Assembly: GCA_026826555.1 (NCBI GenBank)
Contig: JAKSZT010000142.1
Span: forward strand, 2,481,298 to 2,545,297
Direction of reading: 5' to 3'
DNA from: Tolypeutes matacus
Lineage: Eukaryota; Chordata; Mammalia; Cingulata; Chlamyphoridae
DNA length: 64,000 bases
In this document: piece by piece, positions 1-64,000 of the stretch
How positions within the stretch are numbered: position 1 is the first letter of the stretch
How the letters are laid out: each line of letters begins with the position of its first letter
The notes under the pieces: generated by a model
Seen by the model: only the letters and a program-made list of their open reading frames with translations
What the model was told of the DNA's origin: nothing
The model's database searches: none
Program-made: the position numbers and the translations under genes

Positions 1-540
1 CAGAGCTAGCATCTGGAAGATAGGTTTACAGGAGACAGAAAGGGAGTAGAGGGTGGTGGGCTGATGCCCATATGGGCAAAATTTACGATAAGGTAGAAGT
101 ATGTAGTTGTGTAGTGGATGTCCATGACAGTGGTGCAGTGATGTGATTGGATTTGGCAGTGCTGGTCTGTGAGGGGGAGTAAGTTGGGGGAATTGGATTG
201 GATTATCTATGGCTGGGGGAGGGTTGAGGGAAAGAGCAGGTGAAGTGTCGGGATTTGCAGGTCTGTGGTTAAAAGTACAGTGTTGGGAATGTTATTTTGG
301 CAAATATGGCAGGGGACAGTTGTTGTAGGGTGTTGGCAGTGGGGGCGGCATACATAGGACAGGGCACATCTGGGGCAGGCTTCTATGGAATAGGCAAATG
401 TTCATTTTGTCATAGTGTGTTATATCAGTGGGTGAAGAACCACACAATAATCAAGAAAATAGCAAACTCCCATCCTGGGGAGTCCTGCTATGTGCTCAAT
501 TAGAGGAATAAGAATCCCTTGAGAACATAGGTAGTGCCTA
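1..540 (+). repeat. Old L1 3'-UTR fragment, sense on + strand
   Basis: The segment reads as a diverged reverse complement of the L1-A 3' UTR around 17200-17640. A conceptual frame at 297-503 matches one at 16960-17400 (shared pattern G-F-x-G-x-x-x-C-S and V-x-x-H-T). The short open frame here is therefore part of a repeat and not a gene. Divergence is high, so this is an old copy. Confidence 0.6.
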
Positions 541-769
541 ATAAAAAAAAAACAGATCAATATGTTAGGACCTCAGTATTATTGCTAGCAACTATAAATC
601 TTATTCTTAAAAAATTGAAAGTTAGTGATTACCAAGGAGAGGAGGGAAGAATAGAATAGATGGAACGTAGGACATTTTTAGGGCATTAGAATTGTTCAGC
701 ATGATCTTGCAATAATGGATTCAGGACACTTCAAATTTTGTCAAAAACCTATAAAAGTGTACAATCCAA

Positions 770-985
770 AATATAAACCACAATGTAAACCATTGACCAT
801 GGTTAATAGCAATGATTCAATATTTGTACTTCAATTGTAACAAATGTACCATCTGATGTAAAATGTTTTTAATAAGGGAGAAGGGAAAGGGGGAGGGCAT
901 TGTTTATATGGGAATCACCTGTATTCTCTATGTGACTTTTCTGTATCCTAAATCTTCTTTGAGATAAAATGAAAAAAAAATAAGA
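770..985 (+). repeat. L1 3'-tail-like fragment with A-rich end
   Basis: Resembles the 3' terminal region of old mammalian L1: an ACCATGGTTAATAGCAATG-type segment, a GTAACAAATGTACCA motif, a TATATGGGAA motif and a terminal A-run near 970-980. Similar motifs recur at 40085-40338 and 56390-56578. The boundaries are approximate. Confidence 0.5.
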
Positions 986-1149
986 CACTGGGGGAATATA
1001 TGTACATACAAGAAAACCGATCTCACAGTTATGAAAGACACAACGTCAAAAAATAAATTTTATTAATTCAAATTGTTTTCTTTGTATAGTATTGATTATT
1101 TTTTAAATTATCATTTCATTTTCTTATTAATTTTATTCAGTTACTTTGT

Positions 1150-1450
1150 TGGCTTTATTTTTGAAGGGGTTTGGATCACAGAAGGGTCACAACAATGGTG
1201 GGGGAGAATGGCTGGTGTGAGATGTCAGTGTTGGGATGCATGGGAAGGGGTTCGTCTCAGGTATGCCTCTAAGGCATAAGTATATGTTCAAGTGTTCATG
1301 GAACATTGACTCAGTGGGTAGAGAGCCACAGAATAACTGAAAGAATATTGAATTCCCATACTTGGGAGCTCTGCTACATTCTCTAAAAGGAGAGCAAGAA
1401 TCCCCCAAATCCAAAGGCAATGTCTAGTGAAGGAAGACAGACCATTAATG
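1150..1450 (+). repeat. Second old L1 3'-UTR fragment
   Basis: Homologous to 297-520 of this window. Both carry a GTTCAT element, then a CAGTGGGT(G/A)GA(A/G)(G/A)AGCCACA-like stretch, then a GAATCCC motif. It is an old, diverged copy in the same orientation. The open frames crossing it show no sign of being real genes. Confidence 0.5.
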
Positions 1451-1559
1451 CCAGGCCGTTGATATTGATGATTGTACTTATGAACCTTTTCTTGTGAAAT
1501 TGAAACTTAGCCTATTATAGTATTATATACTTAGTATACTTAGTATTATATACTGCCTA

Positions 1560-2345
1560 AGTGTTATCTCCTGAAAGCCTCCTTGTTGCTCAAATGTGGT
1601 TTCTTTCTAAGCCAAACTCAGCATATTAACTCACTACCTTCCCCCCAACATGGGACCTGACTCCTGGAGATAAGCCACCCTGTCCCTGAGAGATTATTAC
1701 CAAGCACCAAAAGCAATGCATCTGGAAGAAAACCTTGAACAAAAGGGAGAAATGGTGAATACAAATGAGCTTTTATGGCTAAAAGATTTCAAAGTGAGTC
1801 GAGGGGACATCCCAGAGGTTACGTTTAGGCAAGTCTCAGCAAGATCTCATTGACTGCCACAGTAAACAGTGTCTCAAATAATGGGGCTCCTGAGGCCTTT
1901 ATAAATATTCAAAAATTATAAGTGGTGCAGAAGGCTCAGGAATTTGGCACCCTGTCAATGTGCTTTACTTTGGACTTTATGCTCCCCAGTATAACAAAGT
2001 AATACTCATTTAGAGGTTCTATACACATGGCTTTTCTGCCTCTTTTATTTGAACCTATTATTAGCACTATACTTGATAAATATATGTCCCAGAGACTTAA
2101 ATCTTTGGTCTGTCCATGTGCCAGTTGAGCCCTGAATTTCAACAGAGTTGCAACACCTCTCTTGAATCCATTGGACTCACTCAGGACAACTAGCAAAGAG
2201 TTGAAGGTGTACAATGTCCAACCCAAGGAACAGAGAGTGTCTGCAACTGCAAGCAAGTTAGCATCATACATCTGCCCATGGGATCTAACTCCTCTCTCAA
2301 TTAGAAGCAGAGTGGACATCACCATCCCCAAATCCTCAAGATGGG
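1560..2345 (+). repeat. Old L1 3'-UTR fragment (middle part)
   Basis: The reverse complement of 15330-16100 in L1-A (also 59850-60450 in L1-D) aligns along this stretch. Shared landmarks include TTGCTCAAATGTGG, AAGCCAAACTCAGCATAT, CCCCCCAACATGGGAC, GGGGCTCCTGAGG and CCATGTGCCAG. It proves that the unusual long 3' UTR is old in this lineage. A 175-residue minus-strand open frame that crosses it is antisense to the L1 and was not called as a gene. Confidence 0.7.
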
Positions 2346-2374
2346 AAATGAACAATAAACTAAAGTAGACATAT

Positions 2375-4025
2375 ATAAAGAAATATAAAGATATCCAACA
2401 TGCAGTGTTCTTTAATAAATGAATACGATAAATAAAATTGATCTCTGAATCCAAAGTAGACATAAAAACAAGTATATGCTACCTTGATGAAATTTAATTC
2501 ACATTTTTGTCCCTCGTTTTCTCATTCACAATTTGGGGTAATGACAAAAGCATTTAAGATAATACATAAAGCAGTGGTATAGAGTAGGCAGTCAAAGATG
2601 ATACTGCATTTTTAGACCTTTTCTGGACAGTTAAAAGAATATATGTATAGGATATCAGCAACAGAACAAAGCAGGTCATGGCTAGGACCCCATTGCCAGC
2701 ATTCATTAATATTCCCAAAGTATACAAATCCATGCATGCAAACTTGATTACCAGTAGTATATCACAGAAGAAGCTATCCACTTCCCTGGGGCCACAGAAA
2801 GGCAATTGCACTATCACAGCCGTTTGACTCATGGCATGCACAAAACCAATTGTCCAGGAAGCCACCACCAATACGATATACTTTTGCAAGCTCATAATGG
2901 TGGAGTAGTGCAGGGGCTTGCATATGGCCACATTGCAGTCATAGACCATTACAACCAGTACCACTATCTCACTCCATCCATTGAAGTGGACAAAGAAGAC
3001 CTGGCACATGCATCCTCCAAAGTAAATGGTCTTGATCTCTCTGAGAAAGTCTGTGATCATCTTAGGTGTGGTGACTGAGGAAAGCAACATATCAACAAAG
3101 GACAAGTTTGCTAGCAAGAAGTACACAGGGGAATGGAGATGGAGGTCAGTGATGATTAATATCACAATAGCAATATTTCCAAGTATGATGGTCAGGTAAA
3201 GGATAAAAAATATCATTAAGAGTAAAATCTGCATACTCCATGAGTGGCAAAGACCCAGAAGCACAAATTCTGATACAATGGATTGATTTATTTTAACCTT
3301 TTTTTTTTTTTTTTCAGATTTTGTCTAAAATAACCTTGGGAGAAAGTAGATAGTCAGTTAATGGCTTGGGGATGGATATTCACTTTTAAAGTTTGGTGTT
3401 TACAAAAGAATTTTAGTATCTGCATATGAAACTGGAAAATACTATTATAAGACAAATGTTAGCCAAATATGTAGTTTTATGTCTAAAAGAACTTAAATGC
3501 CTAAGATTGGATTCCTAAGAAGCAAATCCAGAGATGGGTTTCTCATGCAAAAGATTTATCAGAGGAGTGCTCTCAGGAGAAAAATGAGGAAACAATATAA
3601 GGTAGAGTCAAAGAGATAAGAAATGATTGTGGTGTCACCTGAATCTAGCCTTTGTCCACAGACTCAAGTAAAATGAATCATGGTAGGACACCAACAACAT
3701 CCATTACATTATATAACTAAACGTCTGTCATCTCCATAGGAAGATGGCTGTGAACTATATTGAATTTGAAATTTGAACAAATGGTATGATTAAACATTAG
3801 ATTGATGGATGTGTTTTTCTTTGTATAAAAATTGCTCAAATCCTCAAGTGATCCTTTTCTATAAGATATCATAAAATTTAATCTTTAGATTATTACTCTT
3901 TATATATTTGGTGGGACAACCATAACTTTCATAACATTTTAGCAGCCATAGTATATACAAAGCCTCTCCTACAGTATTAGGATTATTTGTTTAATCTGGA
4001 AAATTGTCATCTCTATTTTCAGCAT
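2375..4025. repeat. Local duplication, copy A (contains OR pseudogene)
   Basis: The sequence flanking the receptor pseudogene matches the flanks of the second pseudogene. 2400-2600 matches 51990-52215 (shared CTTTCTCATTCACAATTTGGGGTA-type stretch), and 3310-4025 matches 54860-55525 (shared TTTTGTCTAAAATAACCT, TTTGGTGTTTACAAAA and TTCTATAAGATAT). The two loci are therefore a tandem segmental duplication in direct orientation, about 51 kb apart. Confidence 0.8.
2554..3300 (-). pseudogene. Olfactory receptor pseudogene, family 4-like, copy A
   Basis: Minus-strand frame encoding most of a class II olfactory receptor: an N-terminal N-Q-S glycosylation-type start, TM1 with a GN motif, the LHLHSPVYFLLANLSFVD block of TM2, a PKMI-xx-FL loop, a C-rich first extracellular loop, the CKPLHYSTIM motif, and an LPFCGP-xx-VDSFFCD extracellular loop 2. 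The usual MAYDRYVAIC motif reads MVYDCNVAIC, so the arginine and tyrosine are lost. The position matching copy B's start codon is AAG (3298-3300). After KRSKNA in the third cytoplasmic loop, homology stops and the frame runs into DNA that in copy B lies nearly 2 kb downstream, so TM6, TM7 and the C-terminus are deleted. The family 4 assignment is from remembered motifs. It is not functional. Confidence 0.9.
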
Positions 4026-4994
4026 CCACCAGGAGGGCTAGGCTCAGAAGGTCAGGAAGAATTGAAGGCCTTCTTGCTTTTACTTCCAAAGTGGAGTTGG
4101 TGCAAGCATTAGTTATGGAAATTACTAGTTAATATTAAGTGTTCCACATTTATTTTGTACACAAAATTTTTTGATTCCCTGTTAGTATTTAGTGTAAATA
4201 ACAGGTAAAATTATTTCTAGAGATTGAAGGATTTGATGAACAAAGGTAAAATGGAAGTGTGCTGAAAATTCAAAGCCCTAGGTTAACAGGACATAGGGGG
4301 AGTAAGAAAGAAGTCGCCACCATAAGGACCTAGTAGTAGTAACACATCAATTCCCCTTACTCAAATAAACCTAAAGAGATTTGGTTTTCAAGTACATTCA
4401 AGCTACTTGGTCCATGAACTTCTGTTAAAATGTGTGTTAATTAATGGAGGGAGTAAGTGTAAGGGCAAATGTGATGATTTAAAAAAACATGTGTTATGAC
4501 CTCTAATCCTAATTAGCAAATCAGATTAGTTGTGGAAATATAGCTTGCATTTATCAAGTAATCAATGAAAAACTAAAGAAAATAGGCACTGAATGCTCTG
4601 TCATATAGACTAAGAAAGTTCAGAGAAAGGAAAATGGATGTGTTTACTGATAAAATCCTCTTCTTGCAACTTAGTTTACCTTTTATTGATGGAATTTAAA
4701 ACAGTGTTGATAAGCCTGAAAATTAATTACCAAACATATGACTAAGAGTGGCAGTGTCCTAATCCTTTTGTTCAAAGTAAAACTATGATAAAGTTCTAAC
4801 ATGTAGACATACCGATTTTCATGTCTCCTGACCGATGCGATGCCACCAAACCCTTCTTCCTTTCTCCTGCCCCTTCTCCCCATGTTTCAGTTCAGGCCCC
4901 AAGATGTCTGGCATGATCCCAAAGCTTCCGATTATCAGACCCATTGTCATTACCATTTTTCAAGGCATCAGACTAAATCATTACTGCAAGGTGA
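4026..4994. other. No recognisable feature
   Basis: AT-rich intergenic DNA. Open frames on either strand are short and unlike any family I know. I see no repeat boundary. Confidence 0.5.
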
Positions 4995-5560
4995 GTTTCT
5001 GATTCATTAGGATTGTCAAGTTTGTGGTAGACCCATTCATTGGGCCACACATCCCAGCATTCAATGTTTTGTTTAATTCCCTTCCCCTGGATTTAGGCTG
5101 ACCTATTGACTTGATCCATAGAGTGTGGTAATGCTGATGTTGTGTGATTTCTAAGACTAGTAAGAAAAATAAAACAAACAAACAAACAAAAAACCCTATG
5201 AAACTTCTGCCTTAGACCTCTTAGAAGATTTGCTCTTTTGTCATCCCATACGCAACCCAGGCACCATGTTGTGAGGACACCCCATGTCAACAGAGATCAC
5301 ATGTAGGGCTTCTGCTCAACAGTCCCAGATGACCTCCCAGAAGACAGACAGCATCATTTGCCAACCACCTTGAAAATTCAGTCCAATCAAGCCCTTGGTT
5401 GACTCAAGCCATTAGGTGCCTGCAACTGCAATATAGGCACAAGTAAAATTAATTATCTGAAGCTTATCAACATATAAAGCTATGAGAGATAATAAAAAAT
5501 GTTTTAAACTTCTAAGTTTTGGGATAAATTTTTATATATAGCAATATATAACAGAACCAA
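4995..5560 (+). repeat. MLT1-like LTR (ERVL-MaLR), ancient solo LTR
   Basis: Contains landmarks typical of MLT1 LTRs in order: a CCCTTCCCCTGGAT-like start region, TGTGTGATTTCTAAGACTAG, CACCATGTTGTGAGGACACC, a late AGAGATAATAAAAAATG stretch with the polyadenylation signal, and an AAGTTTTGGGATAATTT-like terminal block followed by AGCAATATATAACAGA. It is heavily diverged, and a simple AAAC repeat sits near 5175-5192. The class call is by memory of the consensus pattern. Confidence 0.65.
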
Positions 5561-5839
5561 ATCGCTTGGAGGAGAGCTCATAAAGGCCTTCTTTTGTCTG
5601 TATGTGCCCAATAAGCACTTAGCTCAAACCACTTACTACCTCTGCACAAATCTGCCCCTCTCCACCTTAAATGGAAGTCATAGAGGCTCCACTTCCCACA
5701 CTATGACTGTGTAGCCAAAGCAATGCCCCTTCTTAAGAGGCTTAGTCCAGTCAACTAACATGTGCATTAAAACAAAAATAACTGCTGCAACACAAAATCA
5801 TTTTAAAACTCATTTCACAAGCCACTTCTTAAAATCATG

Positions 5840-6439
5840 CAAATAATTTGCCCTCCTGAAACCATGGAGGGAAAAACCCGTTTGTGGAGATATTGTAAAT
5901 ACACTGGATTGACTTATTTTTGTAATTTATATTAACTAAGATATTTATAACATTGTTGTAACCAGTTGCCTTCCTTACCCTTCACTTATAGACAGATTAT
6001 TTACTTTATTACCATTCCTTTAATTGTAATCTTTTGCTAACTGGGTGATTTACAAGTCTGTTGTAACCAGATGATTTCTTTAGAAGCCTGTTTGTTTAGC
6101 TTATTTCCATTCCTTTACTGTTAGCTTATGCTAACTGAGCAATTTTCTACTGCCCAGCTGGTTTCTATCAGTTTTCATGGGCTTCTCAGCCTTACTTGCA
6201 GACTCCCTATTAACCCTAATGGAAGCAGAGCCAATCAATATTTGCCAAACTCACTACCTCTACTTCCCTTTGTATAATAGCATAAAAACTATAAGTTCTT
6301 TGACTAGGGAGCACATTTGAACTTTTCCCTCCTGTCTCCTTATTCAGATGGCCTCTAATAAAACTTTCTTTTCTCAAAATCCTAGTGGTATTACATTGAA
6401 ATCTGTCTTCATCAGGCAGCAAGCTCTCCATTGGTAACA
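5840..6439 (+). repeat. Solo-LTR-like element (class I ERV type)
   Basis: Has LTR architecture: a U3 with two diverged direct repeats, each starting GTTGTAACCAG (near 5956 and 6060), a TATA-like TATAATAGCATAAAAAC, a GACTAGGGAGCACATTTGAAC stretch, a polyadenylation region with CTAATAAAACTTTC, and an end at ..GGTAACA. The right boundary is good. The left boundary is uncertain, and I could not find a clear target-site duplication. Confidence 0.55.
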
Positions 6440-6825
6440 CTATGATAGAAATGGGAAAAAGAACCTTGGCTTAATATTTTAATTTATATTTCATAAGGAA
6501 TATTTCTGGATACCCAAGTCCCTTATGATTCATTATATTAGATTCTTTTATTCTAGGGTCTCAGCACTAGAAAATTGGTACTGGGTAATTCTTTGTGCCA
6601 GGAGCTCTTCTGTGTATTGTAAGATATTTAGAAGTATCCCTGGACCCTGCTTACTAGAAGATATTAGAACTTCTTTAATTATTGCAACCAAAAATGAGTC
6701 CAGACTGCCAGATGTTCCCTGAGGGACAAAATTAACTCAGCTGAAAATTACTGTCTTAACCTGTGGTCATCCTTATTCTATATATATGTTTTTCATATTG
6801 TTTGTATTTCTTTAACAGTCTCTAT
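6440..6825. other. No recognisable feature
   Basis: AT-rich sequence between an LTR-like element and a SINE. No supported gene or repeat. Confidence 0.4.
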
Positions 6826-6840
6826 CTTTTATAGGTTCTT
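6826..6840. repeat. Target-site duplication, left, of DAS SINE
   Basis: The 15-mer CTTTTATAGGTTCTT occurs here and again at 7031-7045 without a mismatch, bracketing the SINE. This shows a recent L1-type insertion. Confidence 0.95.
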
Positions 6841-7030
6841 TTTTTTTTTTTTTTTTTAAAGATTTTTATTTATTTATTCATTTATCCCCCCCTTGCTGCT
6901 TGTGCTCGCTGGGTCAGCTAACCACGCCGTGCGGGCGGGCTTTGCCTTCACCAGGAGGCCCCGGGAACCGAACCCAGGGCCTCCCATATGGTAAACGGGA
7001 GCCCTACTGATTGAGCCACAGCCGCTTCCC
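6841..7030 (-). mobile_element. DAS-type tRNA-Ala-derived SINE
   Basis: Read on the minus strand, it begins GGGGAAGCGGCTGTGGCTCA, carries a pol III A box in TGGCTCAATCAG and a B box in the GGTTCGGTTCC position, then a GC-rich body with CCTCCTGGTG. It ends in an ATAAATAAATAA tail plus a long A-run (seen as T-run at 6841-6857). DAS elements are known from Dasypus. It is the same family as 29998-30158. Perfect flanking repeats make it young. Confidence 0.9.
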
Positions 7031-7045
7031 CTTTTATAGGTTCTT

Positions 7046-9284
7046 ATGTCATGAAAGACTTGACAAACACATTGGTCGTGAAGATATTCTCTATATTGTT
7101 ATATCAACATAACCTATTTCTTAGTTTCAGACTATATGACAGAGAATCTGGGAGTTGGGAGGACAAGGGGAATGGGTAGTTTCAGATGTGGCTGTCAGTC
7201 TTCTTAGATTACTAAGAAGTACAGGGAACTCAGATTCTAATGATTTCTGTCTGGGATTTTTGTTCTTAAAATTGTTTAGTTATGATCCACTTTTTTCTAG
7301 GTGACAATGGGGACTTCAAGCTGAGATTCTTATGGGATTCTTTTTTTGTTGAATCTTATTACATCTTTGGAAAGTGTGTTCGGCTGTATATCTTTATAAA
7401 TACAACCACAGTTCCATTGTGACAAAGGAACTGTATAGAATGATGAAAACAAAGATTGTTCATACATCACTCTCTGTGTAAAAAAAAAATTATCCTGAAA
7501 AGAAAAATGAAATAATTAAAAAGAATAATTATTTTTGGTTACAAAGTAAATTTAGGAAAAAATGTAGGGCATGTGAGGAATATAAAGGAAGCTAGAAAAC
7601 CTAGAAAATATAAATATGTGTGGCTAATATTTTTAATAAGTATAATGTAATGTGATAAAATACTAAAAACTATTGAAACTTTGAAAGTACCAATAAGTTC
7701 AAAATATATAGGAAATAAAACATTAATATACACAATATAAAACAATTTCCTACCTGTTTTTTAAGGTAGCCACACAAAATTTAGAAAATTTATGTAAATG
7801 AATAGGCAATTTACAGAAGAGTAATTCAAAATAACACATAAACATATGTGGATGATTGCATAATCAGTAGTCAGGAAACTGGCAAAAAAACAATGTTATA
7901 TCACTTTCTACCCATCTGGAAGACAAACTTTGAAAAAGAGCTAAAACACTCTTTTCTGATGAGGATACCAAGAAAAGTATAATCAAGCTTTTATTGATTT
8001 TTTTAAAGGAATCTGATTCTATCCATTAAAATGAAAAAGATCTACCCTATGGAAATTACTATGATGGTAATTTATAACATGGAAATCAAAATATTAGAAT
8101 ATGGAAATATATGTATACACACTCTGCTAGTAACCTCTTTCGGTGTCCAAAAAGGATGGGGGTGGCAGGGCAAAGTAAATGTACTTTTACAAAGGATTGT
8201 TAGAATATAACATGTTACATTTATATCAAGGTATTTTACAGCTATTAAAAAAGGAAATCATTAATGTATCTATTGACCTTGAAGAACATCAATGGTATAA
8301 TGCTAAATGAGAAAAAGGAATTTCTATAAAATACACTAGGCATTATGGCACTTCTTCTTCTTGCAGGATCATAAAAATGACTTAACATTACGTTGTTAAC
8401 ATTGATTTATTTCTATGAATCAAAAATTTATTTTGTAAAATAATATATTTATAACATGTGCAATATAAAAGCATTTAGGTTATGAAATGTGAAGCACCCC
8501 AGTCTATACTAGGCATGATTCCTGCCTTCAAGTATTTTAACTTCTGGGGGGAATTCTGCTCCTAACTCAAGAACTTAAATCAAGGCATGCTATAACACAT
8601 TCTAGAATTATACAAGCCACCAATGATGGGACACAGAGAGATTGATTAGACTGGAGATATCAGAGAAGGCCTCGTATAACAGGTGAGACTTGAGGCTTTC
8701 AGGAGATTTTGCAAATACATTCCAATTGATGATTTTGTTTTTTGCAAAGATGGTTACTGCAAATAATCTTAAAGCAGATTTCATTTGTTATGAGAAAAAG
8801 TCAACTTTTATAGATCAACCATAATCAATAGGAAAACAACAACAATATGTTTCCATATAGATTTTCAAGTGGATGAAATATGTCTTTCTCATTAGAAAGA
8901 AGAGATGTTAATAAGTTGAAGAGGAGGAGCAACTTCTTTATCAGATATGAGAAATATATTAATAATATGTTCTTCCTTTTTCTATTCACAAGGCCTATAA
9001 CTCGCCTCAATCAAAGAACTATTGAAAGGTTATTAATGGAGAAAAAGAAAGAAAAGGAAATGTCAGAAGGCCATGATGAAGTGGCCTTTCAAGGCCATCC
9101 TGTCTGGAGGGCTTAATGTTAGACCAGCAGAAGGGAGCTGTTCTTAAGGTTTTCTGCCTGTTCAAAGTTTGCTTCTTCATTAATGTTCATATTAAACTTT
9201 CTTATGTGTAATTGTGTCATCGCTCAATGATTAGTATTTATTCATAAGCAATATAAGACAAACTGGAATTGAACAGTTTGGAAG
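7046..9284. other. AT-rich intergenic DNA, no supported gene
   Basis: Unique-looking and strongly AT-rich. A stretch near 8510-8700 (GATTCCTGCCTTCAAGTA, then GAGAAGGCCTCGTATAACAGGTGA) reads like a very old interspersed repeat of the kind often next to MIR or L2, but I cannot assign it. Short open frames at 8825-9116 overlap on both strands and look like chance. Confidence 0.4.
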
Positions 9285-9410
9285 AAATAATACATAAAAA
9301 GCATTTAGCACAGTATCTAGTATAGAGTTGGCAAAAAGTAAATTTTACTTTATTCTTATTAATTTGCTCAAGTTCATACAGTAGACTGGGATTAAAACTA
9401 AGGGCATTGT
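9285..9410. repeat. MIR-like fragments, two opposed pieces
   Basis: AAAAAGCATTTAGCACAGTA followed by TCTAGTATAGAG resembles the sense 3' part of MIR. TTGCTCAAGTTCATACAGTA followed by GACTGGGATTAAAACTAAGG resembles the antisense central part. Both are weak, old matches judged by eye. Confidence 0.45.
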
Positions 9411-11451
9411 GAAACGAAAGTTAAGTTTTCTAAACCAAAGGGTTAACACTTAACCTGGGCATTGTTTTGCAAACTTTTGCTTCAACTCAATGATTCTGAG
9501 CATTTTTGCATTTATAAGTTTTCAAATCCAGGAATTTTTATAATATAGTTATTAGAATTACTAGGTAAACATCTATTGAAAAAAATAAAAGGTGGCAATT
9601 GAAAAAGCTGCCCTTTTAATCATACTAGTGCATTTAGTTGCTTTTCAGTACCATGTTGCTCTTTGAGCAGAACTGTGCTGCTCCAAGTTAAAGTGCTAGT
9701 GTAACATAGTGAACATGTGGTCTTTCATTGATATGACATTGATGTTATGCTACCATGATTTCCCCCTCACTCACAACAAGTTATAGTTCACTCTAAGGTT
9801 CTCTACTTTATCCTTTGCTATAACTAAGTACATCATTAGCTGCATCAACTACTAATCTTTTAACATTGATCTCTATATGATGCTTTACCAGAGTTCCAAT
9901 GCACAAGAATTGAGCCCCAAGATCACTTTTGCATAAAAGAGGCCCAATAATATTTTTCACCCATACCTCACAGAATTCATATTTTCAGCCATGAATTTGG
10001 AAGTTTTCATATGTTTTTATCTTCTCTGACATCCTTTGAAGTTAAGGGAACACAATAATTGAGTTAGAATGTTGCCTCTCACTTTTCCTATACCTCTCAA
10101 TCCAGCCGAAAAACTCACCTCCTCTTGACTGCGTATATTTGTGTGTTTGATCCAGAATGAATATTTGCAAATCTTCTTTCAGGAAAACATTTATTTCAGG
10201 TTCTAGGACTTCTTGAGGTGGCACTCTGGTGTTCTCTGAATTTAGGCTGCTGACTCCCTCCTCCTCAAGTCCCCGTACCTCTTAGTTGATCAGTAACAAC
10301 TAAGCATTCCTGATCCTATTCTGCTCACCTGATTTTTGAATGTGTTTTAATCCTCTAATTGTGGTGGAACAGAAACTAAAGATTTCCAGAGCAGAGCGAT
10401 AAACTCTTGCATGTTTTGCTTTTAGAAGAGGAACAAACTTTCCTGATAGATTGCTTTTCCTAAATAGTTTGTGCAGCAAGAAAACAGATTGTCCCATCTG
10501 ATTTTTATCAATTCTGATGATCCTGGCATTACTTAGGCCATGAAGAGTACATTCGATAGTGTATTAAAAGCAACAACAGCAACAACAAGCAAGAATTCTG
10601 AGTTTATTTCTGAATTTCACTCTCAGCTACTAAGATTTCTCAATCTCTTGCACTCCTAGTATTCCCCCTTAATCCCACTTCAAACTGTATTTACTCAGTT
10701 TTTCACTCCCTACATCCCATTGTTTTCCTCAGTCCTCTGGATAAATGATCAGATCCAAAATTTTTCTTTGACCCTGACCTAGCCAGCCCTGCCAGAATTC
10801 CATTCCTATCCTTTGCTTTATAGCTCAATTTATAATGAAGCAAAATTGGCATTGAGTTGGTGCTCTTCCAAGTGGAGAAGTGGAGAAAAGAAATGGACAG
10901 AAATACTTTCAGATTAGAAAGAATGGGAGCCAGGCACAGAGAAGTGGAGGCAATTCTGGGTCGGTTCATTGGAGAAAAACTGAGCCTAAATATGAGGATG
11001 GTCAAATTCAGGTGATGACCTTGGCCCCATCCAGCTGCAGTCAGCTGGCAGCTGGCACCAGTGAGGGGACCTCAGTCCCCACTTTATCCTTGAGCCTGTG
11101 TCCAAAAGCAGTAAATAGAACTAGCTAGTAGCAAATGTTTTCTAAATAACCCTGTGGCCGAGGACAGTTGAGGAATAATAACATAGTATGTTATATAACC
11201 TAACCAACATGTTATCCTCACTGTTGCATGCCAAAAAATATGATCATCTGTGCTAATAAAAACCAATGGGTCAGCCAGAAGGTGGGGAGATTTTTTGGCT
11301 GCACAGCTGCAGCCCGGTATGGACCGTTATACTTCTCCTCGTTGTGTGTTTTTTCACTTGCCCCTTCGCCGAGACCCTGTCATGGATGTGGTTAACACTA
11401 AGTGATCTTATTTCTGGAGTTTATGCAGTTTTAATATCAGTACAATTATAG
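9411..11451. other. Intergenic DNA, no supported gene
   Basis: Several frames of 60-100 codons occur at 10042-11451 on both strands, but they overlap one another and lack known motifs. A perfect 7-bp inverted repeat sits at 11031-11048. The stretch 11130-11400 is less AT-rich, with CpGs and a GCTAATAAAAACC signal, and could be an old LTR end; this is not supported enough to call. Confidence 0.35.
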
Positions 11452-11502
11452 GTCTTTATTATTATTTTTATTATTATTATTATTATTATTACTATTATTA
11501 TC
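11452..11502 (+). repeat. (ATT)n microsatellite
   Basis: Imperfect TTATTATTA tract of about 50 bp. Confidence 0.9.
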
Positions 11503-13199
11503 ATCTTGCAAAGCCTTGTATTTTCCAAGCTCTTGATTATTCTACCCAGTCTCTCATTAAAAGATCTATGATAAGCAACTCTGGCTCTTAAAATTTCTCT
11601 ACTGGAACCAGTTGGGGTTTAATCAACAACAAAACACCTAAATTCATGTGCCTATTTGGACATAAATATGCTTAGAGTCCCTCAAATTAGAACGGGTTAT
11701 TGAGAGTTGGATGCTTCTCTTAAGGGCTATAATTTAGCAGCACCTTAGCTCTCTTCACAAAAGCTGAAAGGATGGTTTCAGGACATTATCTCACTGTTAA
11801 GAAGAAGAAATGCATACACCCAAATCAATGAATCATTCTCTTGCTTTCAAAACTCCTTTTATTCACGTTCCCTGCCTGAATAACATAATCATAGCCTTTC
11901 CTTAAAAACTGAGTCAGAAATGATTGGTCTCTCCCTTGTGCTCTATGGCACTGTGTAGGAATTTGTTTATATATCTATCTTCCTTTCATGATTGTGAATT
12001 ATTTGATTCAGTCATTGATGCCTTAGCACTGAATACATTGTCTGGCATGAAATATAAACTCAAAATTTTCTCCTCATAAAAATAAATGTAATTATTATTT
12101 TTCTGCTATTTATCAGTATCTGTAATAGGAAATTAACATAAATCATATTACTTTGCTTTCATAACTCTGAGTTTATTCCTTTTTAGGGGACCATTGTCCA
12201 GAATTTCTGATGCATTGTCCCAAACCTAAGACTATGCCTTTTCAAAACTGATTATACAAATTCATATAACATCTGATATTTTGTGTAAGATATAATAGGG
12301 AAATTTTATGATGTTTTGAATGTCTCTCTTGCTTACCAGCTCAGAAGCATTAACAGGCAATGACCAGAGGAGAAAATATCCTGGAGGGAAAGACCCTTCT
12401 GATTACATAGCACCATAAGAAGGATCTGGTCACAATTTATATAAAATCCAAACTGAGGACTTCACAATATAGTGGCTGTTTGTGTGAGGTTCTGTCCAAT
12501 TAGTAATGGGCATCCCTGAGAGTCCTTAGAGCTGAGTCTAATGGGAATTCTGTCAGCTGCAGGACTGATGCTTCGGGGCTAAAAATTATTTTTGGGCAGT
12601 TTTGTTTTTAATATCAAAGAGAATTTGGATATGACACATGAGGTAGATTGACGAGGGATAATGAAGAGGTTTTTAGAGCTTGTCACTTACTGTCTTATCG
12701 CTTGTCTTCAATTGACTGTGAGGACTATTATATTTTTTATTATTGTTTGTGCAAAATGGAATTATAGTTAAAATGGAGGCATATGAAGATTGAAGGATGT
12801 TGTGGAGGACCCTTATTACTGCCTTCTGGTTTGATAAATGCCAACTCTCTTCATGAGGTGGTCCAAAGGAACTTATTGTGGTGGGTCATATTGGGGAGGG
12901 GGAATTATAGAGATAGTTGTATAGAGAGATAGACAAGGCTAGAGAAGGGATGTGAGGAGGCAGAGATTAGACCTTAGGATGAGAGTCAGACGTGGATTTG
13001 GAGTTTTATAATGACATTGCCACTATAGACCAAGTCATTTCTGTGATGTTATAAACATTAAAATGTTCATCATTAATTTCCTAATTCCTAAATCAAAAGA
13101 TTATTAAGTGTCCACTGTATGTCAGATTCTAGGCTAATCATAGTAGATAGAAATATAAAACCACACTCCTTTATGGCCATAGGCTTATAGGCAATTGAT
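11503..13199. other. Intergenic DNA, nothing recognised
   Basis: Mixed AT-rich sequence with no frame above 60 codons and no clear repeat. Confidence 0.4.
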
Positions 13200-13412
13200 T
13201 AAAAAATCCAATCTATAGAGAGCTTTCTATTTACCAGGTATTGAGTTAAACTTTTAATTCTTTTTATTAAATTAATGTTAAGATTATGATTACAATATCA
13301 TTGTTATTTTAAACATCTTAAGATGACGAAATTGAGGCTTAGAATTCTCCATAAATTTAACCAAAGTCACAGTAGAAATGAGCAGCCATGAGTTAGATCC
13401 CTTATCTTATCT
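13200..13412 (-). repeat. MIR SINE, antisense
   Basis: The + strand shows the complement pattern of MIR in order: ATTTACCAGGTATTGAGTTAA, a TTAAACATCTTAAGATGACGAAATTGAGGCTTAGA-like block, AACCAAAGTCACAGTAG, GCAGCCATGAGTTAGATCCC. Diverged, as expected for this ancient tRNA-derived SINE. Confidence 0.7.
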
Positions 13413-14369
13413 TTCTTTTAAAAAATTCAGTATCATTATCCTCCATTTTATACTTTGACCCATGACCATCACATATAATTAAATTAAGTAGAATATTATA
13501 ATTGTTATCATAAAATATTATAAACAAACACCAAGTTCAAGTGATACTGAGGATACATTAAAAAAATTCCTCCTAGCATATCAGGATGCAAAAGATTATT
13601 GTTTTTTGACTATTTTTGTTATATCTGGACAAATGTGGTTTCAAAAATTTTATAGTGTCAATAATGGGTTATCGCACACAGCTATCTCATATCGCAGGTG
13701 TAGTCTTTTAAATACTAAACACAGTGTATTTAGTTTTAAAGATGGTGCATATAATTGAAGCATGAAATTACCAACTAAGTTCTTCTGTTTCATACTATTG
13801 CATAGATATTATTTTTCTTGTAACATGTAAGTTTTACTTTATAGTAGTGAATACAACCTCTGATTGGTCCCCAATTGAGAGAGGGAAAATGTAATTGAAT
13901 GGTGTGTCAGAGGCTTTAGTAACAGATTATAAAATATAATCTACTGGTTTTGCCAGGATTGGTGGGAGTCTTTAGGAACATTACAGAATTGGTGAAAATA
14001 GAAGAGAAACAGGATTATGTTGTTTATAGGAACAAGACCAAGCCTACATTGCAAAACTCTCTTGGAGACCTTCTCTCACTACTGACCTCACATTCATTCT
14101 CACTGAGCTCTAATAGATTAAATGTCAAAGGCATTGTTAACCTTATAAATATTAATCCTCTGCTGCTACTATGAAAAACAATGAAATTACACTCCCAGTC
14201 AAGTTGTATACATGACTCACACTCAAATACAAGTCTCCCACAGTAGTATATGTGGCATATTGATGAGTAATATAGGTCTTTTCTATACCCTTGGTAGCAA
14301 AGGTGTTTGTGAAATATAGTCTTTATTTTATTCTCTATTGACAAGTTAAGGAAAACTCTTTGAGGGTTA
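13413..14369. other. Intergenic DNA, no supported gene
   Basis: A 126-codon minus-strand frame (14024-14404) overlaps a plus-strand one and resembles nothing known. I treat both as chance. Confidence 0.4.
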
Positions 14370-14565
14370 AAAACACACGGAGACAACGAGCAAGATGGCG
14401 GCACAATAAGGAGCTCCTAGAATCAGCTCCTGGTACAGGGCAGTTGGTAATCTCCCAGAGCTATCTAAAGCATTTGTTTTGGTGTTCCAGGAGCCCACAA
14501 GTGTATCCTGCAACATCCTTGAAAAAATGGAAGGAGGAGACTGCCCATCTGCAGAGAAGATTCTT
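14370..14565 (+). mobile_element. HAL1-like element 1, 5' end (split)
   Basis: Starts with GAGCAAGATGGCGGCAC, then GAGCTATCTAAAGCATTTG, CCAGGAGCCCACAAG and GGAAGGAGGAGACTGCCCAT. The same order is seen at 36830-37010 in HAL1-like element 2. It is cut at 14565 by the 3' end of a minus-strand L1, and homology resumes at 35230. A 12-bp near-perfect target-site duplication (GAGAAGATTCTT here, GAGAATATTCTT at 35218-35229) marks the cut. Confidence 0.8.
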
Positions 14566-17500
14566 TTTTTTTTTTTTTGATTAACAATATCATTTATTTA
14601 TTTTTTATTTTTTTTTTAGTTTCAGAATATTTAAAAATTTATTATTTCTACTTCATTTAATTCCAGAAAACTCTTTCAAAGAAAAGAGGTATAATTTACA
14701 AATAAAATATAAATGACTGGATTAGAAGTAATTAAAAAAACAAACAAACAAAAAAAAACTGGAGAGTTGTGAGCAAACTGGGACCTTTGGTTTCCCTAAC
14801 ACAATTATTGACTCCCAAAATTTACCCAGCATGAATATATGCACTGACAGATTGCCTTCCAGGTCAGTCTTTTTTATTTTTATTTTAAAAGATGCTTAGA
14901 TTACGTAAATGTTACTCAAAAATTATAGGGATTTCCATGTTCCCCACCTCCCGCACCTCCCATAACATCCCACATAAACATCTTTCATTAGTGTGGCACA
15001 TCACCTGCAATGGATATACACATCCTGGGGCTTTGCCACTAAGCATGGACCATAGTTCACATTATAGACCACATTCTTTCCCACACAGTTATGCATGTTA
15101 TATGCTAATGCAAAATGGTCTATATCTGTCCTTGCAATGTCACTCAAGATAATTCCCAAGTCCTGAAAAAGCACCTGTATTACAACTGCTTTTCCCTCTC
15201 CCTGCCCCAAAAGTGTCCAGTGGCCACTGGCTCACCCTCACTGTTGTAATTTTTTCCATTGCTTGAATCACATTATGTCTACAACAGAATACCATTAAGT
15301 CCACTCTAGTCCATAGCTCTTCCCACAATCCTGAAGAATTTGGGATGGTGATGTCCACTACATATCCAAGTGAGAGGGGGCTTATATTCCATGGATATTG
15401 TCGATGGGATTATCCTGCCTGCAGCTGCAGGCTCTCTCCATTCCCTGGGATGGCCATTGTCCATCATCATCTCCTCACCAGGTGACTTGGTTGAGTTCAT
15501 TGAGCATAGAGTAGGAGTTGCAGCTCCCCTGAGATTCCAGGCATGGCTGGCACATGGGAAGGCCAGAGGCTCCAGTCTCTGGAAGTACACCTACAAACTC
15601 CAGCATCACATATAGGTTTGAACAGAAGGGACTGATGAACCATGTGCAGGGAGGACTTACATGAGTCTAACTCTGTCACTCTCAGGAGCACAGATTCCAA
15701 AGTAGAGTCCACTGAAAAGGCATCAATCTCTGGCGCTATGCCCCCATATATAGGACCTGGGTGTCTCCAGGGCCCTCAGGAGCCCCTCTATGTGGGATGA
15801 TATCCACTTTGGTGTTCTATGAGATCCTACTGAGGTGTGTATAAATGTTACCTCGGGGATGACCGCCCAACTCTCTTTGAAGTCTCTTAGCCACATGAAC
15901 TCATTTGTCTTTGCCTTTTCCCCCTTTTATTCATGGTCTTTTCCCAGTCGTATTGCCAGTTGGCACTTGGTATTAATCCCTCGTTGCCAGGGAGGCTCAT
16001 CCCTGGGAGACATGTCCCATGCTGGGGGGAAGGTGATGCATTCATATGCTGAGTTTGGCTTAGAGAGAGGCCACATTTGAGCAACAAGGAGGCTCTCAGA
16101 TGGCAACCCTTAGGCAACCCATAACAGTAGGCTAAGTTTCAATTACAAGAGCATAGACTTGTAAGGCTAGTCATTAATAAAAGAACCCATCAGTGGACCC
16201 TCCTCCTTTACCAGACACTGCCCCTGCACTCAGGTGACTGTTTCTACTCCCTTGGAGAATGTGGCAGAGCTGTCCAGGCTGGGCATTCAGTATCCCCTCA
16301 TTTATGGAGTGATTGTCCTCCCACTGTGACCATGCCACACCCCTTGATCATTTGAACAATTGTTTATATCTTTCATGTATATTCAGGTGAACTTCCTCCC
16401 ATGAAACCCCCATCCCAGGCACCCCCCACCAATTATCCTCTCCTGACCCCTCTGTAACCTTTCTGTGATCCAAACCTTTTTTGAAGATGAAGCCCATATA
16501 ATAGCCAAATACAATTAATAGGAAAATGAAATAATAAAGATAAGTTTAAATAAAAGGGATAAAATACATGGAAACTTAAAAAAAAAAACACTAGAAATAA
16601 AATAAAATTAAAAGATTGGGGTATTCAAAAAATGGGAAAAAACAAAAAAATTAAAAAAATTTTTTTTAACATTTTTCTTTTTATCACTGCATTATCAGGT
16701 GTCCAGTCTGTGCTGAGGCATCTGTCCCCTCTCACTCCCCAGGGTCTCCCGAATTTTCACTTAATTTTCAAAGAAGTTTTAGGTCACAACAAAGTCACAC
16801 ACAGAATACTAGAGACTCCTATATACCCAACCTCCTTCCCCTTTCCTCACCCCATATTAAAACCTTTTTTATGTGGATGGTAGCATTGTTATAACTGTTA
16901 TACAGATAGTGAAGCTTAGCTACTAAACATTGTCAATGGTTTACAGTATAGTTCACAATTTAGACGGTACAGTTTAATAATTTTTTATGATATTTACCAT
17001 GTCCTGTGTCCATCACTGTAAGGTAATGAAAAACATTTCGCCTGACCACTAAATAACCCCTGTTTAATTTTTTCTGTTCATTCCTCCCCATCCCCCCTGA
17101 GGCACATGACACCTCCCTGTCTTGACTCATTGGATGACAAGATTCATAGTTACATGCAACAAGAGGTCTTGACATGCTGATTTGTCCTCTCCCATTAGGA
17201 TCCACCCTTGCTCCTAAGAGGCAGCCACCTGTCTGTTTCTGGGTGAATCGGTCCTCCCAAAGATGGGCGTCCATCTCCTTCCCGCTCACCGTGTGGGTCT
17301 CCACTCCCTGACACAACACATTATGAGAGGATGAACACTCACACACTCCCCAGAAGCCTACTCCAGATGCACCTCTCCATGAATGCCCCCCCCCACACAC
17401 AACCTAAACTAGTGACACTACCTTGTCATACTGCGATAAGAGCATTCCCAGTCCGGCACTTTCAACATCATACCCACAAATCCAATGTTCACCTAGTCCC

Positions 17501-17754
17501 CTTCCCATCTCTATCCCCAGTATCCTGGGTATTCTAACCCGCACTTCCTAATCTACCCACCTGTCAACCCTGACCACCAAACCCAGTAATATCACTACCC
17601 ACCTGTCCTATCCTTCAATATGCAACTGTACTCTATCACTTTACCTTAGATTATGTCCATATGCGTGATGGCTCATGACCTTCTCTTCTCTTTCTCTCCC
17701 TTGTTAACCTATTTTTCAGACAATGGTTCTCAAAGACTGCTCACTTTCCTCAAT
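14566..17754 (-). mobile_element. L1-A, 3' UTR (about 3.2 kb)
   Basis: Follows the ORF2 stop near 17755 and ends at a T-run on the + strand (poly-A tail) at 14565-14579. Shared step by step with L1-B (18946-21120) and L1-D (59282-62110). Landmarks are GTAACCTTTCTGTGATCC near 16455, GGAGGCTCATCCCTGGGA near 15990 and CACATCCTGGGGCTTTGCCA near 15022. The sense strand is G-rich near 16406-16430. The terminal ~290 bp (14580-14870) have no match in L1-B or L1-D. Scattered short frames here are remnants of a 3'-UTR open frame (see L1-B). Confidence 0.85.
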
Positions 17755-18945
17755 TCAAATCAGTGAGTTTATATACTGTTCATCCTTCAATGCCTGGCTT
17801 TCTTCACTTAATATAAGGCTTTCAAGATTCAACCATGTTATTCCATGTGTTAGCACTTTATGCCTTCTTACAGCTGAGTAATATTCCATTGTATGTATGT
17901 ACCACATTTTGTTTATCCATTCATCTGGTGAAGGGCACCGGGGCTGATCCCAATTTTTGGCTATTTTGAACAGTGCCACTATGAACATTGGTGTGCATAT
18001 ATCTGTTCATGTCTTTGCTTTCAATTCTTCTGGATATATACCCAGCAGTGGAATTGCTGGATCATATGGAAGATCTATTGTTAGTTTTCTGAAAAAAAAA
18101 CCAAACTGTCCTCCACAGTGGCTGGACCATTCCACAATCCCACCAGCAGTGGATGAGGGTTCCTATTCCTACACATCCTCTCCAACACTATAGTCTGCTG
18201 TTTTTTTAATAGCTGCCATTCTGAAATGGGTGTAAGATGGTATCTCATTGTAGTTTTGATTTGCATTTCCCTGATAGCTAGTGATGTCGAGCATTTTTTC
18301 ATGTGTTTTTTAGCCATTTGTATTTCTTCCCTGGAGACGTGTATTTTCAGGTCACTTGCCCATTTTTGAAATCGGTTGTTTGTCTTTTTATTTTCGAGGT
18401 GTAGGATTTTTTATATATGCAGTATATTAGGCTTCTATCAGATATATGGTTGCCAAGTATTTTCTACCATTGGGTAGGCTGCATTTTCATTTTCTTAATA
18501 ACGTCCTTTGAGGTGCAGAAGTTTTTAATTTTGAGGAAATCCAACTTATCTATTTTTTCTCTTGCTGCTCATGTTTGGGTGTGATGTTCATGAAAACATT
18601 TCCTATTACAAGGTCCTGTATTTGTTTCCCTACATTATTTTCCAAGGTCTTTATAGTTTTGGCTCTTATATTTAGATCTTTGATCCATCTTGAGTTGATT
18701 TTTGTGTATGGTATGAGATGGTATTCTTCTCTCATTCTTTTGGATATGGATATCCAGTTCTCCAAGAACCACTTGTTAAAGATGGCATTCTCTTTGAACT
18801 GAGTGGGCTTGGTAGCCCTGTCGAATATCAGATGACTGTATATGCAAGGGTCTATATCAGAAGTATCAATTCGGTTCCATTGGTCGGTATGTATATCCTT
18901 GTGCCAATACCATGCAGTTTTGATCACCGTAGCTTTGTAGTATGT
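17755..18945 (-). pseudogene. L1-A ORF2, C-terminal part, broken
   Basis: The frames at 17755-17988, 18081-18317 and 18550-18927 join as the C-terminal third of L1 ORF2. They include the characteristic QPRCPSPDEWINKMWYIHTM segment near the end, which precedes the cysteine-rich end in L1 proteins. Frameshifts separate the pieces. The coding match stops at 18945 inside GTAGCTTTGTAGTATG, where the poly-A end of L1-B has been inserted. ORF2 normally supplies endonuclease and reverse transcriptase; this part holds neither active site. Confidence 0.9.
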
Positions 18946-19229
18946 TTTTTTTTTTTTAATTTCTTTATTTTTTATTGTGGGTAAAAATCAAAATTTTCAC
19001 AATACATACCAATATTTGTAAAATGATATATAAATATATATGCATATATGTGCATTTGCTTATAAAAATGTTATTTATATATATATATAAATATATTTTA
19101 AGAGGGGCTTAGATTACCTAAAATATTACACAGAACCCACTGGGATTCCCATGTTGCCCACCTCCCACACCTCCCACCACATCCCACACAAACATCTCCC
19201 ACAACTGTGGCCCACCACCCTCAATGGAC

Positions 19230-19925
19230 TTAGACATACTGGGGCCTTGCCACCAACCATAGACCACCATTCACATCGTAGACCACACTCTCTCCCACAC
19301 AGTTCTGAGTGATGTGTGCTGATTTAAAATGGCCTACATCCGTTGCCACAACAGTACTCAGGACAGCCTCCAAATCCCAAAGAAGCCCCTGTATTTCAAC
19401 TGCACATCCCCTCACTGCCCCAAAAGTGTCAAGTGTCCACTGGCTCCACCTCATTTTTATAATTTCTTCTATTGCTAGAATCACCATATGTGTACAACAG
19501 AATACCATCAAGTCCACTCTAGTCCATAGTTCTTCCCCAATCCTGAGAGGACTGGGATGGTGATGTCCACTCCAAATCCAAGTGATAGAGGGCTTATATC
19601 CCATGGATATGGTGGGTGGTATGATCCTGCCTACAGATGCAGGCCCTCTCCAATCCCTGGGATGGCCGTTGCCCATTGTTGTCTCCTCGCCAGGTGACTT
19701 GGATGAGTCCATTGAGTTGTAGGGTAGGAATTGCAGCTCCACCGAGATTCCACGCACACCTGGCACATAGGTAGGCCAGAGGCTCCAGTTTCTGGAAGTA
19801 TACCTAAAAACTCCAGCATCACATATAGGTTTGAATAGAAGGGACTGATGAACCATGTACAGGGAGGACTTATTTGAGTCCAATTCTGTCACTCTCAGGA
19901 GCACAAATTCCAAAATAGAGCCCAC
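19230..19925 (-). CDS. Open frame of 231 codons in L1 3' UTR (ORF3-like, unproven)
   Basis: Sense-strand frame inside the L1-B 3' UTR that begins MGSILEFVLLRVTELD and ends GLWLVARPQYV. L1-A carries the same product broken over several frames (15497-15712, 15306-15590, 15140-15358, 15001-15210). L1-D has a 157-codon frame (59618-60091) that aligns over its N-terminal two thirds. I see no signal peptide, membrane segment or known domain. Over the first 50 codons, L1-A and L1-B differ at about 12 bases, of which roughly 10 change about 8 residues. That looks neutral and argues against strong protein-level selection. It may be a chance frame in a repeat. I do not recognise the product. Confidence 0.35.
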   Translation of the reverse strand: MGSILEFVLLRVTELDSNKSSLYMVHQSLLFKPICDAGVFRYTSRNWSLWPTYVPGVRGISVELQFLPYNSMDSSKSPGEETTMGNGHPRDWRGPASVGRIIPPTISMGYKPSITWIWSGHHHPSPLRIGEELWTRVDLMVFCCTHMVILAIEEIIKMRWSQWTLDTFGAVRGCAVEIQGLLWDLEAVLSTVVATDVGHFKSAHITQNCVGESVVYDVNGGLWLVARPQYV

Positions 19926-20702
19926 TGATAAGGCATCAGTCTCTGGGGCTATCCCCCCTTATATAGGACCTGGGTGTCTCCAGAGCTCTCAGGAGCCCCT
20001 CTGTGTGGGGTGATAGGCACTTAGATGATCTATGAGCTCCTACTGAGGAGTGCATAAGAGTTACCTCTGGGATGACCTCCCGACACTCTTTGAAGTGTCT
20101 AAGCCACTTGAACTCATTTATCTTTACCTTTGACCCCTTTTATTCAAGGTCTTTTTCCAGTTGTGTTGCCAGTTGGCACTTGGTATTAATCCCTCGTTGC
20201 CAGGGAGGCTCATCCCCGGGAGTCATGTCCCACGTTGGGGGGAAGGTAATGCAATCATATGCTGAGTTTGGCTTAGAGAGAGGCCACATTTGAGCAACCA
20301 GGAAGCTCTCAGGTGGCAACCCTTAGGCACCCCACAACTGCAGGTTAAGTCTCAGTTACAAGAGCAAAGACTCACAAGGGTAGTCATCAATAAAAAGAAC
20401 ACATCAGTGGGTCATCCCCTTTTGACAGACACTGTCACTGCACTCAGAGGACTATTGCTGCTCCCTTGGAGACTGTGGCAGAGCTCTCCAGGCTAGGAAT
20501 TCAGATTCCCTCATTTATTGTGTGATTGTCCACCCATCGTGACCATTCCCCATCTTTTGATCTTTTGAAGGATTTTGTATATCTTTCATGTATATTCAGA
20601 TGAACTAATTCCCATGAAACCCCCCTCCCAGACACCCCCCACCAATAATCCCCTGCAGTACCCATTGTAACCCTTCTGTGATCCAAACCCTCCTTGAACA
20701 TG

Positions 20703-21102
20703 NNNNNNNNNNNNNNNNNNNNNNNNNNNNNNNNNNNNNNNNNNNNNNNNNNNNNNNNNNNNNNNNNNNNNNNNNNNNNNNNNNNNNNNNNNNNNNNNNN
20801 NNNNNNNNNNNNNNNNNNNNNNNNNNNNNNNNNNNNNNNNNNNNNNNNNNNNNNNNNNNNNNNNNNNNNNNNNNNNNNNNNNNNNNNNNNNNNNNNNNNN
20901 NNNNNNNNNNNNNNNNNNNNNNNNNNNNNNNNNNNNNNNNNNNNNNNNNNNNNNNNNNNNNNNNNNNNNNNNNNNNNNNNNNNNNNNNNNNNNNNNNNNN
21001 NNNNNNNNNNNNNNNNNNNNNNNNNNNNNNNNNNNNNNNNNNNNNNNNNNNNNNNNNNNNNNNNNNNNNNNNNNNNNNNNNNNNNNNNNNNNNNNNNNNN
21101 NN
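20703..21102. other. Assembly gap, 400 N
   Basis: Run of exactly 400 N inside the L1-B 3' UTR. The open frames that appear to cross it are artefacts. Sibling copies have about 1.25-1.28 kb between the same flanks (16483-17740 in L1-A; 60840-62117 in L1-D). Confidence 0.98.
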
Positions 21103-21114
21103 CTTCTCAATTTC

Positions 21115-24100
21115 CTCAGTTCAGGTCAGTGAGGGCATATACTGTTCATCCTTCAGGGCCTGGTTTGCTTCACTCAACATAAGGTCTTCAAGATTCATCT
21201 AAGTTATTAGATGTGTTAACACTTTGTTCCTTCTTACAGCTGAGTAAAATTCTATTGTATGTATGTACCACATTTTGCTTATCCATTTGTATGCTGATGG
21301 GCACCGGGGCTGATTCCAACTTTTCGCAATGGTGAACAATGCCGCTATGAACATTGGTGTGCATATATCTGTTTGTATCTTTGCTTTCAGTTCTTCTGGG
21401 TATATACCCAGCAATGGAATTGCTGGATCATACGGAAGATCTATTGTTAGTTTTCTGAGGAACTGCCAAACTGTCCTCCACAGTGGCTGGACCATACCGC
21501 AGTCCCACCAGCAGTGGATGAGGGTTCCTATTCTTCCACATCCTCTCCAACATTTAGTGTCTCCTGTTTTTTAATAGCTGCCATTCTGATGGGAGTAAGA
21601 TGGTATCTCATTGTAGTTTTGATTTGCATTTCCCTCATAGCAAGCGATGTTGAGCATTTTTTCATTTGCTTTTTAGCCACTTGTATTTCTTCCTTGGAAA
21701 AGTGTCTTTTCAGGTCACTTGCCCGCTTTTTAAATGGGTTGTTTGTCCTTTTATTTTCAAGGTGTAGGATTTCTTTATATATGCAGGATATTAGGCTCCC
21801 ATCAGATATATGGTAGCCGAATATTTTCTCCCATTGGGTAGGCTGCCTTTTTATTTTCTTAATAACATCCATTGAGGTGCAGAAGTTTTTAATTTTAATG
21901 AGATCCCATTTATCAATTCTTTCTCTTGCTGCTCGTGCTTTGGCTGTGAAGTTCATGAAACCATTTCCTATTACAAGGTCCTGTAGATGCTTCCCTACAT
22001 TATCTTCCAAGGTCTTGATGGTTTTCTCTCTTATATTTAGATCTTTGATCCATCTTGAGTTGATTTTTGTATAAGGTGTGAGATGGTATTTTTCTCTCAT
22101 TCTTTTGGATATGGATATCCAGTTATCCAAGCACCACTTGTTAAAGAGGCCGTTCTCTCCCAACTGAGTGGGCTTTGTGGCCTTGTCAAATATCAGATGA
22201 CTGTATATGCCAGGATCTATATCAGAACTCTCAATTCAGTTCCATTCGTCAGTAGGTCTATCCTTGTGCCAATACCACACAGTTTTGATCACTGTAGCTT
22301 TGTAGTATGTTTTAAAGTTAGGTAGTGTGATACCTCCAACTTCATTTTTCTTTTTCAATATGCCTTTGGCAATTCGGGGCCTCTTGCCTCTCCAAATATA
22401 TTTTGTGGTTAGTTTTTGCAGTTCCTTAAAAAATACAGTGTTGACTTTTCTTGGGGTTGCATTCAATCTGTAGATTAGTTTGGGTAGCATAGACATCTTG
22501 ATGATGTTTAGTCTTTCTATCCATGAACAGGGAATATTTTTCCATTTATTTAAGTCTTCTTTGAATTCCTTTAACAGTGTTGTGCAGTTTTCTGTATATA
22601 AGTCCTTTACACCTTTAGTTAAATTTATTCCTAGGTATTTGATTCCCTTATTTACTATTGTAAATGTTATTTTTTTCCTGATTTCCTCCTCAGTTTGCTC
22701 GTTATTGGTATACAGAAATGCAACTGATTTTTGAGCATTGATCTTATAGCCTTCAACATTACTGAATTCTTTTATAAGTTCTAGAAGCCTTGTTGTAGAT
22801 TTCTCAGGACTTTCTATGTATAGGATCATGTCATCTGCAAATAATGAAATTTTTACTTCTTCTTTTACAATCTGGATGCCTTTTATGTCCTTTTCTTGCC
22901 TCAGTGCTCTTGTAAGTACTTATAAGACAATGTTAAATAGGAGTGGTGATAGTGACCATTCTTGTCTGGTTCCCAATCTCATAGGGAAGGCTTTTAGGAT
23001 TTCACTGTTGAAAATGATGTTAGCTTTGGGTTTTTCATATATACCCTTCATCATTTTCAGAAAATTTCCATCTATTCCTATCTTTTGTAGTGTTTTTATG
23101 AGGAAAGAGTGCTGTATTTTGTTGAATGCTTTTTCTGCATCTATAGAGATGATCATGTGATTTTTTTCTTTCATTCTGTTTATGTGGTGTATTACATTGA
23201 TTGATTTTCTTATATTGAACCATCCTTGCATACCCGGGATGAAACCCTCTTGGTCATGGTGTATAATCCTTTTGATATGTTGTTGAATGCGATTAGCAAG
23301 TGTTTTGTTAAGGATTTTAGCATATAGGTTCATTAGAGACATTGGTCTGTAATTTTCCTTTCTTGTGGTATCTTTATTTGGTTTTGGTATTAGGGTAATG
23401 TTGGCATCATAGAATGAGTTAGGCAATATTCCTTCTACTTCTATTTTTTGGAAGAGCTTAAGTAGACTTGGTGTTAGCTCTTTCCTGAATGTTTGGTAGA
23501 ATTCAGCTGTGAAGCCATCTGGTCCTGGGCTCTTCTTAGTTGGGAGGTTTTTGATGACTGAGTCTATCTCTTTACTTGTAATTGGACTGTTGAGTTCATC
23601 TATTTCTTCTTTCATCAATGTCGGCTGTTTGTGGGTTTCTAGAAACTTGTCCATTCCTCTAATTTATCATTCTTGTTGGCATATAATTTTTCAAAGTATC
23701 CTCTTATGATACTCTTTATTTCTGTGGAGTCAATAGTGATATCCCCTTGCTCATTCCTTATTTTATGTATTTGCATCTGTTCTCTCTTTTTCTTTGTTAG
23801 TCTGGCTAAGGGTTTGTCAATATTATTGATATTCTTGAAGAACCAGCTTTTGGTTTTGTTTATTTTTTCCAGTGCTTTCTTATTCTCTATTTCCTTTAGT
23901 TCTGTAGAATCTTTGTTATTTCCTTCTTTCTACTTCATTTAGGTTTAGTTTGTTGTTGTTTTTCCAGTTCCTCCAAGTGTGCAGTTAGGTCTTCAATTTT
24001 AGCTCTTTCTTCTTTTTTAATATATGAATTTATGGCTATGAACTTCCCTCTCAGGACAGCTTTCGCTGCATCCCATAGGTTTTGATATGTTGTATTGTCA

Positions 24101-24985
24101 TTTTCATTAGTTTCAAGGTAGTTACTGATTTCTTTTGAGATTTCCTCCTTGACACACTGTTTAAGAATGTGTTGTATAACTTCTAAATTTTTGTACCTTA
24201 TCTGATTCTCTGGCCCTTAGTGATTTCCAATTTCATTCCATTGTGGTTAGAGAAATTACTTTGTATAATCTCAATATTTCTGAATTCATTGAGAGTTGTT
24301 CTGTGGCCTAGCATGTGGTCTATCTTGGTGTATGATCCATGTGCACTCAAGAAGATTGTAAATCCTGCTGTATTTGGGTGTAGTGTTCTGTATATGTCTA
24401 TTAAGTCCAGGTCCTCTAATGTATTGTTCAGAGTCTTTGTTTCTTTATTGATTCTCTCTCTGGATGTTCTGTCTAATGATGATGGTGTATTAAAGTCCCC
24501 TACTATATTTGTTGAGGCATTTATTTCTCCACTTAGTTTTTCCAGAATTTGCCTTATGTATTTTTAGGCACCCCAATTAGGTGTATAAATGTTTATGATT
24601 GTTAACTCTTCTTGAGAGATTACTCCTTTTACTTATATATAGTGTCCATCTTTTTCTCTTACAATGGTTTTGCATTTAAAGTCTATTTTGTCTGATGTTA
24701 GAATAGCTACTCCTGCCCTTTTTTGTCTATCTTTAGCTTATAAAATTGTTTTCCAGCCTTTCACTTTCAGCCTCCTTGAATCCCTGGGTTGAAGGTGGGT
24801 TTCTTGTAGACAGCATATAGATGGATTATATTTCCTTATCCATTCTGCCAATCTGTGTCTCTTGAGTGGTGAATTTAATCCATTGACATTCAGTGTTATT
24901 ACCCACAATGAATTTATCACTTCAGTCATATTTTTTGTGTTAATGTATGTCATATGTTGATTTGTTTCTGTTTTTGTCTTTTTAG
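21115..24985 (-). pseudogene. L1-B / L1-A hybrid ORF2, nearly intact
   Basis: Near full-length L1 ORF2 in pieces. The endonuclease N-terminus is at 24738-24953 (ITLNVNGLNSPLKRHRLAEW, CLQETH). The reverse transcriptase is at 22920-23654 ([46 protein letters not shown]). The catalytic FADD box, read as FADDMILY, is at 22830-22841. The C-terminal region is at 21528-22163 and 21199-21495, with PRCPSAYKW and KMWYIHTIE. A stop codon (TAA, 22920-22922) separates the RT piece from the FADD piece in the same frame, and further breaks lie around 23655-24737. The product would nick target DNA and reverse-transcribe L1 RNA. As read, it cannot make the full protein. Confidence 0.92.
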
Positions 24986-24991
24986 TTGATT

Positions 24992-25968
24992 TTAAACTCT
25001 CCTTGAATTCTCTCTCCCTTGTTTTTTCCTTTCAACTTGTAGAACTTCCATTAGTATTGCATGAAGTGCAGGTTTCTTATTTGCATACTCTGTTAATTTC
25101 TGTTTATCTGTGAATATTTTGATCTCTCTGTCATTTTTGAATGCCAGTTTTGCTGGATAGAGAATTCTTGGTTGGAAGTTTTTTTCTTTTAGTACTTTGA
25201 CTATGTTATACCACTGTCTTTTTGCCTCCATGGTTTCAGATGAGAAATCAGCACTTAATCTTATTGTGCTTCCCTTGTATGTGATGGTTATCTTTTCTCT
25301 TGCTGCCTTGAGTATTTTCTCTGTCTTGAGCATTGAACATTTTACAAGTATATGTCTTGGAATTGGCCTGTTGGGTTTATACTGTTTGGGGTGCGCTGTG
25401 CTTCCTGGATCTGCACATCCATCTCCCTTAATAGGGTTGGGAACTTTTCAGACATTGTTTCCTTCAGCACTCCTTCTGTTCCCTTTCCCTTCTCTTCTCC
25501 TTCTGGGATGCCCATAATGCGCATGTTTGTGCATTTTGTTTTGTCGGTTAATTTTCTGAGTCCCTGCTGAATTTTTTCTATCTTTTTTTCTATCTCTTCT
25601 ACTATCTGTTCGATTTCAGATGTATTTTCCTCCACATCATTAATTCTTTCTTCTGCCTGTTCAAAGCTGCTGTTATGTGAATCCAACATCTTTCTGATTT
25701 CTTGGATTGTGCCATTGATCACCATCATATCCGTTATCGTTTTATGTATGTTTACAATTTCTTCAGTATGTTCTCCCAGTGTCTTCTTTATATCCTTAAT
25801 ATCTTCCTTCACTTCTTTAAGTTGGTCCATGATATTTGTTTGGAAAGCTTTGATTAGTTGTTCGATATTCTGCATCTCTTCCTGGTTTTTAGTTTGTTCA
25901 TTGGACTGGTCCATGTCTTCCTGTTTCTCATTGTGGTTTGTAATTTTTTGTTGCCCTCTAGTCATCAT
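24992..25968 (-). pseudogene. L1 ORF1 (RNA-binding chaperone), one frameshift
   Basis: The N-terminal frame (25342-25968, 208 codons) has a long heptad-rich coiled coil (QLIKAFQTNIMDQLKEVKED onward), then the RRM-like start with TKCTNMRIMGIPEGEEKGKG. The C-terminal domain (24992-25333) is in another frame, with KTEKILKAAREK and SADFSSETMEAKRQW. The change of frame is near 25365, inside the normally conserved LVK region. Otherwise the length fits mammalian ORF1 proteins. Known role: trimeric RNA-binding protein of the L1 particle. It lies just upstream of ORF2, as usual. Confidence 0.9.
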
Positions 25969-26315
25969 TTTACCGTGATGGGTTTATTCGGTTGATTAGC
26001 TTCTCTCTCTGCTCTAGAGTTTTATTTAGCTGGTGGTTCTGTGTGTGTGTTAAGTTTTCTCTTTTACACTTTTTCTTCTTATTTTATTTCCTTGCTTCTT
26101 TCTATGTTCCCTTGAAGGCAAAAGATTAGGGCCAGAGTAATCAAAAGATGTGAGAAAGGAAGAAGGACAATAGTAATATTGATAGAAGTTAGAAAAGAGG
26201 CTATATTAATGAAATGAATATTTAGCTCAGGTAGGCAGTGTAGAGTAATAGGAAAAAAAATGAAATACCTGCAATGGACTGAGAAACCAAATAGAGGATT
26301 ATATATATAAGGATT
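25969..26315 (-). mobile_element. L1 5' UTR, ORF1-proximal part
   Basis: Non-coding leader between ORF1 and the provirus. It aligns with L1-C at 47640-47980, sharing GCTTCTCTxTCTxCTCTA, GTGTGTGTGT and CTATGTTCCCTTGAA. It is interrupted at 26315 by the provirus and resumes at 33773. Confidence 0.8.
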
Positions 26316-26707
26316 TGTTGTAAATCAACATGGAGGTAGTCGGTGCCGGGAATGATCCAAAGAAAGTTTGGGATCAGGGGACCTCACTCCATTTGGAATG
26401 CAGGCAAATTTATTTAGGGTGAAGCTGCTTTTTATACTACAAAGCTGATAACAAAAGTAGGGCATCCTTTGCTAGTTCCTCTGCAGGGCACGTAAGAGCA
26501 CTGCCGGTTCCTGTATCTCCAGATAATTTTTCTTAGGAATTTATGCAATAACTACTTAGTGGTGGGTTCATTCCGCTCTGCTTCCTCCCATTGACGTCTG
26601 CAGTGTGCAGAGTCCTTGGAGACATTTGCTAATGTTTCTTTTCCAGCAAGCATACTTTTTTAGATGCTTAACCCTTTATGCTCTGGCTCTCAGCATCTTT
26701 TCCAACA
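26316..26707 (-). repeat. 3' LTR of provirus
   Basis: Begins (minus strand) TGTTGG and ends TTACAACA, so the termini are TG..CA. Inside, a TATAAAAA box (26429-26436) and an AATAAA signal (26409-26414) lie unusually close together. A TGACGTC cAMP-response-type motif sits near 26592. Confidence 0.93.
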
Positions 26708-26730
26708 ATTCCCCTTTTTTTGTTTTTGTC
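26708..26730 (-). promoter_or_regulatory. Polypurine tract (plus-strand primer)
   Basis: The minus strand reads ACAAAAACAAAAAAAGGGG then AAT directly before the 3' LTR TGTTGG. This is the expected place and composition for a retroviral polypurine tract. An almost identical copy lies at 28717-28738. Confidence 0.9.
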
Positions 26731-28471
26731 CAGGGTGACTGTGCCTGTCTTAGGTTGCCCTCCTTTGAAGGTCTTACCCGTATCTGGCCACCAGCTAAGC
26801 TCCATGGACAGGGGTCTTGAGAGTTAAGGGTTTTAAGCATAATCAAGTTATTGGCATGGCTGGCCTTTTCAGCCCTATTAACGCGGGGCAGCAGGGCTTT
26901 GTGAATGTCTCCTAATACATTTAAGAGTAGCAGAGCACCAATGATCACCACACTGATGTTAGCAAGTACAGAGGTTGATTTCCACCAATGTAAGGGGTTT
27001 ATTTTATTCTATTGATCTGTCACTGATTGCCAAAATTCGCTACCTGGAAGCGTAGAGAGTTGATTCTGAGACATGCTCAAAATCCTTTTTTGCAAATCTG
27101 TAATTTCTATAGATAAATTTGTGTGATGACCTATTAAATGATTTTTAATTTTTTCCCATTCATAATCAGAGTCACTGTATGGGAGAGGAGTGATACAAAA
27201 AGCACTTTCATTCCAATCACACTTCAAACCTTGTTTTAAATTAGATTATATACTTGATCTCCCATTTGTGTAATAGCCATCTCTAAGTCATTAAGCCTGT
27301 TGTTAATTTGCTCATATATATATGCTTGACTATGCCACAGCTCACTAGCATTATGATGCCAATTTTTAACATATTGTTGCGTTTGAACATTTTCATGTAG
27401 AGCAGTTCCTGCTGCAGCAGCAGCTGTAATAATACCTATAAGCCCTAATACAGCAGCAATAATTAATCCAATCAAACGTTTGGTTCTTTTCTCATAATGA
27501 TCTAGCAAGTGCCAAAGGATTTGGCTCTCAGGGGAAGACTGCCAGCAACGATTCAGGCGAACCAGAAGCCATATTCCATGATGCCGTCATCCTATTAGAA
27601 CCACAGTAGAATTTTCCTGTATACTTTGATATGCAAGTATAAAGGTAACAATTGCTGCAGAAAAATCATGTTTCATTAATGTTCACTGTTCCTACTATAA
27701 AAACAATGGGATCTTGTACACATACTTTAAGAAATTAAGTGGATTTTCTTTTTTTTTTAAACTGGTAATTTTAGTTTTACTTCCTTGCCATCCAAAAATT
27801 GGGCTAGTTCCCAAAAATAATTTCCACAAATAATTTTTAGTTTTGTTAAGTTTAGTGTCCCATAGTTGTGGGATAAATCTTCCCTGATGAATCCAATTTA
27901 GTGACATATTTATACTTATGACATCCCCAAAATTCCAAATATAATGATAGCTTACATTAGTTGTTTTTGTTGAATTACTAATTTTTCAACTTATGGTTGT
28001 TTTTATATTAGGGCCCAATTCATTACAATTCCATAGGAATTATTAAAGAGCACAACCTCATATGAAACATGGCATGTATGCCATTTATCACTTTGTACTA
28101 TGATTTGGGGACTGTATACATGGATTGATGGATTCTATGCAGGGAGGTCATTCAAGAAAATGCAAGGTTAAATTTTTAATAAATTTCCCTTCCTCCTCAG
28201 GTTTTAGAAGAAGGCAAAAATCAACGGGTCCAGGAAAATGAAAAGACTAATTAATATAAACAGGTTAGGATTTGTCCCCCCAAGTTAACAATTCTAAAAG
28301 AGGTGAATTAGTAATATAAGCCCAATATGTATAATTATGTGAAGTTGCACTACTTACTACTGTGGTTGTCTAGGTAAGCATAGCAAAATATAACTGTGTT
28401 AGAGTGACATTCTGACTTTTAGAAGTTACCATCTTTTCTGCATCTTGTGTCAGTTTCTTCAGCTTATTCAT
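26731..28471 (-). pseudogene. Endogenous retrovirus env (SU and TM), broken
   Basis: Endogenous betaretroviral envelope remnant. The frame opens with ATG at 28469-28471 (MNKLKKLTQDAEKM). The SU start carries NYTYWAY and WGD motifs and is interrupted by at least four in-frame stops before 28100. The SU/TM boundary has a furin-type RTKR site near 27480, followed by a hydrophobic, Ala/Gly/Ile-rich fusion-peptide-like stretch (27236-27508). The TM ectodomain continues after a frameshift near 27235 with CDWN and CITP motifs (27009-27227). A stop then precedes the membrane anchor (around 26880-26950), and a tail runs into the LTR. In a virus, Env mediates receptor binding and fusion; this copy cannot make the protein. 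Confidence 0.88.
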
Positions 28472-28716
28472 GTCTAGGTTTCAGACGTCTGGACAGGATC
28501 CAAAGCTGGTCTCCTTTATATGTAATGATAAGAGCAAAACCTTGACCCTATATCCTAACTTAACTTCTGCCTTCTCCTATTTATTATTATCTTTATGCTT
28601 TCAATAAACTAGTTGTCTAATATTTGTTTTTGTATTTTTGCCTGATTTTTGCCAGAAATGCTCTAAAAAATTTATTGTAAATAATGCTTAAGATAATTGT
28701 TCTCGCACCTCACCAT

Positions 28717-28738
28717 TTCCCCCTTTTTTTGTTTTTGT
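28717..28738 (-). promoter_or_regulatory. Second polypurine-tract-like sequence, upstream of env
   Basis: The minus strand has ACAAAAACAAAAAAAGGGG plus one more G, then AA. It matches the 3' polypurine tract over about 21 bases with a single extra G. It lies about 245 bases upstream of the env start, at the edge of the AT-rich middle. It could be a central polypurine tract or a scar of a template switch. Confidence 0.6.
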
Positions 28739-29137
28739 AGTATTTATAAATAGAGGTTTAACTGTTAATTTTTTAATGATAAGTATACATACATTCACAG
28801 GCTTACTAAATCAGGGGATACACTGAAATGCTTGGCTTATTTTTGGCTAGAGTCTTGGATAGATACAAGATAAATGTTAATATATATATATATTTAGTTT
28901 AATAAGCTTATACTGACAATTAGAGTGAGAAATATAAATAATATAATCAATGAAGTTTAAGTTAATATTGAACAAAGTTACAGAATGACAGATAAATAGA
29001 GCAGTTTTATATATATATACTTACCAATATTTAGCTTTTAGCTGGGAAGTGTTGAATCAGTAACTGATATTAGAGTTTTGGTTTAGGATTAATGAATTTG
29101 ATACTATAGATGCCAACTTGTGAGTATTTTGCTAGTT

Positions 29138-29243
29138 CCTGAGGAAGGGGCCAGCCTCCTCAGGAAGGAACACAACACTCCCTGGGCAGTACATTTTAAG
29201 GTTTATGCATCAATCCCTGGGAGAGTGGCCAGCTCCCCCAGGG
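29138..29243. other. Pair of similar short hairpins
   Basis: First arm pair: CCTGAGGA with TCCTCAGG (29138-29164). Second: CCCTGGG with CCCAGGG (29215-29243). Both have GGCCAGC in the loop region and both are followed by AGGAAxACAACA. They look like a diverged tandem duplication of one stem-loop. A 12-bp palindrome (CAACAGCTGTTG) follows at about 29251. Confidence 0.6.
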
Positions 29244-29980
29244 AGGAATACAACAGCTGTTGAAATGCACTTTATTATTATTATTTTTTGATTTGTTACA
29301 AAACATCCTTGATGTGCTTATTATTTTAAATTTCAATATGCTTCCTGAAATATGAAAAGTGTTAACTAGTAAGGTATTGGTTTGTTGATCAACAGTTTTC
29401 TACATGATGCTTTACTTTTAGACTTGAACAATACTTACCAAACTTTTTCTTAATACATTCAGTTTCAGGACTGTTTAAATTTAAAACAAGAGATTTATAT
29501 ATATATGTTTAATAAAATACCTCTATGTATAATATACAAATTATTAAATCACTTAAGTATGCAATGTATTGTACTGAAGTTTTGATTAGTAGGTAAGTAT
29601 ATCATACATAATTCATAACTACAGTAGATTATATAACAACAGACAGTAATAAGAATTTTAACCAGCAGACAGCCAATGAATAAACTTTTATTTTTTAAGC
29701 ATTTAAGATTCTTAGTAGAATGACCTCAATTTTTTATTTTGTATAGTTTGAGGCATAGGTGAAAACAAATTAGTATTTCCTATTTGAGCTGTGGGGTAAT
29801 ACATTAACTTGTAATTTTAATACTTGCATTGGTTTTGTTGTTAACATTATAATTATATTTGGGGCTGTTGCTTACTGTGTTGAATATAAACTTGATTTAT
29901 TGTTGGCTATTTTACAGGAAGGGGAATGTGGGCTGGCTTGACTTGTTTGAGAAAATATTAAAGAAAGCTTTAGCAAGTTT

Positions 29981-30175
29981 TAAAACAAAGTGATAGTAGG
30001 AAGCGGCTGTGGCTCAATCAGGAGGGCTCCCGTTTGCCATATGGGAGGCCCCGGGTTCGGTTCCTGGGGCCTCCTGGTGGGGGCAGGCCCGCCCGCACGG
30101 TGTGGTTGGCTGACCCGGCAAGCGCAAGCAGCAAGGGGGGGATAAATGAATAAATAAATAAAACAAAGTGATAGT
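29981..30175 (+). mobile_element. DAS-type SINE with target-site duplications
   Basis: The SINE body is 29998-30158: GAAGCGGCTGTGGCTCAATC start, A box, B box in GGGTTCGGTTCC, GC-rich body, ATAAATGAATAAATAAATA tail. Perfect 17-bp flanks, TAAAACAAAGTGATAGT, lie at 29981-29997 and 30159-30175. It inserted after the provirus did, and opposite to it. Confidence 0.95.
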
Positions 30176-31920
30176 GACGTAACTGGATATTAATTTTTTG
30201 CAATAAACTAGCAATATTTGGGACCACTGCATGTTGCAGTGTGTTATTTTATTTTATTATATTTTACTGTTAGCACTACCCTGGAAGCCTTTAACGACTG
30301 CTTTCTTTTTGTTGTTACAACTAAAAATTTTGATTAATAACATTATATTTTATTTAATATTATATTGTAACATTATTATAGTTTCAGGAATCTTATACAC
30401 TTTTAAAGTATTCATATGAACTTTTTATTCATATGACTTTAATTGTTATAAAATTAGAAAATTTCTTTTAATTATACAACAGTTTTAAATACTTCATTTA
30501 ACTTATATCACATGAACTTAACTATTTTTAGTATTTTACCTTTTTTTTTTTAGGTAAAAGACCAAATTATTTGTAACAATTTGAAATAAAAGCTACTCTT
30601 CAGAATTTGACTTAGAAAGCAGGTTTGAACACTGTATTCTTTTTAAAAGTGATAAGACCTGTTTCTCCATGGAAACGATAAGGTTAAAGTACAAGAAGCT
30701 ATTTTGATAAAACAGACTTTCTTTATTGCATACTGATAATTTAGGAGAAAAACTTTGTAAATTTTTACTAAAACAGACTACTGACTTGAGAAACTTTGAG
30801 AAAGAATAAAACTTTAACTTTATGTTATTATATTATTTAACATTAAAGCTTTAAATTTTTTATAGATAGACTATTTAAATTTTACTTAGCTTTGACCACA
30901 AAAATTCCTTTTTCACAAGCCTTTTGCACTTTTATATTTATTCAGGGTTTCATTTTACTTTGTTTTAATAACTAGTTATTTTATCTTAGGATAAAATTAC
31001 TTTCTTTTCTTTAATAATAAAAGCACATTCTATATACCTTCCATACTCAAGTTACCACAATGATTTTGGAAACTATTTCCAAGCAAACTTCTGACAACAT
31101 ATAATTACCATCAACATTAAACAAACTTGTTAGAATAATGGTTTAATTTGAGTATAACTATTTTTATTATTTTAAACTAATATCCATATTTATTTATTAA
31201 TATAAGCACTTATTCAATTTTTGGCCATTTGAATATAGATCTTATAATAATTTTAATTTATTAAAATTTAATATTACCATCCGGAGGTATCAAAATATAG
31301 GCTGACACTGAACAAACAGACAAATACAAAAAGAATTATGACCCACTAACAGAAACATAAAGCTTACTAATTTGACCCATAATTTTCACTCCTTTGTTAT
31401 GGCTGTCTTCAAGCCCTCCATCATTTCACATCTTTGATTTTACTGTTTTTAAGATTTTTTCTGGAATCTGTGTTACCTGTAATATATAAGCTTGTTTTTT
31501 GAAACATTTTTGTTCATAATCAGCAACCAGCCAGGACAACTTAAACAGCATAAATAAAATTAAGCTCGAATTTATCAGTTTACACAGATATTTAACACAT
31601 TTTTTTTTGGATTATTACTATTTAGGAGTACACTTAGGCTCAAAGTTCAGGAATAAGCTAGTGATTTAAAACTGAAAGTTCCTTTTAACACCTTAATAAA
31701 AATTATGCACTAATTTTATCAATTTGGCCACACTGGCCCAACCAGAATCAGTATGGAAACAAAACAGAAAACACCAATGTTGCCAAGTTTTCCTACTCTT
31801 CCAGTGGTTTAATTCTATTAACCCCTATCATCCCACAGCCTTGTCATTATGTAGGCAGTAGGAGGTTTACAAAGTTGCTGGAATGTTTTCTTTATCTTAG
31901 TTAACTTTTTTTTTGGCAGA

Positions 31921-33227
31921 ATAGTGATGCTCTTGTAACTGATGCTAGGTTTTCCTAATATTAATCTCACTAAATATTTTGGAATAGGCATTTCTTTAAG
32001 ATTAGGTTGAGTTACTGTCTTTTTTACTACATCTGCCAGCCTCGCTACAAATTCAACATAGGTTTCAGTATTTCCTTGAACAATTTTTGAAAATGCTTGT
32101 ACAGCCTGTCCAAGGGTGGAGATTGGTCACCAGGCAGCTAGGCAGCACAATCAAACTTTTACAATGGCAAAATCATCATATTGAGCTTGGTGAGGAATCC
32201 CAGCCCATTGACCTGTTCCTAATATTTGTTCAGCAGTAATAAGTACTGGTGAATTTTGCTGTTGATTTTGTCGTGCTACAATATTAGCTTCATCAGCCCA
32301 CCATGCTTTAAATTGTAAAAATTCTGCTGAATTAAGAATAGCCTGAGCTAACAAATCCCAGTCCCAGGGTATTAATCTGCTTGCTTGTGACATTTCTTGC
32401 ACCAATTCTTGAGTATAAGGAGAATTTATATCATATTGAGTGCATGTTTGTTTTAATTTTTTGATAGTTTTAAAAGGAATAGGAGCATGATTATATTGTA
32501 CACCCCCTTGGGGATTGTTAGCATCTACTGGAATTTGAGTTACTGTTACTGGAAAAGTAAAATAAAATTGCATAACCTCTGAATTTCCTTCTTTACTTCC
32601 CTGTGCTATACTTTTCATAATTGAAGAGGATGGTGCTGGCACAAAAACAGAAACTTCTGGAGGGTCATCAAATGTTGTAAAAAATGGATCAGTAGATATC
32701 TTAGGAGGCACAGACACTGGTTCAAAAGACAATAAATAATCTTTTGGAGTGGACGGCTTAACGACTACTGGAAAAGTTCCATAAACTCCCTTTTTCTTTA
32801 TTTTCTTTTTATTAGATGTAAGTTTATCTGTTTTTGCCTGTTCAAAAATTTTTTCATATATATTTACATTAAAATCATCATTAGCTTGTTCTCCTACAGT
32901 TTTAACAATAGCAGTATCCATTTTAATATCTTTATTTTCATCTGACTGTAATGGTTCAAGAGCAACAGAAATAAGAATATACAAAGACCATACTTGAAGA
33001 GGAACTGTTTCCTCTTTTTGATAAGCTCATTGCAATGATTTCATTACTAGTTTCCATTGTTTCAAATTTAACACATTCTGCCCTTGCGGCTGAAACCAAT
33101 AACAATGTTTATGTACAAGAGAAAAGAGTTCTAGTGACTCGTGGGTCATCACAGATACCCCTGTACTCTTTAACAGGGTCTTCAAAACTTCGGAATATTC
33201 CTCTAATTGAGTCAACTGATTACCCAT
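31921..33227 (-). pseudogene. Endogenous retrovirus gag (MA to CA), broken
   Basis: The start at 33227 is chosen because MGNQLTQLEEY gives a glycine at position 2, as in myristoylated matrix proteins; the longer frame from 33257 begins within the leader. MA reads to an in-frame TGA at about 33026-33028, and the same frame goes on through a lysine-rich and proline-rich middle (32151-32984) into capsid, with FPVTVTQIPVD and NSPYTQELVQEM. The frame changes between about 32110 and 32150. The major homology region follows near 32040-32100 (Q-G-N-T-E-T-Y-V-x-F-V-x-R-L). After about 31920 nothing like nucleocapsid zinc knuckles is found. In a virus, Gag assembles the particle; this one is disrupted. 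Confidence 0.88.
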
Positions 33228-33251
33228 TACCCTGACAATCAAGATTATTTG

Positions 33252-33258
33252 ACTCACC
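33252..33258 (-). promoter_or_regulatory. Leader splice donor, probable
   Basis: The minus strand has AAAAG/GTGAGT between the primer binding site and the gag start. It is a strong donor match in the place where the donor for spliced env RNA is expected. Confidence 0.6.
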
Positions 33259-33355
33259 TTTTAAGATTCAAGGACCGTCCGACCCAGCAACAACAACAGT
33301 CCTTACTTCCAGGGCACTGATCCAGAGAAAAAGACCATGAGAAAAGACTAGTCGA

Positions 33356-33373
33356 GCCCCACATTGGGCTCCA
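33356..33373 (-). promoter_or_regulatory. Primer binding site, tRNA-Lys type
   Basis: TGGAGCCCAATGTGGGGC, two bases after the 5' LTR end. It matches the complement of the 3' end of tRNA-Lys1,2 at 16 of 18 positions. Lysine tRNA priming is typical of HERV-K-like betaretroviruses. Confidence 0.9.
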
Positions 33374-33375
33374 TC

Positions 33376-33766
33376 TGTTGTAAATCAACGTGGAGGTAGA
33401 TAGTGCCGGGAATGATCCAAAGAAAGTTTGGGATCAGGGGACCTCACTCCATGTGGAATGCAGGCAAATTTATTTAGGGTGAAGCTGCTTTTTATACTAC
33501 AAAGCTGATAACAAAAGTAGGGCATCCTTTGCTAGTTCCTCTGCATGTCACGTAAGAGCACTGCTGTTTCCTGTATCTCCAGATAATTTTTCTTAGGAAT
33601 TTATGCAATAACTACTTAGTGGTGGGTTCATTCCGCTCTGCTTCCTCCCATTGACGTCTGCAGTTGCAGAGTCCTTGGAGACATTTGCTAATGTTTCTTT
33701 TCCAGCAAGCATACTTTTTAAGATGCTTAACCCTTTATGCTCTGGCTCTCAGCATCTTCTCCAACA
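33376..33766 (-). repeat. 5' LTR of provirus
   Basis: Mate of the LTR at 26316-26707, with the same TG..CA ends. TATAAAAA is at 33489-33496 and AATAAA at 33469-33474. The differences by eye are 11 substitutions and one single-base indel. Confidence 0.93.
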
Positions 33767-33772
33767 ATGATT

Positions 33773-35217
33773 TAGAAGGCTAGAATGATGAGGAGGGAGA
33801 GAAACAGTAAAGAAAGGGCTGAAAGGAAAAAGTTAATGTTAATAAAAAAAAGAAAACAGAATATATGGAATAGAAATTGAGACCCTTAAGTTGTGGGCTA
33901 ATGAAAAATGTGTTATATAAGAACCACAACAGAAAGCAGAAGGCAAAAAGATGAAGGAAGGAAAAGAGATAACTTGAGATGCAAAATCAATATAGACAGA
34001 GAATGGGAAATCACTGAAGCAGCACAGCAAAGAATAGACAAGCTAGCAGCACCTAATTAAAAAAAAATGAAAGAAAAAAGAAGGGGGAGAGGAAAGAGGA
34101 AAGAAAAGCAAGAGACAACAAATAAACAGAGAAAAACCAAACAACCACAAAAGCAAGCAGTCAAACAAATCTAAGGAAGAACAGTGTTCCTTCTTGGGCC
34201 CTTGTGGAACCTCTCAGCCTCTTTGTGTTTATCAATCAATTGCCGTGTAAGGTTCTATCTGCAGGTTTTGAGGCAGATTTTAGCTATTAAACTAAATTAA
34301 AAAGAAGAATTCATTTTTTTTTTTTTAAAGTGACTGTCTTCTTTTTTTTTGGCGAAATAAGGGACCTAAAATATGTCCTCTTCTAGACCACCCCTTTCAC
34401 TGAGGGGACCCTAACCTAGCTCATGGACACTAATCAAGCACTTCCCACTTCCTGGCCTCCCCAGGGGATCTGAAGCTCTGATGCTAGTCAGTGCAGAACC
34501 ATAAAAATGTCTGACTCTGCCCCTTCTGGGGCCAAGCCTGAGTATCACTGGGCTTTTGGGTAAATCAGGCTTCCTCAGTAGCTTCGCCTCTTCCCTCAGC
34601 CTGGTGCTGCTTCAAGATGGCTTATCTGCTCCCCAAAGCTATGTGGGGGTCCAGGCAGCCAAATCAACAGAAAGGAAACCCCTCTCCACCTTCTGTCAGA
34701 ACCCTCTCACTCTTGGAGAATGCTCCCTCTCACCTGATTGCTGGCAGGGGTTGGGGCATATCCATGGGCAACTAGGTAAGTCAACTTCCTCAGCAGATTT
34801 CCCACTCCCCTCAGCCTGGTCCTGCTTCAAGACAGCTTTTTTGCTCCCCAAGGCTGCAAGCGGTTCCAGGCAGAAAAATCCACAGAAAGGAAAGCCCTCT
34901 CAACCCTCCACCAGAATCCTTCCACTCTTGGATATCGCTCCCTCTCACCAGGCTGCCTCAGGAGGCACGGCTCAAACCAGCCTCTTTCCATGAGTGTGGG
35001 GCTCAGCCATCTGTGTTAACTTCCACAGGCAGGGTTAAAACTCACAAATCTCTACCGAGCAATCAACGCCATCGAGTTGCCTCTGGATAGATGACCCAAG
35101 CTTCTTGCTCCGTGTGCCCACAGCACAGACCCCTGGGCAGGACTCCGTCCCCAATCAACCATCCTGAGAAAGCTGGTCAGTGAGTGCCCTCCTAAACTAA
35201 CACCTTCTTGATCTCTC
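33773..35217 (-). mobile_element. L1 5' UTR, distal part with tandem monomers
   Basis: Resumes the L1 leader after the provirus: A-rich stretch 33773-34180 (compare L1-C 47960-48300), then GC-richer promoter-like DNA. Two monomers of about 216 bp begin at 34559 and 34775, sharing CCTCAGCCTGGTxCTGCTTC, GCTCCCCAAxGCT and GCTCCCTCTCACC. The 5' end meets the 12-bp target-site duplication at 35218-35229. Confidence 0.8.
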
Positions 35218-35229
35218 GAGAATATTCTT

Positions 35230-36812
35230 AAGTCGAGCACTCCATGCCACAAAGGTCTGTGCCCATCCTCCACTGGAGGCACATGCTGCCTCGGGAGCTA
35301 TTCCACGTATGGATTTGGAAGCTCCATTTCCCAAAAACACAGAATGAAGAGACGGTTGGCCTCCGATTTCAGCTACTGATTAGTAAATTCAGTTAGCTAA
35401 AGTATAACTCTAAGAACAGCTAATGTTTGAAACCGTTCAACTCTGAAAGAGGCCAGTAGCTGCCATTTTGACTTCACCCCTAGCACAAGGGGAAGCTGGG
35501 CTGCCTGAAAATCACAGTGATTGTAGAGATGGTTTCTTTCACCCATATTGGCTTGCAGCCCTAGCCTAGGCTTCAGCCCACAGCAGGGAGGAAGCTGGTG
35601 GTCCCTGCATAAGCCTATCCAGGTAACTGCAGGTACATTTGGCTGGCACAGGCTGAGTAATTGAAAGTCTACCAGGGCAACTGTGGTTATCTTGGACCTG
35701 CACTGCATAGATTGCTGCCCACACCTGCAGCTCCATCTTCACCACAGGCAGGGGAGCAAGGGACATGAAGCTTTAAAGTCTCTCTGGGCAGCTACAGACT
35801 GGACCTGCATGACTTGGATTATTGATTGAGCAAAAATTTTATTTAATGACTTGGATTATTACACATGGTTATGGTTTTGTCCCTAACCCTGGCAAAGGAG
35901 AAAGTTGGGAGAAGCTTCACTGGTCCTTGGGGCAATGAGGGCAACTTGAGGCTCCACAGCTAATAGCAAGAACTACATCCTTGGCTCCTACTACACAACC
36001 AGCAAGGGAGAAAGGACAGGAAGTCCTAAATTAAAGAGAAAAACTGCACCCAGAATAAATACTCTAGTAAGCCAGATGCCAAGACAACAAAAAAATTTAC
36101 AATCCACACCAAGAAACAGGAAGACATGGCCCAGTAAAAGGACCAAGATAAGCCTCTAGATCACATAAAGGAGTTGAGACAACTAATCATAGATGGTCAA
36201 ACAAGATTCCTTAAAATTCAAGAGATGGGTAAATAGATTAAGGATAAACACAAAGAAGAATTTGAAAGCATACATAGAAAAATAGCAAATCTTATGAAAA
36301 TGAAAGTTGCAATAAATGAAATTTAAAATACACTGGAATCATATAATAACAGATTTGAGGAGGCAGAGAAAGGATTGGTGAGCTTGAAGAAATGACCTCT
36401 GAAAGTCAACATACAAAAGAACAGACGAAGAAAAGGTCAGAAAAACTTGAACAAATTCTCATGGAACTAAACAACAGCAAGAGATGTGCAAACATATGTG
36501 TCATAGGTGTCCCAGAAGAAGAAGAGAAGAGAAAAGGGGAAGAAGAGATATTTGAAGAAATAATGGTAGAAAATTTCTCAACCCAGTTAAGGACATAGAT
36601 ATCCATGCCCAAAAAGCATGATGTACTATCATCTGAAAAAATGTGAATAGACTAACTCTGAGACACATACTAATCAGAATGTCAAATGCTAAAGACAAAG
36701 AGAGAATTATGATGTTATGTGTGTTTGTTTTGTAAGTTCACAACTATTGCTATACACTTATTTTTTATGTATGTTTATAAATGAGTGATATACTTCAATT
36801 AAAAAAAACATG
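35230..36812 (+). mobile_element. HAL1-like element 1, remainder
   Basis: Continues the element begun at 14370. A 5' UTR with GAGCACTCCATGCC and GGGAGCTATTCCACG is followed by about four diverged ~110-bp units (35610-36000). Next comes a decayed ORF1-like region (36100-36700; TSESQHTKEQTKK, CANICVIGVPEEEEKRK). The 3' end follows almost at once, with TTTTGTAAGTTCACAACTAT and a poly-A at 36801-36808. There is no ORF2, hence HAL1-like; an internally deleted L1 is the alternative. Confidence 0.75.
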
Positions 36813-37397
36813 AAGAAGGAGGAGAGGGGCAAGATGGTGGCAGACTGAGGAGCTTTAAGAGTCAGGTCGTCCAACAGGGCACTTAATAATTACTCAGAGC
36901 TATCTAAAGCATTCCTTTGGGGGTCCCAGGAGACAGGAAGAGTATCTTGTAACATTTTTTGAAGTATGGAAGGAGGAGACTGCCAATCTGCAGAGAACAT
37001 TCATGAGTACAGCACTCCACACCCTGAGGCTGGTGACTGTGGCGCAAGCTGCCTTGGGAGCTATTACGGGGTTGGAGTTGGAAGCTCCATTTCCCAAAAA
37101 TGGGGATGAAGAGACAGTTGGGCACTGACCTCAGCTACTGATGAGTACATTTGGTTGGCTAAAGTGTAATCCTAAAAAAAACTAAAGAATATACCTGTCC
37201 AAGTCGGAAAGAGGCTGGTAGCTGCCATTTTACCATTTTAACTTGGCCCCAGGCAAAAGGGGAAGCCTGGCTGATTGAAAATCACAGTGCAGGTAGGGAC
37301 CAGCTTCTTTTCACTCAAATCAGATTGTAGCTGTAGCCTAAACCCCAGCCCCACCTCCAGCAGAGAGGAAGCTGGGGGAACTTCACCAGCCTCTTCA

Positions 37398-38340
37398 GGT
37401 AACTGCAGCCTCTTTCAGCTGGCACAGACTGAATAGTTGGACATCTGGGCCTCTATCACTGCACCCCAATAGGATAGGATAGGAAAGGAGCTGTGTTTCC
37501 TCCGCCTCTCTAGGCAACTGCAAATGCTTTCAGCCAACAAAACTGGTTTATTGAGCACCTTCAGTTACATCTCCACTTTCTGCCCTCCATAGCATAGGAG
37601 GGGCTGGTGTTTCCTCAGCTTCTCAGGGCAACTTCAGCCACTTTTGGTCCGTACAAACTCAACTCTTGAGCACCTGTAGCTTCACCCCTACCCTCAATAG
37701 GACAAGAGAGAGACTGTGTTTCCCCACCCTCTCTGGGTAACTGCAAGTTCTTTTGGCCTACATAGACTGAATAGTCAGACACCGATAGCTCCATCTCATT
37801 CACCAAGTAGGATAGAGGGGGAGCTGGGATTCCTCAGCCTTTCCAGGCAAAGCAGGCACTTTTGGTCTACAGGGACTGAACTGTTGGGTATTGGTGATTC
37901 TGTTCTCACTCTCTAAAATACAGAAGGGACAGTACTTCCTCAGCCTCTCAGAGCACCTGCAGGCATATTCTGCCCTCATGGATTAGATTGTTGAGCACTC
38001 CACATGTCCATCCCCACTCCTGGCCGGGATGGGGATCCAGGGCTATGTCAGTCTACCTGGGCAACTGTGGTCATTTTGGACATGCACGGCATAGGTTTCT
38101 GCCCACACCTGTAGCTCTATTCCTGCCCCAGGCAGGCAAGGAAGTGTCGTGAAGCTTTATCAGTCTCTCCAGGCAACTGCACACAGACTTGTCCTGCACA
38201 ACTTGGATTATTACACATGGTTGTAGCTCTGTCTGTACCCCTGGCAAAGGAGAAAGGTGAAAGAAGCTTCATCAATTCCTGGGGAAACACGGGCAGCTTC
38301 AGCCTCTATAGCTTACAGCACCACCTACAACCACCTTGAT
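37398..38340 (+). repeat. Tandem array, about nine units of ~110 bp
   Basis: Unit starts near 37398, 37513, 37627, 37736, 37846, 37951, 38060, 38172 and 38281. Each opens with GG(C/T)AACTGCAG-like sequence, then a TTTTGG(T/C)CTAC-like stretch, a GAxTGxxxAGTTGAGCACC-like stretch, a C-rich run and a CCTCAGCCTCTC-like end. Spacing is 105-115 bp. It lies where an L1-type promoter would be. Confidence 0.85.
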
Positions 38341-38589
38341 TCCTATTACACAAGCAGCAAGAAAAAATGGTAAAAAAAAAAGGCCTAAACTAAAGGGAGA
38401 AACTGCACCCAGAATGAATACATCTAGTAAACCATATACCAAGATACCAACAAAAAATTACAATCCATATCAAGAAACAGGAAGATATGGCCCAGTTAAA
38501 GGAACAAGATAAGCTTCCAGATGGCAAGAAGGAGTTGACACAACTAATCAAAGAGGTTCAAACAAATGTTCTTAATAAATTTAATATTA

Positions 38590-38670
38590 AGAAGATATTG
38601 GGTGCTGATTACATGACTGTGTTCACTTTGTAAAACACTTCAAGTTGTATACTTGGATTTTTTTGTGCTT

Positions 38671-38719
<49 letters not shown>

Positions 38720-38760
38720 AAGAAAAAGTTTACCCCCCATAAAAAATAAAAATAAGAAAA
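38590..38760 (+). repeat. Short retro-insert with (TA)n tract
   Basis: An L1-3'-end-like piece (TTCACTTTGTAAAACACTTC, GTATACTTGGAT) followed by a pure (TA)n tract at 38671-38711. It interrupts the ORF1 remnant. Confidence 0.55.
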
Positions 38761-38934
38761 GATATAGGGTGAGCACAAAGAAGAAATTGAAAGCATATAT
38801 ATAAAAATAACAGATCTTAGGGGAATGAATGGCACAGTAAATGATATTAAAAATATACTTTAGGCATATAACAGCAGATATGAGGAGGCAGAAATGATTG
38901 CTGAACTTGAAAACATGGCCTCCAAAAGCAACAG

Positions 38935-39024
38935 ATATTTATATATCATTTTGCAAATGTTTGTATGTATTGTGAGAATTTTGATTTTTACCCATAATAA
39001 AAAAAAAAAAAAAAAAAAAAAAAA
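38935..39024 (+). mobile_element. Severely 5'-truncated L1 insertion (about 65 bp plus poly-A)
   Basis: ATTTATATATCATTTTGCAA through TTTTGATTTTTACCCATAAT and a 26-A tail. It is the reverse complement of the L1-B terminus at 18960-19040. It marks the true 3' end of the young L1 family. Confidence 0.85.
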
Positions 39025-39239
39025 GAATGGTAAATATTGAACAGGGTCTCAGGGAACTAAATGATGGCAAGAGACATGCAAATATTAGTGTCATGGGTGT
39101 CCCAGAAGGAGAAAAGAAGGAAAAAAAGGCAGAAGAATTTTTGAAGGAAGTAATAGTAGAAAATTTTCCAACCCTATTGAAGGACATAGCTATCCCTATC
39201 CAAGAAACACATAGACATATACAGAACATTTCATTCCCA

Positions 39240-39620
39240 AAGAGCAGGATATACATCCTTCTCAAGTGCTCATGGAACTTTCTCCAGGTTAGACCATATA
39301 TTGGGTCAGAAAGCAGATCTCAATAAATTCAATAAGATCAAATTATACAAAGCACATTCTCTGATCATAGTGGAATAAACTTGGAAGTCAACAAGAGGCA
39401 GAAAAATGGAAAATTCACAAATATATATATAGATATTAAACAACACACTGATAAATAATAAGTACATCAAAGAAGAAATTGTGAGAGAAATCAGTAAATA
39501 CTTTGAGACAAATGAAAATGAGAACAAAACATATTAGAACCTATGAGATGCAGTGAGTAGAAGCTGGTTTATAGATAGGGTTATAGCTGAAATGAATAGC
39601 CTAGGGACGTAAATTTCAAT
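39240..39620 (+). pseudogene. L1 ORF2 fragment
   Basis: Reads like the L1 endonuclease-to-RT linker region: CTCAAGTGCTCATGGAACTT, TGGGTCAGAAAGCA, GATCATAGTGGAATAAACTT, CAACAAGAGGCAGAAAAATG, TATTAAACAACACACT. Many stops. Confidence 0.7.
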
Positions 39621-39734
39621 TGAAAGAAAGCTAAAGAATTATCTAGGGACTGAATAAAACAGTGAACCCAGAGGCGGATGAGAATTGTGGTTTATGGTAC
39701 AGATGCCAGAGTGTCCTTCTGTGAGCTAGAGTAG

Positions 39735-40075
39735 ATGTATGTCACTATTGCAGTGTGGTGGGAATGTGAAGAAGCATGGGAAAAATACAATTGGTGTGAT
39801 CTATGGACTGTGGTTAACATCAAGACTGTAATATTCTTGCATCAACACCAAAGATATTCTGGGTTGATAGTGGAGGAGATTGGAAAACGTGTGCCAAATA
39901 TACACTATGGACTACGGTTGGTGGTTATAATCTGATGATATTATTTTATCATCTGTAGTGAATATTCTACCACAGTGTGTTGTGTTGGTGAAGGCATGTT
40001 GTATGGGAATTATATACATGTGCATAATTGTTTTATAAGTTCACAATCTCTGTAATAAAAATATATTTAAAAAAT
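39735..40075 (+). repeat. L1 3'-tail-like fragment
   Basis: Typical old L1 3' end: GTCACTATTGCAGTGTGGTG, GGACTACGGTTGGTGGTTAT, GTTGGTGAAGGCATG, then TAATAAAAATATATTTAAAA. A second, similar tail follows at 40085-40338. Confidence 0.6.
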
Positions 40076-40338
40076 AATCGCTTTGGGGAAAAATACACTA
40101 AATTTCACATATGGACTATAGTTAGTAGTAATATTTTGATGATGCTCTTGCACAGTTTGTAACAAATGTTTCTCAACAATGCAAGGTGTTGGTGTAGGCA
40201 TGATGTATGGGGCACCAGTATGATGTTATGCATGTTTATTTTGTAAGTTCACCACTTTTACTATACATTTATTGTTTAAATATGTTCATGCATGAATGAT
40301 AAAAATATATATCAAAAATAAATTTAAAATATATATTT

Positions 40339-42489
40339 TAAAAAAACACGTGAGAAAGATGTTCAAAACGTTTAAAGAGAGCCACGAGCATTAGAGGGCT
40401 CTGCCTATATCACTTCTCTTGGTAACTTCAGATATAAAAGGCAATATTATTCAACCTTCTCATCACACATCAGTGAGAAGAATGATCATGTTAAGCCTAT
40501 GGAATTTGAATGTGTTTCTACCTGTCTTAGTCCAATTGTTCATAGAGTCGAGTAGAATGGGAGAGCAAATGTATAGTGTTTTTATTTTCAATTATTTGAA
40601 GAATAAAACCTCACCAGCAGAAGGGTGAAAAATTAATTTACATAAAATATCTTTATAAATTAGTAAAAAATAAAAGGAACGACTTCTTTTTCCTGATAAG
40701 TTGGCAGAACTCCTGATAAGTTCCTGATAAGTTGGCAGAAACCAGAGGTCAGATGACTTCATTGAGACCCAATTCAACAGAAATGAGAAGAAAGTGATTG
40801 ATCTAAGAAACCTGGTTAAATTGTATGATAATATCCTGCTGAGGCAGATAATGACTCTGGTCCGATATTGGAAGGAAATATTAATTACTGACAGATGAGG
40901 ACTTTCCAGGGTTCTTTTATAAACCTCTAGAGAACATTGGACTTGTGTTCCTTCTATTTTCTCTTTCTTATTGTTTCTTTTAACATTGTAGACATACAGC
41001 TGTGATAGGAATGAGGAAGATCTCTATCACCTTGTATAGAGGTCATTTGATCTGATTTTTCTCGGATATATTTTTACGAGAAAATTGCAAAGGAAAGTCT
41101 ATAGTAAGCTAACTTTGTAACTTACTTACTATACAAAAACACAAAAACAAGAAGAAAAAAAACATTGGGAAAATGAAACATAAGAAACAAACTCCAAAAC
41201 AATGAGATTGCCTACATATAAGCGTGTTTGGAAAGGATAGAGACTAGGAAGGGGCTTGAAAAAATGGGTTGGGAGTATTACTGCTATAAATAACCCTTTC
41301 ATTAAGTTTTGTATTTTAAAATTATTATTAGGCTTTATATATATAAAATATATATACAATATATATTCAACAAATGAGGAGGGAAATATAAAATTGAAAA
41401 TAAAGGGCACGAATAAATTTAACTTGTTTCAAATGGATGACATAGCCACAACGAAATATAGTGAGAATTATTAACACGAGTAACTTTTGATCAGAGTACT
41501 TTGAATATATACAATGAAAATAAAGAAAATTACTTGTTATTTAAAATGTTTGAATTCAAGCAGTTTATTTTATAAAATATTATCGTTAACAATTCTGAAT
41601 GTGCACTGAGTGTACTTTAGAATTGATCAAACAAGAAAAGATATGGTGAATAAAGGGTGCCGGGTTTCTCAATATTGGAGAGGTGAGCTACAAAAATGGA
41701 AGGTGTAAGGCTAGAATAAACGTGTTTTGGGATTAGACTTGAAGATATGTGTATGAATGACTCATTTTATAGTTATCACAGGAAATATTTATTAAATATA
41801 TTAATATATTTATAAGTTTCTACATATATGTATTTATACAATTATACACATAAAATTATGTATTTACATTTAAACATTTTTTACTCTTTATCTTTTCAGG
41901 GATCTAGAAGCAGTAACACCACAGTAGCAAAGAAAAAAACTAGTTCCAAAATCTTTTTGTCAACTTAACATTATCCACTACAAAGATCCAGATTTCACTG
42001 AAGAAATTGCTTACTCCAGGCCTGAGTAGGAAAAGTACATATTGGCCTAGAACATCATATTGTGCCAGAATATAAGATATCCACAAAGAATGCTGGGGGC
42101 ATGCCAGACAAAGGAGACAATCTGAAAGGAAACCTCTGACCAAATGTGGGCAATTTGAGCATTTTGACATTTATGGTAACAGATTCTAAACATATGAAAA
42201 AATAGAAATGAGTCCTTACAGATATAAATGAATTTATTAGTAAATAAATAAATAGGGGATAAATTAAAACTCTTCCTTTTGAAGAGCACCTACTGTAAAA
42301 TACACAAGAAAAGATGGAATAAGAAAATTACCATTAAGATTCATTATTATAATAATTGACTCCTGCAAGCATCATCAATGGTCACAAAAGCAGGTGAATA
42401 AAATTTTAGTGAGGAACAGAATATTTATATAGTCTCAACTTATCTCCCTGCAATCAAGTATTAATGACAAAGGAAAAATAGCAACATTG
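40339..42489. other. Intergenic DNA, nothing recognised
   Basis: AT-rich with short frames on both strands; no known motif. A short direct repeat (TTCCTGATAAGTTGGCAGAA) occurs twice near 40690-40741. Confidence 0.4.
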
Positions 42490-42756
42490 GAGTGGAGAAT
42501 CCTCAACCCTCCCTCCCATTTCCATGGAGTCTAACCCACCCTTCCTATCCTACTATCTTCACAAACCAGCACCGCCCAGCCCAATAGCATCACTGCACCA
42601 CTGTTATGTCCATCCACTGCACAATACACCCTTCCAAATTATCATAGATTTTGCCCATGTGGGCATTGTCTCACAACCTTCTTCTCCCTTTCTGTCTCCT
42701 GTAAACCTATATTCCAGATTCTAGCTCTGTGAGCCTGCACAATTTGCTTAGTTCAT
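42490..42756 (-). mobile_element. L1-C, 3'-UTR remnant (cut short)
   Basis: Only about 265 bp of 3' UTR match L1-D 61850-62110 (ACAACCTTCTTCTCCCTTTC, CACCxCCCAxCCCAAT). No poly-A is seen at its lower edge, so the rest of the long 3' UTR is missing, by deletion or internal priming. Confidence 0.7.
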
Positions 42757-45700
42757 ATCAGTGAGGTCATATATATTTATCCTTCAGTTCCTGGCTTGCT
42801 TCACTGAACATAAGGTCTTCAAGATTCATTCATGTTATCCCATGTGTAAATACTGCATTCCTTCTTACAGCTGAGTAATATTCCATTGCATGTATGTACT
42901 ATAATTTGTTTATCCATTTATCTGTTCATGGACATTTGGGTTGTTTCTAACTTTTGGCAATAGTGAACAATGCTGCTATGAACATTGGTGTGCATTTATT
43001 TGTTCGTGTCTCTGTTTCAATTCTTCTGGGTATATACCCAACAGTGAGATTGCTGGATCATATGGCATTTCTACAGTTAGCTTCCTGAGGAACTGGCAAA
43101 CTGTCCTCCACAATGGCTGCACCATTCTACATTTTCATCAATAGATAAGCATTCCTATTCTTCCACATCCTCTCCAACACTTGTAGACCTCTGTTTTTAA
43201 ATAGTTGCCAGTCTAATGAGTGTAAGATAATATCTCATTGTGGATTTGATTTGCATTTTCTTAATAACTAGTGATGTTGAGCATTTTTATGTGTTTTTTA
43301 GCCATTTGTATTTCTTCTTTTGAGACATGTCTATTCAAATCACTTGCACATTTTTAAAATGTGTTGTTTGTCTTTTTCTTTTCAAGGTGAAGGATTTCTT
43401 AATATATGCTGGATATTAGGCCCCTGTCAGATATATGGTTACCAAATATTTTTTCTCATTATGTAATCTTCCTTTGAATTTTCTTGATAAATTCCTTTGA
43501 AGTGCAAAAGTTTTTAATTTTGAGGAGGTCCCATTTATCTATTTTATCTTTTGTTGCTCGTGGTTTGGGTGTAACATTCATGAAACCATTTCTCAATTCA
43601 AGATCCTGTAGATACTTCCCTACATTATCTCGTAGGAGCTTTATGGTCTTGGCTCTTATATTTATATCTTTGATCCATCTTGAGTTAATTTTTGTATAAG
43701 GTGAGAGGTGGTTTTCCTCTCTCATTGTTTTGGATATGGATATCCAGTTTTCTAACCACGGTTTGTTGAAGAGGACAGTCTCTCCCAGTTGAGTAGGCTT
43801 GGTGGCCTTTTTGAATATCAGATGACTGCATATGTGAGGATATATATCAGAATTCTCAGTTCAGTTCCATTGGTCAGTATGTCTATCCTGGTGGCAAAAC
43901 TATGCAGTTTTGATCACTGTGGCTTTTTAGTATATTTTAAAGTCAGGTAGTGTGATTCCTTGAGTTCATTTATCATTTTCAATATATATTTGGCTATTCA
44001 GGGCCTCTTGCCTTTCCAAATAAATTTCACAAATAAAATTTCCAATTCAGTAAAAAATGCTGTGGTAACTTTTATTGGAATTCCATTAAATCTGAAAATC
44101 ATTATGGGTAGAATAGAATTCTTAATGATGTTTTGTCTTCTTATTCATGAACAGGGAATATTCTTCCATTTATTTAGGTCTTCTTTGAATTTCTTTAACA
44201 GTGTTGTGTAGTTTTCTGCATATAAGTCATTTATATCTTTAGTTAAGTTTATTCCTAGGTATTTGATTCTTTTAGTTGCTATTGGAAATGAGAGTTTTTC
44301 CTTCATTTCCTCCTCAGATTGGGCAATATTGGTATACAGAAATACTACTGATTTTTGCACATTGATCTTATTACCTACTGCTTTGCTGAACTCATTTATA
44401 AGCTCTAGAGGCTTTGTTGTAGATTTCTCAGGGCTTTCTGTGTATAGGATCTAGTCAATTGCAAATAGTGAAATTTTTACTTTTTCCTTTCCAATTTGGA
44501 TGTCTTTTATATCTTTTCTTTTCTTTTCTTTTTATTTTTTTTTTGTTTTTGTTTTTTGTTTTAGTGCTTGAGCAAGTACTTTTAACACAATGTTAAATAA
44601 GAGCTTTGAAAGTAGGCCTCTTGTCTTTTTACAGATCTTAGAGGGAAAGCTTTTAGGATTTCATCATTGAATATGATGGTTAGCTGCAGGTTTTTTATAT
44701 ATACCCTTTATCATGTTGAGGAAGTTGCCTTCTATTCCTATCTTTTGCAGTGTTTTTATCAGGAAATGGTGCTGTGTTTTGTCAAATGCTTTTTCTATGT
44801 CTATAGAGATGATCATGTGATTTTAATCTTTTAATCTGTTTATATGGTGTATTAAATTGATCTATTTTCTTACGTTGAATCATACTTGAATATCAGGGAT
44901 GAAACTCACTTGGTCATGGTGTACAATTCATTTGATGTGCTGTTGAATATGATTAGCAAGTATTTTGAGTACGATTTTAGCATCTAGGTTCATCAGAGAA
45001 ATTGGTCTATAGTTTTGCTTTCTTGCGGCATATTTCTTTGTCTTTGGTATTAGAGAGATGTTGGCATCATAGAATGAGTTAGACAATGTTCCATCTACTT
45101 CTATTTTTTGGAAGAGTTTAAGCAGGATTTTTGTGAATTCTTTCCAGAATGTTTGGTAGAATTCACCTGTGAAGCCATCTGGTCCTGGTCTCTTCTTAGT
45201 TGGGAGGTTTTTGATGACTAATTCAATATTGTTGCTTGTGATTCGTCTGTTGAGTTCATGAAATTCTTATTTTGTCAATGTAGGCTGCTTGTGTTTTTTA
45301 TAGGAATTTGTCCATTTCCTCTAAATTATCCATCTTGTTGGCATACAATTTTTCAGAGTATCCTCTTATGATACTTTTTATTTCTGTGGGGTCAGTATTG
45401 ATATTCCCTTCCTTGTTTCTTATTTTATGCATTTGCATCTTTTCTCTCTCTCTCTCTTTTTATTCTAGCTAAGGGTTTGCCAATTCTATTAATCTTCTCA
45501 GAGGACCAGCTTTTGGTTTTGTTTATTTTTACTAATGCTTTCTTATTTTCAATTTCATTTAGCTCTGCTCTAATCTTTGCTATTTCCTTCTTTCTACTTC
45601 CTTTGGAGCTAGTTTTTTATTCCTTTTCCAATTCCTCCACATGTGCAGTTAGGTCCCTGATCTTAGCTTCCTCTTCTCTTTTAGTATATGCATTTTTTGA

Positions 45701-46722
45701 CTATGAATTTTCCTCTCAGTACAGCTTCAGATGCATCCCATAGGTTTTGATATGTTGTGTTGTCATTTTCAATCATTTCAAGGTAGTTAATGATTTCTTT
45801 AGAGATTTCCTCCTCGACCCACTGTTTGTCTAAGAGTGTGTTGTTTAATTTCCATATCTTTTTGCCTAATTTGATTTTCTGCCCCTTACTGTTTTCCGTT
45901 TCATTGCATTTTGGTCAGAGAAATTACTTTTTATAATTTCCATCTTTCTGAATTCACTGAGTGTTGTTCTGTGGCCTTGAATATGTTCTATCCTGGAGAA
46001 TGATCCATGTGCTCTCAAGAAGAATGTATATCCTGCTGTATTTGGGTGTATTATGTCTATTAGATCCAGATCCTCCAATGTATTACTCAAAGTCTATATT
46101 TCTTTATCGATTCTTTGTTGAGATGTTCTATCTAATGGTGATAATGATGTATTAAAATTCCCCACTATAATTGTAGATGCATCTATTACTCCACTTAGTT
46201 TTACCAGTGTTTGTCTCATGAATTTTGAGGTGTCCTGGTTAGGTACATAAATGTTTATGATTATTCTTTCTTCTTGATAGATTACCCTTTTTATCAATTA
46301 TAATGTCCCTCTTTTTCTTTTACAATAGTTTTGCATTTAAAGTCTTTTTTTTTGTGATATTAGTATAGCTATTCCCACCATTTAGGTTATTGTTTGCACA
46401 TAAAATTGTTTTCCAACCATTTCACTTTCAGCATCCTTGCATTCCTGGGTCCAAGGTGGGTCTACTGTAGACAGCATATAACTAGGTCATATTTCCTTAC
46501 ACATTTTGCCAATCTGTGTCTCTTGACTGGTGAGTTTAATCCATTAATATTCACTGTTATTATTGTCAAGGAATTACTTACATTAGCCATATTTTCTTTA
46601 GGTTTATGTATGTCATATGCTGTGTTTATTTCTCTTTTCATCTTTTTAGTTGTTTTTACATGCTCCTCCAACTCTCTCCCCTCTGTTTTTTTCCTTTCAA
46701 TCTGCAGAACTCCCTTTAGCAT
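42757..46722 (-). pseudogene. L1-C ORF2, heavily decayed
   Basis: L1 ORF2 in many short frames. The N-terminus is at 46462-46722 (ITVNINGLNSPVKRHRLAK, VICCLQ). A later endonuclease piece is at 45866-46090 (AGYTFFLRAHGSFSRIEHI). RT-flanking pieces are at 44145-44360 and 43459-43725 (KINSRWIKDINIRAKTIK). The FADD region near 44455 is altered. The copy is older than L1-A and L1-B, judged by frame breaks. Confidence 0.88.
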
Positions 46723-46928
46723 TTATTGAAGGGCATGTTTCTCACTGACATACTTTCTTTATTTCTGTTTATCTGTGAATAATTTTGAACTCTTCCTCAT
46801 TTTTTAATGCCAGCTTTGCTGCTTAGAGAATTCTTGGTTAGGAGTTTTGTTTTGTTTTGTTTTGTTTCTTTTAGCACCTTAACTATGTCATACAACTGCC
46901 TTCTTGTCTCATGTTTTAAGATGAGAAA

Positions 46929-47600
46929 TCAGCACTTAATCTTATTGAGCTTCCCTTGTATGTGGTGGATCTCTTTTCTCTTGCTGCTTTCTGTATTCTC
47001 TCTTTGTTTCAAGTATTGGACAATTTGACAAGCACATATCTTGGATAGGCCTGTTAGAGTTTTTACTCTTTGGGGTGCACTGTGCTTCCTGGACCTGTAC
47101 ATTAATAGGGATGGGAAGTTTTCAGCCATTATTTCCTCCAACACACATTCTGTCCTCGTTCCCATCTTTTCTCTCTCTGGGATGCCTATAATGCATATGT
47201 GTGTGCATTTCATGTTGTCATTCAAATTCCTAAGTCCCTGCTGGATTTTTCCTACCTTTTTATCTATCTGTTCTACTATCTGACTGATTTCAGATGCACT
47301 GTCTTCCACATCGCTGATTCTTTCCTCTGCAAATTCTAATCTGCTGTTATGTGTTTCCAGTGTATTTTTTATTTCTTGCATTATGCCATTCATCACCATC
47401 ATATCCATTATCTTTTTCTGTATGTTTACAATTTCTTCAGTATGTTCTCCCTGATACCAATGTTCTTAATATCCTTACTCTTTTCCTTCACTTCCTTAAC
47501 TTGATTCATGATATTTGTTTGAACATCTCTGATTAGTTGTTCCATGTTCTGTATCTCCTCCTGTTTTTTTAGTTTGTTCCATGTCTCCCTGTTTCTTAGT
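46929..47600 (-). pseudogene. L1-C ORF1, broken
   Basis: The frame 46929-47408 carries heptad-rich coiled coil and the RRM start with KCTHICIIGIPEREKMG and AENFPSLL. It corresponds to 25342-25968 in the other L1. The frame is lost on both sides. Confidence 0.85.
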
Positions 47601-47639
47601 ATGGTTTGTAATTTTTCATCGGTGTCTAGGCATCTGTTT

Positions 47640-49030
47640 ATCTTGATGGTTTTAGTAAGTTGATTAGCTTCTCTTTCTACTCTAAGATTTTATTTTGTTT
47701 TTGTTTTTGTGTGTGTGTGTCAAGGTTTTGCTTTGACACTTTTATTCTCATTCTATTTCCTTGTTGTGGTCTATGTTCCCTTGAAAATAAATTAGGATCA
47801 GAGAAAAGGAAAAAGATAAGAAGAGAAGAAGAATAATTGTGATAATAACCATAAAACTCGAAGAGGAAACATAAAAAACCTAGGCAAAATGAATTATTAA
47901 CATGAGCAGAGTAATAAGAATAATAAAATGGAGTAGAAACAGTGAAATGAGAAATAGAACAGAGAGAAATATATAGAATGAATTAAAAACCCAGAATGAT
48001 GAGAAGAGAGGAAAAGAAAAGAGAAAAAAAAAACAGTAATAAAGAAAGAAAACAGAGGGAAAAAAGAGAGAAATAAAAAGAAGAAAAATTGAGAACCAAA
48101 GAAAAAGAGGTGAAATGGAAGAACAACAGCAGAAAACAGAAGATAAGAACAAGAAGGAAAGAAAATGAATAGCATAGGTACAAAAAATCGATAAAAAAAA
48201 AAGAAAAAAAAATGGGAAACATAACAAACAAGAAACAAGACAGCAGCAGCTAATTTTTAAAAGAAGAAAGAAAGAATAAGAGAACAAAAATAAAAACAAA
48301 AAAAAATCAAGGAAAAACAGCTGTCAAAGGCCCCTATGGAGGTTCTCAGGCTGCAGGTGTTCCTCAATCAATCACCCTGCAGCCTGCCCTCTGTTGAACT
48401 GGGTTTTAGTGAGTAAAATAAAGAAAATAAAGAAGGAAAACTGTTTTCTTTTTTAAAAAGTAAGAGATCAAGAAAAACTAATAAAAGAAAATGTCTATAT
48501 GTTCCTTGTCAAAGTATCAGCTGGATGCCTGATAACCTAGTAAACCACTCCTCTAAGAAGAGCCAGGAATCAATCCAGGGACCTCGTATATGCAAGGCAG
48601 GGATTCCTCCACTGAGCTAAAGTGTCTCTTTAGTTTAGTTAGCCTTCTAATCTAGCAGTTTAGATTCCTAACAGTGCCAGAGTGCTGCTTATTAGGTACC
48701 TGTCTGTCCCTGCCACCTCTCTAATCTAATTCCTCTCTTTACTGGGGTGGCTGGGTGTGACAGCCTGCCTAAGGACGTCCCTTTTCCCTCTCACTGTTGG
48801 GTTGGAGTCCCTTCTGAGATTCAAAGGGGGCTGAGCAGGTCAAATTCACAGCAAAAAAATCCACTCTCCACACTCCCAGACCCCTCTTTCTTCTAGAGAA
48901 TGCCCCTTCACACTCTGTTCAGAACAGGGAGCCAGTGGCTCCACCCAGGCTATTTGTCCTGAGGGCAGGCTATAGGTGCCACTTCCAGCAACAGGGGTGA
49001 GCAACTCATGGTTTTCCTTTGGCTTAATTA
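47640..49030 (-). mobile_element. L1-C 5' UTR
   Basis: An ORF1-proximal GT tract, an A/G-rich stretch (47800-48310) and GC-richer DNA align with 25969-26315 plus 33773-35000. One degenerate monomer is visible (about 48830-48920). A Phe-rich 139-codon minus frame in the A/G-rich part is low-complexity artefact. The 5' boundary is not clear and could lie as far as about 49420. Confidence 0.7.
48561..48628 (-). repeat. tRNA-Ala-like fragment in L1-C 5' UTR
   Basis: The minus strand reads TTTAGCTCAGTGGAGGAA (A box), then CCTGCCTTGCATATACGAGG like an alanine-tRNA anticodon arm with TGC, then GGTCCCTGGATTGATTCC (a B box with two changes from consensus). It is not a functional tRNA: the acceptor ends do not pair. 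It is absent from the matching part of the other L1 5' UTR. It is likely a SINE remnant. Confidence 0.6.
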
Positions 49031-49439
49031 TCTTTCTACTACCATCCTAGATAACTTAGAGCACCTTCTTATTCTATATATATTTGAGGAGGCTGGCAGG
49101 GAGGAATAAGTTTGCTCTCCTCTCAATTAGTTGCAGTGCAGCAGGAGTTTTACTCCTGTTTCATAGCTCAGGGGTGGAGAAGTGGCGCCCTGCTCAGTGG
49201 TAGGGAGGTTTACTAACTTACAGTTTTTTATTTTGGCTTCTTCATTTCTCTGCCCCTCATGCTCCTGGGAGTTGTGAAGCACTGTCCTGGTCTGCTGAAC
49301 CCCAAAGCAGGTCCCCAGTGTAGCCTTTGACTCTCTGTTGTTTAGTGAGAGCTAAGCCTTATCTGCCCATGTTTACACAATCAACACAGAATTATTTAAG
49401 AGTAAAAGTTCATCATGTCTTTAACTTTTTCTCCATGAT

Positions 49440-49875
49440 GGTTTGAAGCTCTATGGACCCCAGAATTTATGTTTTTAAAGCTAATCTGCTCCTGTGGGTA
49501 TATGCTTTGAACATAAGGCCTTTTGACTAAGTGACTTAAGAACCTTTTGATTAGGTTACTTTAGTAAGACCCACAGTCAGTCTTAATCCTCTTAATGAAA
49601 CCCTTTATAGGAAAATGCAATTCAGAAAATGAGGGAGAGAAAGCTTTGGAAGCCAGAATGGGAAAGCAATGAAACCCAGAAGAGAAAGAAGAGACCAGTA
49701 GATACTGGCATGTGCCTTGCCAGCTGTCTTCAGAGAGAAAGCATTGCCTGATATTAACTTGACTGAACATTTTTCTCAACCTCTGACTGTAATCTTGTAA
49801 GCCAATAAATCCCCATTGTAAAAGTCAACTCATTTTTGGTATATGGCCTTTTGGCTTAGGAGAATAAACTCTCTC
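49440..49875 (+). repeat. Unclassified interspersed repeat-like segment
   Basis: The terminal block AAGCCAATAAATCCCCATTG, TAAAAGTCAACTCATTTTTGGTATATGGC and a CTTTTGGCTTAGGAGAA-like end has the look of a repeat 3' end I have seen in xenarthran DNA. I cannot name it. Confidence 0.4.
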
Positions 49876-51984
49876 CAAGTTCTTAAAAATATATATACAC
49901 ACACACATTACATTTTTGTATTATATAACATATATGATTTTTTTTAACTTTTTCTGTTTTTTTATTTTTTCTTTAAAATACCATTTTCCTATACTTTATC
50001 CCTGTTTAAACTAAAATTTGTTAAAATGCAGACTTAATGGTGTTCTATTTAGTTGGCATATTCATTTTAAGGGAAACTGACCAATGGTGCTTCTTACTCT
50101 TTTTTTTTTTTTTTTTTTTTTGAGTTCAGTGTCTATATTTTAAGTACATTTGTACATATATGATTTTATAACTGCATGACTGTACATATTTATAAGCATA
50201 TACATCTATATATGCAAATATATTCATTAAATGCATGTCTATTTTATTTAGATTTTATATACTTATACAACTCATAATAAATATTAATATAAAATTAGAA
50301 CAAACAATCTAATTAACTACCTACATGCAACAAACTTCAAAATATTATGTGCAAATTGAAAATAAAGGGAGTACATTACAGAGAAAAACTTAAAAGCGCT
50401 GTTAGAGGATATGAATTGTAGTTTGAATAAGTAGAGAGATCTATCATCATCATGAGTGGGATGACCTAACAGCAATGATGCTTATATCATCATATAGATA
50501 AGTGTGTGTGTGTGTGTGTGTAATCTTAAGCAGGCTTTTAAAAAAACTTGTAGTAAACTTAGATATTTTGGATCCAATGTTAGAATTGTTTTTGAGGTCA
50601 GTGTTTTATATTTGTTACAACCCCAAAAAAGTACATCCCAGCTATCATATTCCCTGGTTTTCTCCCACAAACTAGCTGGCCTATGTATAATATAACCTCT
50701 ATGTTGAATCTCATTCCCATTGCTTTTCATCTCAAACTCCATTATTTGTGGGAGCACACTTCAGCTATACTTTCTCCAAATGCTCTTTTCACTTAAGTCA
50801 TTTCCTTGGGGAAGCTATTAGGAGCTATTTATTTAAATGCTTCCTTCTCATTCCAAATATTATCTCTTAACAAGAGCTTTGGAGGTGGAAATGAGGAGAA
50901 ATCCCCTTTCTAAGAGCTGAACATTCAGTGGTGGATGGTTTGTGGCGGCCTGAGGTGGGCCCACCTTGTCTCTCCTGGCACAGAAACATCAGAACAGGGA
51001 GCAAGGTGATCAGGATTTTGGTCTTCTTGGTATGCCTTGGCCAAGCTAATGTCTCTGTTCCATGATGGGGGCTGGGTGGCACAAAGGAGCTTCCACCTCT
51101 CAACCGTACTTGACAAATTTAGCTTCAGCAAAAGGTAGCTGGACATGGATAGAAAAACTGACATATTGCTCCTCCAGTAAAAAAGCTCCCTGACTGGAAG
51201 CTGATAGAAGACTGAGCCCTCTGTTCTTGGCTGCAGTGGTGAAGTGTGGATTCTCTGCCTTAATGAGCTGAGGAGATAAGTGAACTAATTTGGTTAAAAT
51301 TTCATAGAATTTCATCTTTCTTACCAAATCTTAATATATGTTCTTAAACAAATATTTCTTGATTTGCTGTTCACCCACAGGACGTTTTTCAGAGGATTTA
51401 AATATTTATTTGTTTTTGATAGATTTTGACAGTGAAGAATGGGTCAGTGGATTTCCTCATGCTGTCATGCTGGAAGTCAGTCTATGCAGGTGGTTTCACA
51501 TGATGTTGGCACCAGGTCGAAGTTCAAATCTGCAGTTTTTAACTGGCCAATTAATATGAACATTGGGAGGAGAAATATTTCTATTGGAAAGAAATTCAAG
51601 GAGTATATTTGGATGTCCAATGTGGCAGGAAAATGGATGGCGTGGGTAACAGGTCAGGACTTAAAAAGAATAGAATTGGGAAATTGGTAATAATGAGACC
51701 AGGACAGAGTACTGTGGCTGCCTTAAACGGGCACAGTTTGTGACAATCTAGTGTCTCATTTTAAAGCACTACAGTAGGTATCTACTGCAGGGGAAGCTTT
51801 AGTTATCAGGTAGAAAAACAACAAGTTCTTTGTAGGTTGCCTTCTTTTTCTAGCAAACCATGGCTTGCTGAACAGGTAACTTACAAAATGACCATAATTG
51901 GGGTCCATGTTAGATGAATGGAGATATTTTGGTACTTATTCTTGGTATGAAATATTTTTTCTCTTTCTTTGCAGGAAACAATGT
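49876..51984. other. Intergenic DNA with simple repeats
   Basis: A T22-type run lies near 50101-50121 and a (GT)n tract at 50502-50520. Overlapping 70-90-codon frames at 50867-51690 on both strands lack known motifs. They may be a decayed gene fragment but I cannot support one. Confidence 0.4.
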
Positions 51985-52902
51985 TTCTTTTGCATTCAGC
52001 AGTATCATTTAATAAATGAATAAGCCTAGAAAACTGCTTCATCTGTGAATTCTAAGTAGACAAACAAATACAGGTCTGTGTTACCCTGGTGACATTTCAT
52101 TCACACTTTTGCATCTTGCTTTCTCATTCACAATTTGGGGTAGCAAAAAAGGCATTTAATATAATGCATATAACAATGTTATAGGTTAGGCTGTAAAGAT
52201 GATAACTGCATTACTTTTACTCTGCCATTTTGTTTATATTCTTCCCATATTAAGAGAAATAAAAACTGTATGTGTGCTTTTTTAAAGAATTTTATTGTTG
52301 GTGCTTTCAAATGTCTTTCCATTCACTTTATTTATAGTTCAATAAGAAAGAAAATCAATTTTATTTATGATATAAACACACATATTTTAGGGTATCAACA
52401 GACTATTTATACACTTTAACCAATAAAAAATAATATTAGGTATGTGAGTGGAACAATTGACCTCTAGTCAATAAAATGTATTTGTTGAGGTTCTAATATA
52501 TATTAATCACTATACTACATAGTGTAGTTTCATGAATTGCCCATATAAGACATGGTCTCTGCCTTCAGGGAGATTATATTTCAGGAGATAAATTTTACAC
52601 AAATGGTTCATGAAAATTTAAAGCATATAAATTTCAGTCCTTGAGGCAGACTCACTCCAGAAATATCATTAGACCTTTTTTTTTTTTTTTAAACTCTTTA
52701 GTCGGTGCAAACCATACATGGAATAAACACTGCCGTTTTTCCCTATAAACATTTACACTTTCATTTTTTCCACCTTTCCTTTTCCCGGTTTTCCAATTAT
52801 TATATGTGAAGAAAGTTAGGTTAAGAAGAATTAATAATTTAATTGACTTTTAACAAAAGTTAAGTAAAAGGTTTGCGAGGAAAGGTCAACGTTATGAATA
52901 GT

Positions 52903-53550
52903 GTTTTAGTTTGCTAAAGGACTGCTGATGCGAAGTAGCAGAAATGTTTTGGCTTTCATAAAGGATATTTATTTGGAGTAAAAGATCACAGTTCCAAGGC
53001 CGTGAAAAGTCCAGTTCAAGGCACCATAAGAGGTGCTTTCTCACCAGTCAGCTACGCTCGGTCCTGGTGTTGATGCCACATGGTGAAGCAAGATGACCAA
53101 GTTCTCTGCCTTCCCCTCAGAATCTACTGTCTCTTGGTTCTCAGCTTTGAGGAACCAGGTATTTGACTTGTTTCTTTCCAGTCCTCCTGTATCAATCTCA
53201 GTTGTTCCACTTTCTTCCCAAGTTCAGTTGTAAGCTATCAGGCATATAGCAGGGCTGGGATGTCCTCTTGAGCTGCAAATTGGGCCAAGCTTCTCGGGAG
53301 CTTCGTGCTTAAGCAATCCTCTCTCTCACATTGCAGAATAAAATATGCCAGCTCCTTTTATTCCTCCATCTCTCTGAGTCTCTGTGGCTCCCTTTATATG
53401 AGACCCAGCAAGAGAACAGAGACTCGGTATGAATCACACCCCATGAGCATAATCCAATCAAAGGGTATCACAGTCAAAGGAATACATTAGTTTACAAATG
53501 TAATCTTTCCCTTTGTGGGAATCATAAAATAATCTCAAATTGCCACAGAA
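52903..53550. repeat. Unclassified interspersed repeat-like segment
   Basis: Starts GTGTTTTAGTTTGCTAAAGG and runs through ATTTATTTGGAGTAAAAGAT, GCACCATAAGAGGTGCTTTC and GATGCCACATGG to a late CCAATCAAAGGGTATCACAG block. It has repeat-like character and is absent from copy A. Orientation and class are not known. Confidence 0.4.
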
Positions 53551-53914
53551 ACGCTTTTATTTCTAAATGAAATTAGAGGAAATTTCCAGGAAAATTAATT
53601 AAGATGCAGTCCAAAAGATGGATTTCTTGACTGAATTACTATCAAGTTTCTCATTGAGTATAGTTAAATGTATTGGAAGATGGGATCTCAAATCCAAAAT
53701 TATCACTAATGTTTAGATTTGAGAGGAATATCTCATGGTATTGCACTGATTAAGTAACATATTTTATAATTCCCTGAATTATATTCAACCTATTCCCATA
53801 TCTGGAGACAGACATGGTAAGTATATATAAACTAAATGCCTAGGAATTTCCACATATATTACAAGATCTTTATAGTTTATCATTTGAAAGTGATTACAGT
53901 GAGGTTTCTGAGCA

Positions 53915-54851
53915 TTAAATATTTTCCTTGAAATCCATGTAGTAGCTTCTAAATTTCTTCATAGCATTTTTTATCTCTTTATTTCTCAGAGTGTAAATGA
54001 TGGATTTAGGAGAGGTGTCAGAACAGAGTAAAACACAGCAAGAAATTTGTCCACCCAAGTGATGCTAAGTGGCTACATGTAGATGAAGATGATGGGCCCA
54101 AAGAAGAGTACTACAACTGTGATGTGTGCAGTGCAGGTGGAGAGTGCCTTCGATGCACCTGTTTTAGACCTTTTCCAGACAGTTAGGAGAATATATGTGT
54201 AGGATATCAGCAAAAGAATAAAATAGTTCATGGCCAGGAATCCACTGTCAGCATTCATGAATATTCCCAAATTATAAGAATCCCTGCATGAAAGTTTGAT
54301 TACCAGTGGTATATCACAAAAGAATCTGTCTACTTCCTGGGGGCCACAGAATGGCAGCTGCACAATCATGGCTGTTTGACTCATGGCATGCACAAAACCA
54401 ATTTCCCAGGAAGTCATCACCAACTTAATGCACTTTTGCAGGCTCATAATGGTGGAGTAGTGCAAGGACTTGCAGATGGCCACATAGCAGTCATAGGCCA
54501 TCACCACCAGTAGCACCATCTCACGACCTCCAATAAAATGAACTAAGAAGATCTGGCACATGCATCCTCCGAAGAAAATTGTCTTTATCTCCCTGAGAAA
54601 GTCTGTGATCATTTTAGGTGTGGTGACTGACAAAAGCAACATATCAACGAAGACAGATTGGCCAGCAAGAAGTACATGGGGGAATGGAGATGGAGGTCAG
54701 TAATGATTAATATCACAATTACAATATTTCCAAATATGATGGTCAGTTAAAGGATAAGAAATATCATTAAGAGTAAAACTTGCATACTCCATGAGTGGCA
54801 AAGACCCAGAAGCACAAATTCTGTTACAATGGATTGATTTCCTTTATCCAT
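53915..54851 (-). pseudogene. Olfactory receptor pseudogene, family 4-like, copy B
   Basis: Full-length class II olfactory receptor gene with its start codon (54849-54851; MDKGNQSIVTEFVLLGL) and C-terminus (ends near 53915), about 310 codons as in the family. Breaks: a TAA in TM1 (54747-54749) where copy A has tyrosine, a one-base deletion near 54647 in TM2, a TAG (54073-54075) where copies of this family have tryptophan before PLS, and a one-base deletion near 53997 in the NPxxY region of TM7. MAYDCYVAICK replaces the usual MAYDRYVAICK. It retains CGP-xx-VDRFFCD, KALSTCTAHI and the long tail. It would have been an odorant-binding GPCR; it is now dead. Confidence 0.93.
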
Positions 54852-55525
54852 TTTATTCAAGTTTTGTCTAAAATAACCTAGAGAGAGGTAGATAATTAAT
54901 TAACGGGTTAAGGAAGGTTAGTCACTTTTAAAATTTGGTGTTTACAAAAAAATTTTTGTATCTGTATTTGAAAGTGAAAGGTATAATTATGAAGACATCT
55001 ACTAGCCAAATATTCACAATTTTATGTCCAACAGGATGTTTAAGGTCTTATATTGGCTTCATAAGAAGCATAGGGTGAGATGGAATTCTTGTACAAAAGA
55101 TTCATTGAAGAAGTGCCCTCAGGAGAAATAGTGAGGAAAGTAGGATAGGTCAAAGAGAAAAGGGGAAAAAAAGTATCACCTGAAAACTAGCTTCAGTTCA
55201 GTTTTCCAGGAAAAAGAATCTCATGGGGCACCAAGAACACCCAGTACAATAAATAATTATGTCATACATTTAATATAATGACTGTGAACTATCATTGAAA
55301 TCTTGAACAAATGACATGATTCGATATTTTAGTTTTTGTTTTGTCTAACATTTCCTTCAAGCTTCAGGTGAACCTTTCTATAAGATATTATAAAATTAAA
55401 TTTTTAGGTTTTTACTCTACTGCCATAGTATTATAGCAGGTTTAGGACATGCAAAGCCTCTATTATGGTATGAGAATTATTTGTTTATCTAAGAAAATAG
55501 TCATCTATATTTTGAGTATGTTGTT

Positions 55526-56389
55526 GCTCTATAATATATCATGGCACAACCTTTAAGAAAGATGCTATCTAAAGGGATGTATAATAAATAAATAAAATAT
55601 GATTCTGATATAAGACCAGGCACATAATATATCATTAACTTAAATCAACAATTAAATGGAATTCATTTAGTTTATTAAGTCGCTTAAAAAATTAGTCAGG
55701 AGACATATGAGACAGGGACTAAAAAAGTGGAGAACAACTCAGATTCAGATTCTGACTTCAAGGGCTCTGAATAGAAATTCTTTGAAATTCAAGTATATCA
55801 GTAGAAGTTATTTACCTTCAATTGTGTCATCAGGTTTTAAGAAAATTCCTAAGTCTTAAATACTGCAATCACCTAAAAAAGTTTCAAAAAGAAGTTAAAA
55901 AGTGCTCACCAACTATTCACCTCAACATGTACTAATGATATTGCTTATATTGATCCCTGGGTAAGTTGAGAATTCTGTTCAAGTTGAAAAAGTGAAAGAT
56001 TATTGCCTGTTTCCCTTCACCCTTTAGTTATATTCTCCCTTAGCTTGCTTCATTTATGTGTGTCTCATCTTCCTTTATCCTTAGAAATATTAAGGGAGAG
56101 GAGACTAGCACTGAAAGCTATTACTTCACTATGAATACCACTTTCTCCTTCTCTTATACTGAAAATTAGAAGCATAAAGATGGGGCTAATTTAACACAAA
56201 TTGTTCAGACTTTCTATTTGCATTGATTTTAAAGTTATGATAATGGATGATGGTGATGGTAGCACAATCTTGTGAACATAAATAACAGCACTGAATTATA
56301 TATGTGAATATATAATTATTAAAAGGAGAAAAGAGTAGATTGTATATGTCAGTAGAATAAAAATTTGAAAATAAACTTAGGACCATACA
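55526..56389. other. Intergenic DNA, nothing recognised
   Basis: AT-rich; no repeat or gene supported. Confidence 0.4.
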
Positions 56390-56578
56390 ATACAAACAGG
56401 GTACACTATTGTAAACAATGGACTATAGTTAATAATACAATTACAAAAATGGTCTTTCATAAATTGTAACAATTGTACCACAACAATACAAGGTGTTAAT
56501 CATTGGGTGGTATATGGGAACTATATATTTTATGCATAATTTTTCTGTAAACCTAAAAATTCCATAATAAAAAAAAAG
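56390..56578 (+). repeat. L1 3'-tail-like fragment with poly-A
   Basis: GGACTATAGTTAATAATACA, AATTGTAACAATTGTACCAC, GGTGTTAATCATTGGGTGGT, TATATGGGAACTATATATTT, then a TCTGTAAACCTAAAAATTCC block and A-run. A 5'-truncated L1 end. Confidence 0.7.
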
Positions 56579-58489
56579 TTGATTTTCCTAAAGAAATTAG
56601 ATAAAACATGCATTTGCTATGGCAAAAGGGAAATACAATAATATTCTTATAACACACAAATCAATATATCCTCCAAAGTAGAGGAGATTTACTTAATTTT
56701 AAAGAAAATTTGATGGTGTTTCACCTGAATACACTTGACAGACTTATGTTCCCTGAGAAACATGAGGAGTTTTACCTTAATCTTGGAATTTAACGTTTTA
56801 TCAACAGAAAACTTTCGAGGATAAGTTCTCAAGAATTTGTTCTGTATGTGATGGAATAAATGACAAGGAGAGCTAATAACAAAATAGTAGTTCAAATGTG
56901 TGTGAGACAAGAATATACATATTCCTGTTACCTATGCACCTTGTTACAAGGTGCATATGTATATTCCTAGAGAAGAGTTTATCATTATAAATCATACTGC
57001 TTTTTTTTGTTTTAAAATTGTTTATTTCATAATATTGGTATACTAAATGGTCAGAAGCTAAACAAGTCATTCTCAACTACAAACATAATAGATTATGTGT
57101 GATACAGGTACATAGAAATATATTTTTAAATTATCTTAAAGGAGATAATCAAAGAGAACAGAAGATGACTCTGTTATTTGACTCTAAATACAAATTTTCT
57201 CTAAGACCAGATTCTTCTGATGTGCACTTGAGATGACATCCATGGATTGGAGGAGACAGTATCTGTGGAAAAGATTTCTTTCAGCCATACTTATATTCAC
57301 TACAGGAAGTAGCCCTTTGGGTGAAATTTTCCTATTCTATTTTCAGAACAGAACAAAGATCAAAGGAATAATTTACCTTTGACTTCTCTTGGGGACTTCT
57401 TTGTTAAGAGTGATATATACTTTTGCATGCTCTGAAAATCATAACAAGGAGACAGAAAAAATTATATATAAAGCAGCTAAGAGTTAAAAATTAGTGAAGT
57501 TTTAAATTATTCTTCATTTGGTCTATAAGTACAAAGGAGATATCTCCTGCAATATTTATCTTTAACTAGATCTATATTATTAAATTCAACTATGATTTCA
57601 GTTCTCATTGCAAGAGAAATCATATCCTGATCAGTATGAAATATGAGCATCTACCAAAACATTTGAAGTGAAACACAGTTAAGAATCTTTTATCATTACA
57701 TGTTTTATATTTTTCCTATTAGCTGGTTTATAATATGACTCAGTCTAGCAGACACATTTTCAGTGGAAAATAATTTTTTTTTGCTTGGTATGTACTTCAT
57801 GAAAATATGTACTTTATGAAAATAGTTTTACAAAAGGCATCTCTTTCATTTAGGTTGGAAGTGAAAGAAAAAAAAATTAAGTACATTTGCTTAATAACTT
57901 ATTAAGAAGAGAACTTCAGAGGGCCTTGGAAAAGAAAAAAGGGTTAAAGGGTAATATGAGGTATTGTTATCTTTGTCCTTATGTCACTGGAAAACCCAAA
58001 ACAAGAGAGTCTTGGGATTATCCTCTTTTTAAAATTTTAACATTAGAGTTTTTTGTGGAGTACAGTAAGTTATTCAATCTGTATCATGAGGAAATGTTAA
58101 TGGCATGATTTGTCAGATTGTTCTCTTACAACATATGTTTTGGGAATGCAGTTGAGGGAAACTATAATTTGGTAAACAAGAAAATAATGTCAGTTTAATA
58201 CAGACGTAGTAGTAATTCTTGTACGTACTTTCTCTTAGGCATGGGTAACAAGGCACTGAGGGAATAGCACTGCTCAGTTCTGCCTTCATCATGACCATTT
58301 CTGGAAGCAAGAAACTTTGCTGTAATATTTTAAGATAATTTTTAATGAGTCCCTTCCCGCCAGGCTCCCTTTGAGATAGATGCATACACTGCTTCAATGG
58401 CTCTCAGCTCAAGGCAGGTTGCACCGCATCCTAGCCCCGCTATCACATACCCCACTGGCTCAGAACTCCACTTCCATCCACATCAATCC
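56579..58489. other. Intergenic DNA, nothing recognised
   Basis: AT-rich. The 19-bp segment ACCTTGTTACAAGGTGCAT and its surroundings (56925-56962) form an inverted repeat (GAATATACATATTCC and TGCACCTTGTTACAAGGTGCA). Short frames only. Confidence 0.4.
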
Positions 58490-58660
58490 CCCAGCAGTGT
58501 AGGAGGTTCTGATTTCCATGCAGCCTTGTTAACACTTGTTATTTTCCATTTTCTTTGGTAATACCCATCCCAAAGAGTGTGAAATGATATGGCATTGGGT
58601 TTTGATTTGCATTTTTATAATGATTAATAATAATGAAGAGATTTTATGTGCTTTTTTTGA
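58490..58660 (-). repeat. Old L1 ORF2 C-terminal fragment
   Basis: The + strand has AGCAGTGTAGGAGGTTCTGA, then AAGAGTGTGAAATGATATGG and GGTTTTGATTTGCATTTTTA, which is the antisense of an L1 ORF2 end as at 18120-18310, highly diverged. Confidence 0.7.
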
Positions 58661-59281
58661 AATTTAAAATTTTATTAATTATGATTATTATGTAATCAAA
58701 CATATTTAAAAATAGTCATTTTTTATTCTGAAATTCCTTGATTTCAAGTTTTAAACTTTTCTAATGACTTCCTACTATGAAAGATGAGGATTTATTTCTA
58801 TTATACCACTACAGAAACATACACATACGTTCCTCCTCCATATTTTCAATAGTTACATTGAAATTTTCAATAACAATGCAATAATTTTTACATTGTTATT
58901 TATATACATATTGTTTACAGATAAGTGATATAGCATACAATATTCCCTTTCTTTTTAAATGACCATTTTTATCCTGGAGTTAATTATTTATTTTTTTATT
59001 AGTTTTCTACGGATTTCTAAAAAAATCTTCCCCAAAGTTTCTGTCATAGCAGAAAGTTTAGCCTAAACATATCAGATAAACCATCTGCCTCATACATGTT
59101 TATGAAATTACCCCCATTTTCCATTTCTGATCCAATTGGTCCCTAGGCCTGCTGTATGAGTATCATGCTGGCAATTTCATTTGCACCTCTCTCTTGGGTT
59201 GGATTCCTATTTACCTGGATTCCATAGCTTACTTTTTCTTGATCTCCCTCCCTTATATTTATTTACATATTTTTCTTTCTT
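58661..59281. other. Intergenic DNA, nothing recognised
   Basis: AT-rich spacer before L1-D. Confidence 0.4.
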
Positions 59282-62109
59282 TTTTTTTTGCAAGTCGTTA
59301 TCTTTATCTATTTTTTAAAAGATACTTAGATTACATAAATGTTACACAACAAATATAGGGATTCCAATACGCCCCACTCCCCACACCTCCCACACCCTCC
59401 CACAGCCTCCCACATAAACATCCTTCATTAGTGTGGCACATTCATTGCAATTGGTAAATGTATCCTGGAGCTTTGCCATTAATCATGGACCATAGTTCAC
59501 ATTGTAGTCTATACTCTCCCACACAGTTCTGCATGTTATGTGATAATATAAAATGGCCTATATTTGTCATTACAATGTCTCTAAGGATGATTCCCAAGTC
59601 CTGAAAAAGCTTCCATATTACAACTGTTTTTCCCTCTCCCTGTTGCCAGGACCACTGGTGAACACTGGCTCCACATCAAATGTTGTAATTTCTTCCATTG
59701 CTAAAATCATAATATGTCTATAGTAGAGTACCAGAAATCTACTCCACTGCCAATAGAAAGGGTGCTTATATCCCATGAGTAAGATGGATGGGACTATCCT
59801 GTTTGCAGCTGCAGACTCTTTCAGTTCCTTGGGACATCCATTGTCCATCATCTCCCCACCAGTTGTCCTGGGTGAGTCCAATGAGCTGGAGAGTGGGTGT
59901 TGCAAGTCTGCCGAAGTTCCAGGCCCAGCTGGCACATGGACAGCCCAAAGACTCGAGTCTCTGGACATACACCTACAAACTCCAGCACCAAGTATAGGTT
60001 TAAATTGAAGGGACAGATGAGCCATGTGCAGGGAAGACATAATTGAGTCCAACTCTGTCACTCTCAGAGTACTCTCAGGGAAAGGCACCAAACTCTGGAG
60101 CTATCTGCCCGGACCATAGGACCTGGGTGTCTCCAGAACCCTCAGGAGCCCCACTATTTGGGGTAGTATCCATTTTGGAAGTCTATGAGATCCTGCTGAG
60201 ATGTGTGTAAGCATTACCTCTGGGATGACTTCCTGACTCACTTTGAAGTCTCTTAGCCATATAAACTCATTTGTCTTTACATTCCCCCCCTTTTATTTGA
60301 GTTCTTTTTCCAGTTGCATTGCTAGTGTGTGCTTCGCAGTAATCCCTCAATGCCAGGGAGGCTCATCCCTGGGAGTCATGTCCCATGCTGGGAGGAAGGT
60401 AATGCATTTATATGCTGAGTTTAGCTTAGAGAGAGTCCATATTTGAGTAATAAGGAGGCCCTCAGAGGCAATCTTTAGGTACCCCATAACAATAGGCTAA
60501 GTTTCAATTTCACGAGCAAGGTCTCATAAGCCTAGTAATCAATATCAAGGGCCATAAGTGGATCATCCTCCTTCTTCAGTCACTGCCCCTGCACTAGGAG
60601 GACTGTTGTTGCTCCCTTAAAGAATGTGGCAAAGCTATACAGGATGGAAATTCAGTATTCTCATGGTTATTGTGAGTCTCCACCCACTGTTACAATGCCT
60701 CGTGAACATTTGAACATTTTTATATACCTGATATGTATGCTCAGGTGAACTTCCTCCCATGCATCCCCCATCACTGACTCCTCACACAAACAATCCTCCC
60801 CCACCCCAGTTGTAACCCTTCTGTGATCCGAAGCTTCTTCAATAGTGAAGCCATTACAATAGCCAAATACAATTAATAGGAAAATTAAACAATAATTCTA
60901 AGTTTAAATATAAGAAATAAAATACATTAAATTAAAAAAACACTAAAATTACACTAAAATTAAAAGATTGGGATATTTTAAAAATGAAAAATATTTTTAA
61001 AAAATATTTTTTTGACATTTTGCCTTTTATCACCACATTATCTGGTGTCCTGTCTATACCGTGGCACTTTCCTCTACTCATTCTCCAGTGTCTCACTATT
61101 TTTCATTTAGTTTTCAGAGAAGTTTTAGGTCACAGCAAAGTCACAAACAGAATACAGGAGACTCTCATATACCCAACATGCTCCCCTTTTCCTCCCCCTC
61201 CCATATTAATACCTTTATATATGTGGATGGTATCTTTGTTATAACTGATATACAAATAGTGATACATTGCTACTAAACATGGTCAATGGCTTACATTATG
61301 GTTTACATTTTAAACCATACCCTTTTATAAATGTTGATGATATTTACCGTGTCCTGTGTCCATCATTGTAAGATTATGTAGAACACTTCCACTCCCCAAT
61401 AAAAATCCCCTTTTGATGTATTCTATTCTGCCCTCCCCCTCCCCTAGAGGTCCATGGCGACCCCCTGGCTTCACTCCTTGGATGACAAGATTCATAGTTA
61501 CATGCAACAAGAATGACGTCTTCAATAATGAGGACTGGTTTGTCCTCCCCTACTAGGAAACACGCATGACCTCGAGAGACTCCTGCCTGTCTGTCTGTTT
61601 GTGAACAAATTGGTCCTCCCGAGGATGGGAGTCCAACTCCTTCACACTCATTATGTGGGACTCCATCCACTGATATAACACATTATGAGAGAATGATCAC
61701 TCATACACTCACTAGAAGCCTGCTCCAGCTGCACCTTGTCCCGAATGCTCTCCCATCCAACACCCTAAACCAGTAAGCCTTCCTTGTCATATTGCCATAA
61801 GAGCATTCCCAACTTTGTACTTTCAGCCACATACCCACAAATCCCAAGTGTTCACCTGATCCCTCGCCCAGTCCTCCCCTCAGTACCTTGTACCTTCCAA
61901 GCCACCCTTCCCAACCTACCCAACTGTCAAACCTGCACCACCCAACCCAATGATATCACTACCCTCCTGACCTCCTGTCATATCCCTTCCATATTCAACT
62001 ACACATTTTTGCCTTACCATATATTATGTCCGTATGTGTGTTGGCTCACAACCTTCTTCTCCCTTTCTATTTCTTGCTAACCTATCTCCCAGGCAATAGC
62101 TCTCTGAGT
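59282..62109 (-). mobile_element. L1-D, 3' UTR (about 2.8 kb)
   Basis: The poly-A end (T-run 59281-59290) lies close to the shared TTTTAAAAGATACTTAGATT block, so this copy ends about 30 nt after it, without the tails of L1-A or L1-B. It aligns throughout with L1-A, including GGAGGCTCATCCCTGGGAGT (60358) and GTAACCCTTCTGTGATCCGA (60812). It holds a 157-codon sense frame (59618-60091) homologous to the L1-B frame. Confidence 0.88.
59618..60091 (-). CDS. L1-D 3'-UTR open frame, homologue of 19230-19925
   Basis: 157 codons on the L1 sense strand. Shared with the L1-B frame: RVTELDS, SSLHM, FKPI, GAGVCRC and a later ANRIVPSI-x-x-MGYKHP. The downstream part has diverged out of frame. No known domain. 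Coding status unproven. Confidence 0.3.
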   Translation of the reverse strand: MVPFPESTLRVTELDSIMSSLHMAHLSLQFKPILGAGVCRCMSRDSSLWAVHVPAGPGTSADLQHPLSSSLDSPRTTGGEMMDNGCPKELKESAAANRIVPSILLMGYKHPFYWQWSRFLVLYYRHIMILAMEEITTFDVEPVFTSGPGNREREKQL

Positions 62110-64000
62110 CTGCTCAATTTGCTTAATTCATATCAGTGAGGTCATGTACTGTTTATCCTTCAATACCTGTCTTACTTCACTCACTATAAGGTCCTCAAGA
62201 ATCATCTATGTTATCCCATGTGTTAGCATTTTATTCCTTCTTACAGCTGAGTAATATTCCCTTGTATGTATGTATCACATTTTGTTATCCATTCATCTGT
62301 TGATGGGCACCTGGGTTGATTCCAACTTTTGGCAATAGTGAATAATGCCACTATGAACATTGGTGTGCATATATCTGTTCATATCTTTGCTTTCAATTTT
62401 TCTTGGTATTTACCCAGCAGTGGAATTGTTGGATCATATGGAAGTTCTATACTATTTTGAGGAACTGCAAAACTGTCCTCCATAATGGCTGGATCATTCT
62501 ACATTCCTACCAGTAGTGATGAGTGTTCCCATTCCTCTACATCCTCACCAACACTTATAACCCCCTGTTTTTTTTAATATATGCCATTCTAATGAGTGTA
62601 AGATGGTATCTCATTGTAGTTTTGATTTGCATTTCCTTAATAGTTAGTGATGTTGAGCATCTTTTCATGTGCTTTTTAGACATTTGTATTTCTTCCTTGG
62701 AGACGTGTCTTTTCAGTTCACTTACCCATTTTTTAAATGGGTGGTTTGGCTTTTTATTTTCAAGGTGTAGGATTTCTTTATATATGCAGGATATTAGGCT
62801 CCTATCAGATATATGGTTGTCAAACATTTTCTCCCATTGTCTAGGCTGCCTTTTTACTTTCTTGATTACATCCTTTGAAGTGCAAAAGTTTTTTATTTTG
62901 AGGAGATCCCATTTATCCATTTTTTCTTTTGCTGCTCTTGCTTTGGATGTGAAATTCATGACTAGTTCCTATTACAAAGTCCTGTAGATGCTTTCCTACA
63001 TTACCTTCCAAGTCTTTAAGTTCTTGGTTTTATATTTAGATCTTTGATCCATCTTGAGTTGATTTTTGTATAAAGTGTGTGATAGTGTTCCTTTCTCATT
63101 CTTTTGGATATGGATATCCATTTTTCCAAGCACCATTTGTTGAATAGGCCATTCTCTCTCAGTTGAGTGGGCTTGGTAGCCTTATCGAATATCAGATGAC
63201 TGTATATGCATGGATCTATATCAGAACTCTCAATTTGGTTTCATTGGTTGGTATGTCTTTCCTTGTGCCAATACCATGCAGTTTTGAGCACTGTCGTTTT
63301 GTAGTATGTTTTAAAGTCAGGTATTGTGATACCTCCAATTTCATTTTTCTTTTTCAAATATGTCTTTGGTGATTCGGAGCCTCTTACCCTTCCAAATAAA
63401 TTTTGTAGTTAGTTTTTCCAATTCATTAAAAAATGATGTGTTGTTTTTCATTGGGATTGCATTAAATCTGTGGATTGGTTTGGGTGGGATAGACATCTTA
63501 ATGGTGTTTAGTCTTCTTATCCATGAACAGGGAATATACTTCCATTTATTTAAGTCTTCTTTGATTTCCTTTAACAGTGTTGAGTAATTTTCTGTATATA
63601 AGTCCTTTACATGTCTGGTTAAATTTATTCCTATGTATTTGATTCTTTTAGTTATTATTGTAAATTGTATTTCTTTTTTTATTTCCTCCTCAGATTGTTC
63701 ATTATTGTTGTACAGAAATGCTACTGATTTTCTAACTTTACTGAACTCATTTATAAGTTCTAGAAACTTTGTTGTAGATTTCTCAGGGCTTTCTATGTAT
63801 AGGATCGTGTTGTCTGCAGATAGTGAAATTTTTACTTCTTTCTGTCCAATTTGGATGGCTTTTATATTTTTGTCTGGCCTCAGTGCTTGAGAAAGAACTT
63901 CTAAGACAATGTTAAATAGGAGTGGTGATAGTGGGCATCCTTCTCTTGTTCCTGATCTTAGAGGGAAAGCTTTTAGGATTTCACCATTGAAGATGATGTT
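62110..64000 (-). pseudogene. L1-D ORF2, C-terminal half, runs off window
   Basis: Antisense on the + strand. The best piece is 62555-62959 ([40 protein letters not shown]), the region between RT and the C-terminal domain. The part near 63830 matches the FADD box region, where the + strand reads TGTCTGCAGATAG, so the motif is changed. Several breaks. The 5' part lies beyond 64000. Confidence 0.88.

What the first reader, a model, noticed from the sequence alone, without database searches (positions are those of the whole stretch)
26316..33766. Young ERVK-type provirus with gag and env but no visible pol
Seen: LTRs about 3% apart, a lysine-type primer site, a splice donor, gag up to the major homology region, env from its start, a polypurine tract and a 6-bp duplication with one mismatch. 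Between gag and env lie about 3.2 kb of AT-rich DNA with no pol motif. At this LTR divergence pol should be readable, as gag and env are. Inference: pol and the end of gag were replaced, giving a non-autonomous element that relied on a helper, comparable in principle to other trans-mobilised LTR elements.
Basis: partly seen in the sequence, partly recalled or inferred. Interest (0 to 1): 0.75.

Follow-up and report, generated by a model that had tools for sequence, protein, structure and literature searches.

The report
Pol-less retrovirus family with swapped middle
This is one of many copies of a retrovirus-like parasite that lost its copying enzyme and carries a foreign AT-rich block instead, and the same block has also spread into a second retrovirus family, which shows how working viruses can be turned into hitchhikers.

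Summary
A provirus on the minus strand (26316-33766) has 391/392-bp LTRs (2.8% apart), a 6-bp duplication with one mismatch, readable gag to the capsid C-domain, a GP41-type TM, and about 3.1 kb of AT-rich middle without pol.

All 20 fetched copies of the middle lie in proviruses; eleven belong to the window's family (F1). Eight F1 copies have LTR pairs (K2P 0.010-0.058), each at its own site. No consistent Pol signal was found. Pol-bearing relatives exist in the genome as candidate helpers (pol and LTR read in different copies).

(1) Nine of the 20 belong to a second family (F2: different gag, gamma-type Env, own LTR) that shares only window 32217-28712 (90-95%). A pol-bearing F2 relative matches six of six F2 copies tested up to that point, has its own capsid end and pol, then matches again in integrase, so the block most likely passed from F1 to F2 by recombination. 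(2) Seven of nine F2 copies carry an inverted F1 U3 fragment in an LTR.

The kind is known (ETn/MusD, bovine ERVK C/D); the cross-family transfer is the new part. The block's origin is unresolved; trans-mobilisation is inferred.

The parts
33376..33766 (-). 5' LTR (391 bp, TG...CA)
33767..33772 (-). target-site duplication, 5' side (AATCAT)
33356..33373 (-). lysine-type primer binding site
   Evidence: the tRNA consensus is recalled
33252..33260 (-). splice-donor-like AAG/GTGAGT
   Evidence: by eye
33030..33227 (-). gag matrix (Gag_p10); the in-frame stop after it (33027-33029) is private to this copy, 0 of 7
32985..33375 (-). leader and gag start that match the same-LTR relative L044 at 85-92%; beyond this the identity drops to 64-76%
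32151..33023 (-). gag body with capsid N-terminal domain (Gag_p24)
31980..32126 (-). start of capsid C-terminal domain with major homology region (Gag_p24_C, 37 of 74 profile positions; the open frame runs on to 31821)
28712..32217 (-). segment shared with family 2: breakpoint 28712 in 9 of 9 loci, 32217 in 6 of 9
31651..31979 (-). 329-bp piece standing where L031-type relatives have the rest of capsid and NC
28712..31650 (-). AT-rich module without pol (2.76 kb once the SINE and one TSD copy are left out)
29998..30158 (-). private SINE insertion; 17-bp duplications at 29981-29997 and 30159-30175
28480..28760 (-). remnant of integrase C-terminal region, weak here (35, 4 of 60 shuffles reach it), clear in L031 (67, 0 of 60)
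27590..28480 (-). env SU, broken at sites shared by other copies
27012..27586 (-). env TM (GP41)
26708..26730 (-). polypurine tract before the 3' LTR
26316..26707 (-). 3' LTR (392 bp)
26310..26315 (-). target-site duplication, 3' side (AATCCT)

Best explanation
A member of a multicopy, non-autonomous class II (ERVK/betaretrovirus-like) family, F1. SHOWN: LTR, leader and the first part of matrix match a same-LTR relative closely; the gag body does not. The centre holds that divergent gag body, an AT-rich block with no detectable protease, reverse transcriptase or integrase core, an integrase C-terminal remnant and a broken SU; then come TM and 3' LTR like those of relatives. Copies sit at separate sites with their own duplications. 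The block also sits in a second family, F2, whose pol-bearing relative differs between a point in capsid and a point in integrase. INFERRED: the RNAs were packaged, reverse transcribed and integrated by proteins of pol-bearing relatives, and F1 RNA was co-packaged with F2 RNA, so that two template switches at short stretches of likeness moved the block.
For: All 40 scored candidates (of 2706 in the first look, self included) carry the module piece at 85-97%. 20 of 20 fetched places are in proviruses, 11 F1 and 9 F2. Eight F1 copies including the window have LTR pairs, K2P 0.010-0.058, with separate flank duplications of 5-6 bp, exact in L013 and L031, others with a mismatch or 5 bp. Candidate helpers: L043, upstream of an F1-type env, has RVP, dUTPase, RVT_1, RNase_H, Integrase_Zn and rve; L042, likewise placed, has pro-pol by tblastn; LTRs 90.8-91.6% to the window's in L045 and L046. 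Transfer: in 6 of 6 F2 copies tested, the match to pol-bearing L040 (88-92%) runs to 14 bases inside the shared segment and stops, and a match to L038 (87-94%) resumes about 22 bases before its end; the window capsid end has no match in L040 better than E 0.1. One branch separates all 10 F1 from all 8 F2 module sequences used, local support 0.89; L027 and L034-L037 were not in that tree.
Against: Mobilisation in trans is not observed; it follows from lack of pol plus many insertions. Several duplications carry mismatches. L018 shares gag further up (to 32592) than the other F2 copies, and L017 and L022 less, so not every F2 copy has the same gag-side point. Only 40 candidates are scored per DNA search, so true copy number and the share of each type are unknown. 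The origin of the block is not established.
Confidence: 0.88

Rival explanations
1. The middle is the element's own pro-pol, decayed beyond recognition in a lineage that did not need it.
For: The module sits between a gag end and an integrase remnant, and its length (2.76 kb) is not far from that of pro-pol. One modB/L039 stretch, 115 bp at 62.6%, had E 4.9e-4. Of six sense-strand scores two were high: modA with L030 42 (0 of 25 shuffles reach it) and with L029 40 (2 of 25). In one search the 329-bp piece scored 35 with the first F1-type pol piece (3 of 40).
Against: Against the closer F1-type pro and pol pieces, modA and modB gave no excess (lowest 8 of 40; with the F2 integrase 5 of 40). Antisense controls scored as high (44, 42 and 39 with 1 of 40 each). 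The L039 stretch is not seen in L038. The adjacent integrase remnant in L031 is still readable, and the gag end next to it has GC 0.43 against 0.25-0.31 in the module, so an equally old RT should be readable too.
Confidence: 0.07
2. A private deletion or insertion at this one locus.
For: None beyond the private SINE.
Against: 40 of 40 scored candidates carry the module; 11 of 20 fetched have the window's 3' LTR, env and module in the same order.
Confidence: 0.01
3. The block moved the other way, from F2 to F1, or both got it from a third element.
For: Module sequences are about as alike within each family (96.3% within F2, 94.4% within F1) as between them (94.3%), and the tree is nearly star-like.
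Against: The block in F2 includes an F1-type capsid end that the pol-bearing F2 relative read here lacks, while in F1 it continues the gag reading. F1 also has a second junction type with NC (L031, L034-L036), whereas all nine F2 loci have the window type.
Confidence: 0.1
4. Copies spread by segmental duplication or L1 processing, not by retroviral integration.
For: L009 and L012 lack their 5' part, and some F2 copies are nested in other elements.
Against: LTR-to-LTR copies with separate 5-6 bp duplications; the 3' flanks printed are not poly-A.
Confidence: 0.02

Closest known systems
Bovine ERVK[2-1-LTR] D-type elements with C-type helpers (PMC10924933; abstract part and passages seen)
   Same: Same LTR as a pol-bearing form; central segment swapped, gag and env flanks kept; recombination between forms; class II.
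   Different: There the swap is described within one clade. Here the same block also sits in a second family with a different gag start, Env class and LTR, plus an inverted U3 piece. No activity data here.
Mouse ETn with MusD (PMC6466679, passages seen)
   Same: Non-autonomous class II element mobilised by a coding relative.
   Different: ETn is described there as having no coding capacity, whereas gag of F1 was probably open in its source. Mobilisation of ETn by MusD was shown experimentally; here it is inferred.
Koala recKoRV with KoRV-A (named in passages of PMC10924933, and PMC10536682)
   Same: Central segment swapped with an older retroelement, flanks kept.
   Different: Partner known (PhER); the module's donor is unknown here. 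That KoRV is class I is recalled.
Nine-banded armadillo chimeric betaretrovirus with ASCT2-using Env (Malicorne 2016; seen only as a reference and one passage in PMC10536682; the paper itself is not held)
   Different: Whether F2 is that group was not tested.

Membership tests
Class II ERV (ERVK / betaretrovirus-like) | Gag_p10 matrix and Gag_p24 capsid of the beta type | tested here: met
Class II ERV (ERVK / betaretrovirus-like) | 6-bp target-site duplication | tested here: met
   6 bp with one mismatch in the window; exact 6 bp in L013 and L031; others with a mismatch or 5 bp
Class II ERV (ERVK / betaretrovirus-like) | lysine tRNA primer site | tested here: inconclusive
   Letters fit, but the tRNA consensus is recalled and no program was run.
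Class II ERV (ERVK / betaretrovirus-like) | reverse transcriptase groups with class II | not tested
   The element has no RT. Relatives L042/L043 do, but no tree was built.
Trans-mobilised pol-less ERV of the ETn/MusD and bovine C/D kind | no pol of its own | tested here: met
   only an integrase C-terminal remnant
Trans-mobilised pol-less ERV of the ETn/MusD and bovine C/D kind | many independent insertions of the same pol-less form | tested here: met
   6 fetched LTR-to-LTR copies with the window's order (L011 with an inner deletion) and separate flanks
Trans-mobilised pol-less ERV of the ETn/MusD and bovine C/D kind | pol-bearing relative with the same cis sequences in the genome | tested here: inconclusive
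   Pol next to F1-type env in L042/L043 and same-type LTR next to F1-type TM in L045/L046, but never pol and LTR in one copy
Trans-mobilised pol-less ERV of the ETn/MusD and bovine C/D kind | mobilisation by the helper demonstrated | not testable with these tools
   needs an experiment

The most novel reading that the evidence does not exclude
The AT-rich block is a hopping helper-dependence cassette: it gives RNAs that carry it an advantage in packaging or reverse transcription, so that it spreads by recombination and turns one pol-bearing retrovirus family after another into a parasite; in F2 it was joined by the donor's U3 control region, inverted, which changed where the chimera is transcribed.
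Probability: 0.2. Interest if true: 0.82.

Novelty: new variant of a known kind. Interest (0 to 1): 0.6.

Why it matters
Pol-less elements are usually thought of as spoiled versions of one virus family. Here the same pol-replacing block is found in two distinct families at matching points of gag and integrase, with a pol-bearing F2 relative at hand for comparison. That makes a question testable: is the swapped middle a passive filler, or does it carry a cis signal that makes an RNA a better passenger? The gag that was probably open in the F1 source, beside a long-broken SU, also bears on which viral genes a helper-dependent element keeps.

Tried and rejected
Decayed pol: tested with tblastn, a frameshift-tolerant alignment with dinucleotide shuffles and low-stringency blastn; rejected as the likeliest reading, with the high scores told among the rivals. 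My visual impression that 31651-31979 is a decayed capsid/NC end failed its own test (score 28 against a shuffle mean of 29.7, 68 of 100 reach it). I first took F2 to be an inverted copy of the block, because its LTR matched the window LTR in reverse; gag and env pieces showed that the block is in sense and only the U3 fragment is inverted. The purine tract at about 28718-28745, which resembles the 3' polypurine tract, lies where the pol-bearing form encodes integrase (41 bp, 75.6% to L038, E 0.016-0.039). One search read the capsid in a wrong frame; its capsid rows were discarded and redone. In one search the F2 query was cut at the junction, so I repeated it uncut. Viral contigs gave no gag relative; Rfam gave nothing at gathering thresholds. 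A search with the other half of the module, copy counting by pattern and an SU protein search did not complete, so copy number and the 3' boundary of the swap in env are open. Distances of integrase matches from gag, LTR and NC matches were compared by eye only: no gag, LTR or NC match within 10 kb was seen, and 2 of 150 integrase matches lie in F2 loci L017 and L027.
Full report
WHAT IS THERE. The provirus lies on the minus strand. The LTRs are 391 and 392 bp with 11 mismatches and one gap column, flanked by AATCAT and AATCCT. Gag_p10, Gag_p24 and Gag_p24_C are recognised, as is GP41 in the TM region. Between 31979 and 28712 lies AT-rich DNA. Inside it a SINE of about 161 bp carries perfect 17-bp duplications; a second copy of that SINE lies at 6864-7029 (92%), and 25 of 25 other module-bearing loci have only one copy of the 17-bp site, two mismatches allowed, so this insertion is private and later.

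NO POL. Ten minus-strand pieces and 74 pieces from the window (minus strand from 30 residues, plus strand from 40), L019 and L031 (minus strand, from 32 residues) gave no retroviral Pfam match up to E 0.05; three weak unrelated hits appeared. tblastn with Pol sequences of two loci of the same genome (L029, L030) found nothing below E 0.5 in the window element, while the same queries found the integrase end of four F2 copies at E 1e-24 to 1e-31; L013 had one hit at E 0.022 outside its element. A frameshift-tolerant alignment against shuffled DNA gave no consistent excess: L030 against the first half of the module scored 42, reached by 0 of 25 shuffles, but the antisense strand scored 44 and the closer F1-type pol pieces gave no excess. 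Positive controls: the integrase remnant of L031 (67, 0 of 60), and L030 pol DNA against F1-type pol pieces (213-468). At DNA level the module has no match in L042, L043 or L044 at E 1e-5. Against L038/L039 the purine-tract stretch at the integrase junction (E 0.039) and one 115-bp stretch (E 4.9e-4, L039 only) stand out; reversed sequence gave hits down to E 0.008.

A FAMILY, NOT AN ACCIDENT. For 1001 bases of the module the first look gave 2706 candidates, of which 40 were scored and all matched, self included; for gag 40 of 1701 were scored, for the LTR 40 of 2446. I fetched 20 of the module places. Eleven carry the window's 3' LTR, TM, SU and module (F1). Six of them run from LTR to LTR in the window's order (L010, L011, L013, L019, L020, L023), L011 with an inner deletion around the end of capsid; L009 and L012 lack the 5' part, and L015, L016 and L024 run into N. 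With L031 and the window, eight F1 copies have LTR pairs with K2P 0.0104, 0.0241, 0.0286, 0.0287, 0.0288, 0.0345, 0.0424 and 0.0579. Flank duplications differ from copy to copy (exact 6 bp in L013 and L031; the others 5 bp or 6 with one mismatch). With a recalled neutral rate of 2.2e-9 per site and year, the window copy would be about 6.5 million years old.

STATE OF THE GENES IN THE SOURCE. The in-frame stop in matrix (33027-33029) is found in 0 of 7 comparable copies, the stop at 32151-32153 in 1 of 7; other stops in MA-CA are scattered, one site being shared by 3 of 8. In SU, stops in the window frame are shared by 14 of 14 (28150), 13 of 13 (28060) and 13 of 13 (27697, 27694) copies. So gag was probably open in the source while SU was already broken. 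L031, L034, L035 and L036 have a gag end with NC joined to the module at window 31650 (in L036 only the last 101 bases of that gag end were fetched); the window type has 329 other bases there, present in 7 of the 11 F1 loci first fetched, in all nine F2 loci (L022 in part) and in L037.

A MOSAIC. Relative L044 has the same LTR (91.6%), leader (90.5%) and matrix start (89.7%), but from about window 32985 on the gag identity falls from 85-92% to 64-76% per 100 bases, and six other copies tested break at the same place (L010 33 bases earlier). TM end and the sequence before the 3' LTR are 93-94% like those of L045 and L046. The 3' boundary of the swap was not found.

CANDIDATE HELPERS. 150 integrase C-terminal matches were scored of 1578 candidates; all pass Pfam's cut-off, many in frames of several hundred residues. 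A TM search scored 150 of 3161 candidates, some in open Env frames of up to 614 residues; two larger values in the list I did not interpret. Upstream of two such env frames, L042 (tblastn) and L043 (tblastn and Pfam) carry pro-pol. L045 and L046, two other loci of that list, carry the LTR. L044, by contrast, has a 626-residue gag frame followed by little more than the integrase end: a plainly deleted form. L047 was withheld.

THE SECOND FAMILY. Nine of the 20 loci share with the window only a stretch within gag and module. The low breakpoint is 28712 in 9 of 9; the high one is 32217 in 6 of 9 (L014, L021, L025, L026, L027, L028), while L017 and L022 end earlier and L018 later; L037 also begins at 32217. 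Identities of the aligned pieces are 90-95%. In L014 and L026 I scanned pieces: own matrix and capsid start (Gag_p10 3.5e-27, Gag_p24 2.5e-27), an integrase end (L014 6.9e-7, L026 3.1e-12) and a gamma-type Env (TLV_coat 5.1e-52). LTRs are about 500 bp, K2P 0.019 and 0.027 in the two pairs measured, with 6-bp flank duplications read by eye. With the integrase end as query (40 scored of 76) I found pol-bearing relatives L038 and L039. With uncut pieces, 6 of 6 F2 copies match L040, the gag side of L038's element, at 88-92% up to 14 bases inside the shared segment, and match L038 again at 87-94% from about 22 bases before its end. L040 has its own capsid C-domain and zinc knuckle and no window-type capsid end (best E 0.1). 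Env of L014 is 78% like that of L041. About 4.0 kb of the pol-bearing form are thus replaced by 3.35 kb of F1 segment. The short overlaps at both ends fit template switching. Variant L037 has an earlier integrase junction (module to window 29008, then 153 residues of integrase).

THE HYBRID LTR. In L014, L018, L021, L022, L026, L028 and the 3' LTR of L017 a fragment matching positions 4/11-260 of the F1 LTR, 78-82%, lies in reverse between two parts of the pol-bearing form's LTR (broken up in one LTR of L021 and of L026); L025 and L027 have none. L017 and L018 keep LTR positions 93-172 of the pol-bearing form, which the other five lack, which suggests insertion first and deletion later. The F1 LTR has no match in the LTR of L040 itself.

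KNOWN KIND. The discussion passage of PMC10924933 describes the swapping of a central segment for an old retroelement piece with flanks kept, in cattle, mouse and koala; PMC6466679 describes ETn and MusD. The F1 element fits this kind. I saw no report of one pol-replacing block in two families in the listings of my searches, which cover only the open papers held; the armadillo Env paper itself is not held.

One membership row (pol-bearing relative with the same cis sequences) went from met to inconclusive, because pol and LTR were never read in one copy.

Noticed in passing
L014:8353-8851 and 705-1198; L017, L018, L021, L022, L026, L028: F2 LTR holds an inverted piece of the F1 U3 (F1 LTR positions 4/11-260, 78-82%), in 7 of 9 F2 loci; L025 and L027 lack it.
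   Followed up: partly
window 29998-30158: Private SINE insertion with perfect 17-bp duplications; 25 of 25 other module loci have a single copy of the site; another copy of the SINE at window 6864-7029.
   Followed up: yes
window 28718-28745: A purine tract much like the 3' polypurine tract sits at the module end; it lies where the pol-bearing form encodes integrase and at the recombination point of F2.
   Followed up: partly
L018 and L028: F2 copies appear to be inserted inside NC-bearing F1-type elements near the gag end/module junction.
   Followed up: partly
L037: F2 variant whose module ends at window 29008, with 153 residues of integrase following: a second junction position.
   Followed up: partly
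L044: Same-LTR relative with a 626-residue gag frame, nearly all of pol deleted and the integrase end kept: a different, plainly deleted form.
   Followed up: partly
window 20703-21102: Run of 400 N.
   Followed up: no
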